Part shown: positions 1 through 64,000 of the stretch, one piece after another
Position numbering within the stretch: position 1 is the first letter of the stretch
How the letters are laid out: the number at the start of each line of letters is the position of its first letter
Assembly: GCA_017303995.1 (NCBI GenBank)
Contig: JAFLBE010000018.1
Coordinates: 1-64,000 of the forward strand
Direction: 5' to 3'
Length of the DNA: 64,000 bases
From: Bacteroidota bacterium
GTDB lineage: Bacteria; Bacteroidota; JABWAT01
Program-made: the position numbers and the translations under genes
The notes under the pieces: model-generated
Databases searched by the model: none
The model's input: the letters and a program-made list of their open reading frames with translations, nothing else
What the model was told of the DNA's origin: nothing

Positions 1-2
1 CT

Positions 3-107
3 GTGAATCGCAATCGGATCAGGGTTCACTTGCTTAAAATTCCGCAGTCAAAAGTTGGGAAAAAGATAACGGTTGAATGGTGGGCAGAAAATAAATATGA
101 TAATTGA
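3..107 (+). CDS. 3' end of an unidentified gene (partial)
   Basis: An open frame enters from the left edge and stops with TGA at 105-107, giving about 34 residues ending in WWAENKYDN. The fragment is rich in alternating hydrophobic and charged residues, as in beta strands. It is too short to assign to a family. It lies upstream of the polysaccharide genes on the same strand and may belong to the same cluster. The frame could also be open by chance. Confidence 0.35.
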   Translation: MNRNRIRVHLLKIPQSKVGKKITVEWWAENKYDN

Positions 108-199
108 GTCATAGCCCTTTTTTTTTCAAACAAATGCCGTTCCTGACGGATCAGAATTCGCTCTGACCTTTGTTTTCCCGCACTAAATAATGGTTTGAA

Positions 200-1378
200 A
201 TGTCGCTTAACATTGCAAGAGTATTTAAATTGGTTGTGAGGTTGGTAACAGATACTATTTCAAGCCTTTCCAGCATACCCTTTTCAAAAACATCAGATGG
301 CCTTTTAGTTATTAAATCAGATGGAATTGGTGATTATTTCTTGTTTCGTCCCTTTTTACCTATTCTTAAAGCCTACGCCCAACAAAAAAACTGGACAGTT
401 ACCCTCCTTGTTCAAAACCCAGTTTATTCTTTTTCAATGGAACACGATCAGAAATCAATTGACTTTTGGACTCTGTTTGATCAGAACCAGTACATGAAAT
501 CCCTTTTGTATCGGTTTTCGTTTAATAGAAAAATCAGAAAACACCATTTCGCTACTGCTTTTATTCCAATGACGTCAAGAAATATCAATTGTCACGATTC
601 ACTGATAAGAAATTGTATCGCTATTGAAAAGGTTGGCGTTATTGATGATTCTTACAATTCTTACCTGCACCGATCTTCAATAATTACGGATACGTGGTTT
701 ACTAAACTTTTAGATCCCGCAATCCTGCCTAATGATTTTGAATACATCAGGAACAGGAAAGTTATTGCAGCTTTTACCGGGTTCACAACCGAAGAGGTTG
801 AAAAACGTGAGAATGTAAATTTGCAGGTTTCTCATTCTGGTGATTTTCCAAAAACACATATTGTTATCTTTCATGGTGCAAGTTCAGAACAAAAGCGTTG
901 GAATCCTGAAAACTGGATTACGCTTTTTAAAGCGTTTCCGGTTAATCAATTTGTTTTGTGCGGGGGAACTCAGGAGATCACTCAAGGACAGTATATTGCC
1001 AAAAGTCTTTCTTCCTTCGGGCATCATGTTGATGATCAGACCGGGAAAACATCACTCGAACAAATGGCCGGTTTAATTGGAAATGCGAAAGTATTAGTGT
1101 CGAATGAAACAATGGCAGTTCATATTGCCTTTTTGTGCAAAACACCAACTCTGGTTATAACGAATGGCAATCATTACCTGAGGTTTCATCCCTATCCACA
1201 GAAACTCGCTCCCTTTATTAATTTTGTGTACCCGAGCCGGTTTAAAAATAGTGAACCTGAAATCTCAGACACAATTCATAAAACCGGCATTTATGAAACA
1301 AGTTTTGACATTAACGAGGTTGAACCGAAACAGGTTTTAGACGATTTAAATAATTTATTATCAGGGTGTTATGAGTGA
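200..1378 (+). CDS. Glycosyltransferase family 9 (heptosyltransferase-like)
   Basis: A 392-residue cytosolic or membrane-associated glycosyltransferase of the GT9 (ADP-heptose:LPS heptosyltransferase) superfamily, expected to add a sugar to a lipid-linked glycan. Family features are the N-terminal DGIGDYFLFRPFLP segment (about residues 41-54), the inter-domain HGASSEQKRWNPENW segment (about 225-239), and the nucleotide-sugar-binding region SNETMAVHIA (about 301-310). The order and spacing match GT9 proteins of usual length. Its end overlaps the next gene (Wzz-like) by 8 nt, which implies translational coupling in a polysaccharide operon. The real donor sugar cannot be told from sequence; heptose is only the family archetype. 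Confidence 0.82.
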   Translation: MSLNIARVFKLVVRLVTDTISSLSSIPFSKTSDGLLVIKSDGIGDYFLFRPFLPILKAYAQQKNWTVTLLVQNPVYSFSMEHDQKSIDFWTLFDQNQYMKSLLYRFSFNRKIRKHHFATAFIPMTSRNINCHDSLIRNCIAIEKVGVIDDSYNSYLHRSSIITDTWFTKLLDPAILPNDFEYIRNRKVIAAFTGFTTEEVEKRENVNLQVSHSGDFPKTHIVIFHGASSEQKRWNPENWITLFKAFPVNQFVLCGGTQEITQGQYIAKSLSSFGHHVDDQTGKTSLEQMAGLIGNAKVLVSNETMAVHIAFLCKTPTLVITNGNHYLRFHPYPQKLAPFINFVYPSRFKNSEPEISDTIHKTGIYETSFDINEVEPKQVLDDLNNLLSGCYE

Positions 1379-2375
1379 CGAATTGGTTTTAATCGAATTT
1401 CACAAACTGATCTCAACTTTTAAAGCAAATTTTAAGAAATCAGTCTTTTTTACAGGGGTAATTTCTGTTCTTATCGCTCCGCTATTATTTCTCATGCCAA
1501 ATAAGTATACATCTATTGCCACGATTCTCCCATCAACTCAGGGCGGCGGGCTTTCTGATCTTGGGGCTGTTGCGGGTTTGATTGGGGTGAGTATTCCTGA
1601 GTTTGGTTCACAGGGCGCAAGCGATGAACTTATTCCGGATATACTTTTCTCCGAAAGAATTTTAGATTCCCTTATTTTGAAAAAATGGAAGTATTCAGAA
1701 TACGATTCTCTGGTTAGTTTATACACCGTATTTGAAATTGAGCCAACAGGATCAAGCCTCAATCCTGATAGAGAAATCAAAGAAATATTAATCGAATCCA
1801 TCAGGAAGGGGCTTCTAAAAGTCTCTATTGAAAAAGAAACGGGTTTAATTACCCTTTCATTTACAGTTCCCAATGACCCTCGTTTAGCTCAGGAAATTGT
1901 CAGGAAATTGTTATTCCACCTCGATATTTATAACAGACAATTTCGAAAAACAAAATCTACCGACGAATTCATTTTTCTAGATAAAAGATTGCAAGAAGTT
2001 TACGGTGATCTGGTGTCTGCAGAGAATAGGTTGGCAACTTTCGAAAAAGTCAATAAAAACTGGCAAATGAGTCCTGATTTAAACAGTGACTGGAAGCGTC
2101 TCAACAGAGAAGTTCTTGTAAATACAACCCTTTGGACAGAACTCAGAAAACAATACGAAGGTGTAAAAATCAATGTTGAAAAAGAAAAACAAACTATAGA
2201 TGTTCTTGATAGTCCAACTCTTCCTTCCAAAAAGTCAGGACCCAAACGGTTATTTATCCTGATTGGAATCTCAGTTGGTCTCTTTCTTGGTTTCCAAATC
2301 TGGTTTTATTTCAATTTGACATTAAAAGGAATTCTTAACCGGTTTCCATCATTAGTCAAGGCAAAGAATGCTTGA
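1371..2375 (+). CDS. Wzz-type polysaccharide chain-length determinant
   Basis: A 334-residue inner-membrane polysaccharide co-polymerase. It has the classic Wzz layout: a short cytosolic N-terminus, a membrane segment at about residues 25-42, a long periplasmic part with predicted coiled-coil stretches (about 190-275), and a second membrane segment at about 294-314. After the first membrane segment comes the Wzz-typical stretch beginning YTSIATILP with a glycine-rich run. No C-terminal tyrosine-kinase domain follows, so it is the Wzz-like rather than the BY-kinase-fused form. It overlaps the upstream GT9 gene by 8 nt and the downstream polymerase gene by 8 nt, which fits a role in setting chain length for that polymerase. 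Confidence 0.8.
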   Translation: MSDELVLIEFHKLISTFKANFKKSVFFTGVISVLIAPLLFLMPNKYTSIATILPSTQGGGLSDLGAVAGLIGVSIPEFGSQGASDELIPDILFSERILDSLILKKWKYSEYDSLVSLYTVFEIEPTGSSLNPDREIKEILIESIRKGLLKVSIEKETGLITLSFTVPNDPRLAQEIVRKLLFHLDIYNRQFRKTKSTDEFIFLDKRLQEVYGDLVSAENRLATFEKVNKNWQMSPDLNSDWKRLNREVLVNTTLWTELRKQYEGVKINVEKEKQTIDVLDSPTLPSKKSGPKRLFILIGISVGLFLGFQIWFYFNLTLKGILNRFPSLVKAKNA

Positions 2376-3597
2376 TGATTTTATACGAAAAGTAGTAGTC
2401 TGGCCACTCTGGCTACTTATTTCGGGATTCATTGCAACACTTATTGCAGCTGATATTTTGCTGGTTCTATCTTTGCCAATAATCAGAAATATACCAATTA
2501 TTGCAATTGTAATTATACTGGGGGGGTATTTTTACACTGGTTTTGTGATTTCCAAACCGCCAATTGCAACCTATTTTCTTCTTTTTCTTGCTTTATTTGC
2601 CATTCCCGGGCTTTTTTTGAATAAAATAGCTGGTGAAGAAACAAGTAGTTTACGATTTGTGTTGCAGTTAGTTTTTGCACTTTCAGTGTTAGTGATTCCA
2701 TCAAAGCAAATTCTTGTTCTTGATATCAAATTTCTATTGAAGTTCCTTAATATTCTCGGTTGGATTTTTGTTGTTTCCCGAATATTGGTGCTTATTCTCT
2801 ATCCTGAGACCAGCGCTGCAATTCACGAACTTGCTTTTATTATGCCATTGTTTCTTATTCCAGCATTGTATTCAAAAAATTTCAAATTTACAGCAATTTC
2901 CATTTTTATTGCAGGAGTTTTGTTTTTAATTAATCCTCGTACAACCATGTTTCTCGTTTTTACGATGACTTTTCTTATTCCTGTTCTTTTACTAACGGTA
3001 AGGATTTTAGGAATTAAAACTATTCTCATCATTCTTGCATTCTCTTCAATTATATTTTTTGTTTTTCTTACACAAATTCTTGGATTTATATCTGAGATTG
3101 ATAAAATTTTCAAAACCTCATTCGGCCGAAATTCAAATGCTTCATTTAGACAATATTTAATTGTGGTTGGGATTGTCGAATTTTTAAAATCACCGGTTTA
3201 TGGAAAATATTTTTCAGGCTCAAATGGTTATTCTACCAAATATGAAGATGGAAAGGAGCTTCCGCTTCACAATGATCTTCTTGAAATAGCTGTTCAAGGT
3301 GGGGTTATTGGGGTTTTTCTTTTTCTTTCAGGAATTCTTGGTTTATTTTTTACCCTAAATCGGATTCTATATCAAAAATATAATGAATTGGATGATTCTT
3401 TACGCATTCTTATTATTACCGTTTCAACTTCTCTGATAACTGGTTTAACAACTATTGCCTTTAATCCAATTGTGAATTCAACTCACACCGGATTTTTCTT
3501 TTTCTTTATTTTGGGTGTTTCAATTCTTCTGATTCGATATGTCAGGTTAAATGATTTTGGGCCAGTTATTCTGAGGAAGAATAAAAAAAATAGTTAG
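2368..3597 (+). CDS. O-antigen polymerase / ligase-like membrane protein (Wzy/WaaL)
   Basis: A 409-residue, very hydrophobic protein with roughly ten to twelve membrane segments. A large polar loop near residues 245-300 holds conserved-looking elements: SFGRNSNASFRQYL, and further on LPLHNDLLEIAVQGGVIG, the hallmark H-N-x-x-L-E segment of the Wzy_C/O-antigen ligase family. It would polymerise repeat units or ligate them to lipid A-core at the periplasmic face. Directly following a Wzz-like gene, polymerase is the more natural reading. The gene is among the most AT-rich in the window, as is usual for wzy genes. Polymerase and ligase cannot be separated by sequence alone. Confidence 0.78.
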   Translation: MLDDFIRKVVVWPLWLLISGFIATLIAADILLVLSLPIIRNIPIIAIVIILGGYFYTGFVISKPPIATYFLLFLALFAIPGLFLNKIAGEETSSLRFVLQLVFALSVLVIPSKQILVLDIKFLLKFLNILGWIFVVSRILVLILYPETSAAIHELAFIMPLFLIPALYSKNFKFTAISIFIAGVLFLINPRTTMFLVFTMTFLIPVLLLTVRILGIKTILIILAFSSIIFFVFLTQILGFISEIDKIFKTSFGRNSNASFRQYLIVVGIVEFLKSPVYGKYFSGSNGYSTKYEDGKELPLHNDLLEIAVQGGVIGVFLFLSGILGLFFTLNRILYQKYNELDDSLRILIITVSTSLITGLTTIAFNPIVNSTHTGFFFFFILGVSILLIRYVRLNDFGPVILRKNKKNS

Positions 3598-3750
3598 GTT
3601 TAAATTGTGCCCAAAGAATCTTTGAATATTCATTTTTGTACAGACATCATGGTTAAAGATTATCAAATTATTTTTTCAGAAATCATTCTTTACAGAATTT
3701 TCATTTTTCTGCTTACTTAAGTTACGATACCGTTTTAATATTTCGTTTTT

Positions 3751-4584
3751 ATGAAAATCTCAATTGTTACACCAACATTTAACAGTTTGACTTATCTTAA
3801 AAGGAACATCTTATCAGTTAATGATCAACAAACTAATGCTGAAATTGAACACATTATTATTGATGGATCAAGTAAAGATGGAACCCCCGAATTTCTTTTG
3901 GGATTAAAGGACAATTCAAATTTGACCTGGATATCTGAAACTGATCGTGGAATGTATCATGCTTTAAATAAAGGCCTAGAAATGGCCACTGGTGAAATTA
4001 TTGGTCATTTAAATTCTGACGAACAATATTTACCTGGTGCGCTTGATACGGTTCGCCAAATATTTGAGGAAAATTCAAAAATTGATATTATTTACGGGCA
4101 TTGTGTTTTTATAAATCCGGATGGAACACCTGTTTGTTTTCGAAAAAGTTATACTCCTAAATGGTACCTGATCAGGGCTTCATATCTCTATTTGATGACC
4201 GGTTCCATATTTTTCCGAAGAAAAATTATTGATCATGGTTTTAGATATGCAGAAAACCTGAAAAGTATTGGTGATGAGGAGTTCTTTTGTTCAATTCTGC
4301 AATCAGGAATTAAGGGCAAAGTGATTGACCATTACTTTACTGCTTTTACTATGACTGGCTCGAATCTTATGTTAAAACCTGTTTCATTTGATGAGATAAA
4401 AGGTCGTAAACTTCCTTGGTGGATCAGATATTTTAAGCCTTTTATAAATGCAATTAGAATTTTAATTAGAGTAATTGAAGGTGGGTATCGGGAAAAACTT
4501 CCTTTGGAGTATCGTATTTACACTGAAGGTTCTTCAGAACGGAAACCCTTTTTAATTACGGAACAAAGATATACCTATATATGA
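3751..4584 (+). CDS. Glycosyltransferase family 2
   Basis: A 277-residue inverting GT-A-fold glycosyltransferase. The N-terminus KISIVTPTFNSLTYLKR is the standard GT2 start. DGSSKDGT (about residues 38-45) binds the nucleotide, and NSDE (about 88-91) takes the place of the metal-binding DxD. SIGDEEFF (about residue 170) resembles the acceptor-side ED motif. No transmembrane domain is present, so it probably works at the cytosolic membrane face. It starts 153 nt after the polymerase gene, so it may have its own promoter, and it overlaps the next GT gene by 4 nt (ATGA). Donor and acceptor are unknown. Confidence 0.85.
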   Translation: MKISIVTPTFNSLTYLKRNILSVNDQQTNAEIEHIIIDGSSKDGTPEFLLGLKDNSNLTWISETDRGMYHALNKGLEMATGEIIGHLNSDEQYLPGALDTVRQIFEENSKIDIIYGHCVFINPDGTPVCFRKSYTPKWYLIRASYLYLMTGSIFFRRKIIDHGFRYAENLKSIGDEEFFCSILQSGIKGKVIDHYFTAFTMTGSNLMLKPVSFDEIKGRKLPWWIRYFKPFINAIRILIRVIEGGYREKLPLEYRIYTEGSSERKPFLITEQRYTYI

Positions 4585-5723
4585 AAAAAATAAGAGTTGG
4601 AATAGACGCAAAATGGTATTTTGATGGGAATGTCAGTGGAAGAGTGGTTGTTCGTAATCTGATACAGAATTTTGATCAATCAGATGCCGTTGAATGGGTG
4701 TATTTTTTCAAAGAAAAGCACAGAAATGATCCTGAAATCCTCCAATTAAAAGGAAAAGTTGTGTTTATTTGGGGTGGAAATAACATGCTTTCTAACCTTT
4801 TTGTACTCCCTTTTTATGCAATCCGTCATCAATGTGATTGTATCTTATTTCAATATTTTCCTTCCTTTTTGTTTTGGAAACGCCAATATTCTTTCATTCA
4901 TGCAATAGGTTTTATAAGTAACCCAGAATATTTCACTCTTACAGAGCGGATTTATTTATTTCCACTTCGTTTCTTGATGAAACTCACAGCGGGTATCATA
5001 ACAGTTTCCGAATTTGAAAAATCCAGAATGGAAAAGTGGGGTTTTGGAAAGAATATTCCGAAACATGTTGTTTATCACGGCATCAGTTCAGATTTTAAGC
5101 CAAAAGATTTACAACCCATTGGGGAGTTGACTCGAACTTCAAGTCAATATGACCTTCCCGAGCGGTTTATCCTTTTTGTAGGCCGGTTGAATATTATTAA
5201 AAATATTCTCAACCTTTTAAAAGCATTTCGTATCGTTGCAGATAAAGACCCAGATATACAACTGGTTGTTGTTGGTGATAAGGATTGGAAAAGCCTTGAT
5301 ATTGATTACCACATCAAGACGCTTGGATTGTCTGATCGTGTTCAATTAAAGGGAAGTGTCTTTGGGACTGACTTACCTTATATTTACTCCCTTGCGACAG
5401 TATTTTGCTTTCCTTCTTTTAATGAAAGCTTTGGTTTACCGCCGTTAGAGGCAATGGCCTCGGGTGTCCCGGTTGTTGCATCTGACCGGTCTTCCTTGCC
5501 AGAAATATGCCTGGATGCTGTACTTTATGCAGACCCTGATGATTATATCATGATTGCATCGAAATTATTAACATTGATCACTGATCAATCGTTAAGAAAT
5601 GAATTTATTGAAAGGGGATTGGTAAGGGCAAAGGAATTTACATGGAAGAAATCAGTTGATACTCTTATTCATATTTTCAACAACCCCAATTCTGATCAAC
5701 CAAATCAAACCCGGAATTTATAA
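4581..5723 (+). CDS. Glycosyltransferase family 4
   Basis: A 380-residue retaining GT-B glycosyltransferase. The C-terminal domain begins at FVGRLNIIKNILNLLKAF (about residue 200) and holds the GT4 signature ESFGLPPLEAMASGVPVVAS (about 282-301), with the paired glutamates that bind the nucleotide sugar. The N-terminal domain starts with a weaker IRVGIDAKWYFDG segment and carries IITVSEFEKSRM, common in mannosyl- or rhamnosyl-type GT4 enzymes. The start codon overlaps the preceding stop (ATGA), showing coupling within the polysaccharide operon. Sugar specificity is not readable from sequence. Confidence 0.87.
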   Translation: MKKIRVGIDAKWYFDGNVSGRVVVRNLIQNFDQSDAVEWVYFFKEKHRNDPEILQLKGKVVFIWGGNNMLSNLFVLPFYAIRHQCDCILFQYFPSFLFWKRQYSFIHAIGFISNPEYFTLTERIYLFPLRFLMKLTAGIITVSEFEKSRMEKWGFGKNIPKHVVYHGISSDFKPKDLQPIGELTRTSSQYDLPERFILFVGRLNIIKNILNLLKAFRIVADKDPDIQLVVVGDKDWKSLDIDYHIKTLGLSDRVQLKGSVFGTDLPYIYSLATVFCFPSFNESFGLPPLEAMASGVPVVASDRSSLPEICLDAVLYADPDDYIMIASKLLTLITDQSLRNEFIERGLVRAKEFTWKKSVDTLIHIFNNPNSDQPNQTRNL

Positions 5724-5735
5724 ATTGAGTCTATT

Positions 5736-6833
5736 ATGAAAATTGCAATTTTAGGGTCTCGTGGTTACCCCTATGTTTATTCAGGATATGAAACCTTTGT
5801 CTCTGAACTGGTGCCACGGTTAACTGCAAAAGGGCATGAGCTCACAGTCTATTGTCATTCCCAACTTTTTACTGACAGACCCAAAGAAGTTAATGGCGTA
5901 AAATTGGTCTACATCCCGGCAATTGAACACAAAATTCTTTCCCAGTTCAGCCACTCTTTCCTTTCAACCCTTCATGTCATGTTTCGTGGTTTTGACGTTA
6001 TCCTTTATGTGAATTCAGCAAATGGTCCGTTTGGTTTGTTTACAATGGCTGCGTTTAAAAAAACAGCAATTAATGTAGATGGACTTGAATGGATGAGGCC
6101 AAAGTGGAAAGGTCTTGGAGCCAAATATTTTCATTTTTCTTCGTTGTTATCAACCAAATTATTTACCAAAGTCATAACTGATTCAGACCGGATGCATGAC
6201 ATTTACAAAAAGGAATTCAATTCTGAATCTGAAGTCATTGCTTACGGGGCAACACCAGAGTTCAGTGAAAAACCAGAATTGGTTTCCCATTTCGGTGTCA
6301 AACCGGGTGATTACTATCTGATAGTAGGTCGTCTGATTCCTGATAACAATTCAGATATCATTGTAAAAGGATTTGAAAAATCTTCAACCACACGAAAACT
6401 GGTTATCCTTGGAGATGTTCCTTATAAAGATGAATTTGCAGACCGTGTTAAGTCAACCACCGATAATAGAATTATTTTTCCGGGTTATGTAAAAGACAAA
6501 CAAATTCTAAAAGAACTCTATGCAAACTGTTATGCCTACCTCCACGGGCATGAATTTGGCGGTACCAATCCAACCTTACTTAAGGCACTTGCATACGGAA
6601 ATTGCATTCTTGCTTTGGATACCGTGTTCAGCAGGGAAGTTCTTTTGAACGACAAACACGGCTTATATTTTTCCAAAAATCCAGATTCAGTTACTGAAAT
6701 CGTTGATTTTATTGACAAAAATGAACCAGAAGCAGAAAAATTCAGAAAAACCTCGCGGGAACGGATTACCTCTCATTATACATGGGAAAAAATAACCGAC
6801 CAATACGAAAAATTATTTATTTCAATGAAATAA
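5736..6833 (+). CDS. DUF1972-type glycosyltransferase (rhamnosyltransferase-like)
   Basis: A 365-residue GT-B enzyme of the DUF1972/GT4 type. The N-terminal signature KIAILGSRGYPYVYSGYETF is diagnostic of DUF1972 proteins, several of which are rhamnosyl- or glucosyltransferases in capsule and O-antigen clusters. The C-terminal domain has a nucleotide-sugar site (VGRLIPDNNSDIIVKGF, then HGHEFGGTNPTLLKALAYG). It starts 12 nt after the preceding GT4 gene. After it comes a 178-nt gap holding an inverted repeat, so it may close the first transcription unit of the cluster. The rhamnose link is family-level inference. Confidence 0.82.
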   Translation: MKIAILGSRGYPYVYSGYETFVSELVPRLTAKGHELTVYCHSQLFTDRPKEVNGVKLVYIPAIEHKILSQFSHSFLSTLHVMFRGFDVILYVNSANGPFGLFTMAAFKKTAINVDGLEWMRPKWKGLGAKYFHFSSLLSTKLFTKVITDSDRMHDIYKKEFNSESEVIAYGATPEFSEKPELVSHFGVKPGDYYLIVGRLIPDNNSDIIVKGFEKSSTTRKLVILGDVPYKDEFADRVKSTTDNRIIFPGYVKDKQILKELYANCYAYLHGHEFGGTNPTLLKALAYGNCILALDTVFSREVLLNDKHGLYFSKNPDSVTEIVDFIDKNEPEAEKFRKTSRERITSHYTWEKITDQYEKLFISMK

Positions 6834-6873
6834 ATAATTCAAACCAAACGGGAAATAAGTTTTTAAGCCAGGC

Positions 6874-6979
6874 GGCACATCTAAAAACCTTTTTGTTTTC
6901 CTCATTAGGGATGAGCTTCGCAGAACTTCGTTAACCCAATCAAGTTGATGATGACATTGTTGAGGTTTTTAGAGGTGCC
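6874..6979. repeat. Intergenic inverted repeat, 17-bp arms
   Basis: The left arm at 6874-6890 reads GGCACATCTAAAAACCT. The right arm at 6963-6979 is its reverse complement with one mismatch (16 of 17). The 72 nt between the arms contain a small hairpin (CTCAT/ATGAG near 6901-6915). The element lies between two glycosyltransferase genes on the same strand. It could be a small non-autonomous mobile element, a structured 5' leader for the gene at 7012, or an RNA; no T-run marks it as a terminator. Confidence 0.6.
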
Positions 6980-7011
6980 CCGGGACTTACATAAAGGGAT
7001 TTTAAAGTAGT

Positions 7012-8154
7012 ATGGGAATCAGGGAAATTGTTGTTTTTACCAATGGTGATTCACGTAGGCCGGGAACCTGGTCAAATGTTCCCTATTTTTTTACCCAAAC
7101 GCTGGAAAAAAAAGGAATAATTGTCAGAAGAGTAAATCTGAATGCACCTGCTGTTTTCAGGTTAATCTTTAAATATTTCATTTCAGTTTTGATTAAAATC
7201 TTTGAGAAAGCAACAACTTATACCGTTTTACGTTCCGGGCTTCATTATTCGCTTGCAATGTGGAAGATTAGGTTTTCAAACTGGTTGTACCCAAAAGCAG
7301 ATTTAATCCTTTTTTTAACAGCAACTTACGATGCCACACCAATTACTAAAAAAAAGGTTGTTCTTTTTTGTGACTGGACTTATGAACATGATCTGGAACA
7401 TTTTAAGCGAAAAAAACCAGATCACTGGGAGCAATCGGCGTTAAAACGGGAAAACCGGGCAATTGAAAATGCCTATTCTGTTTTTTGCCTGTTTCCTTCT
7501 ATTTCGAATAAAATGGTGATCAGGTACCAGAATCCAAATATATTTTATATTGGAAATGTTATCAATTGTGACTTATCTGTTGATTCAGTTGAATTATCTA
7601 AATCAAAGAATGATTCAAATGACATACTCTTTGTCGGGAAATCAAATTATTTGGCTGGAGCAAAAACCCTGATTGAGGCATTTATAAGAGTGAAGAAAAT
7701 AAAGCCTGAACTTCGACTTCACATTATTGGTTTGACTGAGAATCAAATAAAAATGAATGCCAGTGATGTCACCTATTATGGCTACCTTGACAAGGGAAAC
7801 GCAAAAGATAGTGAGTTGTATTATTCTTTATTTTCGAAGGCAGCTGTTTTCATTAATACAACTCCGGTTTGGGGTTCCTTTTCTGCTATGGTCGAAGCTA
7901 TGTATTTCTGCACCCCAATGATCGTTAGTCCAACAGTAGAGTTTGTTGCAACCTTTGGTGACCCGATTCCATTCGGAAAATATTGTAACCAGAATACACC
8001 TGAAAATGTTGCTTCACTTATCGTTGATTTTTTTGACAATTCTGACCGGGTAACGCTATCGTTAAATGCGCATGAAGCAACCAAATCATTTACCTGGTCA
8101 GCCTATGTTGATAAGTTTCTAAATACACTTAATTACAAATTGGCAGGAAATTAG
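7012..8154 (+). CDS. GT-B glycosyltransferase (GT4-like)
   Basis: A 380-residue glycosyltransferase-like protein. The C-terminal half shows the GT-B nucleotide-binding domain: ILFVGKSNYLAGAKTLIEAF (near residue 206), LRLHIIGL, and WGSFSAMVEAMYFCTPMIVS (near 286), where the usual E-x7-E motif is degenerate but the second glutamate (VEAM) is kept. The N-terminal half is weakly conserved and starts by naming a paired Rossmann strand (EIVVFTNGDSRRPGTWSN). It opens the second sub-cluster after the inverted repeat and is followed 1 nt later by a methyltransferase gene. The substrate is unknown. Confidence 0.75.
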   Translation: MGIREIVVFTNGDSRRPGTWSNVPYFFTQTLEKKGIIVRRVNLNAPAVFRLIFKYFISVLIKIFEKATTYTVLRSGLHYSLAMWKIRFSNWLYPKADLILFLTATYDATPITKKKVVLFCDWTYEHDLEHFKRKKPDHWEQSALKRENRAIENAYSVFCLFPSISNKMVIRYQNPNIFYIGNVINCDLSVDSVELSKSKNDSNDILFVGKSNYLAGAKTLIEAFIRVKKIKPELRLHIIGLTENQIKMNASDVTYYGYLDKGNAKDSELYYSLFSKAAVFINTTPVWGSFSAMVEAMYFCTPMIVSPTVEFVATFGDPIPFGKYCNQNTPENVASLIVDFFDNSDRVTLSLNAHEATKSFTWSAYVDKFLNTLNYKLAGN

Positions 8155-8155
8155 T

Positions 8156-8890
8156 TTGGCCATGTCTTTCTTTAAGGTGTTTAGTTTAAAATGGATTTAT
8201 GACAATAGAAATCCAGACTCAGTTTCAAATAAACTGAGAAGAAGAAGACTCAATCTTTTGGTTTTCTGGTTAAAAAAAGAAGTATTGCCTGGCAACTACC
8301 GAAATGACTTTTCAATTCTGGATTTGGGAGGCACTGAACTTTTCTGGCATATTCATGGATCTGCGATTCAAAACCAGATCGGGAGAAATCTTTCAGTTAC
8401 AATCGTGAATAACAATGTAATTGGCTCAAGAAGCCTTGATACCGAAAAACTACAAATAAGTGTAGGAAATGGCGATGCCAGAAATCTGGAAGGGTTTTCG
8501 GCAGGTCATTTTGATTTGATCTTTTCGAATTCAGTAATTGAACATGTCGGAACTTTTGATGAACAAAAAAAAATGGCCGATGAAATAAAGCGGGTTGGTA
8601 AATTTCATTTTGTGCAAACCCCAAATCCCTTGTTTCCGATAGAACCTCATTTTCATGTTCCATTCTGGGTGTTTTTACCAGAGGGGATCAAGATTTGGTT
8701 GTTAACCCATTTTTCATTGGGTTGGTACCCAAAGCAGGGTTCAAAAATTGATGCACTTAATGAAGTTAAAAGTATAAATCTTATTCCACTCAAAAAATTC
8801 AGAATATTGTTTCAATCCTCTGTGATTAAACATGAGAAAATCTTTGGTATCAGCAAATCTTTTATAGCTATTGGTAAAGGCTCAAATTGA
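8156..8890 (+). CDS. SAM-dependent methyltransferase (class I)
   Basis: A 244-residue class I methyltransferase-like protein. Motif I is ILDLGGTELFW (about residues 49-59), an acidic segment NGDARNL follows, and the motif IV/post-IV equivalent is DLIFSNSVIEHV (about 120-131), typical of the Methyltransf_11 group. In a polysaccharide cluster it probably methylates a sugar or caps the chain. A TTG at 8156 has an AGGAAA box about 7 nt upstream; an ATG at 8162 is the alternative start. Its stop overlaps the TTG start of the Wzi-like gene. Confidence 0.75.
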   Translation: MAMSFFKVFSLKWIYDNRNPDSVSNKLRRRRLNLLVFWLKKEVLPGNYRNDFSILDLGGTELFWHIHGSAIQNQIGRNLSVTIVNNNVIGSRSLDTEKLQISVGNGDARNLEGFSAGHFDLIFSNSVIEHVGTFDEQKKMADEIKRVGKFHFVQTPNPLFPIEPHFHVPFWVFLPEGIKIWLLTHFSLGWYPKQGSKIDALNEVKSINLIPLKKFRILFQSSVIKHEKIFGISKSFIAIGKGSN

Positions 8891-10332
8891 AAAAAGTATT
8901 GTTTTTCTTTTTAATTCTTAGTGAATCATTGATGGCTCAGCCCTGGGGTACTCCTCAATGGAATTTAACTGAAAAGGATACCGCAATTGTAAAAGGTGTT
9001 GATCTGTGGGTTCATGGTGAAGACTATAAATTCAGGTTTTTTCCAGCCGGACAGTTGGTTTATATGAATACACCCGAAAAAGTACTCACCATCAACACAC
9101 GGGGTGCAGGATTTTCATTTTCGGAAGGAAGTTTTTCTCTTTTTTCTGTTTTCTATGATACACAGGTTTCAGGGTTATCTGGTCTTACCGGCGATTCAAC
9201 TTTAGCCGGCCTGAATTACGTCAGGTTTAAAGGGAAGGGGGACGATCAGTTTGCCAAGGGTTATGCTGACCAGGTAGATTTTGATGATGCAAGTGGCTTT
9301 TTAAGGTATGACTTTAATTCGGGGTATGTACTGGCAGGAAAATATCCTTTTGCATCAGGCCCTTCCGTCAGAAATAATCTTCTTTTTAATCACTCGACAG
9401 GTGATTTTCCCCATCTTTATTTTCAATGGAACAAATCTGTCTTCAAATATGAATTTCTTTACGGATTCATGAAGCATTTTAATGGGCGGAATTCATTATC
9501 AGACAAATCTATGGTTTGGCATCAGGCGTCAGTGAACTGGCCTGTTTGGCTCAGATTGTATCTTTTTGAGGCCATCATGAAAAAGGGACATCAGGTTGAA
9601 GCAGAATATCTGAATCCTCTTTTATTTCTCCGGTCTGTAGATCATTATAATTTTAGTCCTGATAATGCAACTCTTGGTGGTGGCATTGAGCTTATTTTCC
9701 CCAGTTTTAGATTATATCAGGAGTTTTTGATTGATGATCTTGAAACCGGTAAACTGGGTTCGGGTTGGTTTAGAAATAAAGCTTCAGGACTAACCGGAAT
9801 TGAGTATAATGCAGAAAATAGCATGTTTTCATCATCAACGACCGGGGAAGTTGTTTGGGTTTTGCCATTTACCTACTCGCATCGTACAGAAATTATAAAC
9901 TTAACCCACTATGGCTCTAAATTGGGGCCAGAATTAGGTCCAAATTCTGTAAAATCAGGACTTTATCATCATTTTCACAGCAAAGATTACCCTGTAACAG
10001 TTGGTTTTGAAATCGAAAATTGGGTTTCCGGGAAAACGCTTCCTGGAAATAAAAACGTGGGAGATGATGTTTCAACAGGTCACCCAGAACCACCCGGAAA
10101 TCCTTTATTTGCAGATCACATCAAACTATTAGACGGAGAAAAAATTTCTGTATTCAGGTTCTCAGGATTTGTTGATTACAGATGGCAGGGTATAAAAGCA
10201 TGGGTTAGACCAGTTTGGTTTTCGTCTGATTATTTTACCCCAACAATTTCTGTAAAAAAAGGTTGGATCATAGAAACCGGAATCAGGTATGAGCTACCTT
10301 ACTTTGATGCGCTCCGGCCAGAATTCTGGTGA
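8887..10332 (+). CDS. Wzi-like capsule assembly outer-membrane protein
   Basis: A 481-residue secreted protein with a signal peptide (KKVLFFFLILSESLMAQ, cut near residue 18) and a long string of amphipathic beta strands ending in an aromatic residue (FW), as in outer-membrane barrels. Internal segments such as YLNPLLFLRSVDHYNF and a glycine-rich strand beginning ATLGGGIE resemble the Wzi family, which anchors capsular polysaccharide at the cell surface. The TTG start overlaps the previous stop (TTGA) and is supported by the signal peptide that follows at once. The last 34 nt overlap the convergent WecG-type gene. Another porin-like function is possible, but the cluster favours polysaccharide export or attachment. 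Confidence 0.65.
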   Translation: MKKVLFFFLILSESLMAQPWGTPQWNLTEKDTAIVKGVDLWVHGEDYKFRFFPAGQLVYMNTPEKVLTINTRGAGFSFSEGSFSLFSVFYDTQVSGLSGLTGDSTLAGLNYVRFKGKGDDQFAKGYADQVDFDDASGFLRYDFNSGYVLAGKYPFASGPSVRNNLLFNHSTGDFPHLYFQWNKSVFKYEFLYGFMKHFNGRNSLSDKSMVWHQASVNWPVWLRLYLFEAIMKKGHQVEAEYLNPLLFLRSVDHYNFSPDNATLGGGIELIFPSFRLYQEFLIDDLETGKLGSGWFRNKASGLTGIEYNAENSMFSSSTTGEVVWVLPFTYSHRTEIINLTHYGSKLGPELGPNSVKSGLYHHFHSKDYPVTVGFEIENWVSGKTLPGNKNVGDDVSTGHPEPPGNPLFADHIKLLDGEKISVFRFSGFVDYRWQGIKAWVRPVWFSSDYFTPTISVKKGWIIETGIRYELPYFDALRPEFW

Positions 10333-11054
10333 CTTTTAAGAAGTAAGTTAAGCGTAAACCAAAAAGCATCGGTTACATATCGGCCAGTAAGACGAATAGG
10401 TTCCAGATAGATGCGGTGAAGCCATTCCAGATTTAATTTCAGCATAATGGCAGGCGCTTGCGGGTGTAATCCTGACCAATACCTGAAAGCCCCGCCGATT
10501 GGAATTCTTACAGTTGAATTCAAACTTCCATGATACTTCTGAAGTAATAGCTCCTGTTTTGGCATTCCCATTCCTACGAGTAAAATATCCGCACCAAATG
10601 AGTTTATCTTATTTAAAACTTCACTTTCCTCATTTTCCGGAAAAAATCCGTGGTGAAATTCAAAGACAAATTGAGGGAATTGCTTTTGCAAGTTTATTTT
10701 ACACTTTTCAAGAACGATTACTTCATCACCAAGAAGAAAAACCCGCAGGTTCTGTTTTTGCGACACTTTAAAAAATTCAAGTACCCAGCGACTGCCGGTA
10801 AGTTTTTCAATTGGCGTTCTTTTGAAAAAACGAAGAAAAAGCCTGATGACATCAGAATCGCAAATCACAACGTCAGCAGAATGAATGGTTGAAGCAAATT
10901 CATCTTTTCTGAAATACCAATTAAAAGCATGTACATTAATGTTGAAAATTGAAAACGGCTTTTTTTCCCGAATTTGGGTATCCATAACGGTAAATAACTT
11001 TTCCCCGGTAATGGTATCGATCGGAATAGAATAAAATTGGATTTGCCGGTTCAT
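10299..11054 (-). CDS. WecG/TagA/CpsF family glycosyltransferase (GT26)
   Basis: A 251-residue GT26 enzyme that transfers a sugar (ManNAc or ManNAcA in characterised members) to lipid-linked GlcNAc. The family pattern is clear: FSIFNINVHAFNWYF near the start, an ADVVICDSDVIRLF segment carrying the catalytic-region aspartate, LTGSRWVLEFF, FLLGDEVIVLEKC, then LVGMGMPKQELLLQKY and IGGAFRYWSGLHPQAP. The C-terminal YLEPIRLTGRY is the membrane-association region. It sits downstream of a GT4 gene on the minus strand (ATGA overlap) and converges on the Wzi-like gene with a 34-nt overlap. The exact sugar is unknown. Confidence 0.88.
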   Translation of the reverse strand: MNRQIQFYSIPIDTITGEKLFTVMDTQIREKKPFSIFNINVHAFNWYFRKDEFASTIHSADVVICDSDVIRLFLRFFKRTPIEKLTGSRWVLEFFKVSQKQNLRVFLLGDEVIVLEKCKINLQKQFPQFVFEFHHGFFPENEESEVLNKINSFGADILLVGMGMPKQELLLQKYHGSLNSTVRIPIGGAFRYWSGLHPQAPAIMLKLNLEWLHRIYLEPIRLTGRYVTDAFWFTLNLLLKSHQNSGRSASK

Positions 11055-12178
11055 TCAGTAATCAATGAAGAATATAAACGTTCAAGTTCTTGTTTTCTGT
11101 CTTTCCAGATCAGACTCACTGGTGGCCGAAAGTTTTTTTCTGCCAACGTGACGTGTTGTTTGTTTAGCCAAATCAGTTTTTGAGCTGTTTCCTTCAAATT
11201 GGAAAAATCTGTTGCCGAAAATAAGTTAGGAAACTGATAGCCTGCAAAATTACGAAAAACCTCACTAGTTACCAAAGTCAGGCAATTTGAAACCAAAGCT
11301 TCAAAAATCGAATATCCAAAACCTTCATAAAGGCTCGGATTCAAATACAATTTTCGATCCTTTAACAAAGCCCACTTTTCAGTTTCGGTAATATTCGTTC
11401 GAATTTCAATTGCAGCTTCACTGATTTGGTTACCATAAGTTGCTAATAAAGCTGTTACTTCAAAATCAGAACCACTTAGTATTAGAGTTAACGGATCTGA
11501 AAAACCTTTTTGCCGTAACTCAGAGAAAAGGTGAAAAACCAAATCAATGCGCTTACTTTGCTGCGCCCGGCTGATGAATAAAATGCCCGTGCTGTCTTTT
11601 TTATCCGGGAATAAATTTTCACCAGCAATGTTAAGAGGGTTCGGGAATAGTGTGACAGGTAAAAAAGGGGAATTATTTTTGAGCCAATCATAATCTTGTG
11701 TTCCGCTGGCCAGAACAAGTTTGATTTGACTTTTTCGGACCCGATTTGCCAGATTTAAATATAAATTTTTAACCACCTTTCCCTTTTCGTGATGGAAAAT
11801 TAAACCATGTGTAGAGACTACAACAGGTATTTTAAAGTTCAGACGAAAAAGTAAAAATAAAACCTGGTCAAGAAGAACATCCATATTGTGAACATGAATA
11901 ATATCAGCTGATTGCAAAGATCCAATCGGAAAGCTCCCGTAATGAAACCAGCCTGCTTTTTTGCAGTTTACCCGGTGAACCGGGATTCCCTCATAAAAAA
12001 ACTTCCGATCCAGCTTATTTTGATTCCCGGCCAAATCATCGTTATAGCACCAGATTTCATGGTTAAAACCTGAAGTTGTATGGGTGATGAGTCCGTGGAC
12101 AAATCTTTCCAGACCACCCCATACCGGATAAAAATGTTTGGTAAAATGTACGATTTTCAGGGGTTTGGATGCCGGCAT
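11051..12178 (-). CDS. Glycosyltransferase family 4
   Basis: A 375-residue GT4 enzyme. The start LKIVHFTKHFYPVWGGLERF is the standard N-terminal glycine-rich acceptor loop, STHGLIFHHEKGK follows in the first domain, and ILFISRAQQSKRIDLVF opens the second. The nucleotide-sugar motif is NPSLYEGFGYSIFEAL, with the E-x7-E pair. Its end overlaps the WecG-type gene by 4 nt, so the two are co-transcribed on the minus strand, opposite to the rest of the cluster. The gene upstream of it (12184-12531) ends 5 nt before its start. Confidence 0.87.
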   Translation of the reverse strand: MPASKPLKIVHFTKHFYPVWGGLERFVHGLITHTTSGFNHEIWCYNDDLAGNQNKLDRKFFYEGIPVHRVNCKKAGWFHYGSFPIGSLQSADIIHVHNMDVLLDQVLFLLFRLNFKIPVVVSTHGLIFHHEKGKVVKNLYLNLANRVRKSQIKLVLASGTQDYDWLKNNSPFLPVTLFPNPLNIAGENLFPDKKDSTGILFISRAQQSKRIDLVFHLFSELRQKGFSDPLTLILSGSDFEVTALLATYGNQISEAAIEIRTNITETEKWALLKDRKLYLNPSLYEGFGYSIFEALVSNCLTLVTSEVFRNFAGYQFPNLFSATDFSNLKETAQKLIWLNKQHVTLAEKNFRPPVSLIWKDRKQELERLYSSLITE

Positions 12179-12183
12179 TTATT

Positions 12184-12531
12184 TTAGGAGTTACGGGGAA
12201 GAGTTAAACCTGAATAAAAATGATAAAAATTTGCAAGTTTTGCATGAATAGGTAATTGCGAAGATAACCTGAAATCCGGTTTGAAACCTAACCGAAAAAA
12301 AATGAAATGGAAGAAAAGAACAAGTCGACCTGTAAAAGAAGGAAATGACCAACGGAATGCCAGATTTCGGCTGAGAAAAAACAAATATAACCAGGTACCC
12401 GATCCAGGATCCTGTTTCTTTAATTTTCTTGACAAATTCATACCCGTCTGCGCCCATTCACGTGTTTCCCACCCTGGTAAAGGATTTTGCTCAAGAAGTG
12501 AACTTATTTGGAGAAGTGTCGTCAGAGGCAC
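12184..12531 (-). CDS. Hypothetical protein, 115 residues
   Basis: A minus-strand frame with a GTG start right after an in-frame stop and an AAAGGG box about 9 nt upstream. It ends 5 nt before the GT4 gene, so it fits as first gene of the WecG operon. The product has a polar N-terminal third (LPGWETREWAQTG), a lysine-rich stretch, then a hydrophobic aromatic stretch (LVLFFHFIFFRLGF) that may be one membrane segment, and a basic C-terminus. I do not recognise a family. Two overlapping frames on both strands are also open here, so it could be the remnant of a larger polysaccharide gene or non-coding. Confidence 0.42.
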   Translation of the reverse strand: MPLTTLLQISSLLEQNPLPGWETREWAQTGMNLSRKLKKQDPGSGTWLYLFFLSRNLAFRWSFPSFTGRLVLFFHFIFFRLGFKPDFRLSSQLPIHAKLANFYHFYSGLTLPRNS

Positions 12532-12713
12532 TGGTTATGACCCTTTACAAAAGGCAGGTAACTTTGCATTTAAATGAATTTCCGGTTAACTTGCAGGATT
12601 AAATACGAACCATAGTCAAGTTTTTTTTCCATTTGGAAGTTAATAAAAATCTTGAACTTAAAATAATGGGTCGTCTTTGTTTCTGGTTTAAAAATTTGGA
12701 GAAATTGACATTT

Positions 12714-14852
12714 ATGAAGAACCTACTTCTCATCCCATTTGGAATGACTGTACTATTCTCATTTTCCGGTTGCGGTACATCCTCTTCCGGATCCGGCCCA
12801 GATTCTGGGTATCCGATTGCAACTTATAGCGGAAAAACACTGAGTTCTGTTGAAATCAAGCGGGAATTACTTAAAAATTCGCCTTCTTCTCTCAGTGATA
12901 CCGGACTTTCTGAAAAAAGTATAAACGAATTTGTAAACCGTTACATTGAATACAAACTAAAGGTTGCTGATGGCAATGCAAAAGGATATGGTAATGATTC
13001 AACTCTGCTTGAAGAATTCAAGTCCTACAAGAAAAATTTGGCACAGGCCCGTGTAATTGATGGAAAAATTAAGAAAAATCTGATTGAAGAGCTTTACAAT
13101 CGTAAAAAACAAATGGTAAAGGCATCACATTTACTTGTGATGTATAATGAAGCTAAAAATGGCCCTGATACCACTGGCTATTATGGGCGGATAATGATTG
13201 CCAAAGAGGAGATTAAAAAGGGACTTGATTTTGCAGAAGCCGTCAGACGGTTCTCTGATGAGCCTAACGCAAAGCAAACGGCCGGAGATCTTGGTTGGTT
13301 TTCAGGTGGGGACATGGTTTACCCTTTTGAAAATGCAGCATATAACGCACCTATCGACTCAGTATTTGGACCAATCAAAACCCAATTTGGCTACCACTTG
13401 ATTAAGGTAACCGCAAGAAAAACTTCATCCGATCCGAGATATATTTCCCACCTGATGCTTATGTTTGGTGAAGGAAAAGACACCGTTTCAATGAGAACCC
13501 GAATCGATTCTATTTCAACAGCAATCCAATCCAATCAGTTCAAAACTGCCATTTTCAATGCCATGGTGGCTAAATATTCTGAAGATACACCAAGCAAAAT
13601 AAATGGTGGATCGATGGGAGAGTGGAAACCATCTGGTCGGGTACCTGAGTTTGATGAAATAGTTTTTTCTAAACTTCAAAAAGCCGGAGATATTTCTGGA
13701 GTCGTTAGAACCAAATGGGGATTTCATATAGTACGGTTGGACTCAATCGGAAAGCCTGCTACTATTGAGTCGCAAACTGAAGCATTGAGCCGTATCATTT
13801 CACGCCAAAGCGACCGGATGGATTCCCAAAAGAAATTGTTATTTAATGAACTTTCCGTTAAAAACAAGGTTAAAATATCAAAAACTTTGGTTGATTCCCT
13901 TGTCAGTCAGCTAACTGAGGCAAAAAAAGCTGTAGGTTCTGATTCGGTTAGTGTTCCTTCAACTGTCGCTGAAGTTTTGAAGGGTAAACAAAACCGGGCG
14001 ATCATTTCTTCAAAGGATGGAAATCTGACAACCGGAGATTTCATTTCGTATTGCAATGAGAAACAAGTGGATTCCCGTACTGGAAGTCTCAATTCCCAGA
14101 ATGAAAAATTGATTCAGCAAACCTTAACTGAATTCTATATCGATAATTACATCGACAATTTAGAAAAATATGACCCTGATTTTATTGAGGTTATGACCTC
14201 ATTCAAGGATGGTCTTGTTCTTTTTAAATGGATGGAAACTGAAATATGGAAACCATCAGAACCTGCTGATGCAGAGTTGCTTCCACTTTATGAAGAAAGT
14301 AAGTCTGATTTGATGTGGGATGAACGCGGTGAGTTTTTTGTCCTTACTGTCAGTGATTTCAAAATGGCAGACTCTTTGGTTACCTTGAGAAAAGGGGCTG
14401 AAAAGGTTAACGATACAGCTAAGAGCAAGAAAAAGGGATCTTCCAAATCAAAAACAGTACCTGTTGTTGAACAAAAACTGCCGGCGTCTTTCAACGAACT
14501 GGTTTCTCTGATGCAGGCCAATAACCTGATTGTTACAATTGATACAGTCTTAACCGGAAAAAATGATGGTGAACGTGCTTCACGTTTATGGTCAAAGTCA
14601 CTTGGTACATTAGATTTATCTTTAACTTACCTTGACAGCCGTCCATCATTTGTATTTTTCAACAGAAAAGTAGAGCCATCGGTAAAATCACTCGATGAAG
14701 CCCGCCCGGAACTAACCAGGATTTTCAATGAAAGATTGATCGAAAAACGTCAGTCTGACCTCATTTCATCCTTGAAAAATTCTGCCAACATAGTTATTGA
14801 TGAAAAAGCAATTTCAAGGTTTGTTAAGGAAAACAAGACCATTAAAAAGTGA
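12714..14852 (+). CDS. Parvulin-type peptidyl-prolyl isomerase lipoprotein, two PpiC domains
   Basis: A 712-residue periplasmic foldase. The ATG at 12714 is preferred over an upstream start at 12633 because it opens directly into a lipoprotein signal (MKNLLLIPFGMTVLFSFSGC, lipid-modified Cys20). A SurA_N-like helical region follows, then a parvulin domain at about 134-236 (VKASHLLV at its start, GYHLIKV at its end) and a second at about 241-347 (ISHLMLMFG to GFHIVRL). The rest is helical with a lysine/serine-rich insert near 565-585. It would chaperone outer-membrane proteins. It is the first gene of a dense run, overlapping the next by 4 nt, and shares its upstream region with the divergent minus-strand polysaccharide genes. 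Confidence 0.85.
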   Translation: MKNLLLIPFGMTVLFSFSGCGTSSSGSGPDSGYPIATYSGKTLSSVEIKRELLKNSPSSLSDTGLSEKSINEFVNRYIEYKLKVADGNAKGYGNDSTLLEEFKSYKKNLAQARVIDGKIKKNLIEELYNRKKQMVKASHLLVMYNEAKNGPDTTGYYGRIMIAKEEIKKGLDFAEAVRRFSDEPNAKQTAGDLGWFSGGDMVYPFENAAYNAPIDSVFGPIKTQFGYHLIKVTARKTSSDPRYISHLMLMFGEGKDTVSMRTRIDSISTAIQSNQFKTAIFNAMVAKYSEDTPSKINGGSMGEWKPSGRVPEFDEIVFSKLQKAGDISGVVRTKWGFHIVRLDSIGKPATIESQTEALSRIISRQSDRMDSQKKLLFNELSVKNKVKISKTLVDSLVSQLTEAKKAVGSDSVSVPSTVAEVLKGKQNRAIISSKDGNLTTGDFISYCNEKQVDSRTGSLNSQNEKLIQQTLTEFYIDNYIDNLEKYDPDFIEVMTSFKDGLVLFKWMETEIWKPSEPADAELLPLYEESKSDLMWDERGEFFVLTVSDFKMADSLVTLRKGAEKVNDTAKSKKKGSSKSKTVPVVEQKLPASFNELVSLMQANNLIVTIDTVLTGKNDGERASRLWSKSLGTLDLSLTYLDSRPSFVFFNRKVEPSVKSLDEARPELTRIFNERLIEKRQSDLISSLKNSANIVIDEKAISRFVKENKTIKK

Positions 14853-15673
14853 AAAAATTCCTGTTTTTATCCACATATTTACTTCTCTTTACCAGTTGTG
14901 ATCAAAAAGAAAGCGTGGTAGGAGAAGTAGTTGCCACTGTTGGCGATGCTAATTTAACCCGAGAACAGATCCAGCAGGTCATGCCCCCCGGGTTGATTGC
15001 CGATGATTCAATTCTCTGGGTAAGAACTTATCTTGAAAGCTGGATTGAGCAGGAAGTTCTTTTTCAGTTTGCTGATAAAAGAGGAATAGGGCATTCTTCT
15101 GAAACGGTTAGTGCTTTCCAGGATATCAAAAAAAGATATGTGGTTGGTCTGCTGATTGATTCACTTGCAACAGAAATGAATGCTGAACCGTCAGAAAACG
15201 AGCTCATTCAATTTTATCAGACCAAACCTGATGAATGGATTGCTGGGGAGCCCCTTTTTAGGGTGGCTTATTTCTTTGTTTCTGAAGGTTATGACGCAAA
15301 GATTGTTCAGTCAGAATTCAAATCTATGAATGACTGGCCGGTTGTCTCAAAAAAATATGCGCTAAACACAGAAACCATGACTGATAGTTCAGGTGTTATT
15401 CTAACGAATGATCAGCTTGGGATGTTACTAAAAACGGTGCCAGGTTATCTCGTTCCTTCCAGATGGACAGTGGTGAATACCAAATCGGGTGATGATAAAC
15501 CGATTGTACTCATGCTTCGCATCCTTGATTTAGTTAAAAAAGGAGACCGCCTTCCTTTCAGACTTGCATACCAGGATATTAAAACCCGCCTCATCGTAAA
15601 AAACAGGCAGGAATTGATTCAGCAACTTACTGACAGTCTCAGGAAAACCGGGAATGTTCAGGTTAATTTTTAA
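14849..15673 (+). CDS. SurA/PpiC-related lipoprotein
   Basis: A 274-residue lipoprotein that starts with GTG overlapping the upstream stop. Signal MKKFLFLSTYLLLFTSC places the lipidated cysteine at residue 17. The next part (VVATVGDANLTREQIQQVMP and the following helices) has the look of the SurA N-terminal chaperone domain, and a tail resembling a worn-down parvulin core spans about 125-230. The histidines and GYH motif of active parvulins are absent, so it is probably a chaperone without isomerase activity. It sits between two clear PPIases, an arrangement I recall as common in Bacteroidota. Confidence 0.68.
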   Translation: MKKFLFLSTYLLLFTSCDQKESVVGEVVATVGDANLTREQIQQVMPPGLIADDSILWVRTYLESWIEQEVLFQFADKRGIGHSSETVSAFQDIKKRYVVGLLIDSLATEMNAEPSENELIQFYQTKPDEWIAGEPLFRVAYFFVSEGYDAKIVQSEFKSMNDWPVVSKKYALNTETMTDSSGVILTNDQLGMLLKTVPGYLVPSRWTVVNTKSGDDKPIVLMLRILDLVKKGDRLPFRLAYQDIKTRLIVKNRQELIQQLTDSLRKTGNVQVNF

Positions 15674-15688
15674 ATTTACAGGATTATC

Positions 15689-16978
15689 ATGATCAGGTTT
15701 TTTGTTTTTTGCTCTTTATTTTTCTCAGCATCAGTTCTTTTTGCTCAAGAAAGAGTTGCCCTTGACCGTATTGCAGCAGTTATCAATGACGAAATTATTT
15801 TAAAGTCAGAAATTGACATGCAGGCCCAATATTATGCCTATGCAAATAATATTTACCGGGTTACCCCTCAGTTGTGGTCTGATATCCTTCAGAACACAAT
15901 TTCAAATAAAATCATGCTTGCAAAAGCAAAACTTGATTCTATCTCGGTTCCATCTGCCCAAGTTGAAGCTGATCTTGATCAACGGATTGATTACCTGACC
16001 CAACGGCTTGGTTCTGAAACTGCAGTCCGTGATTACTATGGAAAATCAATTCTTCAGATCAGGAATGAACTCAGAGATAATATCAAAAAAGAGAAAATGG
16101 TTGCTCAGATCAAACAAAAAGAATTTGGTTCACTTTCTGTCACTTCACCAGAAATCGCCGAATTTTATGCCCAATTTCAAGACTCAATGCCGGTTTTACC
16201 TGCCTCAACTGAACTTTACCAGATTTTCATTTACCCAGAACCAACTGCAGAGTCGCAGGCAAAATCTTTAAATAAGATCAATGCCATCAAGGACAGCATA
16301 AAAGCAGGTGCCAGTTTTGAAGAAATGGCAATAAGACATTCTGAGGATGGTTCTGCCTCAAAAGGCGGCGATTTGGGGTTTTTTAAAAGGGGTGAGTTGG
16401 TTTCGAGATTTGAAGCTGCAGCTTATGAACTTGAACCCGGCCAAATGAGTGATGTTGTTGAAACTGAATTTGGTTACCATCTTATTCAGATGATTGAGCG
16501 CAGAGGTGAAAGTATTAACACCAGACATATACTTGTAAGATCAGATAAGGCTGCACTTGACCATGCTGCAGCGATTTCAAAGCTGACAACCTGGAGAGAA
16601 GAGATTCTTTCTGGAAAGGAAACTTTTCAAAACATTGCAGCAGTTTTTTCAAAAGACGAATTTGCCAAGAATAAAGGGTATATGGGCAAGGTTCCTGTAA
16701 GTGAAATGCAGGATGTCATGAAAAATCTGGTCGAATCAACAAAAGAAGGTGATATTTCAATTCCTGCTCAGTTAAATTCATCGACAGGTCAAACCGGTTA
16801 TCATATCATTTGGGTTAAAAAGAAACTGCCTGAACATAAAATGAACCTCAATGATGATAGTGAGGAATTGTCGAACATGGCTTTGGAATACAAACGAACG
16901 ACTGCTTTTACAAATTGGCTGGAAAAGGCCAAAAAGGATGTCTTTGTTGAAATCAGAATGAGTGCCCCAACGGAATAA
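15689..16978 (+). CDS. surA: SurA-type periplasmic chaperone / peptidyl-prolyl isomerase
   Basis: A 429-residue protein with a cleavable signal (MIRFFVFCSLFFSASVLFAQ). Mature start VALDRIAAVINDEIILKSEI is the canonical SurA N-terminus. Two parvulin domains follow, about 172-274 (closing GYHLIQMIERRGE) and about 276-386 (opening INTRHILVRSD, closing GYHIIWVKKK), then a short C-terminal helix as in SurA. It escorts unfolded outer-membrane proteins to the BAM machinery. It lies 15 nt downstream of another SurA-like gene and 1 nt before an M16 peptidase gene, so it belongs to the same transcription unit. Confidence 0.88.
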   Translation: MIRFFVFCSLFFSASVLFAQERVALDRIAAVINDEIILKSEIDMQAQYYAYANNIYRVTPQLWSDILQNTISNKIMLAKAKLDSISVPSAQVEADLDQRIDYLTQRLGSETAVRDYYGKSILQIRNELRDNIKKEKMVAQIKQKEFGSLSVTSPEIAEFYAQFQDSMPVLPASTELYQIFIYPEPTAESQAKSLNKINAIKDSIKAGASFEEMAIRHSEDGSASKGGDLGFFKRGELVSRFEAAAYELEPGQMSDVVETEFGYHLIQMIERRGESINTRHILVRSDKAALDHAAAISKLTTWREEILSGKETFQNIAAVFSKDEFAKNKGYMGKVPVSEMQDVMKNLVESTKEGDISIPAQLNSSTGQTGYHIIWVKKKLPEHKMNLNDDSEELSNMALEYKRTTAFTNWLEKAKKDVFVEIRMSAPTE

Positions 16979-16979
16979 A

Positions 16980-18230
16980 ATGATTGAATTTGAACAATTC
17001 CGTCTGGCAAACGGTCTTAATGTTGTGGTTGCTGAAAACAAAAAAGCTCCAATCGTGGCATTTGATCTTTTGTACCATGTCGGCAGCAAAAATGAAAATT
17101 GGGGTCGGACCGGTTTTGCCCATCTTTTTGAACATCTGATGTTTGAAGGCTCGTTACATGCTCCGGGCAAACTTTTTGATGAACTTCTTCAAAATGTTGG
17201 CGGTGAAAACAATGCTTATACGACTGAAGATCTTACGAATTACTACGAGTTGATTCCTTCCCATGAAGTAGAACTTGCATTTTGGCTTGAATCAGACCGG
17301 ATGCGGTTTCTGAATATTAACCAGGACACGTTTGAAAACCAGAGACTTGTAGTTATTGAAGAACGTCGCCAAAGGGTTGATAACCAGCCTTACGGAACAG
17401 CCATGGAAAAACTGGCTTCAATGATTTACGACAAACACCCCTATCGTTGGCCGGTTATTGGTTACGTTGATCATCTAATGGATTCTACTTTAGATGATGT
17501 AACTTCCTTTTATCAACGGTTTTATTCACCAGATAATGCTACGCTTATCCTTTCAGGTGATATTTCACTAAATCGGGCACAGGATTTATCTGAGAAATAT
17601 TTCGGTGAGTTTAAAGCTTCTGCCGGTATAAAAAGGGATTTTGACTTTGATCAGGTTTTGATTTCTGAGAAACGTGACACAATTTACGATAGTGTTCAGC
17701 TTCCTGCCTTTTTTATGGGTTTCCCAACCGTTTCTGAAACCCATCCAGATTATCTTGCACTTGATTTACTTGCAGATATTTTGTCAAACGGAAAATCAAG
17801 CCGTTTTTATCAGGATTTGGTTTACAATCGCAGATTGGCACAGTCGGTTAGTGCTTTTCAGGAACAGAATGAACATCCGGGTGTTTTTGGACTATACGGA
17901 ATTGTCAGACCAGGTGTTGATATTCAGACCCTTGAAGATTTTACCTATGGTCACATTGGAAAAGTTGCTGAATATGGAGTTACTGAAGCCGAACTTGAGA
18001 AAGTCAAGAATCTTTCAATTTCATCAGTAATCAACAGAATGCAGGGTGTTGCCAATATTGCTGATTTTATGTCAAGGTACGCTGGAGTTTATCAAAACCC
18101 TGGATATGTGAATGAGTTGATTCAAAAAGTTGAAGCAATAACCACCTCAGATATTCAGCGTGTTGCCTCGACCTGGTTTTCACCTTCAAACCGTGCTGTC
18201 CTTCATTATTTACCAAAGGTCCTTTCCTGA
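16980..18230 (+). CDS. M16 family zinc metallopeptidase, catalytic subunit
   Basis: A 416-residue M16 peptidase. It keeps the inverted zinc motif HLFEH at residues 48-52, with the third ligand expected in VVIEERRQR (about 121-129). The R/Y pair motif of the C-terminal half is weaker. No signal peptide is seen at the ATG at 16980; a GTG at 16962 is a less likely start inside surA. The next gene encodes a similar protein lacking the zinc motif, so the two probably form an active/inactive heterodimer like mitochondrial processing peptidase or the two halves of PqqL-type enzymes. Confidence 0.86.
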   Translation: MIEFEQFRLANGLNVVVAENKKAPIVAFDLLYHVGSKNENWGRTGFAHLFEHLMFEGSLHAPGKLFDELLQNVGGENNAYTTEDLTNYYELIPSHEVELAFWLESDRMRFLNINQDTFENQRLVVIEERRQRVDNQPYGTAMEKLASMIYDKHPYRWPVIGYVDHLMDSTLDDVTSFYQRFYSPDNATLILSGDISLNRAQDLSEKYFGEFKASAGIKRDFDFDQVLISEKRDTIYDSVQLPAFFMGFPTVSETHPDYLALDLLADILSNGKSSRFYQDLVYNRRLAQSVSAFQEQNEHPGVFGLYGIVRPGVDIQTLEDFTYGHIGKVAEYGVTEAELEKVKNLSISSVINRMQGVANIADFMSRYAGVYQNPGYVNELIQKVEAITTSDIQRVASTWFSPSNRAVLHYLPKVLS

Positions 18231-18240
18231 TTGATCAGCT

Positions 18241-19593
18241 ATGGCATTAGACCGTTCAAAAATTCCACAAGGCCGGGAACCTGACCCATTTATTTTTCCG
18301 CAATGGCAGGAATTTACTCTGATTAATGGCCTAACCGTTGTCATCCTTCCTGACCGCAGATTCCCACAAATCAGTTACAGACTGATGATTCCTTCCGGAG
18401 CTACCCGTGATGGCAGACAAAGTGGACTTACCTCTCTGACTTCTGAATTATTAAGCCGTGGAACTAAAACAAAATCAAGTTCTGAAATTGCAGAATTGAC
18501 TGAAAGTATTGGCGGACGCCTCTCAACTGGAAGTCAATGGGATGCTTCGTTTGGATTTATTTCATCTCTTAGCAAATACAAAGAAAAGTCGCTTGGCTTG
18601 CTTGCTGAATCCATTCTTCATCCCGCATTTAATGATGAAGACATTCAGTTTTTAATTGACCAGCGGTTGAATAATTTGCTGATGAGCCGGGATTCAACTT
18701 CTTTTCTGGCAAGTTTTGCGATGGGATGTACTTTATTTCCGGATCATCCGTTTGAGCTACCAATTAATGGAACTCCACAAAGTCTGAAGTCATTCAACCG
18801 GCCTGCAATCCTTCAGCATTATAAAAAATGGATTCAGCCGTGTGCAAGCATTTTAATTGTTCTGGGTGATGTTGATCCAGATCAGATTTTGCCGGGAATT
18901 GAAGCTTCCTTCGCTGAATGGAAACCTATGCCATGGGAATCCTATGAATTCCCGATCATGCCGCTGATTAAAAAGAATCAGGTAGTAGTAGTCGATAAAC
19001 CGGATGCCGTTCAGTCATCAATCCGGGTTGCCCATCATGGCGTTTCAAGGAAAAACCCAGATATGCCGGCAATCATTGTAATGAACACAATTCTTGGCGG
19101 ATATTTTGGCAGTCGGTTAAATATGAATCTCAGGGAAGAGAAGGGGTTTACCTACGGCGTCAGATCCGTTTTTACTGAAAGAATTTTTCCCGGTTATTTT
19201 GCTGTAGCAACCGATGTCAGAAATGAAGTAACCGGTGATGCAGTTAAAGAAATTTTCCACGAAATCAGAGGCATGCAAAAGGAATTGATTGACTTTAAAA
19301 CACTCGAAAATGTAAGAAATTTTCTTGTTGGACGGTTCCCCTCTGATTTTGAAACTACCGACCAATTGTCTCAGGCACTGATGGAATTGAAATTGTACGG
19401 TTTTGATGAAAACTATTTCAGCCGGTTACGAAATCAAATTTCCCGTGTCACGGCAGAACAAGTGCTTGATGCAGCCCGGAAATACCTGAACCCAGACAAC
19501 GCCATTGTTGTTGTTGGAGGAAAGGCCAGTGAAGTTGCGCCTCAGCTCTCCCAATTTGGAGATGTAACCCTTTTTGAATCAGAATTGATCTGA
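18241..19593 (+). CDS. M16 family peptidase-like protein, non-catalytic partner
   Basis: A 450-residue M16 homologue. The N-terminal half follows the fold (NGLTVVILPDRRFPQISYRL), but the position of HxxEH reads GLTSLTSELLSRG, so the zinc site is lost. The C-terminal half keeps the substrate-binding motif GSRLNMNLREEKGFTYGV with the conserved arginine and tyrosine. This is the pattern of the regulatory subunit of a heterodimeric M16 peptidase; the catalytic partner is the gene 10 nt upstream. No export signal is obvious in either subunit, so the compartment is uncertain. Confidence 0.86.
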   Translation: MALDRSKIPQGREPDPFIFPQWQEFTLINGLTVVILPDRRFPQISYRLMIPSGATRDGRQSGLTSLTSELLSRGTKTKSSSEIAELTESIGGRLSTGSQWDASFGFISSLSKYKEKSLGLLAESILHPAFNDEDIQFLIDQRLNNLLMSRDSTSFLASFAMGCTLFPDHPFELPINGTPQSLKSFNRPAILQHYKKWIQPCASILIVLGDVDPDQILPGIEASFAEWKPMPWESYEFPIMPLIKKNQVVVVDKPDAVQSSIRVAHHGVSRKNPDMPAIIVMNTILGGYFGSRLNMNLREEKGFTYGVRSVFTERIFPGYFAVATDVRNEVTGDAVKEIFHEIRGMQKELIDFKTLENVRNFLVGRFPSDFETTDQLSQALMELKLYGFDENYFSRLRNQISRVTAEQVLDAARKYLNPDNAIVVVGGKASEVAPQLSQFGDVTLFESELI

Positions 19594-19624
19594 TTTGTAA
19601 TACTAAATTCACTTTTCAACTATT

Positions 19625-20614
19625 ATGAACCCAGAACAATTACAACAAATTCATTCAGATTACCAGGCAATCCGAAAAGAAATCGGTAAAGTCATTGTTG
19701 GTCAGGATGAGATCATCGACCAATTGATAATTGCCCTTTTTGCCCGTGGGCATTGTCTGCTCGTTGGCGTTCCGGGCCTTGCAAAAACACTATTAATCCA
19801 GACTTTGGGCAAAGTGCTTGAACTTGATTTTAACCGGGTTCAGTTTACACCTGATCTGATGCCTGGTGATATAACGGGCACTGAAATTCTCGATATTGAT
19901 CCGGAAACCTCAAAACGAAGTTTCAAATTTATTAAAGGTCCTCTTTTTGCAAACCTGATTCTTGCTGACGAAATCAACCGGACACCGCCTAAAACACAAT
20001 CTGCCTTACTCGAGGCTATGCAGGAAAAACAAATTACAGTATCCGGACAAAAATATATTTTGCCGGATCCTTTTTTTGTAATGGCAACACAAAATCCGAT
20101 TGAACAGGAAGGAACCTACCCTTTACCTGAAGCTCAGCTTGACCGGTTTATGTTTTCTTTACATCTGAACTACCCAACTGAAGAACAGGAAAGGGAAGTG
20201 ATCAGACGTACCACATCCGGGCGAACTGAAAAGTTGGAAGGTGTGCTCAGTCGTGACAAGATTCTTGCTTATCAGAAACAAATTCCGGAAACGCCAGTTT
20301 CAGATTGGCTTATTGACAGGGTTGTGAGACTGGTAAACATGACAAGAACTGATTCTCCCTTTTTCCCCGACTCATTAAAACCTTATATCAGATGGGGTGC
20401 CGGTCCCCGTGCTTCACAAGCCCTTATTTTGGCAGCAAAGGTTCGTGCCGCACTTACCGGGAAACAGGTTCCTGACTGGGATGATATTGAATATGTTTTC
20501 AAACCCATTTTACGTCATCGGATTATTTTAACTTTTTCAGCAGAAGCAGAAGGAATTTCTCCTGACGACCTGCTGGATAAACTTTTAAAAGAACTCAATA
20601 CCAAATTATCATGA
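19625..20614 (+). CDS. MoxR family AAA+ ATPase
   Basis: A 329-residue cytosolic AAA+ chaperone. Walker A is GVPGLAKT (about residues 47-54), Walker B is LILADEINRTPPKTQ (about 110-124), and the sensor-1 region ATQNPIEQEGTYPLPEAQLDRF fits MoxR precisely. MoxR proteins remodel or mature partner proteins, often with von Willebrand A-domain partners encoded next door (DUF58, BatA/B). None of those partners is present here: the gene is directly followed (ATGA overlap) by a secreted subtilase. It shares its operon with SurA-type foldases, which suggests a role in envelope homeostasis. Confidence 0.9.
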   Translation: MNPEQLQQIHSDYQAIRKEIGKVIVGQDEIIDQLIIALFARGHCLLVGVPGLAKTLLIQTLGKVLELDFNRVQFTPDLMPGDITGTEILDIDPETSKRSFKFIKGPLFANLILADEINRTPPKTQSALLEAMQEKQITVSGQKYILPDPFFVMATQNPIEQEGTYPLPEAQLDRFMFSLHLNYPTEEQEREVIRRTTSGRTEKLEGVLSRDKILAYQKQIPETPVSDWLIDRVVRLVNMTRTDSPFFPDSLKPYIRWGAGPRASQALILAAKVRAALTGKQVPDWDDIEYVFKPILRHRIILTFSAEAEGISPDDLLDKLLKELNTKLS

Positions 20615-22614
20615 AACCTCTTTTTATTTTCGCTTTTATTTTTCTTTTTTCCTCGCTTCAGGCTGGTGAAAAATATTGGATCTTTTTTAAGGAAAAAAAC
20701 CAAACCGTATCACAAGATCAAATTAAAAATTATTTTTCTGACCGGGCGCTGCAAAAACGGGTTTTTTCTGAAAGGGGTTTTGACTGGTATGACTTGCCGG
20801 TTAATGAGAATTATGTGAAGGCGATTGAAAAAACTGGTGTCAAAATAGAAAACACATCCCGCTGGTTGAATGCCATCACCCTTTATGCTTCAACTGATCA
20901 GCTAAAAGAAATTGCAGCTTTTTCATTTGTTGACCGGATTGAACCAGTTGTTAAATTAAAAGCCGGGAAAGAAGTTCAGAAAGTAGTTGCTTCAGCCATT
21001 ACCAAAACTGGAAAAACAACCGGTTTGGATTACGGAACCAGTCTATCCCAAAATTCACAAACCAAATTGGTTGACCTCCACAATCTGGGAATTACCGGGA
21101 AGGGACTTTACGTTGGATTATTGGATGCCGGAACCCGCTGGAGGAATCATATCGCTTTTTCAACCTTAAAAGTTGTTGGCGAATATGATTTTGTTGAGAA
21201 AGATTCTGATGCTTCTGGTGATGATTCTCATGGAACTGCTGTTCTATCATTAATGGCAGCCAACCTTCCTGGAACTGCAATTGGCGGTACGTTTGGTTCT
21301 TCATTTTTAGTGGCAAAAACCGAATATTCTCCAACAGAAACCCAAATTGAAGAAGACAATTGGGTTGCGGGAATTGAATGGATGGATGCGCAGGGTGCAG
21401 ATGTTGTCAATTCTTCATTGGGTTACAACACATTTGATAATGGTCTGGGGTACTTTTATTCGAATGGTGATTTTGACGGAAAAACTGCCAAAGCAACTAT
21501 AGCCGGTGATATTGCTGTAAAGGAAAAGGGAATTGCAGTTTTTGTTGCTGCTGGAAATGAAGGAAGTTCAAGAACAGGAACCTTACTTATTCCTTCAGAT
21601 GGATTTTATATATTTTCATCGGGTGCAGTTGATGAAAATGGAATGCTTGCCAGTTTCTCATCTACAGGCCCAACCAACGATGGCAGAACCAAACCGGATG
21701 CATCCAGCCGGGGCGTTTATAACTGGATTGCAAGGCCAGGTGACAAAACCAGCCCCAACGGATTTTTTTCATATGGAAATGGAACAAGTTATGCTTCGCC
21801 GTTATCTGCAAGCGCAGGTGCTCTGATTTTAAGTGTTTACCCGGAATTAACGCCGCTAGAACTTAATGATGCATTAAGAAATACCGCATCAAAATCTGCA
21901 AGTCCAGACAATAAATATGGGTATGGTATCCTGGATGCACTTTCTGCCTTATATACAATTGGGCCTGCTGTAAGCAATGTTTTTACAATAACTTACGACG
22001 CACCTGGATTTGATTTAACAGGCAGTCTAAAGTGGGATGAACCTATTGATCAGTCTCAAACATCCATGCAATTATTTGATAAAAATTCTGCATTGGCCGT
22101 TCCTGTCACAACTCAAATTAGTGGAAACGAAATTAATTTCAGTTTTGAAACCAACCAGACTTTTTCAGATACTGTCTGGTTTGAAATTTCAGGTAAAACA
22201 ACCGGTGGAAAGTCTTTCACCTGGCCTAAAAAACCAGAGTTCAGAAGATATTTTGTTGCCGGGAAAACAGAAACTGAAGTCGGCAATCTGAGACGTTCAG
22301 AGGGTAAGGTGACCGATACAACCTTCAACTCTGAACACCCAAAAACCTTTAGTGTTGATAATCCTTATCCAAATCCATTTAATCCTGAAACCCGGTTTAA
22401 AGTTCATTCTCCTGCTCATGCACCATTTTCAGTTGAAGTTTTTAATGTACTTGGACAGCAAGTAGATGCTTGGTCAGGGCAATTGGCTCCAGGAAATAAT
22501 TATTTAACCTGGAATCCGGCAGGTTCCTCTTCAGTTTTAACATCAGGTGTTTATTTTCTGTCAGTTTCTTCAGGTTCTTCAAAACAAGTTATATCAGCGG
22601 TATATCTGAGGTAA
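20611..22614 (+). CDS. Secreted subtilisin-like serine protease with type IX sorting domain
   Basis: A 667-residue S8 family peptidase. It has a signal peptide (MKPLFIFAFIFLFSSLQAG), an inhibitor-like propeptide (about 20-130), and a catalytic domain with the full triad: Asp172 (LLDAG), His207 (DSHGTA) and Ser393 (NGTSYASP), plus the oxyanion asparagine in AAGNEG. The last 85 residues start NPYPNPFNPETRF and end ISAVYLR, the type A C-terminal sorting domain recognised by the type IX secretion system, so the enzyme should be exported across the outer membrane. It overlaps moxR by 4 nt. The secretion machinery itself is not in this window. Confidence 0.9.
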   Translation: MKPLFIFAFIFLFSSLQAGEKYWIFFKEKNQTVSQDQIKNYFSDRALQKRVFSERGFDWYDLPVNENYVKAIEKTGVKIENTSRWLNAITLYASTDQLKEIAAFSFVDRIEPVVKLKAGKEVQKVVASAITKTGKTTGLDYGTSLSQNSQTKLVDLHNLGITGKGLYVGLLDAGTRWRNHIAFSTLKVVGEYDFVEKDSDASGDDSHGTAVLSLMAANLPGTAIGGTFGSSFLVAKTEYSPTETQIEEDNWVAGIEWMDAQGADVVNSSLGYNTFDNGLGYFYSNGDFDGKTAKATIAGDIAVKEKGIAVFVAAGNEGSSRTGTLLIPSDGFYIFSSGAVDENGMLASFSSTGPTNDGRTKPDASSRGVYNWIARPGDKTSPNGFFSYGNGTSYASPLSASAGALILSVYPELTPLELNDALRNTASKSASPDNKYGYGILDALSALYTIGPAVSNVFTITYDAPGFDLTGSLKWDEPIDQSQTSMQLFDKNSALAVPVTTQISGNEINFSFETNQTFSDTVWFEISGKTTGGKSFTWPKKPEFRRYFVAGKTETEVGNLRRSEGKVTDTTFNSEHPKTFSVDNPYPNPFNPETRFKVHSPAHAPFSVEVFNVLGQQVDAWSGQLAPGNNYLTWNPAGSSSVLTSGVYFLSVSSGSSKQVISAVYLR

Positions 22615-22617
22615 AAT

Positions 22618-23841
22618 TTGGATTTTCGTGAAGTCCTGTCGATGTCATTTGATTCGATCAGGGCAAATAAACTCAGAGCTTCACTCACTATTCTGGGTAT
22701 TGTTATTGGCGTTTTTTCTGTCATTTCAGTGATGACGGCCGTTCAGACTCTGGAAAATTCTATCAATTCCGGCCTGAATGTCATGGGAACCAATTCATTC
22801 ATTATCCAAAAATATCCAGCCATTCAAATGGGAATGGGAAACCGCTGGAAATATCGTAACCGTCAGGATATTACCTGGGAACAGTGCAAATTTGTAAAAG
22901 AGAAAAATGATAAAGCACTTTATGTTTCAATAACAGAAAACCAGGGTGGCGGCCTTGTGACCTCTGATTATGAAAGCACAAAACCCAATGTTGATGTTGC
23001 AGGCTCAGATGAAGCAACACTTGCAACTTTGGGTAAAAACTTAGAAACCGGACGGAATTTTACAGAAGGCGAAATTGAATCCGGTCGAAACGTTGCCATC
23101 ATTGGGGTTGAACTGGCGACGAAATTGTTTCCAAGTATGAACCCACTTGGGCAATCTGTAAAAATGAACGGAACCCGGTTTGAAATTATCGGTGTAATGG
23201 AAAAACAAGGCTCTTCCTTTGGCCAAAGTCAGGACAATGTCATTTACATCCCGATCACCATTTTTATCAGAATGTACAATGAAAAGAGTCTGAGTCTCGC
23301 CATTATGGCACCAAACACAGAAAGTTATGCTGATGTTGAAGACCACATTACAGGGCTGCTTCGATTGGCAAGAAAAGTACCACCCGGCGAAGATAATGAC
23401 TTTGAAATTTTTTCAAATGATAGTCTTGTTGAAACCTTCAGAAGTTTCACCATTGTGTTTTCTGCTGCTGCAGGCGGAATCAGTTTTATCGCTCTTCTCG
23501 CTGCCGGAATCGGAATTATGAACATCATGCTGGTTTCGGTAACTGAAAGAACACGGGAAGTCGGAATCAGGAAAGCAATTGGTGCACAAAAACGGGACAT
23601 CATGAGGCAATTCCTCTATGAAGCCATAGTTCTGTCACAGGTTGGCGGAATTCTGGGTATTATTCTTGGTGTTTTGGGCGGCAACCTCGTTGCACTTTTT
23701 ATGGATATTACGCCAACATTCCCCTGGTTGTGGGCCTTTATTGGCATTACCGTTTGTACTGTTATTGGTCTTGTTTTTGGGATTTACCCTGCGTGGAAAG
23801 CTTCACAGCTCGACCCGATTGAAGCATTGAGATATGAATAA
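22618..23841 (+). CDS. MacB-like ABC transporter permease
   Basis: A 407-residue inner-membrane protein of the MacB/FtsX permease superfamily. After a short cytosolic start (MDFREVLSMSFDSIRANKLR) comes a membrane segment at about 22-44, a periplasmic MacB core domain (about 45-270), and three membrane segments in the last 135 residues. The family motifs ERTREVGIRKAIGA and the ending YPAWKASQLDPIEALRYE are intact. These proteins move substrates mechanically from the periplasm using a separate ATPase; no ATPase gene is nearby. It starts with TTG 3 nt after the subtilase stop; the motif-matched N-terminus supports that start. Confidence 0.88.
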   Translation: MDFREVLSMSFDSIRANKLRASLTILGIVIGVFSVISVMTAVQTLENSINSGLNVMGTNSFIIQKYPAIQMGMGNRWKYRNRQDITWEQCKFVKEKNDKALYVSITENQGGGLVTSDYESTKPNVDVAGSDEATLATLGKNLETGRNFTEGEIESGRNVAIIGVELATKLFPSMNPLGQSVKMNGTRFEIIGVMEKQGSSFGQSQDNVIYIPITIFIRMYNEKSLSLAIMAPNTESYADVEDHITGLLRLARKVPPGEDNDFEIFSNDSLVETFRSFTIVFSAAAGGISFIALLAAGIGIMNIMLVSVTERTREVGIRKAIGAQKRDIMRQFLYEAIVLSQVGGILGIILGVLGGNLVALFMDITPTFPWLWAFIGITVCTVIGLVFGIYPAWKASQLDPIEALRYE

Positions 23842-23850
23842 GGAAAGTAA

Positions 23851-24558
23851 ATGTCACTAACCGGAAAAGTGTTTATAATTACTGGTGCATCTAGCGGAAT
23901 TGGTGAAGAACTTTCACGAAAACTGGTTGCTTCAGGTTCACAGGTGTATGGTATTTCCCGTCGAGAACCCGAATTGAAAAAAATTCAGTCAGAATTGGGA
24001 TCAGCTTTTCAATATGTTTTAGCAGATGTCAGTTCGTGGGATCAGGTTTCAAAAACCATACAAAATATCATTAGCCAGGCAGGTAAACTTGATGGTTTGA
24101 TAAATAATGCCGGTTTCGGACTTTTTAAAGCCATTGATGAACTTTCTGTTGAAGAATGGGATTCACAAATTCACACCAATCTTTCTGGTGCATTTTACTG
24201 TTCAAAAGCTGTGATTCCTGAACTGAAAAAACAGGGTGGCGGGTCGATTATCAATATTGCTTCAATTGCAGGCCTTCAGGCAATTCCAAATGCATCTGCC
24301 TACAATGCCTCAAAATTTGGAATGATTGGAATGAGTGAATCGATGATGCTTGAACTGAGACCGTTTGGAATCAGAGTGACTGCAATTTGCCCGGGTTCAG
24401 TTGACACACCTTTTTTTCAGGATATTCCTTCAAATCTGGTTTCTGCCTACAAACTGACTGCTTCTGATATTGCAGAATCAGTAATTTACGTGCTCAATCA
24501 GCCAGACCATCTGGTTGTCGATAAAATTGTTCTGCGTCCCGCAGGAAAACGTATTTAA
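23851..24558 (+). CDS. Short-chain dehydrogenase/reductase
   Basis: A 235-residue classical SDR. The cofactor motif is TGASSGIGEE (about 11-20), followed by NNAG (about 86-89), the catalytic serine in NIASIAG, and the YNASKF catalytic tyrosine-lysine pair (about 150-155). The C-terminus ends LVVDKIVLRPAGKRI, like many YdfG-type NADP-dependent 3-hydroxy acid or carbonyl reductases. Nothing in the surrounding envelope genes reveals the substrate. A second SDR at 48538 has a similar C-terminal tail but lies in a pterin context. Confidence 0.85.
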   Translation: MSLTGKVFIITGASSGIGEELSRKLVASGSQVYGISRREPELKKIQSELGSAFQYVLADVSSWDQVSKTIQNIISQAGKLDGLINNAGFGLFKAIDELSVEEWDSQIHTNLSGAFYCSKAVIPELKKQGGGSIINIASIAGLQAIPNASAYNASKFGMIGMSESMMLELRPFGIRVTAICPGSVDTPFFQDIPSNLVSAYKLTASDIAESVIYVLNQPDHLVVDKIVLRPAGKRI

Positions 24559-24593
24559 TTTCAATTAATCAATCAATTTTCGGATTTTCCAGA

Positions 24594-26474
24594 ATGAAGA
24601 CAAGTTCAATTCTGCCCCTTTTCATTTTTATTCTTATCTTAACAGCTTGTAAATCTGACCGCCTTACGGAACAAATAAACCAGGAGGTTGCTATGAAAGA
24701 TCCCCATTCTTACGGAAATCCGGATGAAGTTATTATCCGGCATCTTGACTGGGTTGCTGCTGTTAATTTTGAAACGAAAATAATTTCCGCAACCGCAAAT
24801 CTCACTGTTGAAAATCTATCTGGCGGTAACAAAATTGTTTTGGATATCCGGGATTTGGCTATCGAAAAAGTGACATTGGGTGAGAAAAAGGAAATAACTT
24901 CCTTTCAGGTTGGTCAGGCAGATTCAACTTTTGGTGCGCCGTTAACCATCACAATTAAACCAGAAACCAAACTGGTTTCCATTACTTATCAAACCCAACC
25001 GCAGGCAGCAGCCCTTCAATGGCTAACGCCGGAGCAAACTCTTGGCAAAAAAAGTCCTTTTTTATTCACACAGTCACAGGCCATTCTTGCCCGAACCTGG
25101 ATTCCACTTCAGGATGGGCCTCAGGTTCGATTCACTTATTCAGCTGAAGTAACAGTTCCCACGGGAATGCTGGCTTTGATGAGTGCCTCGAATCCGCAGG
25201 AAAAATCTGGAAACGGAGTTTATCATTTTAAAATGGAACAACCCATTCCTTCCTATCTGATGGCTCTTGCTGTTGGTGATATTGAATTTAAATCAGTTGG
25301 AAAAAGAACCGGAATTTATGCAGAACCAGCTCAACTGGATGCTGCTTCCTGGGAATTTGCTGATACAGAAAAAATGGTTGAAGCAGCTGAACAACTTTAC
25401 GGACCTTACCGCTGGGATCGTTACGACATTCTCGTTTTACCGCCCAGTTTTCCATTTGGCGGTATGGAAAATCCCCGGTTAACCTTTGCAACACCCACCG
25501 TTATTGCCGGTGACAAATCGCTGGTTGCACTGATCGCACATGAACTTGCTCATAGCTGGTCAGGTAATCTGGTTACAAACGCAATCTGGGATGATTTCTG
25601 GTTAAATGAAGGGTTTACTGTCTATTTTGAAGGGCGGATCATGGAACATGTTTACGGACGTGATTTCGCTGAAATGGAACAACGGCTTGGCTTTGAAGAT
25701 TTAAAAGGCACGATTGCAGAATTGGGTGATACCAGCAGGGACTCCCATCTCAAACTGGATCTTAAGGGTCGTGATCCTGATGAAGGTGTTTCAGATATTG
25801 CATATGAAAAAGGGGCAAATTTTCTTAGAGTTTGTGAAAAAGCTGCCGGACGTGAAAAATGGGATGCTTTTGTAAAAGGGTACTTTGAAAAATATGCCTT
25901 TACCTCGATGACCACAGAAAAATTTATCACCTATTTTGAAGAGAATTTTATTGCTGGTGATACGGTTCTTGCAAATAAAATTCGCGCAAAAGAATGGATT
26001 TATGGTCCGGGAATTCCTGATAATGTGATCGAATATAAATCAGCACGGCTTCAGGCTGTTGATACTGAAATTTCAAATTGGAACAGTGGTGCAAAGGCAG
26101 AAGAATTACTAACAAAAAACTGGGCCACTCCCGAATGGTTGTATTTTCTTCGGGGAATTCCACATACCGAAACGATTAAAAGAATGACTGAACTTGATGA
26201 AACGTTTGGTTTTTCAAAGTCTCAGAATTCTGAAATTGTTTCTGAGTGGCTTGAACATTCTATTCAGGTTGGGTATAAACCGGCCTTTCCTGCGCTTGAA
26301 AAATTTCTGACATCAGTGGGCCGCCGTAAGTTTTTAAGGCCATTATATCAGCAGCTGATCAGAACCAAAGAGGGCAGGGAATTTGCCTGGACAATTTACA
26401 CGAAGGCCAGACCCGGTTACCATTCAGTTTCAGTAAAAACAATTGACGAGATGATTGGATGGACGAAAAATTAG
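24594..26474 (+). CDS. M1 family aminopeptidase lipoprotein
   Basis: A 626-residue zinc aminopeptidase with a lipoprotein signal (lipobox LTAC, Cys19). The beta-rich N-terminal domain runs to about 215, followed by the GGMENPRLTF substrate-binding motif (about 287-296) and the zinc site HELAH (316-320) with Glu339 in WLNEGFTVYFE: exactly HExxH-x18-E. The C-terminal helical domain is of the leukotriene A4 hydrolase type. It would trim N-terminal residues from peptides in the periplasm or at the cell surface. It ends the dense envelope operon, 35 nt after the SDR gene. Confidence 0.9.
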   Translation: MKTSSILPLFIFILILTACKSDRLTEQINQEVAMKDPHSYGNPDEVIIRHLDWVAAVNFETKIISATANLTVENLSGGNKIVLDIRDLAIEKVTLGEKKEITSFQVGQADSTFGAPLTITIKPETKLVSITYQTQPQAAALQWLTPEQTLGKKSPFLFTQSQAILARTWIPLQDGPQVRFTYSAEVTVPTGMLALMSASNPQEKSGNGVYHFKMEQPIPSYLMALAVGDIEFKSVGKRTGIYAEPAQLDAASWEFADTEKMVEAAEQLYGPYRWDRYDILVLPPSFPFGGMENPRLTFATPTVIAGDKSLVALIAHELAHSWSGNLVTNAIWDDFWLNEGFTVYFEGRIMEHVYGRDFAEMEQRLGFEDLKGTIAELGDTSRDSHLKLDLKGRDPDEGVSDIAYEKGANFLRVCEKAAGREKWDAFVKGYFEKYAFTSMTTEKFITYFEENFIAGDTVLANKIRAKEWIYGPGIPDNVIEYKSARLQAVDTEISNWNSGAKAEELLTKNWATPEWLYFLRGIPHTETIKRMTELDETFGFSKSQNSEIVSEWLEHSIQVGYKPAFPALEKFLTSVGRRKFLRPLYQQLIRTKEGREFAWTIYTKARPGYHSVSVKTIDEMIGWTKN

Positions 26475-26556
26475 TATTTATTAAAACCCTTTGGGGATAA
26501 ATGACAGTATTTATCTGTTATCTTGATTACTTTCGCATGTACTTTAACGGGAATTT

Positions 26557-27168
26557 ATGCGGTTACTTATAGTTGATGATGCTCCTGAAAACATTTTGGT
26601 TTTAAGAAAAATGCTTTCTGAGTTTAAATTTGAAGAAGTTGGATCGGCTGGTTCCGGTGAAGACGCACTGTCACTTTTAAAAGACAGAAAGACTTTCAAT
26701 CAGTTTGATATAATCCTGATGGATATTTCAATGCCTGGAATTGATGGAATTGAAGCAACCCGAATGATTCGGGAAGATGATGACCTTCGTGATATTCCGG
26801 TTATCATGGTGACCGGTTATGGCTCTGATGAATATCTGGCAACAGCTTTTAGTGCAGGAGCGAACGATTACCTTACCCGACCTGTTAAAAAGATCGAAAT
26901 TTACGCCAGGGTAAAAGCTGCCTTAAGGTTAAAGCAGGCAATCGACGAAAGAAAAAACACAATTGCTGAACTGCAAAGTGCCCTGAACAACATTAAAACA
27001 CTTAGCGGATTGCTTCCAATTTGTGCATCCTGTAAAAAAATCAGAGATGACCGGGGGTTTTGGAATCAGGTAGAAACTTACATCATGCAGCATACCGATG
27101 CATCATTTACCCATGGCTACTGTCCGGAGTGCACTGACCGGTTTAAAGAAGAATATAAAAGAAAATAA
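26557..27168 (+). CDS. Response regulator with C-terminal four-cysteine domain
   Basis: A 203-residue cytosolic signalling protein. Residues 1-125 form a receiver domain: acidic pair D7/D8, phospho-acceptor Asp56 (LMDISMPG), the threonine in VTGYGS, and the lysine in RPVKK. A coiled-coil linker (about 125-150) leads to a domain with CASC (156-159) and CPEC (189-192), a likely zinc ribbon that is often found after receiver domains in environmental bacteria. There is no helix-turn-helix, so it probably acts through protein contacts. No histidine kinase is adjacent. It starts 82 nt after the aminopeptidase gene and ends at a bidirectional terminator. Confidence 0.85.
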   Translation: MRLLIVDDAPENILVLRKMLSEFKFEEVGSAGSGEDALSLLKDRKTFNQFDIILMDISMPGIDGIEATRMIREDDDLRDIPVIMVTGYGSDEYLATAFSAGANDYLTRPVKKIEIYARVKAALRLKQAIDERKNTIAELQSALNNIKTLSGLLPICASCKKIRDDRGFWNQVETYIMQHTDASFTHGYCPECTDRFKEEYKRK

Positions 27169-27200
27169 AAAAAGTCCGGCTTCGACCGGACTTTTTTTTG
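27168..27200. terminator. Bidirectional intrinsic terminator
   Basis: AAAGTCCGG at 27171-27179 pairs with CCGGACTTT after a short CTTCGA loop. It is flanked by A-rich sequence on the left and a T-run (to 27199) on the right, so it can stop transcription from both the response regulator and the convergent macroglobulin gene. Confidence 0.88.
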
Positions 27201-27206
27201 TTTACA

Positions 27207-30200
27207 TTATTGGATTACCCTTACAATTCCCGCACCGTTATACGATCGGTATTCTGGCAAATACATGGCATCAGCAGATGCATGGCCGAGTTTAAACGTT
27301 CCTCTTGTAACTGCCCGAACCAGATAATAAAATGTTTTTTCAGTTTTTGATCTATCCAAATCTGTGTAGAAACTGATTCTGTCATCTCTGACGTCAAAAT
27401 AATCTGGCTTGTCAGCATCCTTTATCCAGTCCATATCTCTTGCTGCATTAATTCTTGGATTTTCAATCTCAAGTCCGGCGGGTAAAAGATCTGTAACGAC
27501 AACATTATCTGCGTGAATTCCACCCAGGGTTTTCACCGTAAGTTTAACAACGATCAACTCATTTTGCCGGAAAGTGTTTCCAGTGGTACTTTTACCATCT
27601 CTGGTTAAAAACGTCCGTCTGACCTGTAAAAACTTATCCTCTGCAGGTTGAACACCAACTTCAGGTACACCTTCGGCTTCCCAATAAAACCAGGCTGAAC
27701 CTTTTCCAGTTGCTTTTAGTGTGACTTTATCACTTCCCAGTTTTTTAAGTTGCAGGTCCTGACCAGCCATCTCACCCAAAACTTTTCCTGATTGTTCAAC
27801 AGAAACTGAAGCCGTTCCAACCGATGATTTTGCCAATTTTCCCAAGGCAAGAGTTGAAAATGCAAGTTCCTGAGTATTTAGCCAGGCTTTTCCCTTTATT
27901 TGTTGGCTCAGAATCCGCGCAAATTCAGGTATTTTTGCTGAGTTAGGGTCAGAATCTATCAATGAATTCAGTACAAGTGCAATATCACGGATGGCCGATG
28001 AAAAGCTGGAACCCGTTTCCTGAACCGGATTAAAACCACCAAATGAGGTTGGTAGCATTGACCGGTAAGCACCGGCATCTCCAGCAAGTAAAAAGGCACA
28101 GGCCAGTAAATATTTACTATCTTCTGTGAGTTCATTTTGAATGGTTCTGTAATAGTTCATGCTTGATAAATCAGGTTTACCAGCTAGGGAAAGAATATAA
28201 ATAGAATAAAGTATTTCCCTTTGGACTAATTTTTTATAATAAGTTTGACCGGCATTGTCGTAGAAGTAGTAAGTTTCAGTTTCTCTGCTTTTTGCCTTGA
28301 TTGAAAGGTAATCAAGCAGGTTCCTGATGGCTTTAGGGGAAACTTCGAAACCGGCTTTTTTCGCCTCATAGAGAAAATGAGCTGCGTAAGCTGATGACCA
28401 CCAGTCGGCTTCTTCTGATCCCGGCCAGAGTGCAATTCCGCCATTGTAGAGCTGTCTTGACTGAACGGTTTGAATTCCAGTCTGAATGTACTCATTAATT
28501 CTGCCATCCTTAATGGAACCGGGTTTCAATAGTTTCGCAAGATCGTCGAGATAAAGCAGAGGGAAGGCAGCAGAAACGGTTTGTTCTGTACAACCGTGCG
28601 GATATTCAATGAGTTTATCCAGTTTTTCTTTTAACTCAACTGCCGGTGATTTGGAAAGAACCAATGAGCGGCTAACTGTAGAAGGAAGTAATCCGTCCGG
28701 AAAGGTGACCGATTTATTTTCTCCGGACTTGATAACACCTGAATCTGTAAATTTTCTCAGAACTGAAACCGGTCTCACCGAGAGTTCTGTTGTTTCAGTC
28801 ATCGTTTCACCATTTGCCTGCACTGAAACAATAATTTTACCGATTCCCGGTTCAGCTTTTGCTGCAAAGCGAAAGACAGGTTGGTCTTCAGATCCGGCTT
28901 TAATAGTAAGATTTTGACTTGATGCACCACTTACCCGAACCGGACCTTCAGTTTTTACTGAAACCGTAACCTGAAGTGGTGTTTTCATCGTATTTGCAAG
29001 CATGACCGGTGAAACAATTGAATCACCCGGACTCAAAAATCTGGGAAGAGCCGTACTGATCACAACAGGGTCAGCTACTTTCATGTGCTTTTCAGAAAAT
29101 CCAAATTGGTTAGCTTTGTAAGCAACGGCCATAATTCTGAGATCACCAGAAAACTGAGGAATGGAAATCGGGAATGAGACCTCACCGTCTTTGTCTGTTT
29201 TCAGAATTCCGCTCCAGAACGACACCAGTTGAGTTCTCCTTGCTGACATCGGATTGATTCTTTTATTCAGATTGTACTTATCACCACCTGTTGATTGCCT
29301 GAATTGCAAATCCGGATAGATATTGGCGAAGAAATCATATGATTCTACAGAAAGGGCACGTTTCTGGAAAAACCATGAGAACGGATCGGGTGTCGCAAAA
29401 TTCTTCACCTGAAGAATTCCTTCATCAACAACAGCAACCGTAACCTGAATATTTTGTTCACTTTCAGTTTTCACTTTAATGATTTGCTGTCGGTTTGATC
29501 TTGATGATTCTTCTGCAACAATTTCAACAGGGAGTTTCTGACTTGATCTTGTGATCGAAATATTGGCAAAACCATGGGCAACTTTTAGTGGAAGCGATCC
29601 GTCGTCCAACGGTCTGAAAAGTGTTGCAGAAATGTACACATTCGGCAAATATTCTGCTTTTAACGGAAGTGTAAGTTTTGCCGTTTTTTTATCAGTTTCC
29701 AGCCAGAAATAATCTGTCATCTTATTTCGTTCAACAGTAACCAGCAATTTTCCAGGAAATGGCGTGTTGAACAGAATTTCAGCCTTTTCGCCGGTTTCAT
29801 AAGCGTCTTTATCAGCCTTGATTTCAATCAGACCTTCCGGATTTACTGCAAATGAACTGGATTCAGTATCGCCGTAACGGTAGGCATAAAATGATTTTGA
29901 AACCCATGAATCAGTTCCGGGACTTCCAATTCTGATTTCATAATTTCCTGATTCTAACGGATTAAAAGTCACAACTGTCTGATCACCTGACAGTGTAATG
30001 ACGTTATCAACCAGTGTCTTTTTTAATTCCTGGGATTGGTAACGGTAACCACCCCAGTTGTTTTTTACCAACACGGTTTCCCAGATTGATCTGATAACCT
30101 GAACTTTTGCTTTTACTCCAGATTGGATGGTTCCTTTCATATCAACAGCAAGAACCGGAATCTGAAGGGGAACCCGGGTTCCAACATAATCTTCAAAATC

Positions 30201-32654
30201 TTTTATGCCGAAAAAGACAGGTTGGGTTTGGATGGTGGATGTTTGCAGGCGATTTACAGGCCGGCCATTTTCGTCAAAAACTGCAGTGAAAACCCGGGCC
30301 TGAAGCAGTCCGGAATTTGCATACTCTGCCGGGATTTGAAAACTTTGAGTAAACCCTCCGTCCTCCCCGGTTTTCCCCTGACGGACATCCTTATTGAAAA
30401 CAGGCTCATTACTTCTTTTTATATCAAAAATATAATCAGGAAGGTTTTTTGCTTTAAAGGGTAGCCTTACAATTGAAAGCTCCATTTCATAATTCCGGTT
30501 CACTGCCGGAGGACCAAATAAGTTGAACGCTGATCCTGTTGCAATGAACATATCACCAGGTTTAACCACATCCTTTGAAAGGGAAGTGTTTACACTCATC
30601 CGATCCGGAATGAATTCTTCGACACTGATCGGAATGGAATTTAAAAGAACATCATTTCCGCCATAAATTTCAGCAATATACTGTCCGGTCATTGAACTGA
30701 GTCCGATTGCTTGTTTAAACTCGAATCCACCCTGCGAATCGGTCACAATTTTTGATGCGCTCAATTCCTGACCATTTGGCTGAATGATTTTGACTTTAAA
30801 CGGAATGGCTGAAACAGGTTTCCAGTCTTCGCTTCTTATGATCCCGGCCAGATTAATCACTTCACCCGGACGGTAAATATTTCTTTCCGGATACAGATAA
30901 GCCAGATAGCCTGAAAGATTTTCCCTGAATCCGCCAACATCAAATCTTGACATTTCAACCTGGGTTGAACTGAATAACAGCAAGTTGAAATCACTTCCTT
31001 TTTGTGCAGTGATCATAACCGGAGTAAAATCAGGTGCTTTTTCAAGAAAATCGGGAATTACAGCAACTCCGTTTTTGTCGGTTTTTGCTTTTGTAATTAT
31101 TTGGTTGTTCTGACTGATAACTGTTAGTTGAACATCAGAAGCGGGTTCAGCCGTTTTGATTGAGACAGCAAAAACATGAAGTCCTTTTTCTGATTTTTTT
31201 GCGATTAGGGCAATGTCTGAATAGGCTACAATTGAAGACGCCCGTTCCCACCGGTCGTCGGTACTTTCAACCATGACAACGAAAATACCATTTAACCCAT
31301 CCTGAACAGGCATTGGGAACTGAAGGAGGGCAGTTCCTTTTTGCTTTGGAAGTGATTTGGTTTCAATAATCTGATCGTGAACAACAACACCATACATCTT
31401 GTTGTCAATAATTCCACTTGCATTAAAAGTTTGTTTTTGTGAACGGATCCAGTTTCCTTCTTCATCCTCTTCATAGCTATATTCCTCTGTGCGGTCAGCA
31501 AAAAAAGTAAGATTGTTTTCAAAAACCTTCATCACTCTGATTCTGACTTTTGGAATGTTCGTGATTTTTACACCGATCAATCGGTTCGACTGACTCGACA
31601 TGTACATATTCGTTTTATCAGTAAATGCGATATCCGGTTCTGGTTCTGCAAATGAAAACACCTGGTCATAATCGTCACCAAGTGCACCAAAAAGTCCTCT
31701 TATTTTTCCTGAAATTTTAAGTGTATAATTCTTCCCGGTGTTAAAATCACCCTTTATCAGAAATCCATCTTCCTCTTTTTCAATGGTTAATGCGACAGAC
31801 GGGTCGGTAGAAACCAATCCTTCCAACTTGGAATCTTCAATGCTTTGGTTTGTTTTTACTCTGATGAAGGCACTGCCATCTTCAATCATGGGCAAAACTG
31901 ATAAAATTTCAATTCCTTCTTTTTTTGGAAGGATAAAAAAGCTTGACAATTCCTCTTTCGTCCTGGCTGAACTTTCAACGTTTCCTAAACCAGATTTTAT
32001 TGTCAGGCGAACTTCTTCACCTTCAAGCCCTTTACTTGTTTTTTCTTCGATGGCAATTGAAACGTCTTTTTCAGGTGCAGAAGTTGAAAGTGTAAAGGGA
32101 AGATCTTTTCCTTTACACGTTAATACCACTGAACTTCCAAGATCGGCCGGATTGATCACGTAGTTGAACCGGATATTTACTCTTACAATAAGTGAAGTTG
32201 GAGAATCGGCGGGCCGTGTCCAGATTGGATCTGCTGAATAGATTTTTAAATAGGGTGTATGAAAACTGGTCGGATCATCCTTTTTAATCTGTAAATCAGT
32301 TTTGAGATGAATTGTTAATGTGTCGGTTAGTTCAGCCAGATAATCTGTTGATCCGGCAAAAGGCTCTTCAGGTGAAAATTGAAGGGAGTTTTTTGTAAGC
32401 CACTTAAATTTACCGGGAATAGAAGGGGTAAATTTGATATATTTTTCTGTCATCCACTGATTGAGAAGGGAATCGGGAACCAGATCCTGACTAAAATTGA
32501 AAACCAGATTTTGTTTAAGTTCAATTTCTTCGTTAAAGTTGGTACTGTCAATTCTAACTTCATTCGGATTGCTGCAGGAAATGGGGATTAATCCTGCAAA
32601 TAAGATCATTGTAACAATGAAGAATTGAGAAAAAGGTGATTTATTAGTTTTCAT
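27207..32654 (-). CDS. Alpha-2-macroglobulin family lipoprotein with thioester motif
   Basis: A protein of 1,815 residues. The ATG at 32654 is preferred over 32681 because GAGGAATTCCTA sits just upstream and the lipoprotein signal follows (lipobox ISC, Cys27). MG-type beta domains fill the first two thirds, including the YRPGEVINLAGIIR strand typical of bacterial MG2 domains. The bait region is near the middle, and the thioester site YPHGCTEQ has its cysteine at about residue 1355, followed by an alpha/alpha thioester domain. Bacterial homologues trap proteases in the periplasm and usually pair with PBP1C; no pbpC is present here. The nearest neighbour, divergently encoded, is the protease Prc. 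Confidence 0.92.
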   Translation of the reverse strand: MKTNKSPFSQFFIVTMILFAGLIPISCSNPNEVRIDSTNFNEEIELKQNLVFNFSQDLVPDSLLNQWMTEKYIKFTPSIPGKFKWLTKNSLQFSPEEPFAGSTDYLAELTDTLTIHLKTDLQIKKDDPTSFHTPYLKIYSADPIWTRPADSPTSLIVRVNIRFNYVINPADLGSSVVLTCKGKDLPFTLSTSAPEKDVSIAIEEKTSKGLEGEEVRLTIKSGLGNVESSARTKEELSSFFILPKKEGIEILSVLPMIEDGSAFIRVKTNQSIEDSKLEGLVSTDPSVALTIEKEEDGFLIKGDFNTGKNYTLKISGKIRGLFGALGDDYDQVFSFAEPEPDIAFTDKTNMYMSSQSNRLIGVKITNIPKVRIRVMKVFENNLTFFADRTEEYSYEEDEEGNWIRSQKQTFNASGIIDNKMYGVVVHDQIIETKSLPKQKGTALLQFPMPVQDGLNGIFVVMVESTDDRWERASSIVAYSDIALIAKKSEKGLHVFAVSIKTAEPASDVQLTVISQNNQIITKAKTDKNGVAVIPDFLEKAPDFTPVMITAQKGSDFNLLLFSSTQVEMSRFDVGGFRENLSGYLAYLYPERNIYRPGEVINLAGIIRSEDWKPVSAIPFKVKIIQPNGQELSASKIVTDSQGGFEFKQAIGLSSMTGQYIAEIYGGNDVLLNSIPISVEEFIPDRMSVNTSLSKDVVKPGDMFIATGSAFNLFGPPAVNRNYEMELSIVRLPFKAKNLPDYIFDIKRSNEPVFNKDVRQGKTGEDGGFTQSFQIPAEYANSGLLQARVFTAVFDENGRPVNRLQTSTIQTQPVFFGIKDFEDYVGTRVPLQIPVLAVDMKGTIQSGVKAKVQVIRSIWETVLVKNNWGGYRYQSQELKKTLVDNVITLSGDQTVVTFNPLESGNYEIRIGSPGTDSWVSKSFYAYRYGDTESSSFAVNPEGLIEIKADKDAYETGEKAEILFNTPFPGKLLVTVERNKMTDYFWLETDKKTAKLTLPLKAEYLPNVYISATLFRPLDDGSLPLKVAHGFANISITRSSQKLPVEIVAEESSRSNRQQIIKVKTESEQNIQVTVAVVDEGILQVKNFATPDPFSWFFQKRALSVESYDFFANIYPDLQFRQSTGGDKYNLNKRINPMSARRTQLVSFWSGILKTDKDGEVSFPISIPQFSGDLRIMAVAYKANQFGFSEKHMKVADPVVISTALPRFLSPGDSIVSPVMLANTMKTPLQVTVSVKTEGPVRVSGASSQNLTIKAGSEDQPVFRFAAKAEPGIGKIIVSVQANGETMTETTELSVRPVSVLRKFTDSGVIKSGENKSVTFPDGLLPSTVSRSLVLSKSPAVELKEKLDKLIEYPHGCTEQTVSAAFPLLYLDDLAKLLKPGSIKDGRINEYIQTGIQTVQSRQLYNGGIALWPGSEEADWWSSAYAAHFLYEAKKAGFEVSPKAIRNLLDYLSIKAKSRETETYYFYDNAGQTYYKKLVQREILYSIYILSLAGKPDLSSMNYYRTIQNELTEDSKYLLACAFLLAGDAGAYRSMLPTSFGGFNPVQETGSSFSSAIRDIALVLNSLIDSDPNSAKIPEFARILSQQIKGKAWLNTQELAFSTLALGKLAKSSVGTASVSVEQSGKVLGEMAGQDLQLKKLGSDKVTLKATGKGSAWFYWEAEGVPEVGVQPAEDKFLQVRRTFLTRDGKSTTGNTFRQNELIVVKLTVKTLGGIHADNVVVTDLLPAGLEIENPRINAARDMDWIKDADKPDYFDVRDDRISFYTDLDRSKTEKTFYYLVRAVTRGTFKLGHASADAMYLPEYRSYNGAGIVRVIQ

Positions 32655-32917
32655 TAGGAATTCCTCGGCTATCGATATCACTAAAAATAGCCTTGCAGAA
32701 TCTTAATATCAATGTCAGATTCCAAAGTCATGACCTTAAAATCTAAAAGTTGAAAACCTGGAAAATTTGTCAGATTGAAACTAAAAGAAAGAGTTAACTG
32801 TATGAAGACGGGAACCAGGAGTGCAAATCGTGCTCTAAATCAAAATAAGTAGGGCGAAACAGGCACTTTTCCTGACTTATTTCGGTCTTTGAAAAAAAAT
32901 GATTATTTTTCGACACT

Positions 32918-35023
32918 ATGAAAACGGATAACGATATGAAAAAAACGCTGCCACTGGCCTTCTTCTTTTTTATTCTGATTATTTCAGGAACTGTATTTGC
33001 CCTTTCCGGCCAAAAAACGGCGGTTTTAGGTCCTGTAACCCTCGAGCCGGAACCCAAGCATGCAATGGTTTCCAAAATCGTCTCTTTTATTGTTTCAAAA
33101 AACCATTATTCCCCCAAACCACTTAATGATTCGCTCTCTTCCCGGATTCTCGATAAATACATTGGTTCCCTGGATTTTTACAAGATTTATTTTTTCAGAA
33201 ATGATCTTGTTGAATTTGAAGGATACCGGTACCAGATTGATGACATGTTGAAATCGGGTGATCTTGCGGGCGTTTATCTCATTTTTAATCGGTTTTCAAA
33301 ACGGTTAAATGAGCGGATTGATTACGCGCTAGGTGTTGTTGACAGTAACTTCAATTTTAACGCAGATGAATCCTTTCAGTTTGATCGAGAAAATGCTACC
33401 TGGTTTACTTCCGAAAAAGAAATGAATGATTATTGGCGGAAACGTATTAAATATGAAGTGCTGAATCTGGTCGTTGCCGGCAGAGATTCAACAGCTGCCA
33501 AAACGGTAAGAAAAAGATATGAAAATCTTCGCAGTCAGATCGCCAAAAATAACAGCGAAGATGTTTTTCAGATTTTCATGAATGCATTCAGTGAAGAACA
33601 GGATCCGCACTCTTCTTACTTTTCCCCAAAAACCTCAGAAGATTTTAAAATCAATATGAGTTTGTCGCTTGAAGGAATCGGTGCACAGCTCACTCAGGAA
33701 AATGACTACGTTAAAATCAGGGAATTAATTGCTGGCGGACCTGCATTCAGAAGTAAGGAGCTGGCACCAAATGATCGCATTACCGGTGTTGGTCAGGGTG
33801 ATTCCGGTGAAGTTGTTGATGTTGTTGGCTGGCGTCTAGATGATGTGGTTTCTCTGATCAGAGGTCCGAAAGGAACAGTTGTCAGGTTGCTCGTTATTGG
33901 TGCAAACGATGATTTAGCTTCACCTGGAAAAATTGTAAAACTGACACGAGACAAAATTAAACTGGAAGAACAGGCAGCCAAAAGTCAGGTAATTGAAGTT
34001 AATTTTAAGGGAAAAACGAAAAAAATCGGTGTCATAAAGGTTCCAACTTTTTACACAGATTTTGAAGCCCGTCAACGTGGAGACAAAGACTATAAAAGTA
34101 CAACCCGTGATGTTAAACGGTTAATTGCTGAACTCAAAGAAAAGAAGGTTGATGGGTTGATGATTGACGTTAGGTCTGATGGCGGTGGTTCACTCCAGGA
34201 AGCTATTGATCTGACCGGATTGTTTATTAATACAGGTCCCGTTGTTCAGGTGAAAGACTATCGGGGTACAATTGAAGTTGATGAAGACAATGATCCTGGT
34301 GTTTCGTGGGATGGACCACTTGCTGTTTTAGTAAACCGGTACAGTGCATCCGCTTCAGAAATTTTTGCTGCAGCTATTCAGGATTGGGGTCGTGGGGTGA
34401 TTATTGGCGATCAGAGTTTTGGAAAGGGAACTGTTCAGAATCTGGTTGACCTCGACCGTTATTTTCAGGGAACCAAAGAAACCAAAGCCGGACAATTGAA
34501 GTTGACGATTGCAAAGTTTTATAGGGTCAATGGTGGGAGTACACAGATTAATGGCGTAACACCAGATATTGAAATGCCGTCTTTAATTGATAAAACCAAA
34601 GCTGGAGAGGCCAGTGAAGCTACAGCACTTCAGTGGGATAAAATTGCACCGGCGAATTATAAACCGGTTGCAGATCTTCAGCCACTAATCAAACAGCTTT
34701 CAGCTGATTCCAAAAAAAGAATGGAAGCCGACCAGGAATTTATTTTCCTGCTTGATGATAAAAAAGATGTTCTTGCAGAAAGCAAAAAAAACGAAGTCTC
34801 TCTTAACATTACAAAGCTAAAAGCTGAACGTGATGCAAAGGAACTGAAAAAGAAAGCAAGAGAAGCCAGCCGGATTGCCTCTAAAATTCAATTTGAGTCT
34901 GAGGGTGTTGCTGACCAAAATGAAGATGGTGAAAAGCCAGATGATGCAAAAAAGACGGATCCGGTTTTAACTGAATCGGCCACTATAACTGCGCATCTTG
35001 GTGTTTTAAAACCAAAATGGTGA
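32918..35023 (+). CDS. prc: Carboxy-terminal processing protease Prc (S41)
   Basis: A 701-residue periplasmic tail-specific protease. It has an N-terminal membrane anchor or signal (about residues 9-29), a Prc-type helical N-domain, a PDZ domain (about 245-335), and the S41 catalytic domain with VNRYSASASEIFAAA and FGKGTVQ. By comparison with E. coli Prc, the catalytic serine is 478 and the lysine 503, 25 residues apart as expected. A lysine-rich C-terminal domain (about 560-680) is of the DUF3340 kind. The ATG at 32918 or another at 32936 could be the start. It lies divergent to the macroglobulin gene and 4 nt before a PAP2 gene. Confidence 0.92.
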   Translation: MKTDNDMKKTLPLAFFFFILIISGTVFALSGQKTAVLGPVTLEPEPKHAMVSKIVSFIVSKNHYSPKPLNDSLSSRILDKYIGSLDFYKIYFFRNDLVEFEGYRYQIDDMLKSGDLAGVYLIFNRFSKRLNERIDYALGVVDSNFNFNADESFQFDRENATWFTSEKEMNDYWRKRIKYEVLNLVVAGRDSTAAKTVRKRYENLRSQIAKNNSEDVFQIFMNAFSEEQDPHSSYFSPKTSEDFKINMSLSLEGIGAQLTQENDYVKIRELIAGGPAFRSKELAPNDRITGVGQGDSGEVVDVVGWRLDDVVSLIRGPKGTVVRLLVIGANDDLASPGKIVKLTRDKIKLEEQAAKSQVIEVNFKGKTKKIGVIKVPTFYTDFEARQRGDKDYKSTTRDVKRLIAELKEKKVDGLMIDVRSDGGGSLQEAIDLTGLFINTGPVVQVKDYRGTIEVDEDNDPGVSWDGPLAVLVNRYSASASEIFAAAIQDWGRGVIIGDQSFGKGTVQNLVDLDRYFQGTKETKAGQLKLTIAKFYRVNGGSTQINGVTPDIEMPSLIDKTKAGEASEATALQWDKIAPANYKPVADLQPLIKQLSADSKKRMEADQEFIFLLDDKKDVLAESKKNEVSLNITKLKAERDAKELKKKAREASRIASKIQFESEGVADQNEDGEKPDDAKKTDPVLTESATITAHLGVLKPKW

Positions 35024-35027
35024 GAAA

Positions 35028-35573
35028 ATGAAAAAGGTCCTTCGCAGAATAAAAGCCTGGGACCGGCGAATGATTTTTTTAGTTATTTCAAAACGAAGAA
35101 GCGGGCTAACCCGCTTTTTCGTTTTGATGACACGTCTTGGGGACGGCTGGTTTTATTTTCTGATTGCTTTTCTTCAGATTCTATTTCTTCCGTTTCAGCT
35201 CTCCTGGCTCATTTTTGGCGGAATTGCCTTTTCAATTGAACTTGCTCTTTATAAACTGATTAAACCTCTGAGTAAAAGGCGGAGACCCTTTCACCGCTAT
35301 CCGGGAATCAAAAACCTTGTCATTCCGCCCGATCTTTATTCTTTCCCATCCGGACATACCGCAGCCGCAACGGTTGCGGTTTTTGTTTTTTCAATAAATG
35401 CCCCGGTTCTTCTGCCAATTCTCATACTGTTTGCAATTCTTGTGGGGCTTTCACGGGTTTACCTTGGCGTCCACTATCCTACTGATGTGATTGTTGGGGC
35501 ACTTCTGGCATTGCTGTCACTTTTTCTGGCTACAAAACTCACCGAATTAATTTTATCAATACTGTTTAATTAG
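35028..35573 (+). CDS. PAP2 family membrane phosphatase
   Basis: A 181-residue integral membrane lipid phosphatase. Motifs are KLIKPLSKRRRPF (C1), FPSGHTAAA (C2) and SRVYLGVHYPTDV (C3), with the catalytic histidines in C2 and C3. It has about five membrane segments. Substrates of such enzymes include undecaprenyl pyrophosphate and phosphatidic or phosphatidylglycerol phosphate. It starts 4 nt after prc and is clearly paralogous to the gene at 36351, from which a toxin-antitoxin module separates it. Confidence 0.88.
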   Translation: MKKVLRRIKAWDRRMIFLVISKRRSGLTRFFVLMTRLGDGWFYFLIAFLQILFLPFQLSWLIFGGIAFSIELALYKLIKPLSKRRRPFHRYPGIKNLVIPPDLYSFPSGHTAAATVAVFVFSINAPVLLPILILFAILVGLSRVYLGVHYPTDVIVGALLALLSLFLATKLTELILSILFN

Positions 35574-35599
35574 AATTTAAAGGACGTTCGATTTCAATA

Positions 35600-35640
35600 A
35601 AGTATATACTTGAAGTATATGCTTACGGGATGTATATTTG
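35600..35640 (+). promoter_or_regulatory. Promoter and tandem-palindrome operator of the toxin-antitoxin module
   Basis: AAGTATATACTT at 35600-35611 is a perfect 12-bp palindrome. After 1 nt a second copy, AAGTATATGCTT, lies at 35613-35624 with one mismatch. They overlap a promoter with TTG at 35610-35612, a 20-nt spacer, and TATATTTG at 35633-35640, an exact match to the Bacteroidota -7 element. An antitoxin bound to the palindromes would block this promoter, the usual autoregulation of such modules. Confidence 0.72.
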
Positions 35641-35660
35641 TTTAAAAAGGGGACTGTGAA

Positions 35661-35900
35661 ATGAAAACGGTATCATTAAAAATTGACGACTTAATTTTTG
35701 TCCAAACGGAAGAGATGCTTAAAAGTCTGAATAAACCAAGAAACCGATACATCAATGAAGCTCTTGAATTCTATAACCAGTATCAGAATCGCCTTCTGAT
35801 TGAAAATAAATTAAAATTAGAATCGGATCTGGTAAAGGCTGATTCAATGTCTGTGCTTGCAGAATTCGAAAGGATTGATGATGGTCATTCAGCAGTTTGA
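35661..35900 (+). CDS. MazE-like ribbon-helix-helix antitoxin
   Basis: A 79-residue small protein. The first 45 residues (MKTVSLKIDDLIFVQTEEML, then the helices ending EALEFYNQY) have the beta-helix-helix pattern of ribbon-helix-helix DNA-binding domains. The charged C-terminal half would wrap the toxin. A GGGGACTGTGAA ribosome site lies just upstream. It overlaps the PemK/MazF toxin gene by about 20 nt, and a palindromic operator lies in its promoter, both standard for antitoxin genes. Family assignment rests on fold pattern and context. Confidence 0.75.
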   Translation: MKTVSLKIDDLIFVQTEEMLKSLNKPRNRYINEALEFYNQYQNRLLIENKLKLESDLVKADSMSVLAEFERIDDGHSAV

Positions 35901-36228
35901 AATCTGGCTGGCCGATTTAAATCCACAAATCGGGACTGAACCCGGTAAAACCAGACCGGTATTAATTATCCAGACTGATTTATTGAATAAATTGCCTCAC
36001 CCATCCTCAATCGTTTGTCCGTTAACCACAAAAGTTGAGTTAAGATCAGATATTTTACGGGTTCACCTAAAAAAGGGGGAAGCGAATTTGGACCAAGATT
36101 CTGATGTAATGATTGATCAGATCAGGGCAATTGATAATAAACGGCTGATAAGGAAAATTGGAAATTTGCCGGTTCGGTTTATTTCAGGAGTAAAGACGAA
36201 TATTAGAATTATTCTCGATTTAGGTTAG
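35881..36228 (+). CDS. MazF/PemK family endoribonuclease toxin
   Basis: A 115-residue toxin that would cleave mRNA at short sequence motifs. The N-terminus QQFEIWLADLNPQIGTEPGKTRPVLIIQ is the PemK/MazF signature with the catalytic-loop arginine and glycines. SSIVCPLTTK and DQIRAIDNKRLIRKIG follow in the right order. The second of two adjacent ATGs (35881) has the best spacing from AAGGA; the frame is open back to 35857. It overlaps the antitoxin gene, ensuring coupled translation. The toxin is of full length with no visible defect. Confidence 0.88.
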   Translation: MVIQQFEIWLADLNPQIGTEPGKTRPVLIIQTDLLNKLPHPSSIVCPLTTKVELRSDILRVHLKKGEANLDQDSDVMIDQIRAIDNKRLIRKIGNLPVRFISGVKTNIRIILDLG

Positions 36229-36350
36229 TTCCTTCCACTTATTACCTGAATGTTACCAGAACGTGTTGTAACCATCCTATTGTTAATATTCCCTTTACGC
36301 TGACATCACTTTGATTCCTGACCTTTGTATGTGTAAAGCAAAGGAAAACT

Positions 36351-36878
36351 ATGTCAGAATTTTTAAATCGGATGCAAACCTGGGATGATCGCCTGATTCT
36401 TTCCATCATTTCTTTCCGTAGCCGTAACCTGACTTTTTTTATGAAAATCATGTCATCTGCCGGTGATGGTTATATTTATGTTCTTGCTGCTCTGGCAATT
36501 TATATGCTTCAGGGCATTTCAATCGATTGGTTAGCTTTTACAGTTTTGGCCTTTGCCTTTGAACTTGGTTTTTATAAACTGATCAAATCTGGCACATCAC
36601 GGCCAAGACCTTACCAGGCAAATCCTGGAATTATTAATCTGGTTATCCCTCCTGACCAGTTTTCGTTTCCTTCTGGGCATACTGCTGCTGCAACTGTTTC
36701 TGCTGTTGCTTTCAGTTTGATTTTCCCGGCTTTGATTCCGGTTTTTATTCTCTTTGCTTTTCTTGTCGGCACAAGCCGAGTCTATCTGGGTGTTCATTAC
36801 CCGACTGATATTGCAGCTGGTTTGATACTTGGTCTTGCCTCATGCGGGTTTTCTTACCTTTCAATGACGGCATTTTAA
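36351..36878 (+). CDS. PAP2 family membrane phosphatase (second copy)
   Basis: A 175-residue paralogue of the phosphatase at 35028. Shared motifs are WD-R near residue 12, FYKLIKSGTSRPRPY, PGIINLVIPPDQFSFPSGHTAAAT in part, and SRVYLGVHYPTDI. An AAGGAAAACT ribosome site precedes the ATG. The two copies probably arose by tandem duplication; the toxin-antitoxin module now lies between them. The sequences have diverged most in the first membrane segments. Confidence 0.88.
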   Translation: MSEFLNRMQTWDDRLILSIISFRSRNLTFFMKIMSSAGDGYIYVLAALAIYMLQGISIDWLAFTVLAFAFELGFYKLIKSGTSRPRPYQANPGIINLVIPPDQFSFPSGHTAAATVSAVAFSLIFPALIPVFILFAFLVGTSRVYLGVHYPTDIAAGLILGLASCGFSYLSMTAF

Positions 36879-36900
36879 TAGACAGAAAGTTTGTTTTTGC

Positions 36901-36961
36901 GTAACACCGACCTCCCGGTCGGTAACTTGTTTTAAATGACCGACCGGGAGGTCGGTGTTAC
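36901..36961. repeat. REP-like nested palindrome, 22-bp perfect inverted repeat
   Basis: The arm GTAACACCGACCTCCCGGTC plus GG (36901-36922) is repeated exactly as its reverse complement at 36940-36961, with a 17-nt AT-rich spacer. Each arm is itself a hairpin (CCGACC/GGTCGG around a 4-nt loop), so the DNA or RNA can fold either as one long stem or as two small ones. It is much more GC-rich than its surroundings. There is no T-run, so terminator function is unlikely. The form resembles repetitive extragenic palindromes moved by RAYT transposases; no such transposase is in the window. Confidence 0.8.
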
Positions 36962-37084
36962 AAATTCCAACTTCAAGTATCCTTTTTCCTGCTTCCCGTA
37001 CCAATGACTTCCCCTAAGCTAGTTTTCAACCTTCGACAGATCCGTGGATCGGAATGGAACTTTGGATGGGATACTCGCTTTGCC

Positions 37085-37120
37085 TAACTTATAACTTACC
37101 ACATATAACTTGTCACTTGC
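37085..37120 (-). repeat. Intergenic repeat related to 44672-44710, copy A
   Basis: Read on the minus strand, this stretch contains AGTGACAAGTTATATGTGG followed by TAAGTTATAAGT. It matches 26 of 32 positions of the plus-strand sequence just after the gene ending at 44676. It is built from short AAGT/TAAGT units, so slippage may have helped to form it. It lies between the REP-like palindrome and the rpsO promoter. Confidence 0.55.
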
Positions 37121-37141
37121 TTCTTATATCTTTATTTCCCG

Positions 37142-37173
37142 TTTGATTATCCTGATTATTCTTATTATCTTGC
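37142..37173 (+). promoter_or_regulatory. Predicted rpsO promoter, Bacteroidota type
   Basis: TTTG at 37142-37145, a 20-nt spacer, then TATCTTGC at 37166-37173. The spacing equals that of three other promoters in the window (before the antitoxin, ald and rimP). The element agrees with the TTTG/TAnnTTTG pattern except for one position. It would drive rpsO, and possibly pnp by readthrough. Confidence 0.55.
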
Positions 37174-37231
37174 ATGGATAACCATAGATCGCCTTCGCAA
37201 AACGATAAATGGTTCAAAAATTGGAGAAAAA

Positions 37232-37501
37232 ATGGCCTTAGAAAAAGAAGTTAAACAAGAAATCATCACCAAACATGGCGATGATGCAAAAGATACAGGT
37301 AAAACTGAAGTTCAAATCGCAATCTTTACCCGTAGAATTAACGATATCACCGAGCACCTTAAGAAAAATCAAAAGGATCATGCCGGCCGTCGTGGTTTGA
37401 TGTTATTGGTTGGTAAACGCCGTCGCCTGCTTGATTACCTCATGAAGTCCGATATTGCCCGTTACCGGACCATTATTTCCCAGTTGGAAATTCGTAAGTA
37501 A
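37232..37501 (+). CDS. rpsO: 30S ribosomal protein S15
   Basis: An 89-residue protein of the standard S15 length. [20 protein letters not shown] and [16 protein letters not shown], then [16 protein letters not shown], are the conserved 16S-rRNA-binding and core segments. S15 binds the central domain of 16S rRNA early in 30S assembly. The gene has its own promoter and is followed by a terminator-like hairpin and then pnp, the ancient rpsO-pnp order. Confidence 0.98.
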
Positions 37502-37508
37502 GTATGAA

Positions 37509-37538
37509 GAGGGGAGTGTATCCCCTTTTCTTTTTTTA
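37509..37538 (+). terminator. Terminator or attenuator between rpsO and pnp
   Basis: GGGGA at 37511-37515 pairs with TCCCC at 37521-37525 over a GTGTA loop and is followed by a T-rich tail to 37537. It sits directly after rpsO and may set the ratio of rpsO to pnp transcripts. Confidence 0.7.
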
Positions 37539-37553
37539 CCCTCCTGTCTGTTG

Positions 37554-37605
37554 GAAACCCCGGTTTTCTTCTTTTCAAAACTTGAAATCAGGGTTTTCTT
37601 TTTGA
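37554..37605 (+). promoter_or_regulatory. Nested hairpin in the pnp leader
   Basis: An outer stem GAAACCC (37554-37560) with GGGTTTT (37591-37597) encloses an inner stem TTTCAA/TTGAAA (37573-37587, 3-nt loop) and is followed by TTCTTTTT. In other bacteria the pnp leader is a target of RNase III and PNPase self-regulation; this structure could serve that or act as a second terminator. It was found by eye only. Confidence 0.35.
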
Positions 37606-37655
37606 GGACTGCGTAGGGACTGTTAGTTAATCCATAAGTATTGGAGTTTGTTTAA

Positions 37656-39752
37656 ATGGTAGTGAAAAAAGCATTAACCCTTTCTGACGGACGGATTCTT
37701 TCCATCGAAGCCGGCAAAGTTGCACGGCAGGCGAATGGTTCCGTTATGGTCAGTCTGGCCGACACAGTGGTACTGGTTACCGTTTGTGCCAATGAGGGTG
37801 GCGGAGATAAGTTAGATTACTTCCCGCTTCAGGTTGAATTTCGTGAAAAAGCAAGTGCCGCTGGTAAGATCCCTGGTGGATTTTTCAAGCGTGAAGGCAA
37901 GCCTTCCGAAAAAGAAATTTTGTCAGCCCGTCTGATTGACAGGGCTCTTCGTCCTTTGTTTCCTAACGGTTACCGTGAAGAAACTCAGGTTGTTGTTTCT
38001 GTATTTTCTTCCGATCAGGAAAATGATGCAGATGTTTTGGGTGGAATCGGTGCTTCAGCAGCCCTGATTACTTCAGATATTCCGTTTAACGGACCTATCA
38101 CTGAAGTCCGCGTGGGTCGTATTGACGGCGCATGGGTGGCTTTCCCAACTTTGACTCAACTCAAATCTTCCGATTTTGATATGTCAATTGCCGGTTCAGA
38201 TGATTCAATCGTAATGGTTGAAGGTGAAATGAGCCAGGTTTCTGAAGCTGAAGTTCTGGACGCAATTAAATTTGCCCATGAAACCATCAGAAAAGTAAAT
38301 GCGCTACAGAGAGAAGTTGTTGCTGAATATAACAAGCAAAAACGTGATCTTATCCTTCCTGAAGTTAATCAAACACTTCTTGCTGAAGTTAAAGCTCTTG
38401 CTTTCCAGCGCCTTTTTGATATTTATCACAAAGACACCACCAAGCAGGAACGCAATTCAGGCAAAAAAGCTGTTTATGTTGAAACTGAAGCAGCTTTAGC
38501 TGAAAAGTATCCGGGTCTCGAAAAAACCATCCACAATTTTGTTCACGATTTTGAATATGAAATCATGCGTGAAATGATTCTTTCCGAACAAAAACGTCTT
38601 GATGGCCGTGATTTGGTAACCATTCGTCCGATTTCTATTGAACTCGGCTTACTTCCAAGAACACACGGTTCTGCACTCTTTACCCGTGGTGAAACTCAGT
38701 CATTGACTGCGGTTACCCTCGGTTCCAAAAAAGATGCTCAGACTATTGATGATCTGATGGGATCTGCAAATAAACGCTTTATGCTCCATTATAACTTTCC
38801 TCCATTTTCAGTGGGCGAAGTTGGCCGGATGTCAGGCGTTGGCCGTCGTGAAGTCGGTCACGGAAATCTGGCTGAACGTGCTGTTAAAAAGGTTGTTCCT
38901 GATGAAGCAACTTTCCCTTACACACTTCGTGTCATTTCCGATATTCTTGAGTCAAATGGTTCTTCCTCAATGGCCACCGTCTGTGCTGCAACACTTGCAC
39001 TGATGGATGCCGGCGTTCCGATTAAGAAACCGGTTGCAGGTATTGCAATGGGACTGATCAAGGAAGGCGATCGTTTTGCAATTCTTTCCGATATCCTAGG
39101 TGATGAAGATCATTTGGGCGATATGGACTTTAAGGTTGCTGGTACATCTGATGGTATTACTGCTATTCAGATGGATATCAAAATCACCGGAATTACCTAT
39201 GAAATCATGGAAAAAGCTCTTGCTCAGGCAAAAGCTGGCCGTACTCATATTCTTGGACGGATGTTTGATTACATCACCACACCAAAATCTGAACTTTCAG
39301 CTTTTGCGCCAAGAATGTACACCATGTACGTTCCTACTGATACCATCGGTATGATTATCGGACCTGGCGGAAAAAATATCCGTGGCATTATTGAAGACTG
39401 CAAAGTTGAAATCAATATTGAAGATTCCGGTTTGGTTACCATTGCTGCTTCAAACAAAGAAGCTGCTGATGCTGCCATTCTTCGTATCAAATCCTCAGCC
39501 AGTATTTTTGAAATCGGTGAAGTATTTGACGGTATTGTGAAGAGAATCGTTAATTTCGGTGCTTTTGTTGAAATCGCTCCCGGAAAAGAAGGTCTTCTCC
39601 ATATTTCTGCAATTGATCATGGCCGTCCTGAGCGCGTAGAAGACGTTCTTCAGGTTGGTGATGTCGTTCAGGTTAAACTGATGAAAATTGACGGACAGCG
39701 TTTGGAACTGAATCGCAAGATTCTGCTCCCTAAGCCAGAAAAACAGAACTAA
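37656..39752 (+). CDS. pnp: Polynucleotide phosphorylase
   Basis: A 698-residue phosphorolytic 3'-5' exoribonuclease. It has two RNase PH domains (the second, catalytic one from about 310, with PRTHGSALFTRGETQ), an inter-domain helical region, a KH domain with IIGPGGKNIRGI (about 563-574) and a C-terminal S1 domain (FDGIVKRIVNFGAFVEI, near 625). All domains are complete and the length is typical. It degrades mRNA and can add tails. It follows rpsO and ends at a strong terminator. Confidence 0.98.
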   Translation: MVVKKALTLSDGRILSIEAGKVARQANGSVMVSLADTVVLVTVCANEGGGDKLDYFPLQVEFREKASAAGKIPGGFFKREGKPSEKEILSARLIDRALRPLFPNGYREETQVVVSVFSSDQENDADVLGGIGASAALITSDIPFNGPITEVRVGRIDGAWVAFPTLTQLKSSDFDMSIAGSDDSIVMVEGEMSQVSEAEVLDAIKFAHETIRKVNALQREVVAEYNKQKRDLILPEVNQTLLAEVKALAFQRLFDIYHKDTTKQERNSGKKAVYVETEAALAEKYPGLEKTIHNFVHDFEYEIMREMILSEQKRLDGRDLVTIRPISIELGLLPRTHGSALFTRGETQSLTAVTLGSKKDAQTIDDLMGSANKRFMLHYNFPPFSVGEVGRMSGVGRREVGHGNLAERAVKKVVPDEATFPYTLRVISDILESNGSSSMATVCAATLALMDAGVPIKKPVAGIAMGLIKEGDRFAILSDILGDEDHLGDMDFKVAGTSDGITAIQMDIKITGITYEIMEKALAQAKAGRTHILGRMFDYITTPKSELSAFAPRMYTMYVPTDTIGMIIGPGGKNIRGIIEDCKVEINIEDSGLVTIAASNKEAADAAILRIKSSASIFEIGEVFDGIVKRIVNFGAFVEIAPGKEGLLHISAIDHGRPERVEDVLQVGDVVQVKLMKIDGQRLELNRKILLPKPEKQN

Positions 39753-39775
39753 TCAGTACTGACAAGTGTTAATTG

Positions 39776-39808
39776 AAGGCTCGCCGGTAGTCGGCGGGCC
39801 TTTTTTTA
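39776..39808 (+). terminator. Intrinsic terminator after pnp
   Basis: GGCTCGCCG (39778-39786) pairs with CGGCGGGCC around a short GTAGT loop and is followed by a run of T. It is GC-rich against an AT-rich background and lies 24 nt after the pnp stop, so it is a convincing end point. Confidence 0.9.
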
Positions 39809-39821
39809 TTTCAGGAGAATC

Positions 39822-41054
39822 ATGACCGAGCACCGGAAGTTTATCCTTCCCAACGGAATAACCGTTTCTGCCGAAAAGCTTGATTACGCAAAGTCGGTTT
39901 TAATTAGTATCTGGGTTCTTGCTGGTTCCAGACATGAAAAGCCCGAACTTTTTGGTATTTCACATCTGCTTGAACACCTCGTCTTTAAAGGCACCCAATC
40001 CCGTAAAATTTATCATATTGCCAACGGAATTGAATCAGTTGGTGGCTACATCAATGCCATGACTGATAAGGAATCGACCTGTTATTACGTCAGAATTCCG
40101 GCAGATCAGCTTGACCGGGGTTTGGATATTCTCACCGATCTCGTGTTTCATCCCGTTTTCAAGGCAACCGATCTTGAAAAGGAGAAGCAGGTCGTTATCG
40201 ATGAGCTGATGTCGGTTGAAGATAATCTTGAAGACTGGATCGGTGATGTTTTTGAAGAACAGGTTTTTGCAGGAACAGATCTTGCACATCCGGTTATCGG
40301 AACCCGTGAATCTGTTCAGGGCATCCAGTTAAAAGATATTGAAGAGCGGGCGAAGTTTCATCTTGATCCATCCAAAATTCTCATAACCGTTTCTGGTCAG
40401 TTTAATTTTTCTGTTCTGGAAAAGAAACTGATTAAATACACCACTTTTTCATCTGTTTCAACTGCACTTCCTGGTGTTTCAATTCCTGCATCTGATTTAA
40501 CCGGTGACATTCTTCTCAAAAAACCCGTCAACCAGAGTCATCTTGTCATTGGAAGAAATGCAGCTGCATTGAATGATGATAAATCATCGAGTTTAATGCT
40601 CATCAATGCGGTTTTGGGTGGTGGCATGAGTTCCCGGCTGAACCTGAAGATCAGGGAGCGATACGGATTTTGTTACTCGATTTACTCTTTTACTTCCTTT
40701 TACTCAGATACAGGTGCCTTTGGAATTTATGCTGCAACCGATCCCGGAAAATTCGGCAAAATGGAAAGTCTCGTTAAAAAGGAATTAGATCTGCTTCAAA
40801 AAGACTCCCTTACCCCACGGGAATTCCGGCAGGTAAAGCAGTCACTTATTGGCAGCCTTGAGATTACTTCAGAAAGTTTGTCGAATCGTCATTCCATGAT
40901 GGCAAAGTCAGAAGTTCACTATGGACGGTTTAAACCGTTTTCTGAGCTTATCAAAGAAATAGAAGACGTTACCTCTGATCAGGTTCGATCCTATTTAGAT
41001 GAATACCCGCTTGATGGTAATCTGGTGAAAGTGATCATTCAAGGTGAATCTTGA
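39822..41054 (+). CDS. M16 family processing peptidase (PepR/YmxG-like)
   Basis: A 410-residue single-chain-type M16 zinc peptidase. It has the active motif HLLEH at residues 48-52, with the third ligand in KEKQVVIDELMSVEDN (near 125-130), and the C-terminal R/Y motif SSRLNLKIRERYGFCYSI. It resembles the mitochondrial processing peptidase beta-like proteins found next to pnp in Bacillus (mlpA/ymxG). It has no signal peptide and is likely cytosolic. It is more compact and distinct from the M16 pair at 16980-19593. Confidence 0.88.
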   Translation: MTEHRKFILPNGITVSAEKLDYAKSVLISIWVLAGSRHEKPELFGISHLLEHLVFKGTQSRKIYHIANGIESVGGYINAMTDKESTCYYVRIPADQLDRGLDILTDLVFHPVFKATDLEKEKQVVIDELMSVEDNLEDWIGDVFEEQVFAGTDLAHPVIGTRESVQGIQLKDIEERAKFHLDPSKILITVSGQFNFSVLEKKLIKYTTFSSVSTALPGVSIPASDLTGDILLKKPVNQSHLVIGRNAAALNDDKSSSLMLINAVLGGGMSSRLNLKIRERYGFCYSIYSFTSFYSDTGAFGIYAATDPGKFGKMESLVKKELDLLQKDSLTPREFRQVKQSLIGSLEITSESLSNRHSMMAKSEVHYGRFKPFSELIKEIEDVTSDQVRSYLDEYPLDGNLVKVIIQGES

Positions 41055-41080
41055 TTTTAGCACCGGACACTTTTATCTTG
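41051..41080 (+). promoter_or_regulatory. Predicted ald promoter, Bacteroidota type
   Basis: TTG at 41051-41053 (at the end of the M16 gene), a 20-nt spacer, then TATCTTG at 41074-41080. Start of transcription would be near 41086, where an 11-codon frame begins and ends overlapping the ald ATG. Confidence 0.5.
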
Positions 41081-41117
41081 ATAGTATGAAAATCGCCATC
41101 AAACAAAAGGAAATTTT

Positions 41118-42233
41118 ATGATTATCGGCGTTCCAAAAGAAATTAAAGTCATGGAAAACCGGGTTGGATTAACCCCCATGAATGCCCATGCACTCGTTCA
41201 GGCAGGGCACACTGTTTATGTAGAAACAAAAGCAGGCGAAGGTTCCGGATTTTCTGATGCGGACTACACCTCAAATGGTGGAAAAATACTGCAAACTCCA
41301 AAAGAAGTTTATGACATTGCAGACATGATCGTGAAAGTAAAAGAACCGATCAAACCAGAATATGCCCTGATCAAAAAAGGACAAATCCTCTTTACCTATT
41401 TTCACTTTGCTGCTTCAAAAGAATTAACAGATGCCATCATTCAGTCAGGTGCAGTTGCACTTGCCTACGAAACGGTTCAGAAAGCAGATAAAAGTTTGCC
41501 TTTGCTAACGCCAATGTCAGAGGTTGCTGGCCGGATGGCAATTCAGGAAGGTGCGAAATATCTTGAAAAAGCAATGGGCGGACGTGGCATTCTCCTTGGC
41601 GGAGTTCCTGGTGTTGCACCGGCTTCTGTTGTTATTTTGGGTGGTGGCGTTGTGGGGATGAATGCAGCAAAGATTGCTGCGGGAATGGGCGCAGATGTTA
41701 CCATTCTTGACCTGAATATTGATCAGATGCGTTACCTTGATGATATCATGCCAAAAAATGTGAATACCCTAATGAGTAATTCCTATAACATTCGGCAGGC
41801 CGTTTTAAATGCTGATCTGGTTGTAGGAGCTGTTCTTCTGCCCGGTGCGAAAGCTCCAAAACTCGTTACCCGTGAAATGATCAGGGAAATGAAAAAGGGT
41901 GCAGTTGTTGTTGATGTTGCTGTTGATCAGGGTGGATGTATTGAAACCTGTACCCCAACAACTCACGAAAATCCGACATTTATTATTGACGGAGTTGTTC
42001 ATTATTGCGTTGCCAATATGCCGGGTGCTGTTCCGTTTACTTCTACAATCGCCCTAAACAATGCAACACTTCCATATACTCTTCAGATTGCCAAAAAGGG
42101 CTGGAAGAAAGCATGTCTTGATAATAATGAACTCAAACTTGGACTTAATATCGTTGACGGAAAAGTAGTCTATGCCGGTGTGGCTGATGCTTTTGGTTAT
42201 CAATATGTTCCGGTTGAAAGTGTTTTGGGATAA
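41118..42233 (+). CDS. ald: Alanine dehydrogenase
   Basis: A 371-residue NAD-dependent enzyme converting L-alanine to pyruvate and ammonium, or the reverse. The start [20 protein letters not shown], the substrate-binding FTYFHFAAS region, the Rossmann motif [20 protein letters not shown] (about 174-193), and the [11 protein letters not shown] segment are typical of Ald. Length is as in Bacillus and Mycobacterium enzymes. AAAGGAAATTTT precedes the ATG. It has its own promoter and leads a short group with dut, though the link is probably only positional. Confidence 0.96.
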
Positions 42234-42244
42234 AGGACTATTGC

Positions 42245-42697
42245 ATGCAGGTCATTTCGCTTCAGATTAAACCACTCGACCACTTTGGTGATCTTGAACT
42301 TCCTTCGTATGCCACACCCGGATCTGCCGGAATGGATTTACGAGCAGCAGTTCAGGATGAAGTTGCATTAAAACCAGGTGAACGAAAAGTGATTCCCTGT
42401 GGTTTTTCAATGGAATTACCAACCGGATTTGAAGCTCAGGTCAGACCCAGAAGTGGGTTGGCTGCAAAAAATGGAATTACTGTTTTAAATACTCCGGGAA
42501 CCATTGATTCAGATTATCGTGGTGAAGTGATGGTCATTCTCATCAATCTGGGTCATGACCCTTTTCTGATTCATCGTGGCGACCGGATTGCACAAATGGT
42601 GATTGCACCGGTTACCCGCGCAGAAATTTCAGTTTCCGGCTCTTTAAGTGATACCCATCGCGGAGAAGGGGGATTTGGCCATACCGGAAAGAAATGA
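42245..42697 (+). CDS. dut: dUTP diphosphatase
   Basis: A 150-residue trimeric dUTPase that makes dUMP and keeps uracil out of DNA. All five motifs are present: [31 protein letters not shown] with the catalytic aspartate region [19 protein letters not shown], and the C-terminal [11 protein letters not shown] loop. It starts 11 nt after ald. Its last 50 nt overlap the only available frame of the downstream deacetylase gene. Confidence 0.97.
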
Positions 42698-43418
42698 GAT
42701 TATTCTCGGTTTTCATGATATTTGTGATCAGTTTGACTGGTCAGTAAATTCAATCCGGTTTGAAAAATTTCGTCAGTTTGCAGAAATTCTTAAGGCCGAA
42801 AAAAATAGTCGGGTCAGGTTTCTTTTTGATGACGGATTTGAATCGGTTGCCAAACTTGCCAATGCAGATCCATCTCTTTTTTTGCCTTTCCGTCCTGCCA
42901 TGAGCATCATTACTTCCCAAATTGGCGGAACGAGTGTTTGGGACAGGCGCCCAGGCGGAACTGGAAAAAATCATATCAGCAGGGAGCAACTCAGAACTCT
43001 GTCTGATTCAGGTTGGGAAATAGTTTCCCACACACATTCCCATCGGGCTTTGGACTTACTTAGCCATGATCAAATTAAAAGAGAACTTGCCGGTTCTTCG
43101 GAAATTCTAGAGGAAATTGCCGGAAAACCAGTAACATCTTTATCTTTTCCGTTTGGAAGGTTTAACCAAAAAGTAGTAGACACTTGTATTGAATTTGGTA
43201 TTACTACTTTTTATTCAAACCGGAAAGGTATGAATGGCGTAAATCGTGTTTATTCTGTTTACCGGTGGGATTCAACCAACCAGCTTATGCAAAAAGTCAG
43301 GCATGGCAGAATTGAATCTGCACGTTTAAAATTAATCAATTTGTTTTCTGCCGGCACGGTTTGGGTGCAGGCATATAACGGCCTATATTCTGAACCCAAA
43401 TCGAATAAAAATGTCTGA
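42648..43418 (+). CDS. Polysaccharide deacetylase (NodB-like)
   Basis: A protein of up to 256 residues in the carbohydrate esterase 4 superfamily. Visible motifs are [10 protein letters not shown] (MT1, general-base aspartate pair), [10 protein letters not shown] (MT2 zinc histidines) and [12 protein letters not shown] (MT3). The start is unclear: the frame begins with GTG at 42648 inside dut, a TTG at 42675 follows AAGGGGGA closely, and no in-frame ATG precedes the NodB fold. There is no signal peptide, so it may act in the cytosol or on lipid-linked sugars. It overlaps the next gene by 8 nt. Confidence 0.8.
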
Positions 43419-44676
43419 TCAAAAGCCTCAAACCAATTCTGATAAGCCCGATTTTCAACTTTCTGTCAGCAGTTTGCTGTCACTGGTCACCTTGATTGGG
43501 GTTTCCGGGATTTTATTTTTTATTGCCTACAGTGAACCCATTTCTGCCGGTCCGTTCATGTTTTCAGCAGTTGCATTTATCTTGACCTGGCCAATCAGAC
43601 AACATCCTGTTGCGAAGAGTCTGCTCTATGCCTTCGCATTTGTTCTTTTATATTACATTATTTCAGAACTCAGGGTTGTTCTCATTCCGTTTGTTGTTTC
43701 GTTTATGATAGCCTACCTGATGGCTCCTGTCATGGAATGGCTGAGAAGGTTAAAAATTCCGTCAGCCGTTGCAGCACTGCTTGTTACCCTGATTTTTTTC
43801 GGAATCCTGATCTTTTCTGTTATTCTGATTGGTCCGATTGTAGGTGAACAGGCCAAATCCCTGGCCAATCAATGGACATCAATCCATGATTTTATACCCA
43901 ACATGCTCAACGAGCCTGAAATTCGAAAAGTAATTCTGGGCTTTGGAATTGACCCCAATGTTATCAGTTATAAATACACCCATGTTTTTTTACCAGCAAT
44001 CGAAAATTCCTTTTTTAATTCTGAAGGATTGATCTCAAGTGTGCCAATGATGGCAAGTATCATCATCAACACCATTATTTCCCTGATTTTTCTGCCGTTT
44101 CTATTATTTTATTTTATGCGTGATTTTGAAGATCTGGTTGGCCGTTTCCGGGGTTTGATTCCTGATGAAAAACTAGGTTTTGCAGAATATCACAGTCGTA
44201 AACTGCAGAGAATTATTGCCACTTATGTTCGTGGACAGCTTTTGATTGCACTCATTGGTGCAGCAATGTGTTTGGTTCCGTTTTTGATTTTTTCTGTTCC
44301 TTATGCGCTTGTTTTGGCAATCGGGTTTTTGATTTTCAGTTTGATCCCTTATGTGGGGGTCATGTTGATGCTGATTCTTGGTGTCTTATTTAGCTCTACT
44401 TCACCTGATTTCGTTTTTCATGCAACAGTAATTGGGATAACTTTTCTTACTGTAACCGGAGTTCAGAATTTCATACTGACGCCCAAAATTTTGGGTGACC
44501 AGGTCGGATTACATCCTGTTTTTCTGATTTTATCAATTTCTATTTTCGGGTATTTTCTGGGTGCACTTGGCATGTTGATTGCTATCCCCTTAACGGCAGC
44601 AATAAATGTTTATTTCAAAGATTGGCTGGCAACAAAAAACCGGCAATTTGCTGAACGGCAGGGAATTAAACAGTGA
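43411..44676 (+). CDS. AI-2E family transporter (PerM-like membrane protein)
   Basis: A 421-residue inner-membrane protein with about eight membrane segments. The first pair is near residues 20-60, and the cluster in the second half holds YVRGQLLIALIGAAMCLVPF and the conserved IPYVGVMLMLILG and LGDQVGLHPVFLILSI segments of the family. Members include the TqsA/PerM exporters, once linked to autoinducer-2, and sodium/proton antiporters; the substrate here is unknown. Its stop codon lies at the edge of an intergenic repeat. Confidence 0.88.
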   Translation: MSDQKPQTNSDKPDFQLSVSSLLSLVTLIGVSGILFFIAYSEPISAGPFMFSAVAFILTWPIRQHPVAKSLLYAFAFVLLYYIISELRVVLIPFVVSFMIAYLMAPVMEWLRRLKIPSAVAALLVTLIFFGILIFSVILIGPIVGEQAKSLANQWTSIHDFIPNMLNEPEIRKVILGFGIDPNVISYKYTHVFLPAIENSFFNSEGLISSVPMMASIIINTIISLIFLPFLLFYFMRDFEDLVGRFRGLIPDEKLGFAEYHSRKLQRIIATYVRGQLLIALIGAAMCLVPFLIFSVPYALVLAIGFLIFSLIPYVGVMLMLILGVLFSSTSPDFVFHATVIGITFLTVTGVQNFILTPKILGDQVGLHPVFLILSISIFGYFLGALGMLIAIPLTAAINVYFKDWLATKNRQFAERQGIKQ

Positions 44677-44710
44677 CAGGTGGTATGTGATAAGTTTTAA
44701 GTGGAAAGTG
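44672..44710 (+). repeat. Intergenic repeat related to 37085-37120, copy B
   Basis: AGTGACAGGTGGTATGTGAT followed by AAGTTTTAAGT aligns with the reverse complement of 37085-37120 at 26 of 32 positions. The TGA stop of the PerM-like gene lies within its first bases. The two copies are in opposite orientation, 7.6 kb apart. Confidence 0.55.
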
Positions 44711-44796
44711 CAATGCAAATCTCCCCAAAATTACCAACTTTCTAATCGCTTTTTCTGATTTTGTTTTTTTATGTTTTTTAGGACTACCAATTTTTT

Positions 44797-46119
44797 ATGA
44801 GTTTACCAGTAATTGCTATTGTCGGCCGCCCCAATGTTGGAAAGTCGACCCTTTTTAATCGTTTACTTGGTCGCCGTGAGGCTATCGTTCATGATATGCC
44901 GGGCGTAACCCGTGACCGTCACGTTGCTGATGGTGAATGGGCCGGAAAAGCTTTCACTTTGATTGATACCGGCGGATTTGTCCCGGAAAGCAAAGATGAC
45001 ATGGAAGTGGCCATCAGGGAACAATCACGTTTGGCAATTGCCCAGGCTGATCACATTGTTTTTGTTGTTGACGTTCAAACCGGAATTACACGGCACGATG
45101 AAGCAATTGCAGATGAACTTAGAAAAGCTGCAAAGAAAGTCACAGTTTGTGTCAATAAAGTAGATGATAACAATAAGCTTGTTGATACCCATGTTTTCAT
45201 TCGCCTTGGATTGGGAGAACCCTACGGACTATCTGCCGGTTTGGGATTCAGAATCGGGGATTTTCTTGATCTGATAACTGAAGATACCGGAAACAGGGAA
45301 GTCATCGAAGACGAACGGTTGAAACTTGCAGTTGTCGGCCGTCCGAATGTTGGGAAATCTTCCTTTGTAAATGCAATTCTTGGCGAAGACAGGCAGATTG
45401 TAAGTCCGGTTTCGGGCACAACCCGTGATTCAATAGATACTGTACTTAAATATTACAGTCAGGAAATTGTGCTGATCGATACTGCCGGGTTACGTAAAAA
45501 GGCAAAAGTTACCGAATCTGTTGAGTTTTTCTCAAATGTAAGAACACAACGTGCAATGGAACGGTCTGATGTCGTCATTCTTTTGGTGGATGCTCAGGAA
45601 GGTTTGCTTGATCAGGATATGCGGATCATTGTTGAATCTGTGAAACTGGGTCGGGGATTGGTTTTGTGCGTGAATAAATGGGATCTTCTCGAGAAGGATA
45701 ATAAAACTTACAAGACCTTTGAAGATGATATTTACAGAAAACTGGGTACCAATGCTTTTATTCCCATCTTGTTCATCAGCGCACTTACAAAACAAAGAAT
45801 TTATAAAGTTATTGATCTGGCAAAACAGGTTCAGGCAGATCGGGGAAGAAAAATTCCGACATCAAAATTGAATGATTTTTTCCTTCCTATTATTCAGAAA
45901 ACGCCTCCTCCGGCAGTTCAGGCCAAGGAAATCAGAATCAAATATGTGACTCAGGTGAGTATAAATCCGCCGGTCATTGCTTTCTTCACCAACCACTCTA
46001 AACTGATTCCGGATAGTTATAAACGGTTTATGGATCGTTCATTTCGTGAACATTTTGGTTTTGATGGTGTACCGGTTCGTTTTGTGTTCAAAGAAAAAAA
46101 TAAAAAACAGGACAAATGA
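44797..46119 (+). CDS. der: Ribosome-associated GTPase Der (EngA)
   Basis: A 440-residue tandem GTPase needed for 50S ribosome assembly. Two G domains are complete: GRPNVGKST, DTGGF and NKVDD in the first; GRPNVGKSS, DTAGLRKKAKV and NKWDL in the second. A KH-like C-terminal domain follows (about 355-440). It starts 120 nt after the PerM-like gene and overlaps the downstream flavoprotein gene by 4 nt. Confidence 0.98.
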   Translation: MSLPVIAIVGRPNVGKSTLFNRLLGRREAIVHDMPGVTRDRHVADGEWAGKAFTLIDTGGFVPESKDDMEVAIREQSRLAIAQADHIVFVVDVQTGITRHDEAIADELRKAAKKVTVCVNKVDDNNKLVDTHVFIRLGLGEPYGLSAGLGFRIGDFLDLITEDTGNREVIEDERLKLAVVGRPNVGKSSFVNAILGEDRQIVSPVSGTTRDSIDTVLKYYSQEIVLIDTAGLRKKAKVTESVEFFSNVRTQRAMERSDVVILLVDAQEGLLDQDMRIIVESVKLGRGLVLCVNKWDLLEKDNKTYKTFEDDIYRKLGTNAFIPILFISALTKQRIYKVIDLAKQVQADRGRKIPTSKLNDFFLPIIQKTPPPAVQAKEIRIKYVTQVSINPPVIAFFTNHSKLIPDSYKRFMDRSFREHFGFDGVPVRFVFKEKNKKQDK

Positions 46120-47477
46120 AAAAAGATCCGGTTGTCATCGTTGGCGGGGTTGCAGCGGGCACTTCAGCAGCAGCTTATCTCAAAAGGTTAAAACCCTCCA
46201 TTGACATTATTTTAGCAGAACAATCAGAAACTGTTTCTTATGGAACCTGTGAATTTCCCTATGTTTTGAGCCGGGAAATACCCGATCCTGAACGATTGGT
46301 TTTTTACACACCTGAAAAACTTGCTGAGGAAAAAGGTATAACCGTTCTCGTTAACCACCGGTTGGTTTCGGTTAATCCGACAAAAAAAACAGCAACTTTT
46401 TCTGATACCCGGTTTCATTCCACCAAAATTATTTCCTACTCCAAATTACTGCTTGCAACAGGTGCTTCGCCCATTGAGTTGCCTGAGCTTGTCGGTGCAA
46501 ATAGTTTTTCACTAAAAAGTTATCAGTCCCTCTTAAATTCAGACCATATTCTCAAGTCCGGGAAAAGGGATCAGGCGCTGATTATCGGTGCGGGTCTGAT
46601 TGGGCTTGAACTTGCAGATGCCATGAGAAAATTAAACATTCAGGTTACTCTGATTGATAAATCGGAAGGCATTTTATCAGGTAAAGTCTGTGTAAAAGAC
46701 TCCGGATTGATTAAAACCCTGGCTGACCAAAACGGAGTAAGGTTTATTGGAAATGCAAGAGTGAGTCATACGGTAAGAAACCAAAAAAATGAAATTGTTG
46801 AAGTTCATCTTTCAACCGGGGAAATTCTAAAAACAGATATAATCTTTCAATCTGTTGGTTTTAAGCCCAATTCCTCTTTTTCAGGACTTGAGAAATTAAA
46901 AAAAGCTCAAAACGGTGCAATCATAGTTAATAAAAACATGGAAACCTCAATTTCTGATATTTATGCTGCGGGTGATTGTGCCGTAACCGGTAAATCATCC
47001 GGGAAAACAGATATTTGGTTTCCTTTGGCAACGGCAGCTTCAAAAATGGGTCGATCTGCAGCCGCAGCAATTTCAAAGAATCCAGAGCCTTATAAGGCAG
47101 GCAATAATACCTGGGGAATTCAAATATTCGGTCATGATTTTGTACAATCCGGATTGAATTTTCACCAGGCTGAAGACCTGTATGGCTCTGATGCAAAAAC
47201 CATTACAGTTGAAACCTCAGACCGTGTAAAAATAATGCTCGGTTCAAAACCACTTTTCCTTCGGTTGAATTTTCTTAAAAGATCAGGTCGACTCGTTGGT
47301 GCAAGCCAATTGGGTCAGGCTGGCACAGGAATCCGTATCAACACCCTTTCTCTGGCAATCAGTCAGAAAATGACCCTTACCGATCTTGAAAAATCAGACT
47401 TTCTTTACACACCTGCGCTTGCTCCACTTTGGGATCCTGTTTTGGTTGCTGCCCGTCTTGCACGCAAACTGAAATAA
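46116..47477 (+). CDS. CoA-disulfide reductase-like FAD/NAD(P) oxidoreductase
   Basis: A 453-residue cytosolic flavoprotein of the pyridine-nucleotide disulfide oxidoreductase group. FAD binding is VIVGGVAAGTSAA (about 7-19). The single redox cysteine is Cys45 in SYGTCEFPY, at the site of Cys43 of CoA-disulfide reductases and NADH oxidases. The NAD(P) site is IIGAGLIGLELADAM (about 155-169), and the second FAD motif is DIYAAGDCA. A typical C-terminal dimerisation domain ends it. It may reduce CoA or persulfide disulfides, or oxygen. No rhodanese domain is fused. It is translationally coupled to der (ATGA). Confidence 0.85.
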   Translation: MKKDPVVIVGGVAAGTSAAAYLKRLKPSIDIILAEQSETVSYGTCEFPYVLSREIPDPERLVFYTPEKLAEEKGITVLVNHRLVSVNPTKKTATFSDTRFHSTKIISYSKLLLATGASPIELPELVGANSFSLKSYQSLLNSDHILKSGKRDQALIIGAGLIGLELADAMRKLNIQVTLIDKSEGILSGKVCVKDSGLIKTLADQNGVRFIGNARVSHTVRNQKNEIVEVHLSTGEILKTDIIFQSVGFKPNSSFSGLEKLKKAQNGAIIVNKNMETSISDIYAAGDCAVTGKSSGKTDIWFPLATAASKMGRSAAAAISKNPEPYKAGNNTWGIQIFGHDFVQSGLNFHQAEDLYGSDAKTITVETSDRVKIMLGSKPLFLRLNFLKRSGRLVGASQLGQAGTGIRINTLSLAISQKMTLTDLEKSDFLYTPALAPLWDPVLVAARLARKLK

Positions 47478-47529
47478 CCGGAACCCAAGGCCGGTTCTGT
47501 TTTGTTTAATTGGAAAGGAATTCCAATCT

Positions 47530-47946
47530 ATGACACAACCCGTTGTTTTTGTTACCCGAAAACTTCATTTCAATGCGGCTCACCGGTTATTTAATCCCTC
47601 TTTTTCCAATGAAAAAAATGACGAGATTTTTGGCAAATGTAACAATGCCAACGGTCATGGCCATAATTATGAAATTGAAGTGACAGTTTCGGGTCAAATT
47701 GATCCTGAAACTGGCTATGTCATTGATCTAAAAGTCCTGAAAGATATCGTTGACCGGCTGATTGTTGAAGAGTGCGATCATCGGCATTTGAATTTCGATG
47801 TTCCATGGCTTAAGGGAATTAATCCTACCGCAGAGAATTTGGTTGTGGCTTTCTGGAACCGGCTGGCTGGAAGTTTTAAGCAAGGAAAATTACATGTCAT
47901 CAGACTTTACGAAACAGAAAGAAACTATGTCGAATATTTTGGATAA
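47530..47946 (+). CDS. 6-pyruvoyl-tetrahydropterin synthase
   Basis: A 138-residue T-fold protein. Motifs point to true PTPS rather than Que[19 protein letters not shown] matches the animal-type signature. The predicted zinc ligands His18, His43 and His45 and the residues Cys37, Asp83, His84 and Glu128 each fall exactly five positions before their rat PTPS counterparts as I remember them (23, 48, 50, 42, 88, 89, 133). The enzyme turns dihydroneopterin triphosphate into 6-pyruvoyl-tetrahydropterin. It overlaps folE by 53 nt, and an SDR gene follows. QueD-type activity cannot be excluded without alignment. Confidence 0.85.
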
Positions 47947-48538
47947 TGAAGAGTCTTTGGAAGGAATTGATCCTTCTGTTCTTGAAATACGGGATCATAT
48001 GCACGGTATTATCAAGTTATTGGGGGAAAACCCCGATCGGGAAGGCTTGTTGAAAACTCCGCTTCGGGTTGCAAAAGCCTTAACCTTTCTCACGTCTGGA
48101 TACCATCAGGATGCAGAAAAAATTCTTACAAGTGCACTCTTCAGAGAAAGATATGATGAAATGGTACTTGTAAAGGATATCGATTTTTACTCAATGTGTG
48201 AACATCACATGCTTCCATTCTTCGGGAAGGCTCACATTGCATACATTCCCAATGGTAAAATTGTCGGACTTTCCAAGTTGCCACGATTGGTTGATGTTTT
48301 CGCCCGCAGAATGCAGGTTCAGGAAAGAATGACTCAGGAACTTAAAAACACAATTCAATCAGTACTCGAACCTCAGGGTGTTGCAGTTGTTATCGAAGCC
48401 AGTCACATGTGTATGATGATGCGTGGCGTTCAAAAACAAAACTCAACAACCATTACCTCTGCGATGTCGGGTGTTTTTCTGAATGACAATGCAACCCGTT
48501 CTGAGTTTATGCGATTGGTAAGAGGATCCTCTTTATAA
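47894..48538 (+). CDS. folE: GTP cyclohydrolase I
   Basis: A 214-residue enzyme making dihydroneopterin triphosphate from GTP. The ATG at 47894 has AAGGAAAA 8 nt upstream; the frame extends back to 47798 but without family match, and an ATG at 47927 is the other candidate. Core motifs are [37 protein letters not shown] in part (zinc cysteine and histidine), [20 protein letters not shown], and the second zinc cysteine in [12 protein letters not shown], with the TSAMSG end motif. It overlaps the PTPS gene upstream and the SDR gene by 1 nt downstream, so the three are one unit. Confidence 0.95.
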
Positions 48539-49248
48539 TGGGAAATTTGATAAAAACTGTTGTTATCACTGGTGCTGGTAAAGGAATAGGGAGAGAACTT
48601 TCGCTTGTTTTTCTGAATGCAGGATGGAATGTTGTGGCTTTTTCAAGAACAGAATCTGATCTCGATTCTTTGGTTGAGGAAAGTCGGCAGTTAAAAGGAA
48701 GCATTCATACAATTATTGGTGATGCGACCGTTTCTGGTGATATTAAAAGGTTGGTTTCAGAAACTACCCAACATTTTGGTTATGCTGATGTACTTGTAAA
48801 TAATGCAGGTGTTTTCAAATCGATTCCATTTCTTGAAATGACTGAAGACTTTTTTTCTGATCAGTCGAAGGCCAATGCGCTCAGTACCTTTTTAGTCTCC
48901 CAGCAATTTGGCTTACAGATGAAAACCAGAAAAGCCGGGCATATTATCAATATTATTTCAGTTGCAGCAAAACGTCCCTTTGTCGGTTCCGTTGGCTACT
49001 GTTCAGCTAAATCTGCTCAGGATGGACTTGGAAAAGTTATGCGGGAAGAATTGAAACCTTACAACATAAGAGTAACTAACGTTTACCCTGGTGCTGCTTT
49101 TACAAATTCCTGGGCTGGATCTGGTGTTGATGAAAACCGTCTGATGAAAGCAAGTGATGTTGCAGAAACCATATTCAAGGTTGTAAACCTCGATGACAAT
49201 ATGGTAATTGAAGAAATAGTATTGCGCCCTGTTGCCGGGGATCTTTGA
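48538..49248 (+). CDS. SDR, probable sepiapterin reductase
   Basis: A 236-residue classical SDR. Features are VVITGAGKGIGRELSL (NADP site), LVNNAGVF, the catalytic serine in IISVAAKRP, and YCSAK (Tyr and Lys). Compared from memory with the Chlorobium tepidum sepiapterin reductase, the matches include TGAGKGIGR, the ISVAA-K and YC-S-K surroundings, the VTNVYPGAAFT region, and the ending EEIVLRPVAGDL. It lies in one unit with PTPS and folE (1-nt overlap), which supports reduction of 6-pyruvoyl-tetrahydropterin to tetrahydrobiopterin. A general carbonyl reductase is the alternative. Confidence 0.75.
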   Translation: MGNLIKTVVITGAGKGIGRELSLVFLNAGWNVVAFSRTESDLDSLVEESRQLKGSIHTIIGDATVSGDIKRLVSETTQHFGYADVLVNNAGVFKSIPFLEMTEDFFSDQSKANALSTFLVSQQFGLQMKTRKAGHIINIISVAAKRPFVGSVGYCSAKSAQDGLGKVMREELKPYNIRVTNVYPGAAFTNSWAGSGVDENRLMKASDVAETIFKVVNLDDNMVIEEIVLRPVAGDL

Positions 49249-49276
49249 TTCAAAACTCTTCTTTGGTTCTGAAAAC

Positions 49277-49308
49277 AAAAAAGTCCGTCTAATGGCGGAC
49301 TTTTTTGT
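49277..49308. terminator. Bidirectional intrinsic terminator
   Basis: AAGTCCG (49281-49287) pairs with CGGACTT across an 8-nt loop, with A-rich sequence before it and a T-run after. It separates the pterin unit from the convergent TonB-like gene and can serve both. It resembles the terminator at 27168 in stem sequence. Confidence 0.85.
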
Positions 49309-49345
49309 TGGTAAAAAGCAGAAAAATGAGTTTGTCCTTAACAGT

Positions 49346-50194
49346 TTAATTGATTTTGAATTTAACAGGAATGAGAACTGTACTGGTGACTTTTTTTCCT
49401 GAATGGGTTGCTGGTATAAACTTACTCAGATAAATGGTTTCAACGGCGGCTTCATCCAATAAGGGGTCAACTGATTTTATAATATCACATTGGATTGCAG
49501 TTCCATTTTGATCTACAGTTACGTTAACCTTTACAGTTCCCTGAATCTGACGTTTAATGGCAAGTTCCGGGTACTTGATGTTCTTGATAATTCCACCAAG
49601 GCCACCTTCTGGCTCAGGAAGCTGGTCAGGATTTGCAACATAATCTGGAACATCGCCGGTTGTTGCTTCTGATTCAATGACCGCAGGTTCCTCATTTACC
49701 GGAGAAATAATAGCAGGCTCAGACTCCGTTTTTGCAATTTCAGTTTGGGGAATCTCAGTTTTAGCAACTTCGTTATTCTTCGGCAATTCCATTCGTGGAT
49801 TGGTTGGCAAATCCATTTTAACCGGTTGAGCAACAGGGGCAGTAACAATTTGCTCTTTACTTACAAGATCAAATTTAATTTTTAGGGTAAAACGAGGATT
49901 TAATCTGATGTTTTTACTGAAATCATTGAATCCGGTTTTTTTTGCAGATATCAAATACTGTCCGGGTGGAATGTTAACAAAACTAAAATTTCCATTTCTG
50001 TCAGATCGGGTTGAAAACTTTAGTGCGCCATTTTCAAAAAGGGTAATTGTTACACCCGAAACACCTCCAACGCCAACATTACTTCCAACTTTTCCGCTAA
50101 TTCTGCTGAAATCATCTTCAATAGACGTTGCCCAGCAATTCATTGCAATAAAAACCAAAAAACCAAACAAAAGAATTAACTTTTTCTTTAACAT
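49346..50194 (-). CDS. TonB-like protein with carboxypeptidase-regulatory domain
   Basis: A 282-residue envelope protein. It has a signal sequence (about 1-23, ending CWATS), then a carboxypeptidase-regulatory-like beta domain (ISGKVGSNVGVGGVSGVTIT to SKNIRLNPRF, about 32-105), a proline/glutamate-rich linker (about 115-195), and a TonB C-terminal domain (YPELAIKRQIQGTVKVNVTV to VLIPVKFKIN, about 205-282). Usual TonB proteins anchor in the inner membrane and have no such beta domain. GGAGG 5 nt before the ATG fixes the start. It may transmit energy, or link outer-membrane complexes to other proteins. Confidence 0.82.
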   Translation of the reverse strand: MLKKKLILLFGFLVFIAMNCWATSIEDDFSRISGKVGSNVGVGGVSGVTITLFENGALKFSTRSDRNGNFSFVNIPPGQYLISAKKTGFNDFSKNIRLNPRFTLKIKFDLVSKEQIVTAPVAQPVKMDLPTNPRMELPKNNEVAKTEIPQTEIAKTESEPAIISPVNEEPAVIESEATTGDVPDYVANPDQLPEPEGGLGGIIKNIKYPELAIKRQIQGTVKVNVTVDQNGTAIQCDIIKSVDPLLDEAAVETIYLSKFIPATHSGKKVTSTVLIPVKFKIN

Positions 50195-50613
50195 TAAGCC
50201 TCCAAGCAGCCAGTTATTTATAATATAAGATAAAAGTAAGGATTATATTACGAATAGACAATGATATTTAAGTGATCAGATGATTATACTTTAGTTAATA
50301 ATGTAGCTTCCCTGCTTAATCTTTATCGCAAGAGTTACATTATATGACACAGGTCACATATTCAGCTATATTTATCTGTAATTTATAACAAAAATAAACT
50401 TATTTATAGCAATGTATAAGCAAATGACAGTTGAATCGTGACTTTTTCCAGATGGAAGCGTTTTTCATTTAATTGAATTAATTTTCAAGCTTGAATTCCG
50501 TACTTATTTACAATCTCTTGTTTATTAATCGTAAACTAATTGGTTGTTTAGTCAGTGATTTGAATCTGCCAGTTAAAAAGGATATTTTTATCAATAAACC
50601 ATGAGGAATGACC
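50195..50613. other. AT-rich divergent intergenic region, 419 nt
   Basis: No gene is seen between the TonB-like gene and the proline dehydrogenase gene, which are transcribed away from each other. The region must hold both promoters. Visible elements are an AT-only dyad TAATATAA/TTATATTA (50221-50250) and a TGAC-ACAG-GTCA dyad at 50345-50356. Neither could be tied to a known regulator. Confidence 0.6.
50345..50356. promoter_or_regulatory. Possible regulator site, TGAC-N4-GTCA dyad
   Basis: TGAC, 4 nt, GTCA, flanked by ATA on the left and CATA on the right. It has the size of a CRP/FNR- or TetR-type operator and lies in the divergent region, where a regulator could act on either gene. Such short dyads also arise by chance. 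Confidence 0.25.
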
Positions 50614-51516
50614 ATGCCTTCTGTTTTTAATAAACTTATTGTAGCTGCCATACCAGCTATCCCAAAATTTATCGTTAGAAAGTTTGCAAGTCCATATATC
50701 GCCGGTGAAAAGCTTGAAGATGCATTGACCACTATCAAAAAGCTAAACAGTAAAGGTGCTATGGCCACTTGTGATTTATTAGGTGAATTTATTCACCATA
50801 AAGAGCAGGCAACCAGAGATAAAGAGGAATTGAAAAATCTTCTATTTGCCATTAATAAAGAAAAGTTGAACTCAAATGTTTCTTTGAAGCCGACCCAAAT
50901 GGGTTTGCTTCTTGATGAAGAATTTGCTTATCAGAATATTCGGGAATTGGTTGCATTGGCAAAAGAGCAGGGGAATTTTATCAGAATTGATATGGAGGAT
51001 TCTCCCTGTACCCAAAAGGAAATTGACCTTTACCTTCGTCTCAGAAAAGAATTTGACAATGTGGGTCTGGTTATTCAGGCCTATATGAAAAGAACCGATG
51101 CTGATGTTGATCTGTTAATTGCCAACCGGGCAAATCTTCGACTCTGTAAAGGAATTTATGTTGAACCGGAATCTGTTGCTATTAAAGATAAACAGGCAAT
51201 CCGGGATAATTTCTTAAAACAGGTTGAAAAAATGTTTGTCAATAAATGTTATGTGGGTGTAGCTACACACGACGAATTTCTGGTAGACGAAACATTGAAA
51301 CTTATAGAAAAACATAAGGTTAGCAAAGAAGATTTTGAATTTCAGATGCTTCTGGGTGTTTTGCCAAAGCTTAGAGATTCTCTGCTCGCAAAAGGGTTTC
51401 GCCTCAGGGTGTATGTGCCCTACGGGGAACAATGGTACGGATACTCAACCCGACGTTTTAAGGAAAACCCTGAGATTGCCGGTTATGTCGTAAAAGCCTT
51501 GTTTGGCTTAAATTAA
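50614..51516 (+). CDS. Proline dehydrogenase
   Basis: A 300-residue FAD enzyme that oxidises proline to pyrroline-5-carboxylate. Family features of the TIM barrel are IRIDMEDSPCTQKEIDLYLRL in part, GLVIQAYMKRTDAD, NLRLCKGIYVEP, VGVATHDEF, FEFQMLLGV, and the C-terminal RLRVYVPYGEQWYGYSTRR with the substrate-binding RR pair. The ATG at 50614 is chosen because GAGGA lies 6 nt upstream; 50608 would overlap that site. No P5C dehydrogenase is next to it. It opens a close-packed group of five genes. Confidence 0.93.
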   Translation: MPSVFNKLIVAAIPAIPKFIVRKFASPYIAGEKLEDALTTIKKLNSKGAMATCDLLGEFIHHKEQATRDKEELKNLLFAINKEKLNSNVSLKPTQMGLLLDEEFAYQNIRELVALAKEQGNFIRIDMEDSPCTQKEIDLYLRLRKEFDNVGLVIQAYMKRTDADVDLLIANRANLRLCKGIYVEPESVAIKDKQAIRDNFLKQVEKMFVNKCYVGVATHDEFLVDETLKLIEKHKVSKEDFEFQMLLGVLPKLRDSLLAKGFRLRVYVPYGEQWYGYSTRRFKENPEIAGYVVKALFGLN

Positions 51517-51526
51517 AAAGGAAATT

Positions 51527-51754
51527 ATGCCTTCTAAACAAATTCGGATTCTTCAGGAAAAACTGGCAGAGAATTTATCATTCCTATCCGGAAGAAAAGT
51601 GGTAATCATAACAAGTAAACAGTTGCAATTTACCGGATTGGTAGTTTCGGCTGCTGGTTCTGGTATCACCCTGAAAAATTCAAGAAACAGAAAACTGGTT
51701 TTTGCCTTAGCCGATATTTCTGAGTTATTTACAGATGAAATAACTGAAGCGTGA
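51527..51754 (+). CDS. Small Sm-like (SH3-barrel) protein, hypothetical
   Basis: A 75-residue protein. An N-terminal helix (IRILQEKLAENLSFL) is followed by short strands: GRKVVIITSK, FTGLVVSAAGSGITLKNS, RKLVFALADISELF. This order (helix, Sm1-like strand block with a turn glycine, Sm2-like block ending in hydrophobic-I-x-x-hydrophobic) resembles LSm/Hfq-type folds, but the Hfq Q8/YKH residues are absent. An AAAAGGAAATT site precedes the ATG. It lies 10 nt after proline dehydrogenase and 4 nt before the HisE-like gene. The fold is inference from pattern only. Confidence 0.6.
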   Translation: MPSKQIRILQEKLAENLSFLSGRKVVIITSKQLQFTGLVVSAAGSGITLKNSRNRKLVFALADISELFTDEITEA

Positions 51755-51758
51755 TTGG

Positions 51759-52229
51759 ATGGCTGTTACTATGATCCGACCCCAAAACTGCTGTCGGCTT
51801 TACGAAGAAATTGGGCAGAAACTTGCTTCAAAAGACTCATCATCCGGAAGTGTTAAGCTTTTCAACAAAGGGAAGACTGCTGTTTTCAAGAAACTTGCAG
51901 AAGAAGCCGCTGAAGTTTGGATGGCCGTCCGGTTTGAAAGTCAAGATGAACTTGCACTTGAGATTAGTCAGGTGTGGTATTATCTGATTTTGCTCTCTTT
52001 TTATTATCCTGAAGATCAATCTGAATTCTGTATATTTCTAGGTGAAGCTGATAAACAATTACTTGCCTCTGATCCATCTGGTAATTTATCAAAAAGCCTG
52101 GTACATACTTGTGTTGAACTGATTCGCGATGAAAACTTTCTTTCTCACTCAAAAACTATTTTTACTCTAAGCAGTGAAATTGCGAGACAAAACAAGGTCT
52201 CGCTTGCTGACATCCATTCTAAATTATAA
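51759..52229 (+). CDS. HisE-like phosphoribosyl-ATP pyrophosphatase with C-terminal extension
   Basis: A 156-residue protein of the all-alpha NTP pyrophosphatase group. LFNKGKTAVFKKLAEEAAEVWMA and LEISQVWYYLILLSF correspond to the HisE core KxxEEAxE plus the later acidic/aromatic helix, with the EExxE metal ligands intact. HisE is usually about 100 residues; here about 60 residues are inserted before a final KVSLADIHSKL helix that resembles the usual HisE end. With HisG 17 nt downstream, hydrolysis of phosphoribosyl-ATP, the second step of histidine synthesis, is likely. The conserved SYT near the start is replaced by SSSGSV. Confidence 0.75.
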   Translation: MAVTMIRPQNCCRLYEEIGQKLASKDSSSGSVKLFNKGKTAVFKKLAEEAAEVWMAVRFESQDELALEISQVWYYLILLSFYYPEDQSEFCIFLGEADKQLLASDPSGNLSKSLVHTCVELIRDENFLSHSKTIFTLSSEIARQNKVSLADIHSKL

Positions 52230-52246
52230 TATCCCCGGGAATTTAC

Positions 52247-53113
52247 ATGAAACCACTTTTTAAATTCAGGGTAGGAATACCCAAAAATGATCGTTTATAT
52301 CCAGAAATTGCAAGCTTGTTAACTCAGGCGTCAATCTGGCGAGATCCCAGCCGCCGTCGACTCTTTGTTGATCTTGAGAAGCAGGAAATGTCTCTTATTT
52401 TTGGACGTGCAAGCGAAATTGCACTTTCACTCGCAGACGGAACCCTTAGTTGCGGATTTACCGGCCGGGATCTGATACTCGAAAGCGGAAACACAGAAAT
52501 TGAAGAAGTTCTTGCACTTGGAATCGGTAAATGCTCCCTGGTTTTTGCTGTGCCCCAAGATCTGATCAATGAGCCAATTTCTTATTGGGAGGGAAAAACA
52601 ATTGCAACCAGCTTTACACGCCTTACCCGCGAATTTTTTGAGAAAAATGGAGTTTCTGTTCATCTGAAAGAAGTCACCGGTGGTGTAGAAGGCAAAGTAG
52701 CCACCGAGGAGGCTGATGCAATTGTTGATCTTACCGAAACCGGTACTACACTTGAAGCAAATGGATTAAAGATCCGTGAGCATCTGATCCAAACAGAAAC
52801 TATTCTGGCTGCCCGTAAAGAAGTGGTTAATGATCCCAGAATTGAACTGATTAAAACACGGTTAACCGGGGTCATGCTTGCCCGGGAATCGATCATGATT
52901 GAATATATGATTCCCAAAGAAAAATTGGGTGATGCAATTAAAGTTGCCGGCGGACAAAAATCGCCAACGGTTGCTCCAATATATGGCGATGACCGCTATT
53001 TTGCTGTCAGAATTGTTGAACCCCGGAACCGTGAGAATGAAATCATGGACAAACTCAAATCAGTTGGGGCAGTGGGTATTTTTTCTGTGTTATTGAACAA
53101 CACCCGGATCTGA
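52247..53113 (+). CDS. hisG: ATP phosphoribosyltransferase, long form
   Basis: A 288-residue enzyme that joins ATP and PRPP in the first step of histidine synthesis. The start FRVGIPKNDRLYPEIASLL, then the ADGTLSCGFTGRDLILE substrate loop, ISYWEGKTIATSFTRLTREF, and the PRPP loop EADAIVDLTETGTTLEANGL are all recognisable. A C-terminal ACT-like regulatory domain (from about 215) makes this the histidine-inhibited long form, without need of HisZ. Other his genes are not in the window, apart from the HisE-like gene next door. Confidence 0.95.
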   Translation: MKPLFKFRVGIPKNDRLYPEIASLLTQASIWRDPSRRRLFVDLEKQEMSLIFGRASEIALSLADGTLSCGFTGRDLILESGNTEIEEVLALGIGKCSLVFAVPQDLINEPISYWEGKTIATSFTRLTREFFEKNGVSVHLKEVTGGVEGKVATEEADAIVDLTETGTTLEANGLKIREHLIQTETILAARKEVVNDPRIELIKTRLTGVMLARESIMIEYMIPKEKLGDAIKVAGGQKSPTVAPIYGDDRYFAVRIVEPRNRENEIMDKLKSVGAVGIFSVLLNNTRI

Positions 53114-53115
53114 TT

Positions 53116-53526
53116 ATGATTTTCAATCTGGAAAATGGAATTCTTTCATCCGAAATAACTTCATTTTCAGTTGATCTTGCAGGCAACTTTACTACAAACT
53201 ATCCCGTCGTTTTTGCTGGTTTGTTTCGTCAGTTTCCATTCATAAACAACGAGATTTTCCTGCTTCCGCTTTCTGTCCAGTTTCGACCCTCACCTGACGG
53301 GTCAATCTGGCTGGACTGGACAGAAAGCGAAAAGCGTAATGAGGATTGGGCAGCCAGATTTGTTTTGACAGTTCTTGACCGGAGTTTTCAGGCAGCAAAT
53401 GAAATCTGTCGCCGCACCAATGAATTTGAGTTACAGATTGTTGTTTCAGAATCGGTTGAACCAGCCTGGATCACTTTATTTTCTGATCGGTTGAAGTCTG
53501 ATTATCAAGTTGAAGTCAGGTGGTAA
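53116..53526 (+). CDS. Hypothetical protein, 136 residues
   Basis: A complete frame starting 2 nt after the hisG stop. I do not recognise a family. The sequence is soluble, with a predicted beta-rich first half (ILSSEITSFSVDLAGNF) and a helix in the second half (ARFVLTVLDRSFQAANEIC). Tryptophans are frequent (four), including IWLDWTE. There is no signal peptide or membrane segment. Position suggests translation coupled to hisG. It is the last gene of the group before the rimP promoter. Confidence 0.6.
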   Translation: MIFNLENGILSSEITSFSVDLAGNFTTNYPVVFAGLFRQFPFINNEIFLLPLSVQFRPSPDGSIWLDWTESEKRNEDWAARFVLTVLDRSFQAANEICRRTNEFELQIVVSESVEPAWITLFSDRLKSDYQVEVRW

Positions 53527-53581
53527 CAGGGAACTTTTCTGAGTTTGAGTTTCGGTTTTTAGAGATTTCTGCTTGGTTTAA

Positions 53582-53612
53582 TTGAAATCTGCCGTATTTC
53601 TTCTTATATTTG
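53582..53612 (+). promoter_or_regulatory. rimP-nusA-infB operon promoter, Bacteroidota type
   Basis: TTG at 53582-53584, a 20-nt spacer, and TATATTTG at 53605-53612, an exact TAnnTTTG element. Transcription would start near 53618-53620, just before the terminator-like hairpin at 53624-53656. Confidence 0.72.
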
Positions 53613-53623
53613 CAGGTCTTTGG

Positions 53624-53656
53624 AAAAGTGGCCCCCGTTCGGAGACCACTTTTTTT
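53624..53656 (+). terminator. Terminator-like hairpin in the rimP leader (possible attenuator)
   Basis: AAAAGTGG (53624-53631) pairs with CCACTTTT (53646-53653), and a small inner CC/GG pairing in CCGTTCGG may cap it. A T-run ends at 53656. It starts only a few nucleotides after the predicted transcription start and stands before rimP, so it cannot end an upstream transcript alone; it more likely tunes entry into the operon. Confidence 0.62.
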
Positions 53657-53673
53657 ATTTTATACGGTTTCAA

Positions 53674-54150
53674 ATGAACGATAAAAATGTACGGGATCTT
53701 CTGATTCCGATTGTTGATAAAGCCTGTGAACCTCATCAGGCCTTTCTTGTGAATCTGACAGTAACAGGTGATTCACGAAAAACAGTTGAAATTTCTGTTC
53801 AGACTGATGCCGGGATTACCAGTCAGCAGTCAGTTGAGATTACCCGGTCTATTAATGAGCAGCTCGGAGAAACCGAATTATTTGATTCTCCCTGGGATCT
53901 CCAGGTTGGCAGTCCCGGTCTCGGCGAACCGTTAACCCAGTTTCGGGCATTGAACTCTCAAATCAACCGTTGTGTTGAAGTGAATTTCCCTGCAGAGTCA
54001 GGCAGAACACCTGTTACCGGTTATCTGAGATCGATTGACGGACAGATTTTAAATATTGAAGAAAAAGTAACCAAGAAAAAAGAAGAGCCCAAAACTCATC
54101 AAATCAACTTCAGCGATCTGTTGAATGTGATTGTACAGATTGAATGGTAA
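53674..54150 (+). CDS. rimP: Ribosome maturation factor RimP
   Basis: A 158-residue protein needed for 30S subunit assembly. The ATG at 53674 is chosen over 53620, which would begin inside the leader hairpin. The N-terminal domain has LLIPIVDKACEPHQAFLVNL and the conserved SLIDxS-equivalent positions around VEITRSINEQL; LFDSPWDLQVGSPGLGEPL matches the classic Y-x-L-E-V-S-S-P-G-x-x-R-P-L motif. The C-terminal SH3-like domain is complete. It leads the rimP-nusA-infB operon, 15 nt ahead of nusA. No strong Shine-Dalgarno precedes it. Confidence 0.92.
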   Translation: MNDKNVRDLLIPIVDKACEPHQAFLVNLTVTGDSRKTVEISVQTDAGITSQQSVEITRSINEQLGETELFDSPWDLQVGSPGLGEPLTQFRALNSQINRCVEVNFPAESGRTPVTGYLRSIDGQILNIEEKVTKKKEEPKTHQINFSDLLNVIVQIEW

Positions 54151-54165
54151 AATAAGGACCACAGT

Positions 54166-55488
54166 ATGAATTCCGAAATTGTAGAAAGCTTTGCGCAGAT
54201 AGCCCGTGATAAAAACATTGATAAAGATGTTCTTTCGGGAATAATTCGTGAAATTTTCATGGGAATGATCCGCAAGCACTACTTTACTGATGAAAACTTC
54301 AGCGTGATTGTGAATATGGATAAAGGTGACATCCAGATTATTCAGGAAGTTGAAGTTGTTGACGATGTATTCAGTGATGTTGATGAAATCTCATTGGCTG
54401 ATGCAAGAAAACTGGATCCCGATGCTCAATTGGGTGATATCACCGTTCGTATCATTCAATTACATGAATTCGGCCGTCGTCTAATTATGCAGGCCAAGCA
54501 AAGCCTGAACCAGAAAATCAGAGAACTTGAAAAAGATCATATCTTCAATGAATATACAGCCCAGATCGGTGAGATCGTGGTTGGCGACGTATATCAAAAA
54601 GGGAAGTCCTGGATGTTGGTCAACCACAATAAGGTTGAATTGTTCATGCCAAAAGATGAGCAGATCGGTAAAGAGAATCCTAAAAAGGGTGAAACTATCC
54701 GTGCTGTCATCAAAGGCGTTATGCGTCTTGCTGATTTCAAGGAAGAAGAAATGCGCAAAAAACGCGATGACCGTTCAGGTCGTGGTGGTGACCGCATCCG
54801 TAAAGAAAATTATAATAATGATCCAGTTATCATTATATCGCGTGCTGACAATAAATTTCTCGCACGTCTTTTCGAGATTGAAGTTCCTGAAATTTATGAC
54901 GGAATTGTTCAGATCAAATCAATTGCCCGCCATCCGGGTGAAAGAGCAAAGATTGCAGTTGAAAGTAATGATGATCGTATTGATGCAGTTGGTGCTTGTG
55001 TTGGAATGAAGGGTACCCGTATCCATTCCATCGTAAAAGAACTCAGTAATGAAAATATTGATGTTGTTCTTTATTCAACAGACCCACGTACATTTATTTC
55101 AAAATCACTTGCTCCAGCTAAAGTTCTGAAGGTTGAAGTTGATGAGAAAAATAAATATGCCAAGGTTTTTGTCCAGACTGATCAGGTAAAACTTGCCATT
55201 GGTCGTGAAGGACAGAATATTAAACTGGCATCCGCACTGACCGGTTATGAACTGGATGTCATCCGTGAGTTCAAACCAACCGGAGATGATGATGTTGACA
55301 TCATGGAATTTACAGAATTTGAAACTGATTTTCTTCAGTTGCTGGTTGACGCCGGTTATGATACTGCCCGTAAAGTTATGCAGGTTAACCCTGAAGATAT
55401 TGCAGCCGAAACCGGCGCACCTTATGCTAAGGTAAATGACCTTATTGCAGCAATTGAATACGAATTCAAGGAGGAAGACGACAATTAA
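54166..55488 (+). CDS. nusA: Transcription elongation/termination factor NusA
   Basis: A 440-residue protein that binds RNA polymerase and the nascent RNA. Domains in order are an N-terminal RNAP-binding domain (about 1-130), S1 domain (GEIVVGDVYQKGKSWMLV, near 137), KH1 (HPGERAKIAVESNDDRIDAVGACVGMKG in part, near 262-290) and KH2 (LAIGREGQNIKLASALTGY, near 345). A short acidic helical tail follows. There are none of the long acidic repeats of proteobacterial NusA. In E. coli NusA represses its own operon, which makes the leader hairpin upstream of rimP notable. Confidence 0.97.
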   Translation: MNSEIVESFAQIARDKNIDKDVLSGIIREIFMGMIRKHYFTDENFSVIVNMDKGDIQIIQEVEVVDDVFSDVDEISLADARKLDPDAQLGDITVRIIQLHEFGRRLIMQAKQSLNQKIRELEKDHIFNEYTAQIGEIVVGDVYQKGKSWMLVNHNKVELFMPKDEQIGKENPKKGETIRAVIKGVMRLADFKEEEMRKKRDDRSGRGGDRIRKENYNNDPVIIISRADNKFLARLFEIEVPEIYDGIVQIKSIARHPGERAKIAVESNDDRIDAVGACVGMKGTRIHSIVKELSNENIDVVLYSTDPRTFISKSLAPAKVLKVEVDEKNKYAKVFVQTDQVKLAIGREGQNIKLASALTGYELDVIREFKPTGDDDVDIMEFTEFETDFLQLLVDAGYDTARKVMQVNPEDIAAETGAPYAKVNDLIAAIEYEFKEEDDN

Positions 55489-55545
55489 TCGTTTCCACGT
55501 GGTTTTTTCACTGTCTTCCCGTATTCTTTGGAGATTAAGGATTCT

Positions 55546-58500
55546 ATGAAAGTATTTCAAGCAGCAAGGGAATTTAACGTATCAACCGATGCAATCATCG
55601 AGTTTCTGAAAAAGAAAGGGTATAAAGATGTTTCTACGATAGCATCTAACCTTTCTGATGCAGAATACGGAGAATGTCTTGCCCATTTTCAAAAAGATAA
55701 AGCTGCTGCTGAACGGATTAATCAAAAAATTCAGCAGATTAATGCAAGCAAACAAAAAGATCATCCGGCGCCAGCCCCGGTACATGCTCCTGCACCTGTT
55801 GTAAAAACGCCAGAACCAGTTCATGTACCTGAACCCGTTGCAATACCAGAACCGGTTGTTGAAATTCAAAAGCCAGAGCCGGTTGTTGAGCCTGTTCCTG
55901 CCGTTCCTGAGGCGCCAGTTGTAATCGCTGAAGCAACACCAGAACCAGTTGTCGTTCCTCCAGTGAAAAAAGGTCTTACTGTAATTGGTAAAATTGACCT
56001 TAGTTTAACCAGTGGCCGTTCATCTAAACCAGCTGAAAAGAAAAAGGAACCTGTTCCTGAACAACCAGCTGCTGTAGAACCTGAACCAAAACAGGAACAA
56101 AAACCAGAACAAGTTTCTGAGCCTGTACCTGCAGAGCCTAAAATCATTCAACCTGCAGAAACTGTTTCTGCTGAAGTTGAATCAGTTGAAGCTCATCCTG
56201 TTGGTGAGACCTCAGGCGAAGAACCTGAAGCTATTGCTGAAGATGATGGCGAAAAACAATTTAAATCGCATACAGCCTTTCACCGGACCGAATTAAAAGT
56301 TACGGTTAAGGGGAAAATCGACCTTGCCGGAATTAAACAGCAGGAATTTGTAAAACGTCCACGCAAAAAAGGCCGTAAAGATGACGGACCTTCAACTCCC
56401 GCTCAGGGTGGACAGGGTCAAGGGCAGGGGCAACAGAGAGATCTGACTGCACTCCGTCACGGATCAGCTTCCCGTCCTGCACGGGTTCCCGGTGAGCCGG
56501 TTAAACCAGCTGCAGGTGCACCAAAACCAAAACCAGGTGTAACAGCTACCACATCAACTTCAACTGCTCCGAAACCAGGTGATAAGAAAAAAGAATTACC
56601 AGGTGCGAAAAAAGAGGGTGAAGAAACGGGTCCGAAGGGTCTCGGTAAAAAGCGTAAAATTAAAAAGGGCAAAGTTGTTGAACTAACGGCAGAAGAAGTT
56701 CTGCAAAGTATCAGAACAACCCTTGCAACGATGGATGATTCGACTTTTACCGGCCGTCATGCCGCTAAAAAGCGTAAGAAACATCAGCGTGAAATGGCTG
56801 AAGCTGAAAAACAACAGGAAATTATCCGTCAGTCCACCATTATTAAAGTAACCGATTTTGCAAGTGCGAATGAACTTGCCGGTTTGATGAATGTTCCTGT
56901 AAATCAGGTTCTTGCCAAATGTCTTGGAATGGGATTATTTGTTTCAATCAATCAACGTCTAGAACGTGACAATATTGAACTTATTGCATCCGATTTCGGA
57001 TTTGGTGTTGAATTTCAGGATGAATTTGCTGAAGATATTTACACCAACAATGATGACGAAGATCCAGAGGATCTGGTAAATCGTGCACCGGTTGTAACCA
57101 TCATGGGTCACGTCGATCACGGTAAAACTTCTCTTCTCGACTATATCAGAAAAGCAAGCGTTGTTGCCGGAGAAGCAGGCGGAATCACCCAGCACATTGG
57201 TGCATACTCTGTGAAACTTCCCGATGACCGGATGATGACCTTCCTCGATACGCCTGGTCACGAAGCTTTTACAGCTATGCGTGCCCGTGGTGCCAAGGTA
57301 ACAGACATCGTAATTATTGTAATTGCTGCAGATGACAGTGTGATGCCTCAAACTCTTGAAGCTATTAATCACGCTCAGGCTGGCGGCGTTCCAATGGTTT
57401 TTGCTATCAACAAAATTGATAAAAACAATTCAAACATTGAACGTATCTATCAACAATTGTCTGAAAAGAACATTCTTGTTGAAGAGTGGGGCGGTAAATA
57501 CCAGGTTGCCAAGGTTTCAGCAAAAACTGGAATCGGTATCCCTGAACTGCTTGAAAAAGTTCTCCTTGAATCTGAAATTCTTGACTTGAAGGCCAATCCT
57601 GACCGGAATGCTCAGGGTGCAGTAATTGAAGCCGAAATTGACAAGGGTAAAGGAACTATCGTAACTGTTCTGGTACAAACCGGAACACTTAAAGTTGGCG
57701 ATATCTTCCTTTGCGGTGCTACTTATGGCCGTGTTAGAGCTCTTCTCGATGAACGTGGCAAGAAAATGAAACAAGCTGGTCCTTCAATGCCGGCTCAGAT
57801 TCTTGGTTTTGCTGATGTACCTCAGGCTGGTGATATTATGGTGGTTATGGATTCTGAAAAAGAAGCCCGTGACATCGCACAGAAACGCCAGATTCTCAAA
57901 CGTGAGCAGGAACAACGCCGTGCACAGAAACACATGTCGCTGGATATGATCAGTCAGCGGATGAGCGAAGGTTCGATTCGTGACCTGAATATCATCGTAA
58001 AGGGTGACGTTGATGGTTCTGTTGAAGCCTTGTCTGATAGCTTAATGAGATTGTCTACCGGTGAAGTACGTGTAAGAGTTATTCACAAGGCAGTTGGTCC
58101 GATTTCTGAGTCTGACGTACTGCTTGCTTCAGCATCTGATGCAATCATTATCGGGTTCCAGGTTCGTCCGAATCTGAATGCCAAGAAACTGGCAGCGACA
58201 GAAGAAATCGACATCCGCCTTTATTCTATCATTTATGATGCGATTAATGAAGTAAAACTTGCTCTTGAAGGTATGCTTTCACCTGAAATTACCGAAGAGG
58301 TAACGTCGACTCTTGAAATCAGAGACACCTTTAAGATTTCCAAGATTGGTACAATTGCAGGTTGTATGGTTCTTGAAGGAAAAATTCACAGAAACAGCAA
58401 AATTCGTGTTGTACGTGACGGAATTGTGGTTTTCACGGGTGAACTTGATTCCTTGAAACGTTTCAAAGATGATGCTAAGGAAGTTGAAAAGGGCTTTGAG

Positions 58501-58593
58501 TGCGGATTGAATGTGAAGAACTTCAACGATATCAAAGTTGGTGACCTGATTGAATCATTCAAAATGGTTGAAACCAAACGTACTTTAGCTTAA
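55546..58593 (+). CDS. infB: Translation initiation factor IF-2
   Basis: A GTPase of 1,015 residues that brings initiator tRNA to the ribosome. The ATG at 55546 follows AAGG by 5 nt; the open frame extends to a TTG at 55528. The N-terminal IF2N domain (VFQAAREFNVSTDAIIEFL) is followed by a very long disordered region (about 70-410), first Pro/Glu/Val-rich, then Gly/Gln- and Lys-rich. The second IF2N-like segment is near 445-495, and the G domain starts at about 521 (GHVDHGKTS), with DTPGHE and NKID. Domains II-IV are complete. It ends with a strong terminator. Confidence 0.97.
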   Translation: MKVFQAAREFNVSTDAIIEFLKKKGYKDVSTIASNLSDAEYGECLAHFQKDKAAAERINQKIQQINASKQKDHPAPAPVHAPAPVVKTPEPVHVPEPVAIPEPVVEIQKPEPVVEPVPAVPEAPVVIAEATPEPVVVPPVKKGLTVIGKIDLSLTSGRSSKPAEKKKEPVPEQPAAVEPEPKQEQKPEQVSEPVPAEPKIIQPAETVSAEVESVEAHPVGETSGEEPEAIAEDDGEKQFKSHTAFHRTELKVTVKGKIDLAGIKQQEFVKRPRKKGRKDDGPSTPAQGGQGQGQGQQRDLTALRHGSASRPARVPGEPVKPAAGAPKPKPGVTATTSTSTAPKPGDKKKELPGAKKEGEETGPKGLGKKRKIKKGKVVELTAEEVLQSIRTTLATMDDSTFTGRHAAKKRKKHQREMAEAEKQQEIIRQSTIIKVTDFASANELAGLMNVPVNQVLAKCLGMGLFVSINQRLERDNIELIASDFGFGVEFQDEFAEDIYTNNDDEDPEDLVNRAPVVTIMGHVDHGKTSLLDYIRKASVVAGEAGGITQHIGAYSVKLPDDRMMTFLDTPGHEAFTAMRARGAKVTDIVIIVIAADDSVMPQTLEAINHAQAGGVPMVFAINKIDKNNSNIERIYQQLSEKNILVEEWGGKYQVAKVSAKTGIGIPELLEKVLLESEILDLKANPDRNAQGAVIEAEIDKGKGTIVTVLVQTGTLKVGDIFLCGATYGRVRALLDERGKKMKQAGPSMPAQILGFADVPQAGDIMVVMDSEKEARDIAQKRQILKREQEQRRAQKHMSLDMISQRMSEGSIRDLNIIVKGDVDGSVEALSDSLMRLSTGEVRVRVIHKAVGPISESDVLLASASDAIIIGFQVRPNLNAKKLAATEEIDIRLYSIIYDAINEVKLALEGMLSPEITEEVTSTLEIRDTFKISKIGTIAGCMVLEGKIHRNSKIRVVRDGIVVFTGELDSLKRFKDDAKEVEKGFECGLNVKNFNDIKVGDLIESFKMVETKRTLA

Positions 58594-58610
58594 TCTGATT
58601 TTTTGTCTTA

Positions 58611-58651
58611 AAAAAAGACCGGTTTCCTTTAGTGGGAACCGGTTTTTTTTT
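58611..58651 (+). terminator. Intrinsic terminator after infB
   Basis: ACCGGTTTCC (58618-58627) pairs with GGGAACCGGT (58634-58643), including one G-T pair, over a 6-nt loop. A-rich sequence precedes it and eight T follow. Confidence 0.9.
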
Positions 58652-58733
58652 CTTATCCGGATTCAAATGGTTACCTTTCATGTTGTAACCTGATGACGGA
58701 ATTTTAAATTTTACGGGTGTGAAGGAGAATCGT

Positions 58734-59099
58734 ATGTCGATCCGTACCGAAAAAGTATCAAGTTTAATCCGGCAGGAAATCAGCCGGTTGTTTACCAATC
58801 AGTTTGCAGATCTTTCTCCAAATATGATCACGGTTACCCACGTTAAAATGTCGGATGATTTATCTGTGGCCAAAATTCACCTCAGTATCTGGGGCAGAAT
58901 TGAAGATGTTGATTCTACCTATGAAAGGCTGGAAGAACACAAAAAATCAATCCGTTATGAACTTTCAAAATCAATCAAGAATCACTTTAAAGTAATGCCT
59001 GAATTGATTTTTCTTCGGGATGATTCCATGGATTATGTTGAGAAAATTGAAGGAATCTTCAAAAAAATCCGTGAAAGTGAAAATAAGAAACCTGAATGA
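58734..59099 (+). CDS. rbfA: Ribosome-binding factor A
   Basis: A 121-residue KH-like protein that binds the 16S 5' region during late 30S maturation. The ATG at 58734 follows GAAGGAGA with good spacing, so the GTG at 58719 is rejected. RTEKVSSLIRQEISRLF, ITVTHVKMSDDLSVAKIHLSI in part, and the MPELIFLRDDSMDYVEKIEGIF end are the family segments. It overlaps truB by 4 nt; the pair forms the second half of the nusA-type operon, here separated by a terminator. Confidence 0.95.
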   Translation: MSIRTEKVSSLIRQEISRLFTNQFADLSPNMITVTHVKMSDDLSVAKIHLSIWGRIEDVDSTYERLEEHKKSIRYELSKSIKNHFKVMPELIFLRDDSMDYVEKIEGIFKKIRESENKKPE

Positions 59100-59818
59100 G
59101 TCTGACTACCAACGATTTTTCTACCTTTCCGGATTGCACCTTTCTTATTGATAAGTCTCAGGGCTGGACATCATTTGATGCGGTGAATAAAATTCGCCGC
59201 ATCAGCAGAATAAAAAAAGTCGGACATGCCGGAACTCTTGATCCGGCAGCAACCGGACTTCTCATCATTTGCTCAGGAAAACGAACCAAACTGATTGACG
59301 GGTATCAGGCTCAGGAAAAAGTTTATTCAGGAACCATCACGCTAGGTTTTACAACTGCAAGTTATGATTCTGAAACTGAAAAGGTTTTTGTTTCAGATCC
59401 ATCAGAACTGACTTTGAATCAAATTGAAGACATCATCAAAAAGCAGTTTACCGGTGAAATTCAACAGATTCCACCCATGTACAGTGCATTGAAAGTTGAT
59501 GGTAAAAAACTTTATGAACTTGCCCGAAAAGGGAAAGAAGTAAAGCGGGAACCACGAACGGTGACCATTTCGGAATTTAAAGTGACCCGGTTTGAAAAAG
59601 GTGAACTTGATTTTCTGATTACCTGTACAAAAGGCACTTACATCAGAAGTCTTGCAAATGATCTGGGGCAAAGTCTGGAAACTGGTGGTTATCTTTCTGC
59701 CCTCAGACGTGAAAAAATTGGCGAGTATTCAGTTGCCGATTCCTGGACAATAACCCAATTCGAAGATCATTGCCGGGCATACCTGGCCGAAATTGCAAGT
59801 CAGGTTGATCAGGACTAA
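59096..59818 (+). CDS. truB: tRNA pseudouridine-55 synthase
   Basis: A 240-residue enzyme that makes the universal pseudouridine 55 in tRNA. The catalytic loop KVGHAGTLDPAATGLLIIC has the essential aspartate, the KVYSGTITLG and QIPPMYSALKVDGKKLYELARKG segments follow, and KGTYIRSLANDLG is the last conserved motif. It ends without the long PUA domain, as in many Bacteroidota. It overlaps rbfA by 4 nt and ends 2 nt before ribF. Confidence 0.96.
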   Translation: MSLTTNDFSTFPDCTFLIDKSQGWTSFDAVNKIRRISRIKKVGHAGTLDPAATGLLIICSGKRTKLIDGYQAQEKVYSGTITLGFTTASYDSETEKVFVSDPSELTLNQIEDIIKKQFTGEIQQIPPMYSALKVDGKKLYELARKGKEVKREPRTVTISEFKVTRFEKGELDFLITCTKGTYIRSLANDLGQSLETGGYLSALRREKIGEYSVADSWTITQFEDHCRAYLAEIASQVDQD

Positions 59819-59820
59819 CC

Positions 59821-60753
59821 ATGCCCGAGAGTTATTTATCCCCCGAGAATTATCCGTTTGAACCCAATTCGTTTGTAACGATGGGCGCTTTTGACGGATT
59901 GCATTTCGGTCACCGGCAAATCATCAATAAGGTGATTGAGGAAGCTAAACTTCACAAAGGAGTTTCGGTTCTGATCACCTTCAATCCTCATCCGCAGGAA
60001 GTGATTCAGAAAGGTCCGGCTGAGTTTCACCTGCTGACTACGCTGAACGAAAAACTGACAATTTTAAAGCAAACCGGTATAGACCGGATTTTGGTTCTCC
60101 CCTTTACCCGTGATTTTTCGGAGTTATCTGCTGAGCAATTTATTGAAACCATTTTGATCGGGAAAGTCGGTTTGAAAAAAATCTGGCTGGGATACGATCA
60201 TGGATTTGGCAAAAACCGGCAGGGAAGTGCTGATATTTTAAGAGCTTACGGCGAAAAATTTAATTTTGAAGTTGAACAGGTTCCCGCACAGGAATTTAAC
60301 GGAATTGTAGCCTCATCAACTCAAATCAGAAAATATATTTTGGCTGGTGAAGTTGACCAGGCCAATACTTTATTGGGTTATGACTATTCACTTTCAGGAT
60401 TGGTAAGCAGAGGTGAACGGATAGGAAGACGGATTGGATACCCGACAGCAAATATTTTTGTTGAAAATCCAAAAAAACTGATCCCGGCAACCGGCGTTTA
60501 TCTGGTAAAAATGGTTGTCAGGGGAAAAGAATATCCCGGTATGTGCAATATCGGGTTCAGGCCAACTTTTAATGGAACTGGTCTAAAAATTGAAGTGCAT
60601 CTTTTCGATTTCAATGAAGATATTTATGGTGTTTCGGTTTGTGTCCGGTTTATTCAGAAAATACGGGATGAACAAAAATTTTCGGGTCCTGATGCATTGG
60701 TACAGCAATTAAAACAGGATGAAGCAAGCGCCAGAGCTTTGTTTTTTTCCTAA
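59821..60753 (+). CDS. ribF: Bifunctional riboflavin kinase/FAD synthetase
   Basis: A 310-residue enzyme that makes FMN and FAD. The N-terminal adenylyltransferase domain has VTMGAFDGLHFGHRQII (nucleotidyl-transfer HxGH type, about 20-36) and IWLGYDHGFGKNRQGS. The kinase domain has GRRIGYPTANIF (about 202-213), the TGVYLVKM strand and the GFRPTFNGTGLKIEVHLFDF segment with the catalytic glutamate. Order and length are normal. The rbfA-truB-ribF order is common. Confidence 0.96.
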   Translation: MPESYLSPENYPFEPNSFVTMGAFDGLHFGHRQIINKVIEEAKLHKGVSVLITFNPHPQEVIQKGPAEFHLLTTLNEKLTILKQTGIDRILVLPFTRDFSELSAEQFIETILIGKVGLKKIWLGYDHGFGKNRQGSADILRAYGEKFNFEVEQVPAQEFNGIVASSTQIRKYILAGEVDQANTLLGYDYSLSGLVSRGERIGRRIGYPTANIFVENPKKLIPATGVYLVKMVVRGKEYPGMCNIGFRPTFNGTGLKIEVHLFDFNEDIYGVSVCVRFIQKIRDEQKFSGPDALVQQLKQDEASARALFFS

Positions 60754-60867
60754 ATTTCCCGAAAGTTGAAAAGATCCGGTTCGATAATCCGTGTTAACCC
60801 GTTCAGTGAACTTGTTAATGAAAGTTCTATTCTCTAATTTCCGAATCTTGAAGAATTGAGGCATTAA

Positions 60868-61749
60868 ATGGGTAAAGTCATTGCGATTGCAAATCAAAAA
60901 GGCGGCGTTGGAAAAACGACCACCTCAATCAATCTGGCGTCATCAATTGCGGCAGCGGAAATTCCTGTTCTTTTGATTGATATTGATCCGCAGGCAAATG
61001 CCACGAGCGGACTCGGATTTGATAAAAACGCAGACCAAGCGTCAATTTATGAGATTCTTATTGATGGAGTTGATCCGCGCAAGGCTGTTTTAAAAACCCA
61101 GATGCCATTCCTCGATCTGATTCCATCTAACATCAACCTTGTTGGCGCTGAAATTGAATTGGTAGGAATGGAAACTCATCATAAAATTATGCTGAAGGCC
61201 ATTACTTCCATCCGCCAGAAATATAAATACATCATTATTGATGCACCACCCAGTTTGGGTTTGCTCACGTTAAACGCACTTACAGCAGCCGATTCCGTCC
61301 TGATTCCCGTTCAGTGTGAATATTTTGCACTTGAAGGATTGAGTATGCTGAACAATACCATCGAACTTGTGAAGCAGGCATTGAATCCCGGACTTGAAAT
61401 CGAAGGTGTTTTGCTAACCATGTTTGATGGCAGAACCAATCTTAGCCGGCAGGTGGCAGCGGAAGTGAGAAAATATTTTGGTGAAAAAGTTTACGATTCG
61501 GTCATTTTCAGAAATGTTCGGGTTAGTGAATCACCCAGCTTTGGTAAACCGCTGATTTTGTATGATGCAACCAGTCAGGGAACCGAAAATTATATCAATC
61601 TGGCACATGAAGTCATGTTCCGGAACAAAGACAAAGCCTTTACAAAAAAATTACGTTCCTTGTCTGAAAAAGACCAGGACAAACTTTTCTACAAGCAAAT
61701 GCTGCAAATGAAGCATGAGCTTGAAACAGTTTCAGGAGAACGCGCTTAG
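60868..61749 (+). CDS. parA: Chromosome partitioning ATPase ParA (Soj)
   Basis: A 293-residue ParA with deviant Walker [10 protein letters not shown] (about residues 11-19), the switch region [13 protein letters not shown], Walker [12 protein letters not shown], and [15 protein letters not shown]. It moves parB-parS complexes during chromosome segregation. GAGG lies 7 nt before the ATG. In the 114-nt gap upstream, TTG (60812-60814), 20 nt and TAATTTCC form a weaker promoter of the type seen elsewhere in the window. parB overlaps its stop by 1 nt. Confidence 0.95.
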
Positions 61750-62669
61750 TGGCAAAAATGGCATTGGGCCGCGGACTTGGTGCTCTGCTTCCTTCACAGG
61801 ATCCAGGCGAAAAACAAGTTCAGCAGGCTTTACAAGATAAAAATAAACTCAACGACTCTGACCTGAAAAATATGGCAGTTGAAGTTGACATCACCCTTAT
61901 TGATCCGAATCCGTTCCAACCCCGTGTTGAATTTACCGAAGATGCCCTTGAAGAGTTGAAACGCTCCATTCAGGAACATGGCATTATTCAACCGCTGACT
62001 GTCAGAAAAAAATCGGGTGACCGGTATGAACTGATTGCAGGTGAACGGCGTCTCAGAGCTTCAAAGCTGGCAGGACTTAAGAAAATTGTCGTCTATGTTC
62101 TCGATGTAAAAACCGATGCAGAAATGCTCGAACTGGCAATTATTGAAAACATCCAGCGAAAAGATCTGAATGCTATCGAAGTTGCCAACGGTTATAAACG
62201 ATTGATGGAAGAATGTAAACTGACGCAGGAAGAGGTGGCTGTCAGAGTTGGAAAAGACAGGACGTCTGTTACTAATTTTCTTCGTTTACTCAAACTTCCC
62301 GACTACGTTCAAGCCGGAATAATGAAAAATGATGTGTCAATGGGTCATGCCCGGGCATTGGTTTCGATTGACGACAACGCTTTTCTTCAGCTTATTTTTG
62401 ATAAAATTGTAAAAGATGGGTTGAGTGTAAGAGAAGTTGAAAAGGCAGTAAAGATTGGCCCAAAGCTCGTTAAATTTAAATCTGACAGCAAAGACCGCAA
62501 GGTTTCACCCAGTGTTGCAGATGTTGAGCAACGGCTGAGAACAGCACTTTCCACAAAAGTTCTGGTAAAAGAAAAAGGGAAAGACCAGGGTTTTATCCAA
62601 ATTGAATATTACAGTCTCGATGAACTGGAGCGGATTCTTGAACATATTGAAACGTTTCCTTCCAAGTAG
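61749..62669 (+). CDS. parB: Chromosome partitioning protein ParB
   Basis: A 306-residue CTPase-type centromere-binding protein. The ParA-stimulating N-terminus LGRGLGALLPS is followed by the linker, the ParB/Srx domain (IDPNPFQPRVEF to YELIAGERRLRASKLAG), ENIQRKDLNAIE, the helix-turn-helix (LTQEEVAVRVGKDRTSVTNFLRLL), and a C-terminal dimer domain. It starts with GTG at the ParA stop, with ATG at 61758 possible. No parS-like site (TGTTTCACGTGAAACA) was found in the window. Confidence 0.95.
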   Translation: MAKMALGRGLGALLPSQDPGEKQVQQALQDKNKLNDSDLKNMAVEVDITLIDPNPFQPRVEFTEDALEELKRSIQEHGIIQPLTVRKKSGDRYELIAGERRLRASKLAGLKKIVVYVLDVKTDAEMLELAIIENIQRKDLNAIEVANGYKRLMEECKLTQEEVAVRVGKDRTSVTNFLRLLKLPDYVQAGIMKNDVSMGHARALVSIDDNAFLQLIFDKIVKDGLSVREVEKAVKIGPKLVKFKSDSKDRKVSPSVADVEQRLRTALSTKVLVKEKGKDQGFIQIEYYSLDELERILEHIETFPSK

Positions 62670-63213
62670 TCTGATTTCAGTTCTGCTTCTTTGTCCGATG
62701 TTGGGTTTTGGTCAGACTGACTCGCTTTCCTATGTTCAAAAGGAAATGAAATCACCGGTTGGGGCAATGTTAAGAAGTGCAATTCTTCCCGGATGGGGTC
62801 AGATTTACACCGAATCTTATATAAAAGCGCCAATCATTTTCGGTATTTTTGCAGGTTTAACCGGCAGCGTCATTTATCGTCATGATCAGTATGCAGAATA
62901 CCGTGACAAATATAGAAATGCAGTTGCAAATCCTGTTTTTGGTCCTGACGGGAAAACGCCAACAACAACTTATGAAAGAAATACCCGACTCTATAAACTC
63001 TACCGGGAATTTTACCGGGATGAACGTGATCGGTTGGTTTTTTATATGGGTATAGCCTACCTCCTTAATATTGCAGATGCCTACGTAGACGCACATTTAT
63101 TTGATTTTGATGTTGACGGACCACTTGGCATTCCCTCACCACAGGCTTCTCTAACTCCTGGTATGAATTGGCGTGACGCCACACCGATGCTAACCCTCAC
63201 CCTTACTTTTTGA
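62647..63213 (+). CDS. DUF5683 membrane protein
   Basis: A 188-residue protein. Starting at TTG 62647 gives a clean signal peptide (MKRFLPSSLISVLLLCPMLG, then FGQ), so the longer frame from 62602 is rejected. The core SPVGAMLRSAILPGWGQIYT followed by a membrane segment (IIFGIFAGLTGSVIYR), a loop, and a second membrane segment (YMGIAYLLNIADAYVDAHLFDF) is the DUF5683 pattern. This family is widespread in Bacteroidota and often sits after parB. Function is unknown. It overlaps parB by 23 nt, which implies coupled expression. Confidence 0.82.
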   Translation: MKRFLPSSLISVLLLCPMLGFGQTDSLSYVQKEMKSPVGAMLRSAILPGWGQIYTESYIKAPIIFGIFAGLTGSVIYRHDQYAEYRDKYRNAVANPVFGPDGKTPTTTYERNTRLYKLYREFYRDERDRLVFYMGIAYLLNIADAYVDAHLFDFDVDGPLGIPSPQASLTPGMNWRDATPMLTLTLTF

Positions 63214-63245
63214 ACTGATCTGTTCACGTCGTATCTGGAGTTTTT

Positions 63246-64000
63246 ATGATTTCTTTAAAACCTACAGTTGTTTCTTTTATTGCGGATACTGATACACCGG
63301 TTTCCGTTTTTCTGAAACTCAGAAATTATTACCCGCTTCCTTTTTTGTTTGAATCGGTTGAATCTGGCAACCGGATCGGCCGATATTCATTTATTGGTCT
63401 GAATCCTATTTTTGAAGTAAAAACAACCGAAACTGAAACGTCACTTATACCCATCCAACCCTGGTTTAAATACAATTTCAAAACCACAGAACCAGTTGAA
63501 CGGCTGAAAGAGCTGTACGGATTATTCAGCTCAGAAAGCATTGAATCACTTCCATCTTTTACGTCTGGACTTGTCGGTTATTTTTCGTATGATTCCATTC
63601 GCCTGATAGAACCCACTCTGAAGTTTAATAAACCCGAAGACTATCCCTGCAGTCTTGTTCATTTGTATGGTTTCGATACCCTGATCGTTTTTGACAACGC
63701 AAGCAGAAGAGTCCATCTGATTGGAAATACCTGGAAAACTGACCTTTTATCAGTCCCGGATGAGTATACACAGGAAGAAAAAGTCAGATCAAGATTGACC
63801 ATGATCCGTAATCTGATTATTGACCTCAGGGAATCTTTTCCTCCAAAATCCCTTCCAACAGAACCGGAATTTAAAGTTCCGAAAGATGTATTCATTGAAG
63901 GTGTGAACCAAACGAAAACTCATATTACCGATGGTGATGTGTTTCAATTGGTTCTCAGCAGACGGCTTCAGTCCCATTTTACCGGCGACAGTTTTGAGTT
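63246..64000 (+). CDS. trpE: Anthranilate synthase component I (partial)
   Basis: The frame from ATG 63246 stays open to the right edge, so about 251 N-terminal residues are seen. CTGGAG sits 5 nt before the start. FESVESGNRIGRYSFIGLNP is the TrpE allosteric-site region, SGLVGYFSYDSIRLIEP follows, and GDVFQLVLSRRL near the edge begins the chorismate-binding domain. It would use chorismate and glutamine-derived ammonia to make anthranilate for tryptophan. PabB is the close alternative, but the N-terminal SxxES-type segment favours TrpE. No attenuator is visible in the 32-nt gap before it. Confidence 0.88.
   Translation, partial: MISLKPTVVSFIADTDTPVSVFLKLRNYYPLPFLFESVESGNRIGRYSFIGLNPIFEVKTTETETSLIPIQPWFKYNFKTTEPVERLKELYGLFSSESIESLPSFTSGLVGYFSYDSIRLIEPTLKFNKPEDYPCSLVHLYGFDTLIVFDNASRRVHLIGNTWKTDLLSVPDEYTQEEKVRSRLTMIRNLIIDLRESFPPKSLPTEPEFKVPKDVFIEGVNQTKTHITDGDVFQLVLSRRLQSHFTGDSFE

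Follow-up and report, generated by a model that had tools for sequence, protein, structure and literature searches.

A known hisE-hisG unit with proDH as an 'alien' gene upstream probably makes up a heterogeneous histidine suboperon at this locus. Five plus-strand open reading frames (ORFs), proDH-ORF2-hisE-hisG-ORF5, occupy positions 50614-53526 of the window, the 64,000-nucleotide stretch of DNA that we analysed. The intergenic gaps of 10, 4, 17 and 2 nt agree with the original prediction of five packed genes. Such tight spacing is ordinary here, since in a rough selection of ORFs of at least 100 aa, 24/42 same-strand gaps across the window do not exceed 20 nt (overlaps counted among them). 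The arrangement as a whole is mostly ordinary; its most novel part is the Sm-like family of ORF2, which is nameless in the catalogues searched.

Table. Features of the five-gene group and its flanks, in window coordinates.
Feature	Position	Strand	Evidence
Promoter-like site TTGA-N19-TATTTTTA, upstream of proDH	50560..50590	+	kept in 4/4 family genomes with 19-nt spacer
proDH, monofunctional proline dehydrogenase	50614..51516	+	Pfam Pro_dh 113.6 bits (cut-off 27); solved relatives; conserved start
ORF2, 75-aa Sm-like small beta-barrel protein (predicted)	51527..51754	+	AF2 model; Hfq/Sm/RimP fold matches; homologues
hisE, phosphoribosyl-ATP pyrophosphatase, pair type, with C-terminal extension	51759..52229	+	TIGR03188; HisE structures; E[IL]SQ
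hisG, ATP phosphoribosyltransferase, long form	52247..53113	+	HisG and HisG_C domains; solved relatives; single copy in genome
ORF5, 136-aa protein, seen only in the taxonomic family	53116..53526	+	4 family genomes
Promoter-like site TTGA-N19-TATATTTG, upstream of rimP	53582..53612	+	kept in 4/4 family genomes, spacer 18-19
Hairpin followed by U-run between ORF5 and rimP, candidate terminator or leader attenuator	53622..53655	+	folds in 4/4 genomes

The taxonomic family was compared through four genomes: the window's own (G000), G001, G002 and G003. Against G002, dN/dS was 0.033 for proDH, 0.162 for ORF2, 0.138 for hisE, 0.022 for hisG and 0.149 for ORF5, values that are rough because dS of 1.6-2.5 is near saturation. 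By this measure all five appear to evolve as coding genes. Pfam and NCBIfam profile scores confirmed the names proDH, HisG and 'HisE-like', and the label 'Sm-like' for the 75-aa protein also held, as its fold model matches Hfq/Sm barrels. Gene order, which was to be compared in relatives, is the same throughout the four family genomes, but only three of them contain all five genes: ORF2 is missing from G001. Other his genes, which were to be looked for elsewhere, were found as hisH-A-F-I (hisI-F-A-H on contig C66) and hisD-hisC (contig C45).

HisG is a long-form enzyme (catalytic domain PF01634, 142.1 bits; C-terminal regulatory domain HisG_C PF08029, 59.4 bits; TIGR00070 and TIGR03455 over cut-off) with 2vd3, 5lht, 1nh7 and 1h3d as solved relatives. 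The hisE gene lies directly before hisG in 16/16 other Bacteroidota genomes with pair-type HisE and in seven of eight actinobacterial genomes, the eighth (G401) giving no PRA-PH match. The fetched stretches of 23 pair loci showed no hisI beside or fused to hisE, an arrangement present in 10 HisIE loci from other Bacteroidota. Family HisG and seven actinobacterial HisG share 29-33% identity. The HisG tree included 13 'other' HisG, which are best matches and an uneven sample, and left out duplicate loci (L165, L167-L174, L176). In it, family HisG lies on a very long branch (3.15) that joins between two clades. Because this position is outside the pair clade, shared descent of the hisE-hisG pair is unsupported by the tree. 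Weak HisE matches (E 5e-5 to 7e-4) were also seen in 100-124-aa frames of 11 genomes of family f16; where hisG was visible in these, it was on a different contig or thousands of bases from the match.

HisE passed both curated models, TIGR03188 with 53.2 bits (cut-off 42.7) and PRA-PH PF01503 with 21.3 bits, exactly at the cut-off of 21.3. Across a motif survey of 50 loci, 11 of which gave no HisE row, E[IL]SQ was found in 27/27 pair-type HisE (four from the family and 23 others), and 12 other HisE or HisIE carried ExxD, read by eye in five HisIE rows. The structural relatives 1yxb, which we take to be from Streptomyces, and 3c90 and 1y6x, presumably from M. tuberculosis, all have EISQ. This bears on a quite different reading, in which the HisE-like protein would be a HisG partner without catalysis, its usual ExxD now ExxQ and about 60 residues gained. 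HisE does diverge fast relative to HisG (dN 0.217 vs 0.037) and has an unusual tail: 81-83 aa follow the second stretch in 4/4 family members, compared to 20 aa in the 23 others. However, EISQ in the solved chains led us to reject a loss of catalysis from the ExxQ change, the same signature is found in all 23 other pair-type HisE, the EExxE stretch is kept, and the hisE of the group is the sole PRA-PH match in G000. We consider a non-catalytic HisE highly improbable. The approximately 60 extra C-terminal residues are peculiar to the taxonomic family and mark its HisE as a variant within the pair type. A tandem duplication within HisE was unsupported (N-half vs C-half, hhalign probability 0.6).

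The start of proDH, ATG 50614, is kept in 4/4 family genomes; the ATG six bases upstream (50608) was rejected as a start, being ACG in G001 and CCG in G003. Aldehyde dehydrogenases that are candidate P5C dehydrogenase partners are on other contigs than proDH, and the locus is therefore not a proline-breakdown operon either. The original prediction had seen no standard reason for mixing proline breakdown with histidine synthesis. Our results suggest that no special reason is needed: hisE-hisG is already known as a pair, and the excerpts of PMC8305728 describe his suboperons of this superphylum that contain unrelated 'alien' genes. In 12/12 larger pair loci outside the family, none of proDH, ORF2, ORF5 or rimP was found beside hisE-hisG.

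Alternatively, the cell might deliberately co-regulate the first steps of histidine synthesis with proline oxidation (to P5C, then glutamate), and ORF2 and ORF5 would be the regulators or accessory subunits involved. The gene order kept in four family genomes would fit such coupling, as would the strong constraint on both ProDH and HisG and the recovery of 16/16 ORFs around the group (at least 80 aa, 43-60 kb) in the stretches retrieved from G001 and G003. Yet such conservation of order argues only weakly for a functional tie, since further gene blocks in these genomes have been conserved as well. The control is imperfect in that the hisHAFI block is less conserved than the surroundings of the group: the conserved block covers 9/18 ORFs in G001 and 8/18 in G003 and is unmatched beyond either side. 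Coupling is further opposed by the 12 loci in which the pair stands without proDH, by the location of the candidate P5C dehydrogenases and by a literature search on proline dehydrogenase and a hisG/hisE operon, in which none of the papers listed dealt, judged by title, with such a link. ORF2 is also absent from one of three genomes of the genus, and the proposed role of the two small proteins as regulators or subunits of these enzymes is unsupported. We regard coupling as unlikely; a proline-histidine functional link is probably absent.

Transcription of the group as one unit is suggested by its spacing and flanks. With no gap longer than 17 nt, inner promoters would find no space between the genes. 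The promoter-like site upstream of proDH ends in A, not G, in its G000 and G002 copies; for flavobacteria, the excerpts of PMC9723704 describe a -7 box of the form TAnnTTTG. Since promoter consensus scans gave match counts at chance level, support for both this site and the one upstream of rimP comes from conservation only. A promoter-like match inside hisG (52374-52403) speaks for a reading in which proDH (with ORF2) and hisE-hisG-ORF5 are close neighbours on separate transcripts, and so does the wider proDH-hisE gap in G001, about 43 nt if HisE starts at TTG L010:6950. Promoter-like matches of that kind occur at chance level, the corresponding gaps in the window are 10 and 4 nt, and terminator-like sites in the region are no more frequent than in shuffles (4 vs 3.1 expected), with none between the five genes. 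Separate transcripts thus seem quite improbable.

The hairpin before rimP folds in 4/4 genomes from the surrounding 41-49 nt (z -2.2 to -5.1), and one pair is changed on both sides across the family genomes. When a longer stretch (53600-53680) is folded, the hairpin is the centroid, while another structure has the minimum energy (z -0.2). MAFFT shifts G003 by one base in the alignment, where three pairs read as broken; folded alone, the G003 sequence pairs. Rfam matches were all under gathering scores.

For the suboperon we infer that one promoter before proDH would drive hisE and hisG (steps 2 and 1 of the pathway) together with three non-pathway genes. HisG would join ATP and PRPP, and HisE would hydrolyse the HisG product irreversibly, pulling the HisG step forward; histidine would inhibit HisG at its C-terminal domain. 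HisI, A, F, H, D and C would work from other loci, and proDH would oxidise proline independently of the histidine genes. ORF2 would be a gene of the greA-tpiA type relocated into the operon. The unit would end at the hairpin before rimP-nusA-infB, the rimP block using its own promoter-like site.

ORF5 had no Pfam or NCBIfam match at all. Among 148 genomes its homologues were those of the four family genomes plus one marginal match, G101, which was rejected (stop within, E 0.007). Five models of ORF5 had pLDDT of 80.9, 63.9, 57.0, 52.6 and 45.1, and fold matches were weak and RNase H/actin-like: the best Foldseek match was to a designed protein (E 0.02), and the best VIA match was to HypF (Z 9.2), then Kae1, AnmK and TsaD. 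Because the matches were only weak, we set the fold assignment aside.

ORF2 matched no Pfam or NCBIfam family over its cut-off. Its AF2 model (pLDDT 90.4) has an N-terminal helix and a five-strand barrel; Foldseek matched it to Hfq/Sm/RimP with probability 1.00 but E about 0.002, and fold comparison gave 85 chains with Z of at least 8. According to the model, ORF2 adopts an Sm/Hfq-like small barrel. Its match to M. jannaschii Hfq has Z 9.0 and an rmsd of 1.6 over 55 residues. The sequence link is weak to archaeal Sm-like 1m5q and to RimP (E 0.0015 and 0.16), with hhalign P of 0.0028 to RimP and 0.02 to Hfq, and YKH, invariant in nine Hfq, is absent from ORF2. Pfam Hfq (PF17209) matched none of 17 ORF2-family members (E up to 1) and nothing in G000. 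Weak Pfam matches to LSM14 in 2/17 members (best E 0.0011), to the RimP C-terminal domain in 1/17 (E 0.0008) and to eight further families (E 0.036 to 0.22) agree weakly with a small barrel; 14 NCBIfam families (best E 0.003 to 0.13) were all uninformative. A weak G001 match in the ORF2 search was discarded, as by eye it resembles a yajC gene, and a spurious G001 entry for ORF2 in the dN/dS comparison was discarded too. Outside the taxonomic family, ORF2 relatives of 72-76 aa adjoin greA in 10/11 loci and lie mostly between greA and tpiA.

No Hfq over the Pfam cut-off was detected in 394 Bacteroidota genomes, and the excerpts of PMC11697453 and PMC9029176 say nothing usable about whether Bacteroidota or Chlorobi have Hfq. 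An unlikely but more novel reading is that ORF2 belongs to a bacterial family of Sm-like proteins that has gone unrecognised, and that it binds RNA and regulates genes post-transcriptionally in an Hfq-less part of Bacteroidota; here it would have been moved from its usual greA-tpiA setting into a proline/histidine operon. ORF2 may matter more than the operon, as an easily tested candidate RNA-binding protein.

The best solved relatives of proDH are 2ekg/2g37, 5m42 and 4h6q. The first two are monofunctional proline dehydrogenases, presumably from Thermus; 276 residues of 2ekg align with proDH, and ProDh_Thermus is its top NCBIfam model, although proDH scores 254.6 bits against a model cut-off of 500. 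The hisEG unit of Corynebacterium glutamicum, as far as the excerpts of PMC3896937 describe it, likewise has hisE directly before hisG, away from most other his genes, but stands alone, without proDH, ORF2 or ORF5. Actinobacterial HisE are of the same ExxQ type in all seven read; compared to the actinobacterial pair, HisE here is longer and HisG is divergent. The hisE-hisG pair thus has its own HisE signature, which Actinobacteria share, with a new C-terminal extension in this family. Counterparts within the superphylum are Salinibacter ruber, Longimonas and Longibacter, for which the excerpts of PMC8305728 describe the same pair in the same order, hisE upstream of hisG with hisI and hisE separate, while fused hisIE is found in the majority of genomes surveyed there. 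The 12 larger pair loci outside the family differ in their lack of a nearby proDH, and the present locus probably adds one further heterogeneous his suboperon to a superphylum whose his-gene organisation has already been studied.

The five packed ORFs were present as the original prediction described, with intergenic gaps of 10, 4, 17 and 2 nt. The assembly that carries them (G000) is a Bacteroidota genome of 4.31 Mb in 127 contigs, and the relatives whose ProDH was 91% and 82% identical are MAGs titled 'Bacteroidetes bacterium'. Comparison of G000 with G002, another genome of the family, indicated purifying selection on all five ORFs; the values are rough because dS is high. A rough gene pick gave gaps of ≤20 nt at 24 of 42 same-strand junctions in the window, and tight packing is normal here. 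The five-gene feature is real but mostly ordinary: a known hisE-hisG pair and a variant HisE in a probable heterogeneous suboperon.

Coordinates of the features discussed (window positions unless a locus is named)
Feature	Position	Strand	Description
queD-like gene, folE (named by eye), short-chain dehydrogenase	47530-49248		Head to tail, upstream of proDH
Carboxypeptidase-regulatory-like domain + TonB C-terminal domain protein	49346-50194	-	Divergent from proDH
Five-gene group	50614-53526	+	proDH-ORF2-hisE-hisG-ORF5
proDH	start 50614	+	
ORF2	51527-51754	+	75 aa, Sm-like
hisG	52247-53113	+	HisG 76-95% identical within the family, about 28-35% to other HisG compared
ORF5	53116-53526	+	136 aa
Promoter-like site, hairpin and U-run	53582-53655		Upstream of rimP; the hairpin comes directly after the site
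proDH and P5C dehydrogenase, locus L011	4297-6900		MAG titled Deferribacteraceae; P5C dehydrogenase named by eye
Sm-like protein, locus L213	7714-7935		Example of the greA-side protein

Promoter-like sequences (TTGA-N18/19-TAnnTTT[G/A]) lay upstream of proDH and upstream of rimP (of the downstream rimP-nusA-infB unit) in all four family genomes (8/8 sites). In a flavobacterium, TAnnTTTG has been described as the -7 box, located at -12 to -5 (PMC9723704). The evidence for the two sites is their conservation, since such matches occurred at chance level across the window. Directly after the rimP-side site, a hairpin with a U-run was kept in all four family genomes. Folded alone it formed in each (z -2.2 to -5.1), within an 81-nt stretch it appeared in the centroid structure only, and one of its pairs had both sides changed in the family alignment. 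Such a hairpin would terminate the five-gene transcript. It would also stand at the extreme 5' end of the rimP-nusA-infB transcript, and may act as an attenuator of that leader as well as a terminator.

The ORF2 model was predicted with a pLDDT of 90.4. Foldseek placed RimP and Hfq in the top rows (probability 1.00, E about 0.002, none <0.001). A second structural comparison matched M. jannaschii Hfq (Z 9.0, 55 residues, 1.6 Å) and gave 85 chains at Z ≥8, the best 50 of which were mostly Hfq and Sm proteins. In the PDB, the top match to a 17-member ORF2 profile was the archaeal Sm-like chain 1m5q (E 0.0015, or 0.046 for the best single stretch), followed by RimP (0.16). With hhalign, the ORF2 family aligned to RimP with P 0.0028 (score 22.1; at most 19.2 in 60 column shuffles) and to Hfq with P 0.02 (15.8; at most 14.7), and matched neither HisE nor ORF5. 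Because of these profile and hhalign matches, ORF2 likely belongs to the small-barrel superfamily. Judged by sequence, the RimP domain is closer to ORF2 than Hfq is; no ORF2-family member matched Pfam Hfq at E up to 1. Pfam Hfq above cut-off was found in 5 of 14 control genomes and in none of 394 Bacteroidota genomes, where two weaker matches both contained stops.

Of 148 genomes searched with the ORF2 profile, 40 had a match with E ≤0.01: four of the family and 36 others. The match in the family genome G001 was dropped, as it looks like yajC. Thirty of the 36 fell in one genome family, which we infer to be Chlorobiaceae, partly from a PucC-like neighbour gene. Gene neighbourhoods were read for 11 of these 36 loci: ten had greA on one side and nine had tpiA on the opposite side; L222 had an additional small ORF between the ORF2 relative and greA. 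Loci L212-L218, L220, L222 and L223, from other Bacteroidota genomes, encode a conserved Sm-like protein of 72-74 aa (MGKRQ...) by greA, mostly with tpiA opposite, for which Pfam and NCBIfam gave no convincing model. At the level of titles and listings, a literature search on Hfq in Chlorobi, Sm-like or RNA-binding proteins in Chlorobium and a greA-tpiA hypothetical protein found no description of the ORF2 family. This Sm-like family is the lead worth following.

ORF5 had no family in Pfam or NCBIfam, and structure comparison gave no convincing fold. The queD-like, folE and short-chain dehydrogenase genes, possibly a pterin or queuosine unit, also occur together in the three other family genomes. 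An ORF similar to the divergent TonB-domain protein lies at the same place in G001 and G003.

Across relatives, the gene order held within the family: the hisE-hisG pair is bordered by proDH, ORF5 and rimP in each of the four family genomes, except that ORF2 is missing in G001. None of proDH, ORF5 and rimP was seen in larger loci of 10-16 kb, fetched for 12 of 16 other pair-bearing genomes. Conservation of this order among family members argues only weakly for function, because blocks elsewhere are conserved too. All 16 ORFs of ≥80 aa at 43-60 kb recurred in the stretches fetched from G001 and G003. Around hisHAFI, 9 (G001) and 8 (G003) of 18 ORFs were conserved, with no match past either side, and around hisD-hisC 9 of 11. 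Aldehyde dehydrogenases, candidates for P5C dehydrogenase, were on contigs other than that of proDH (query: the L011 protein, named by eye). In L011, a locus from another genome, proDH directly follows a gene assigned by eye as P5C dehydrogenase, the expected proline pairing, which the family lacks.

As proposed, other his genes were sought elsewhere in G000: contig 66 carries hisI alongside hisF, hisA and hisH, and contig 45 carries hisD and hisC together (hisF, hisA, hisH and hisC assigned by eye from sequence). HisG is encoded once, and the hisE of the group was the sole Pfam PRA-PH match. The PRA-PH model is nearly blind to the family HisE branch, since it fell short of E 0.001 in every family genome except G000. 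A search with a profile built from the four HisE of the family gave matches in 74 of 394 Bacteroidota genomes, the family included. Sixteen non-family genomes matched at E <1e-14, and coordinates placed hisG directly downstream in all 16. Seven of eight actinobacterial genomes had a pair-type HisE with hisG downstream; the eighth had no PRA-PH match. Within the fetched stretches, no HisI match lay beside or in front of hisE at these 23 pair loci (16 Bacteroidota, 7 Actinobacteria); HisI adjoined in all 10 other Bacteroidota loci read (fused HisIE). The signature E[IL]SQ was found in 27/27 pair-type HisE, family included, and ExxD in all 12 other HisE or HisIE read. EISQ also occurs in the solved HisE chains 1yxb, 3c90 and 1y6x. 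After the signature, family HisE continues for 81-83 residues (4/4 genomes seen), compared with 20 in 23 other pair-type HisE. Non-synonymous divergence between G000 and G002 was about sixfold higher in HisE than in HisG (dN 0.217 vs 0.037).

A HisG tree (39 rows) grouped 15 pair-bearing Bacteroidota with seven Actinobacteria in one clade (95/97), apart from 13 other Bacteroidota (100/99). The four family HisG, although strongly conserved among themselves, lay between these two groups on an extremely long branch (3.15 changes per column), placed with neither.

The hisE-hisG pair of the window is of a known kind. According to PMC8305728, Salinibacter, Longimonas and Longibacter have hisE upstream of hisG, hisI and hisE are separate genes in 6 of 91 strains, and his suboperons can hold 'alien' genes. 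A hisEG unit is described for C. glutamicum in PMC3896937. The C. glutamicum unit and the pairs of Salinibacter, Longimonas and Longibacter have the same order as the pair in the window.
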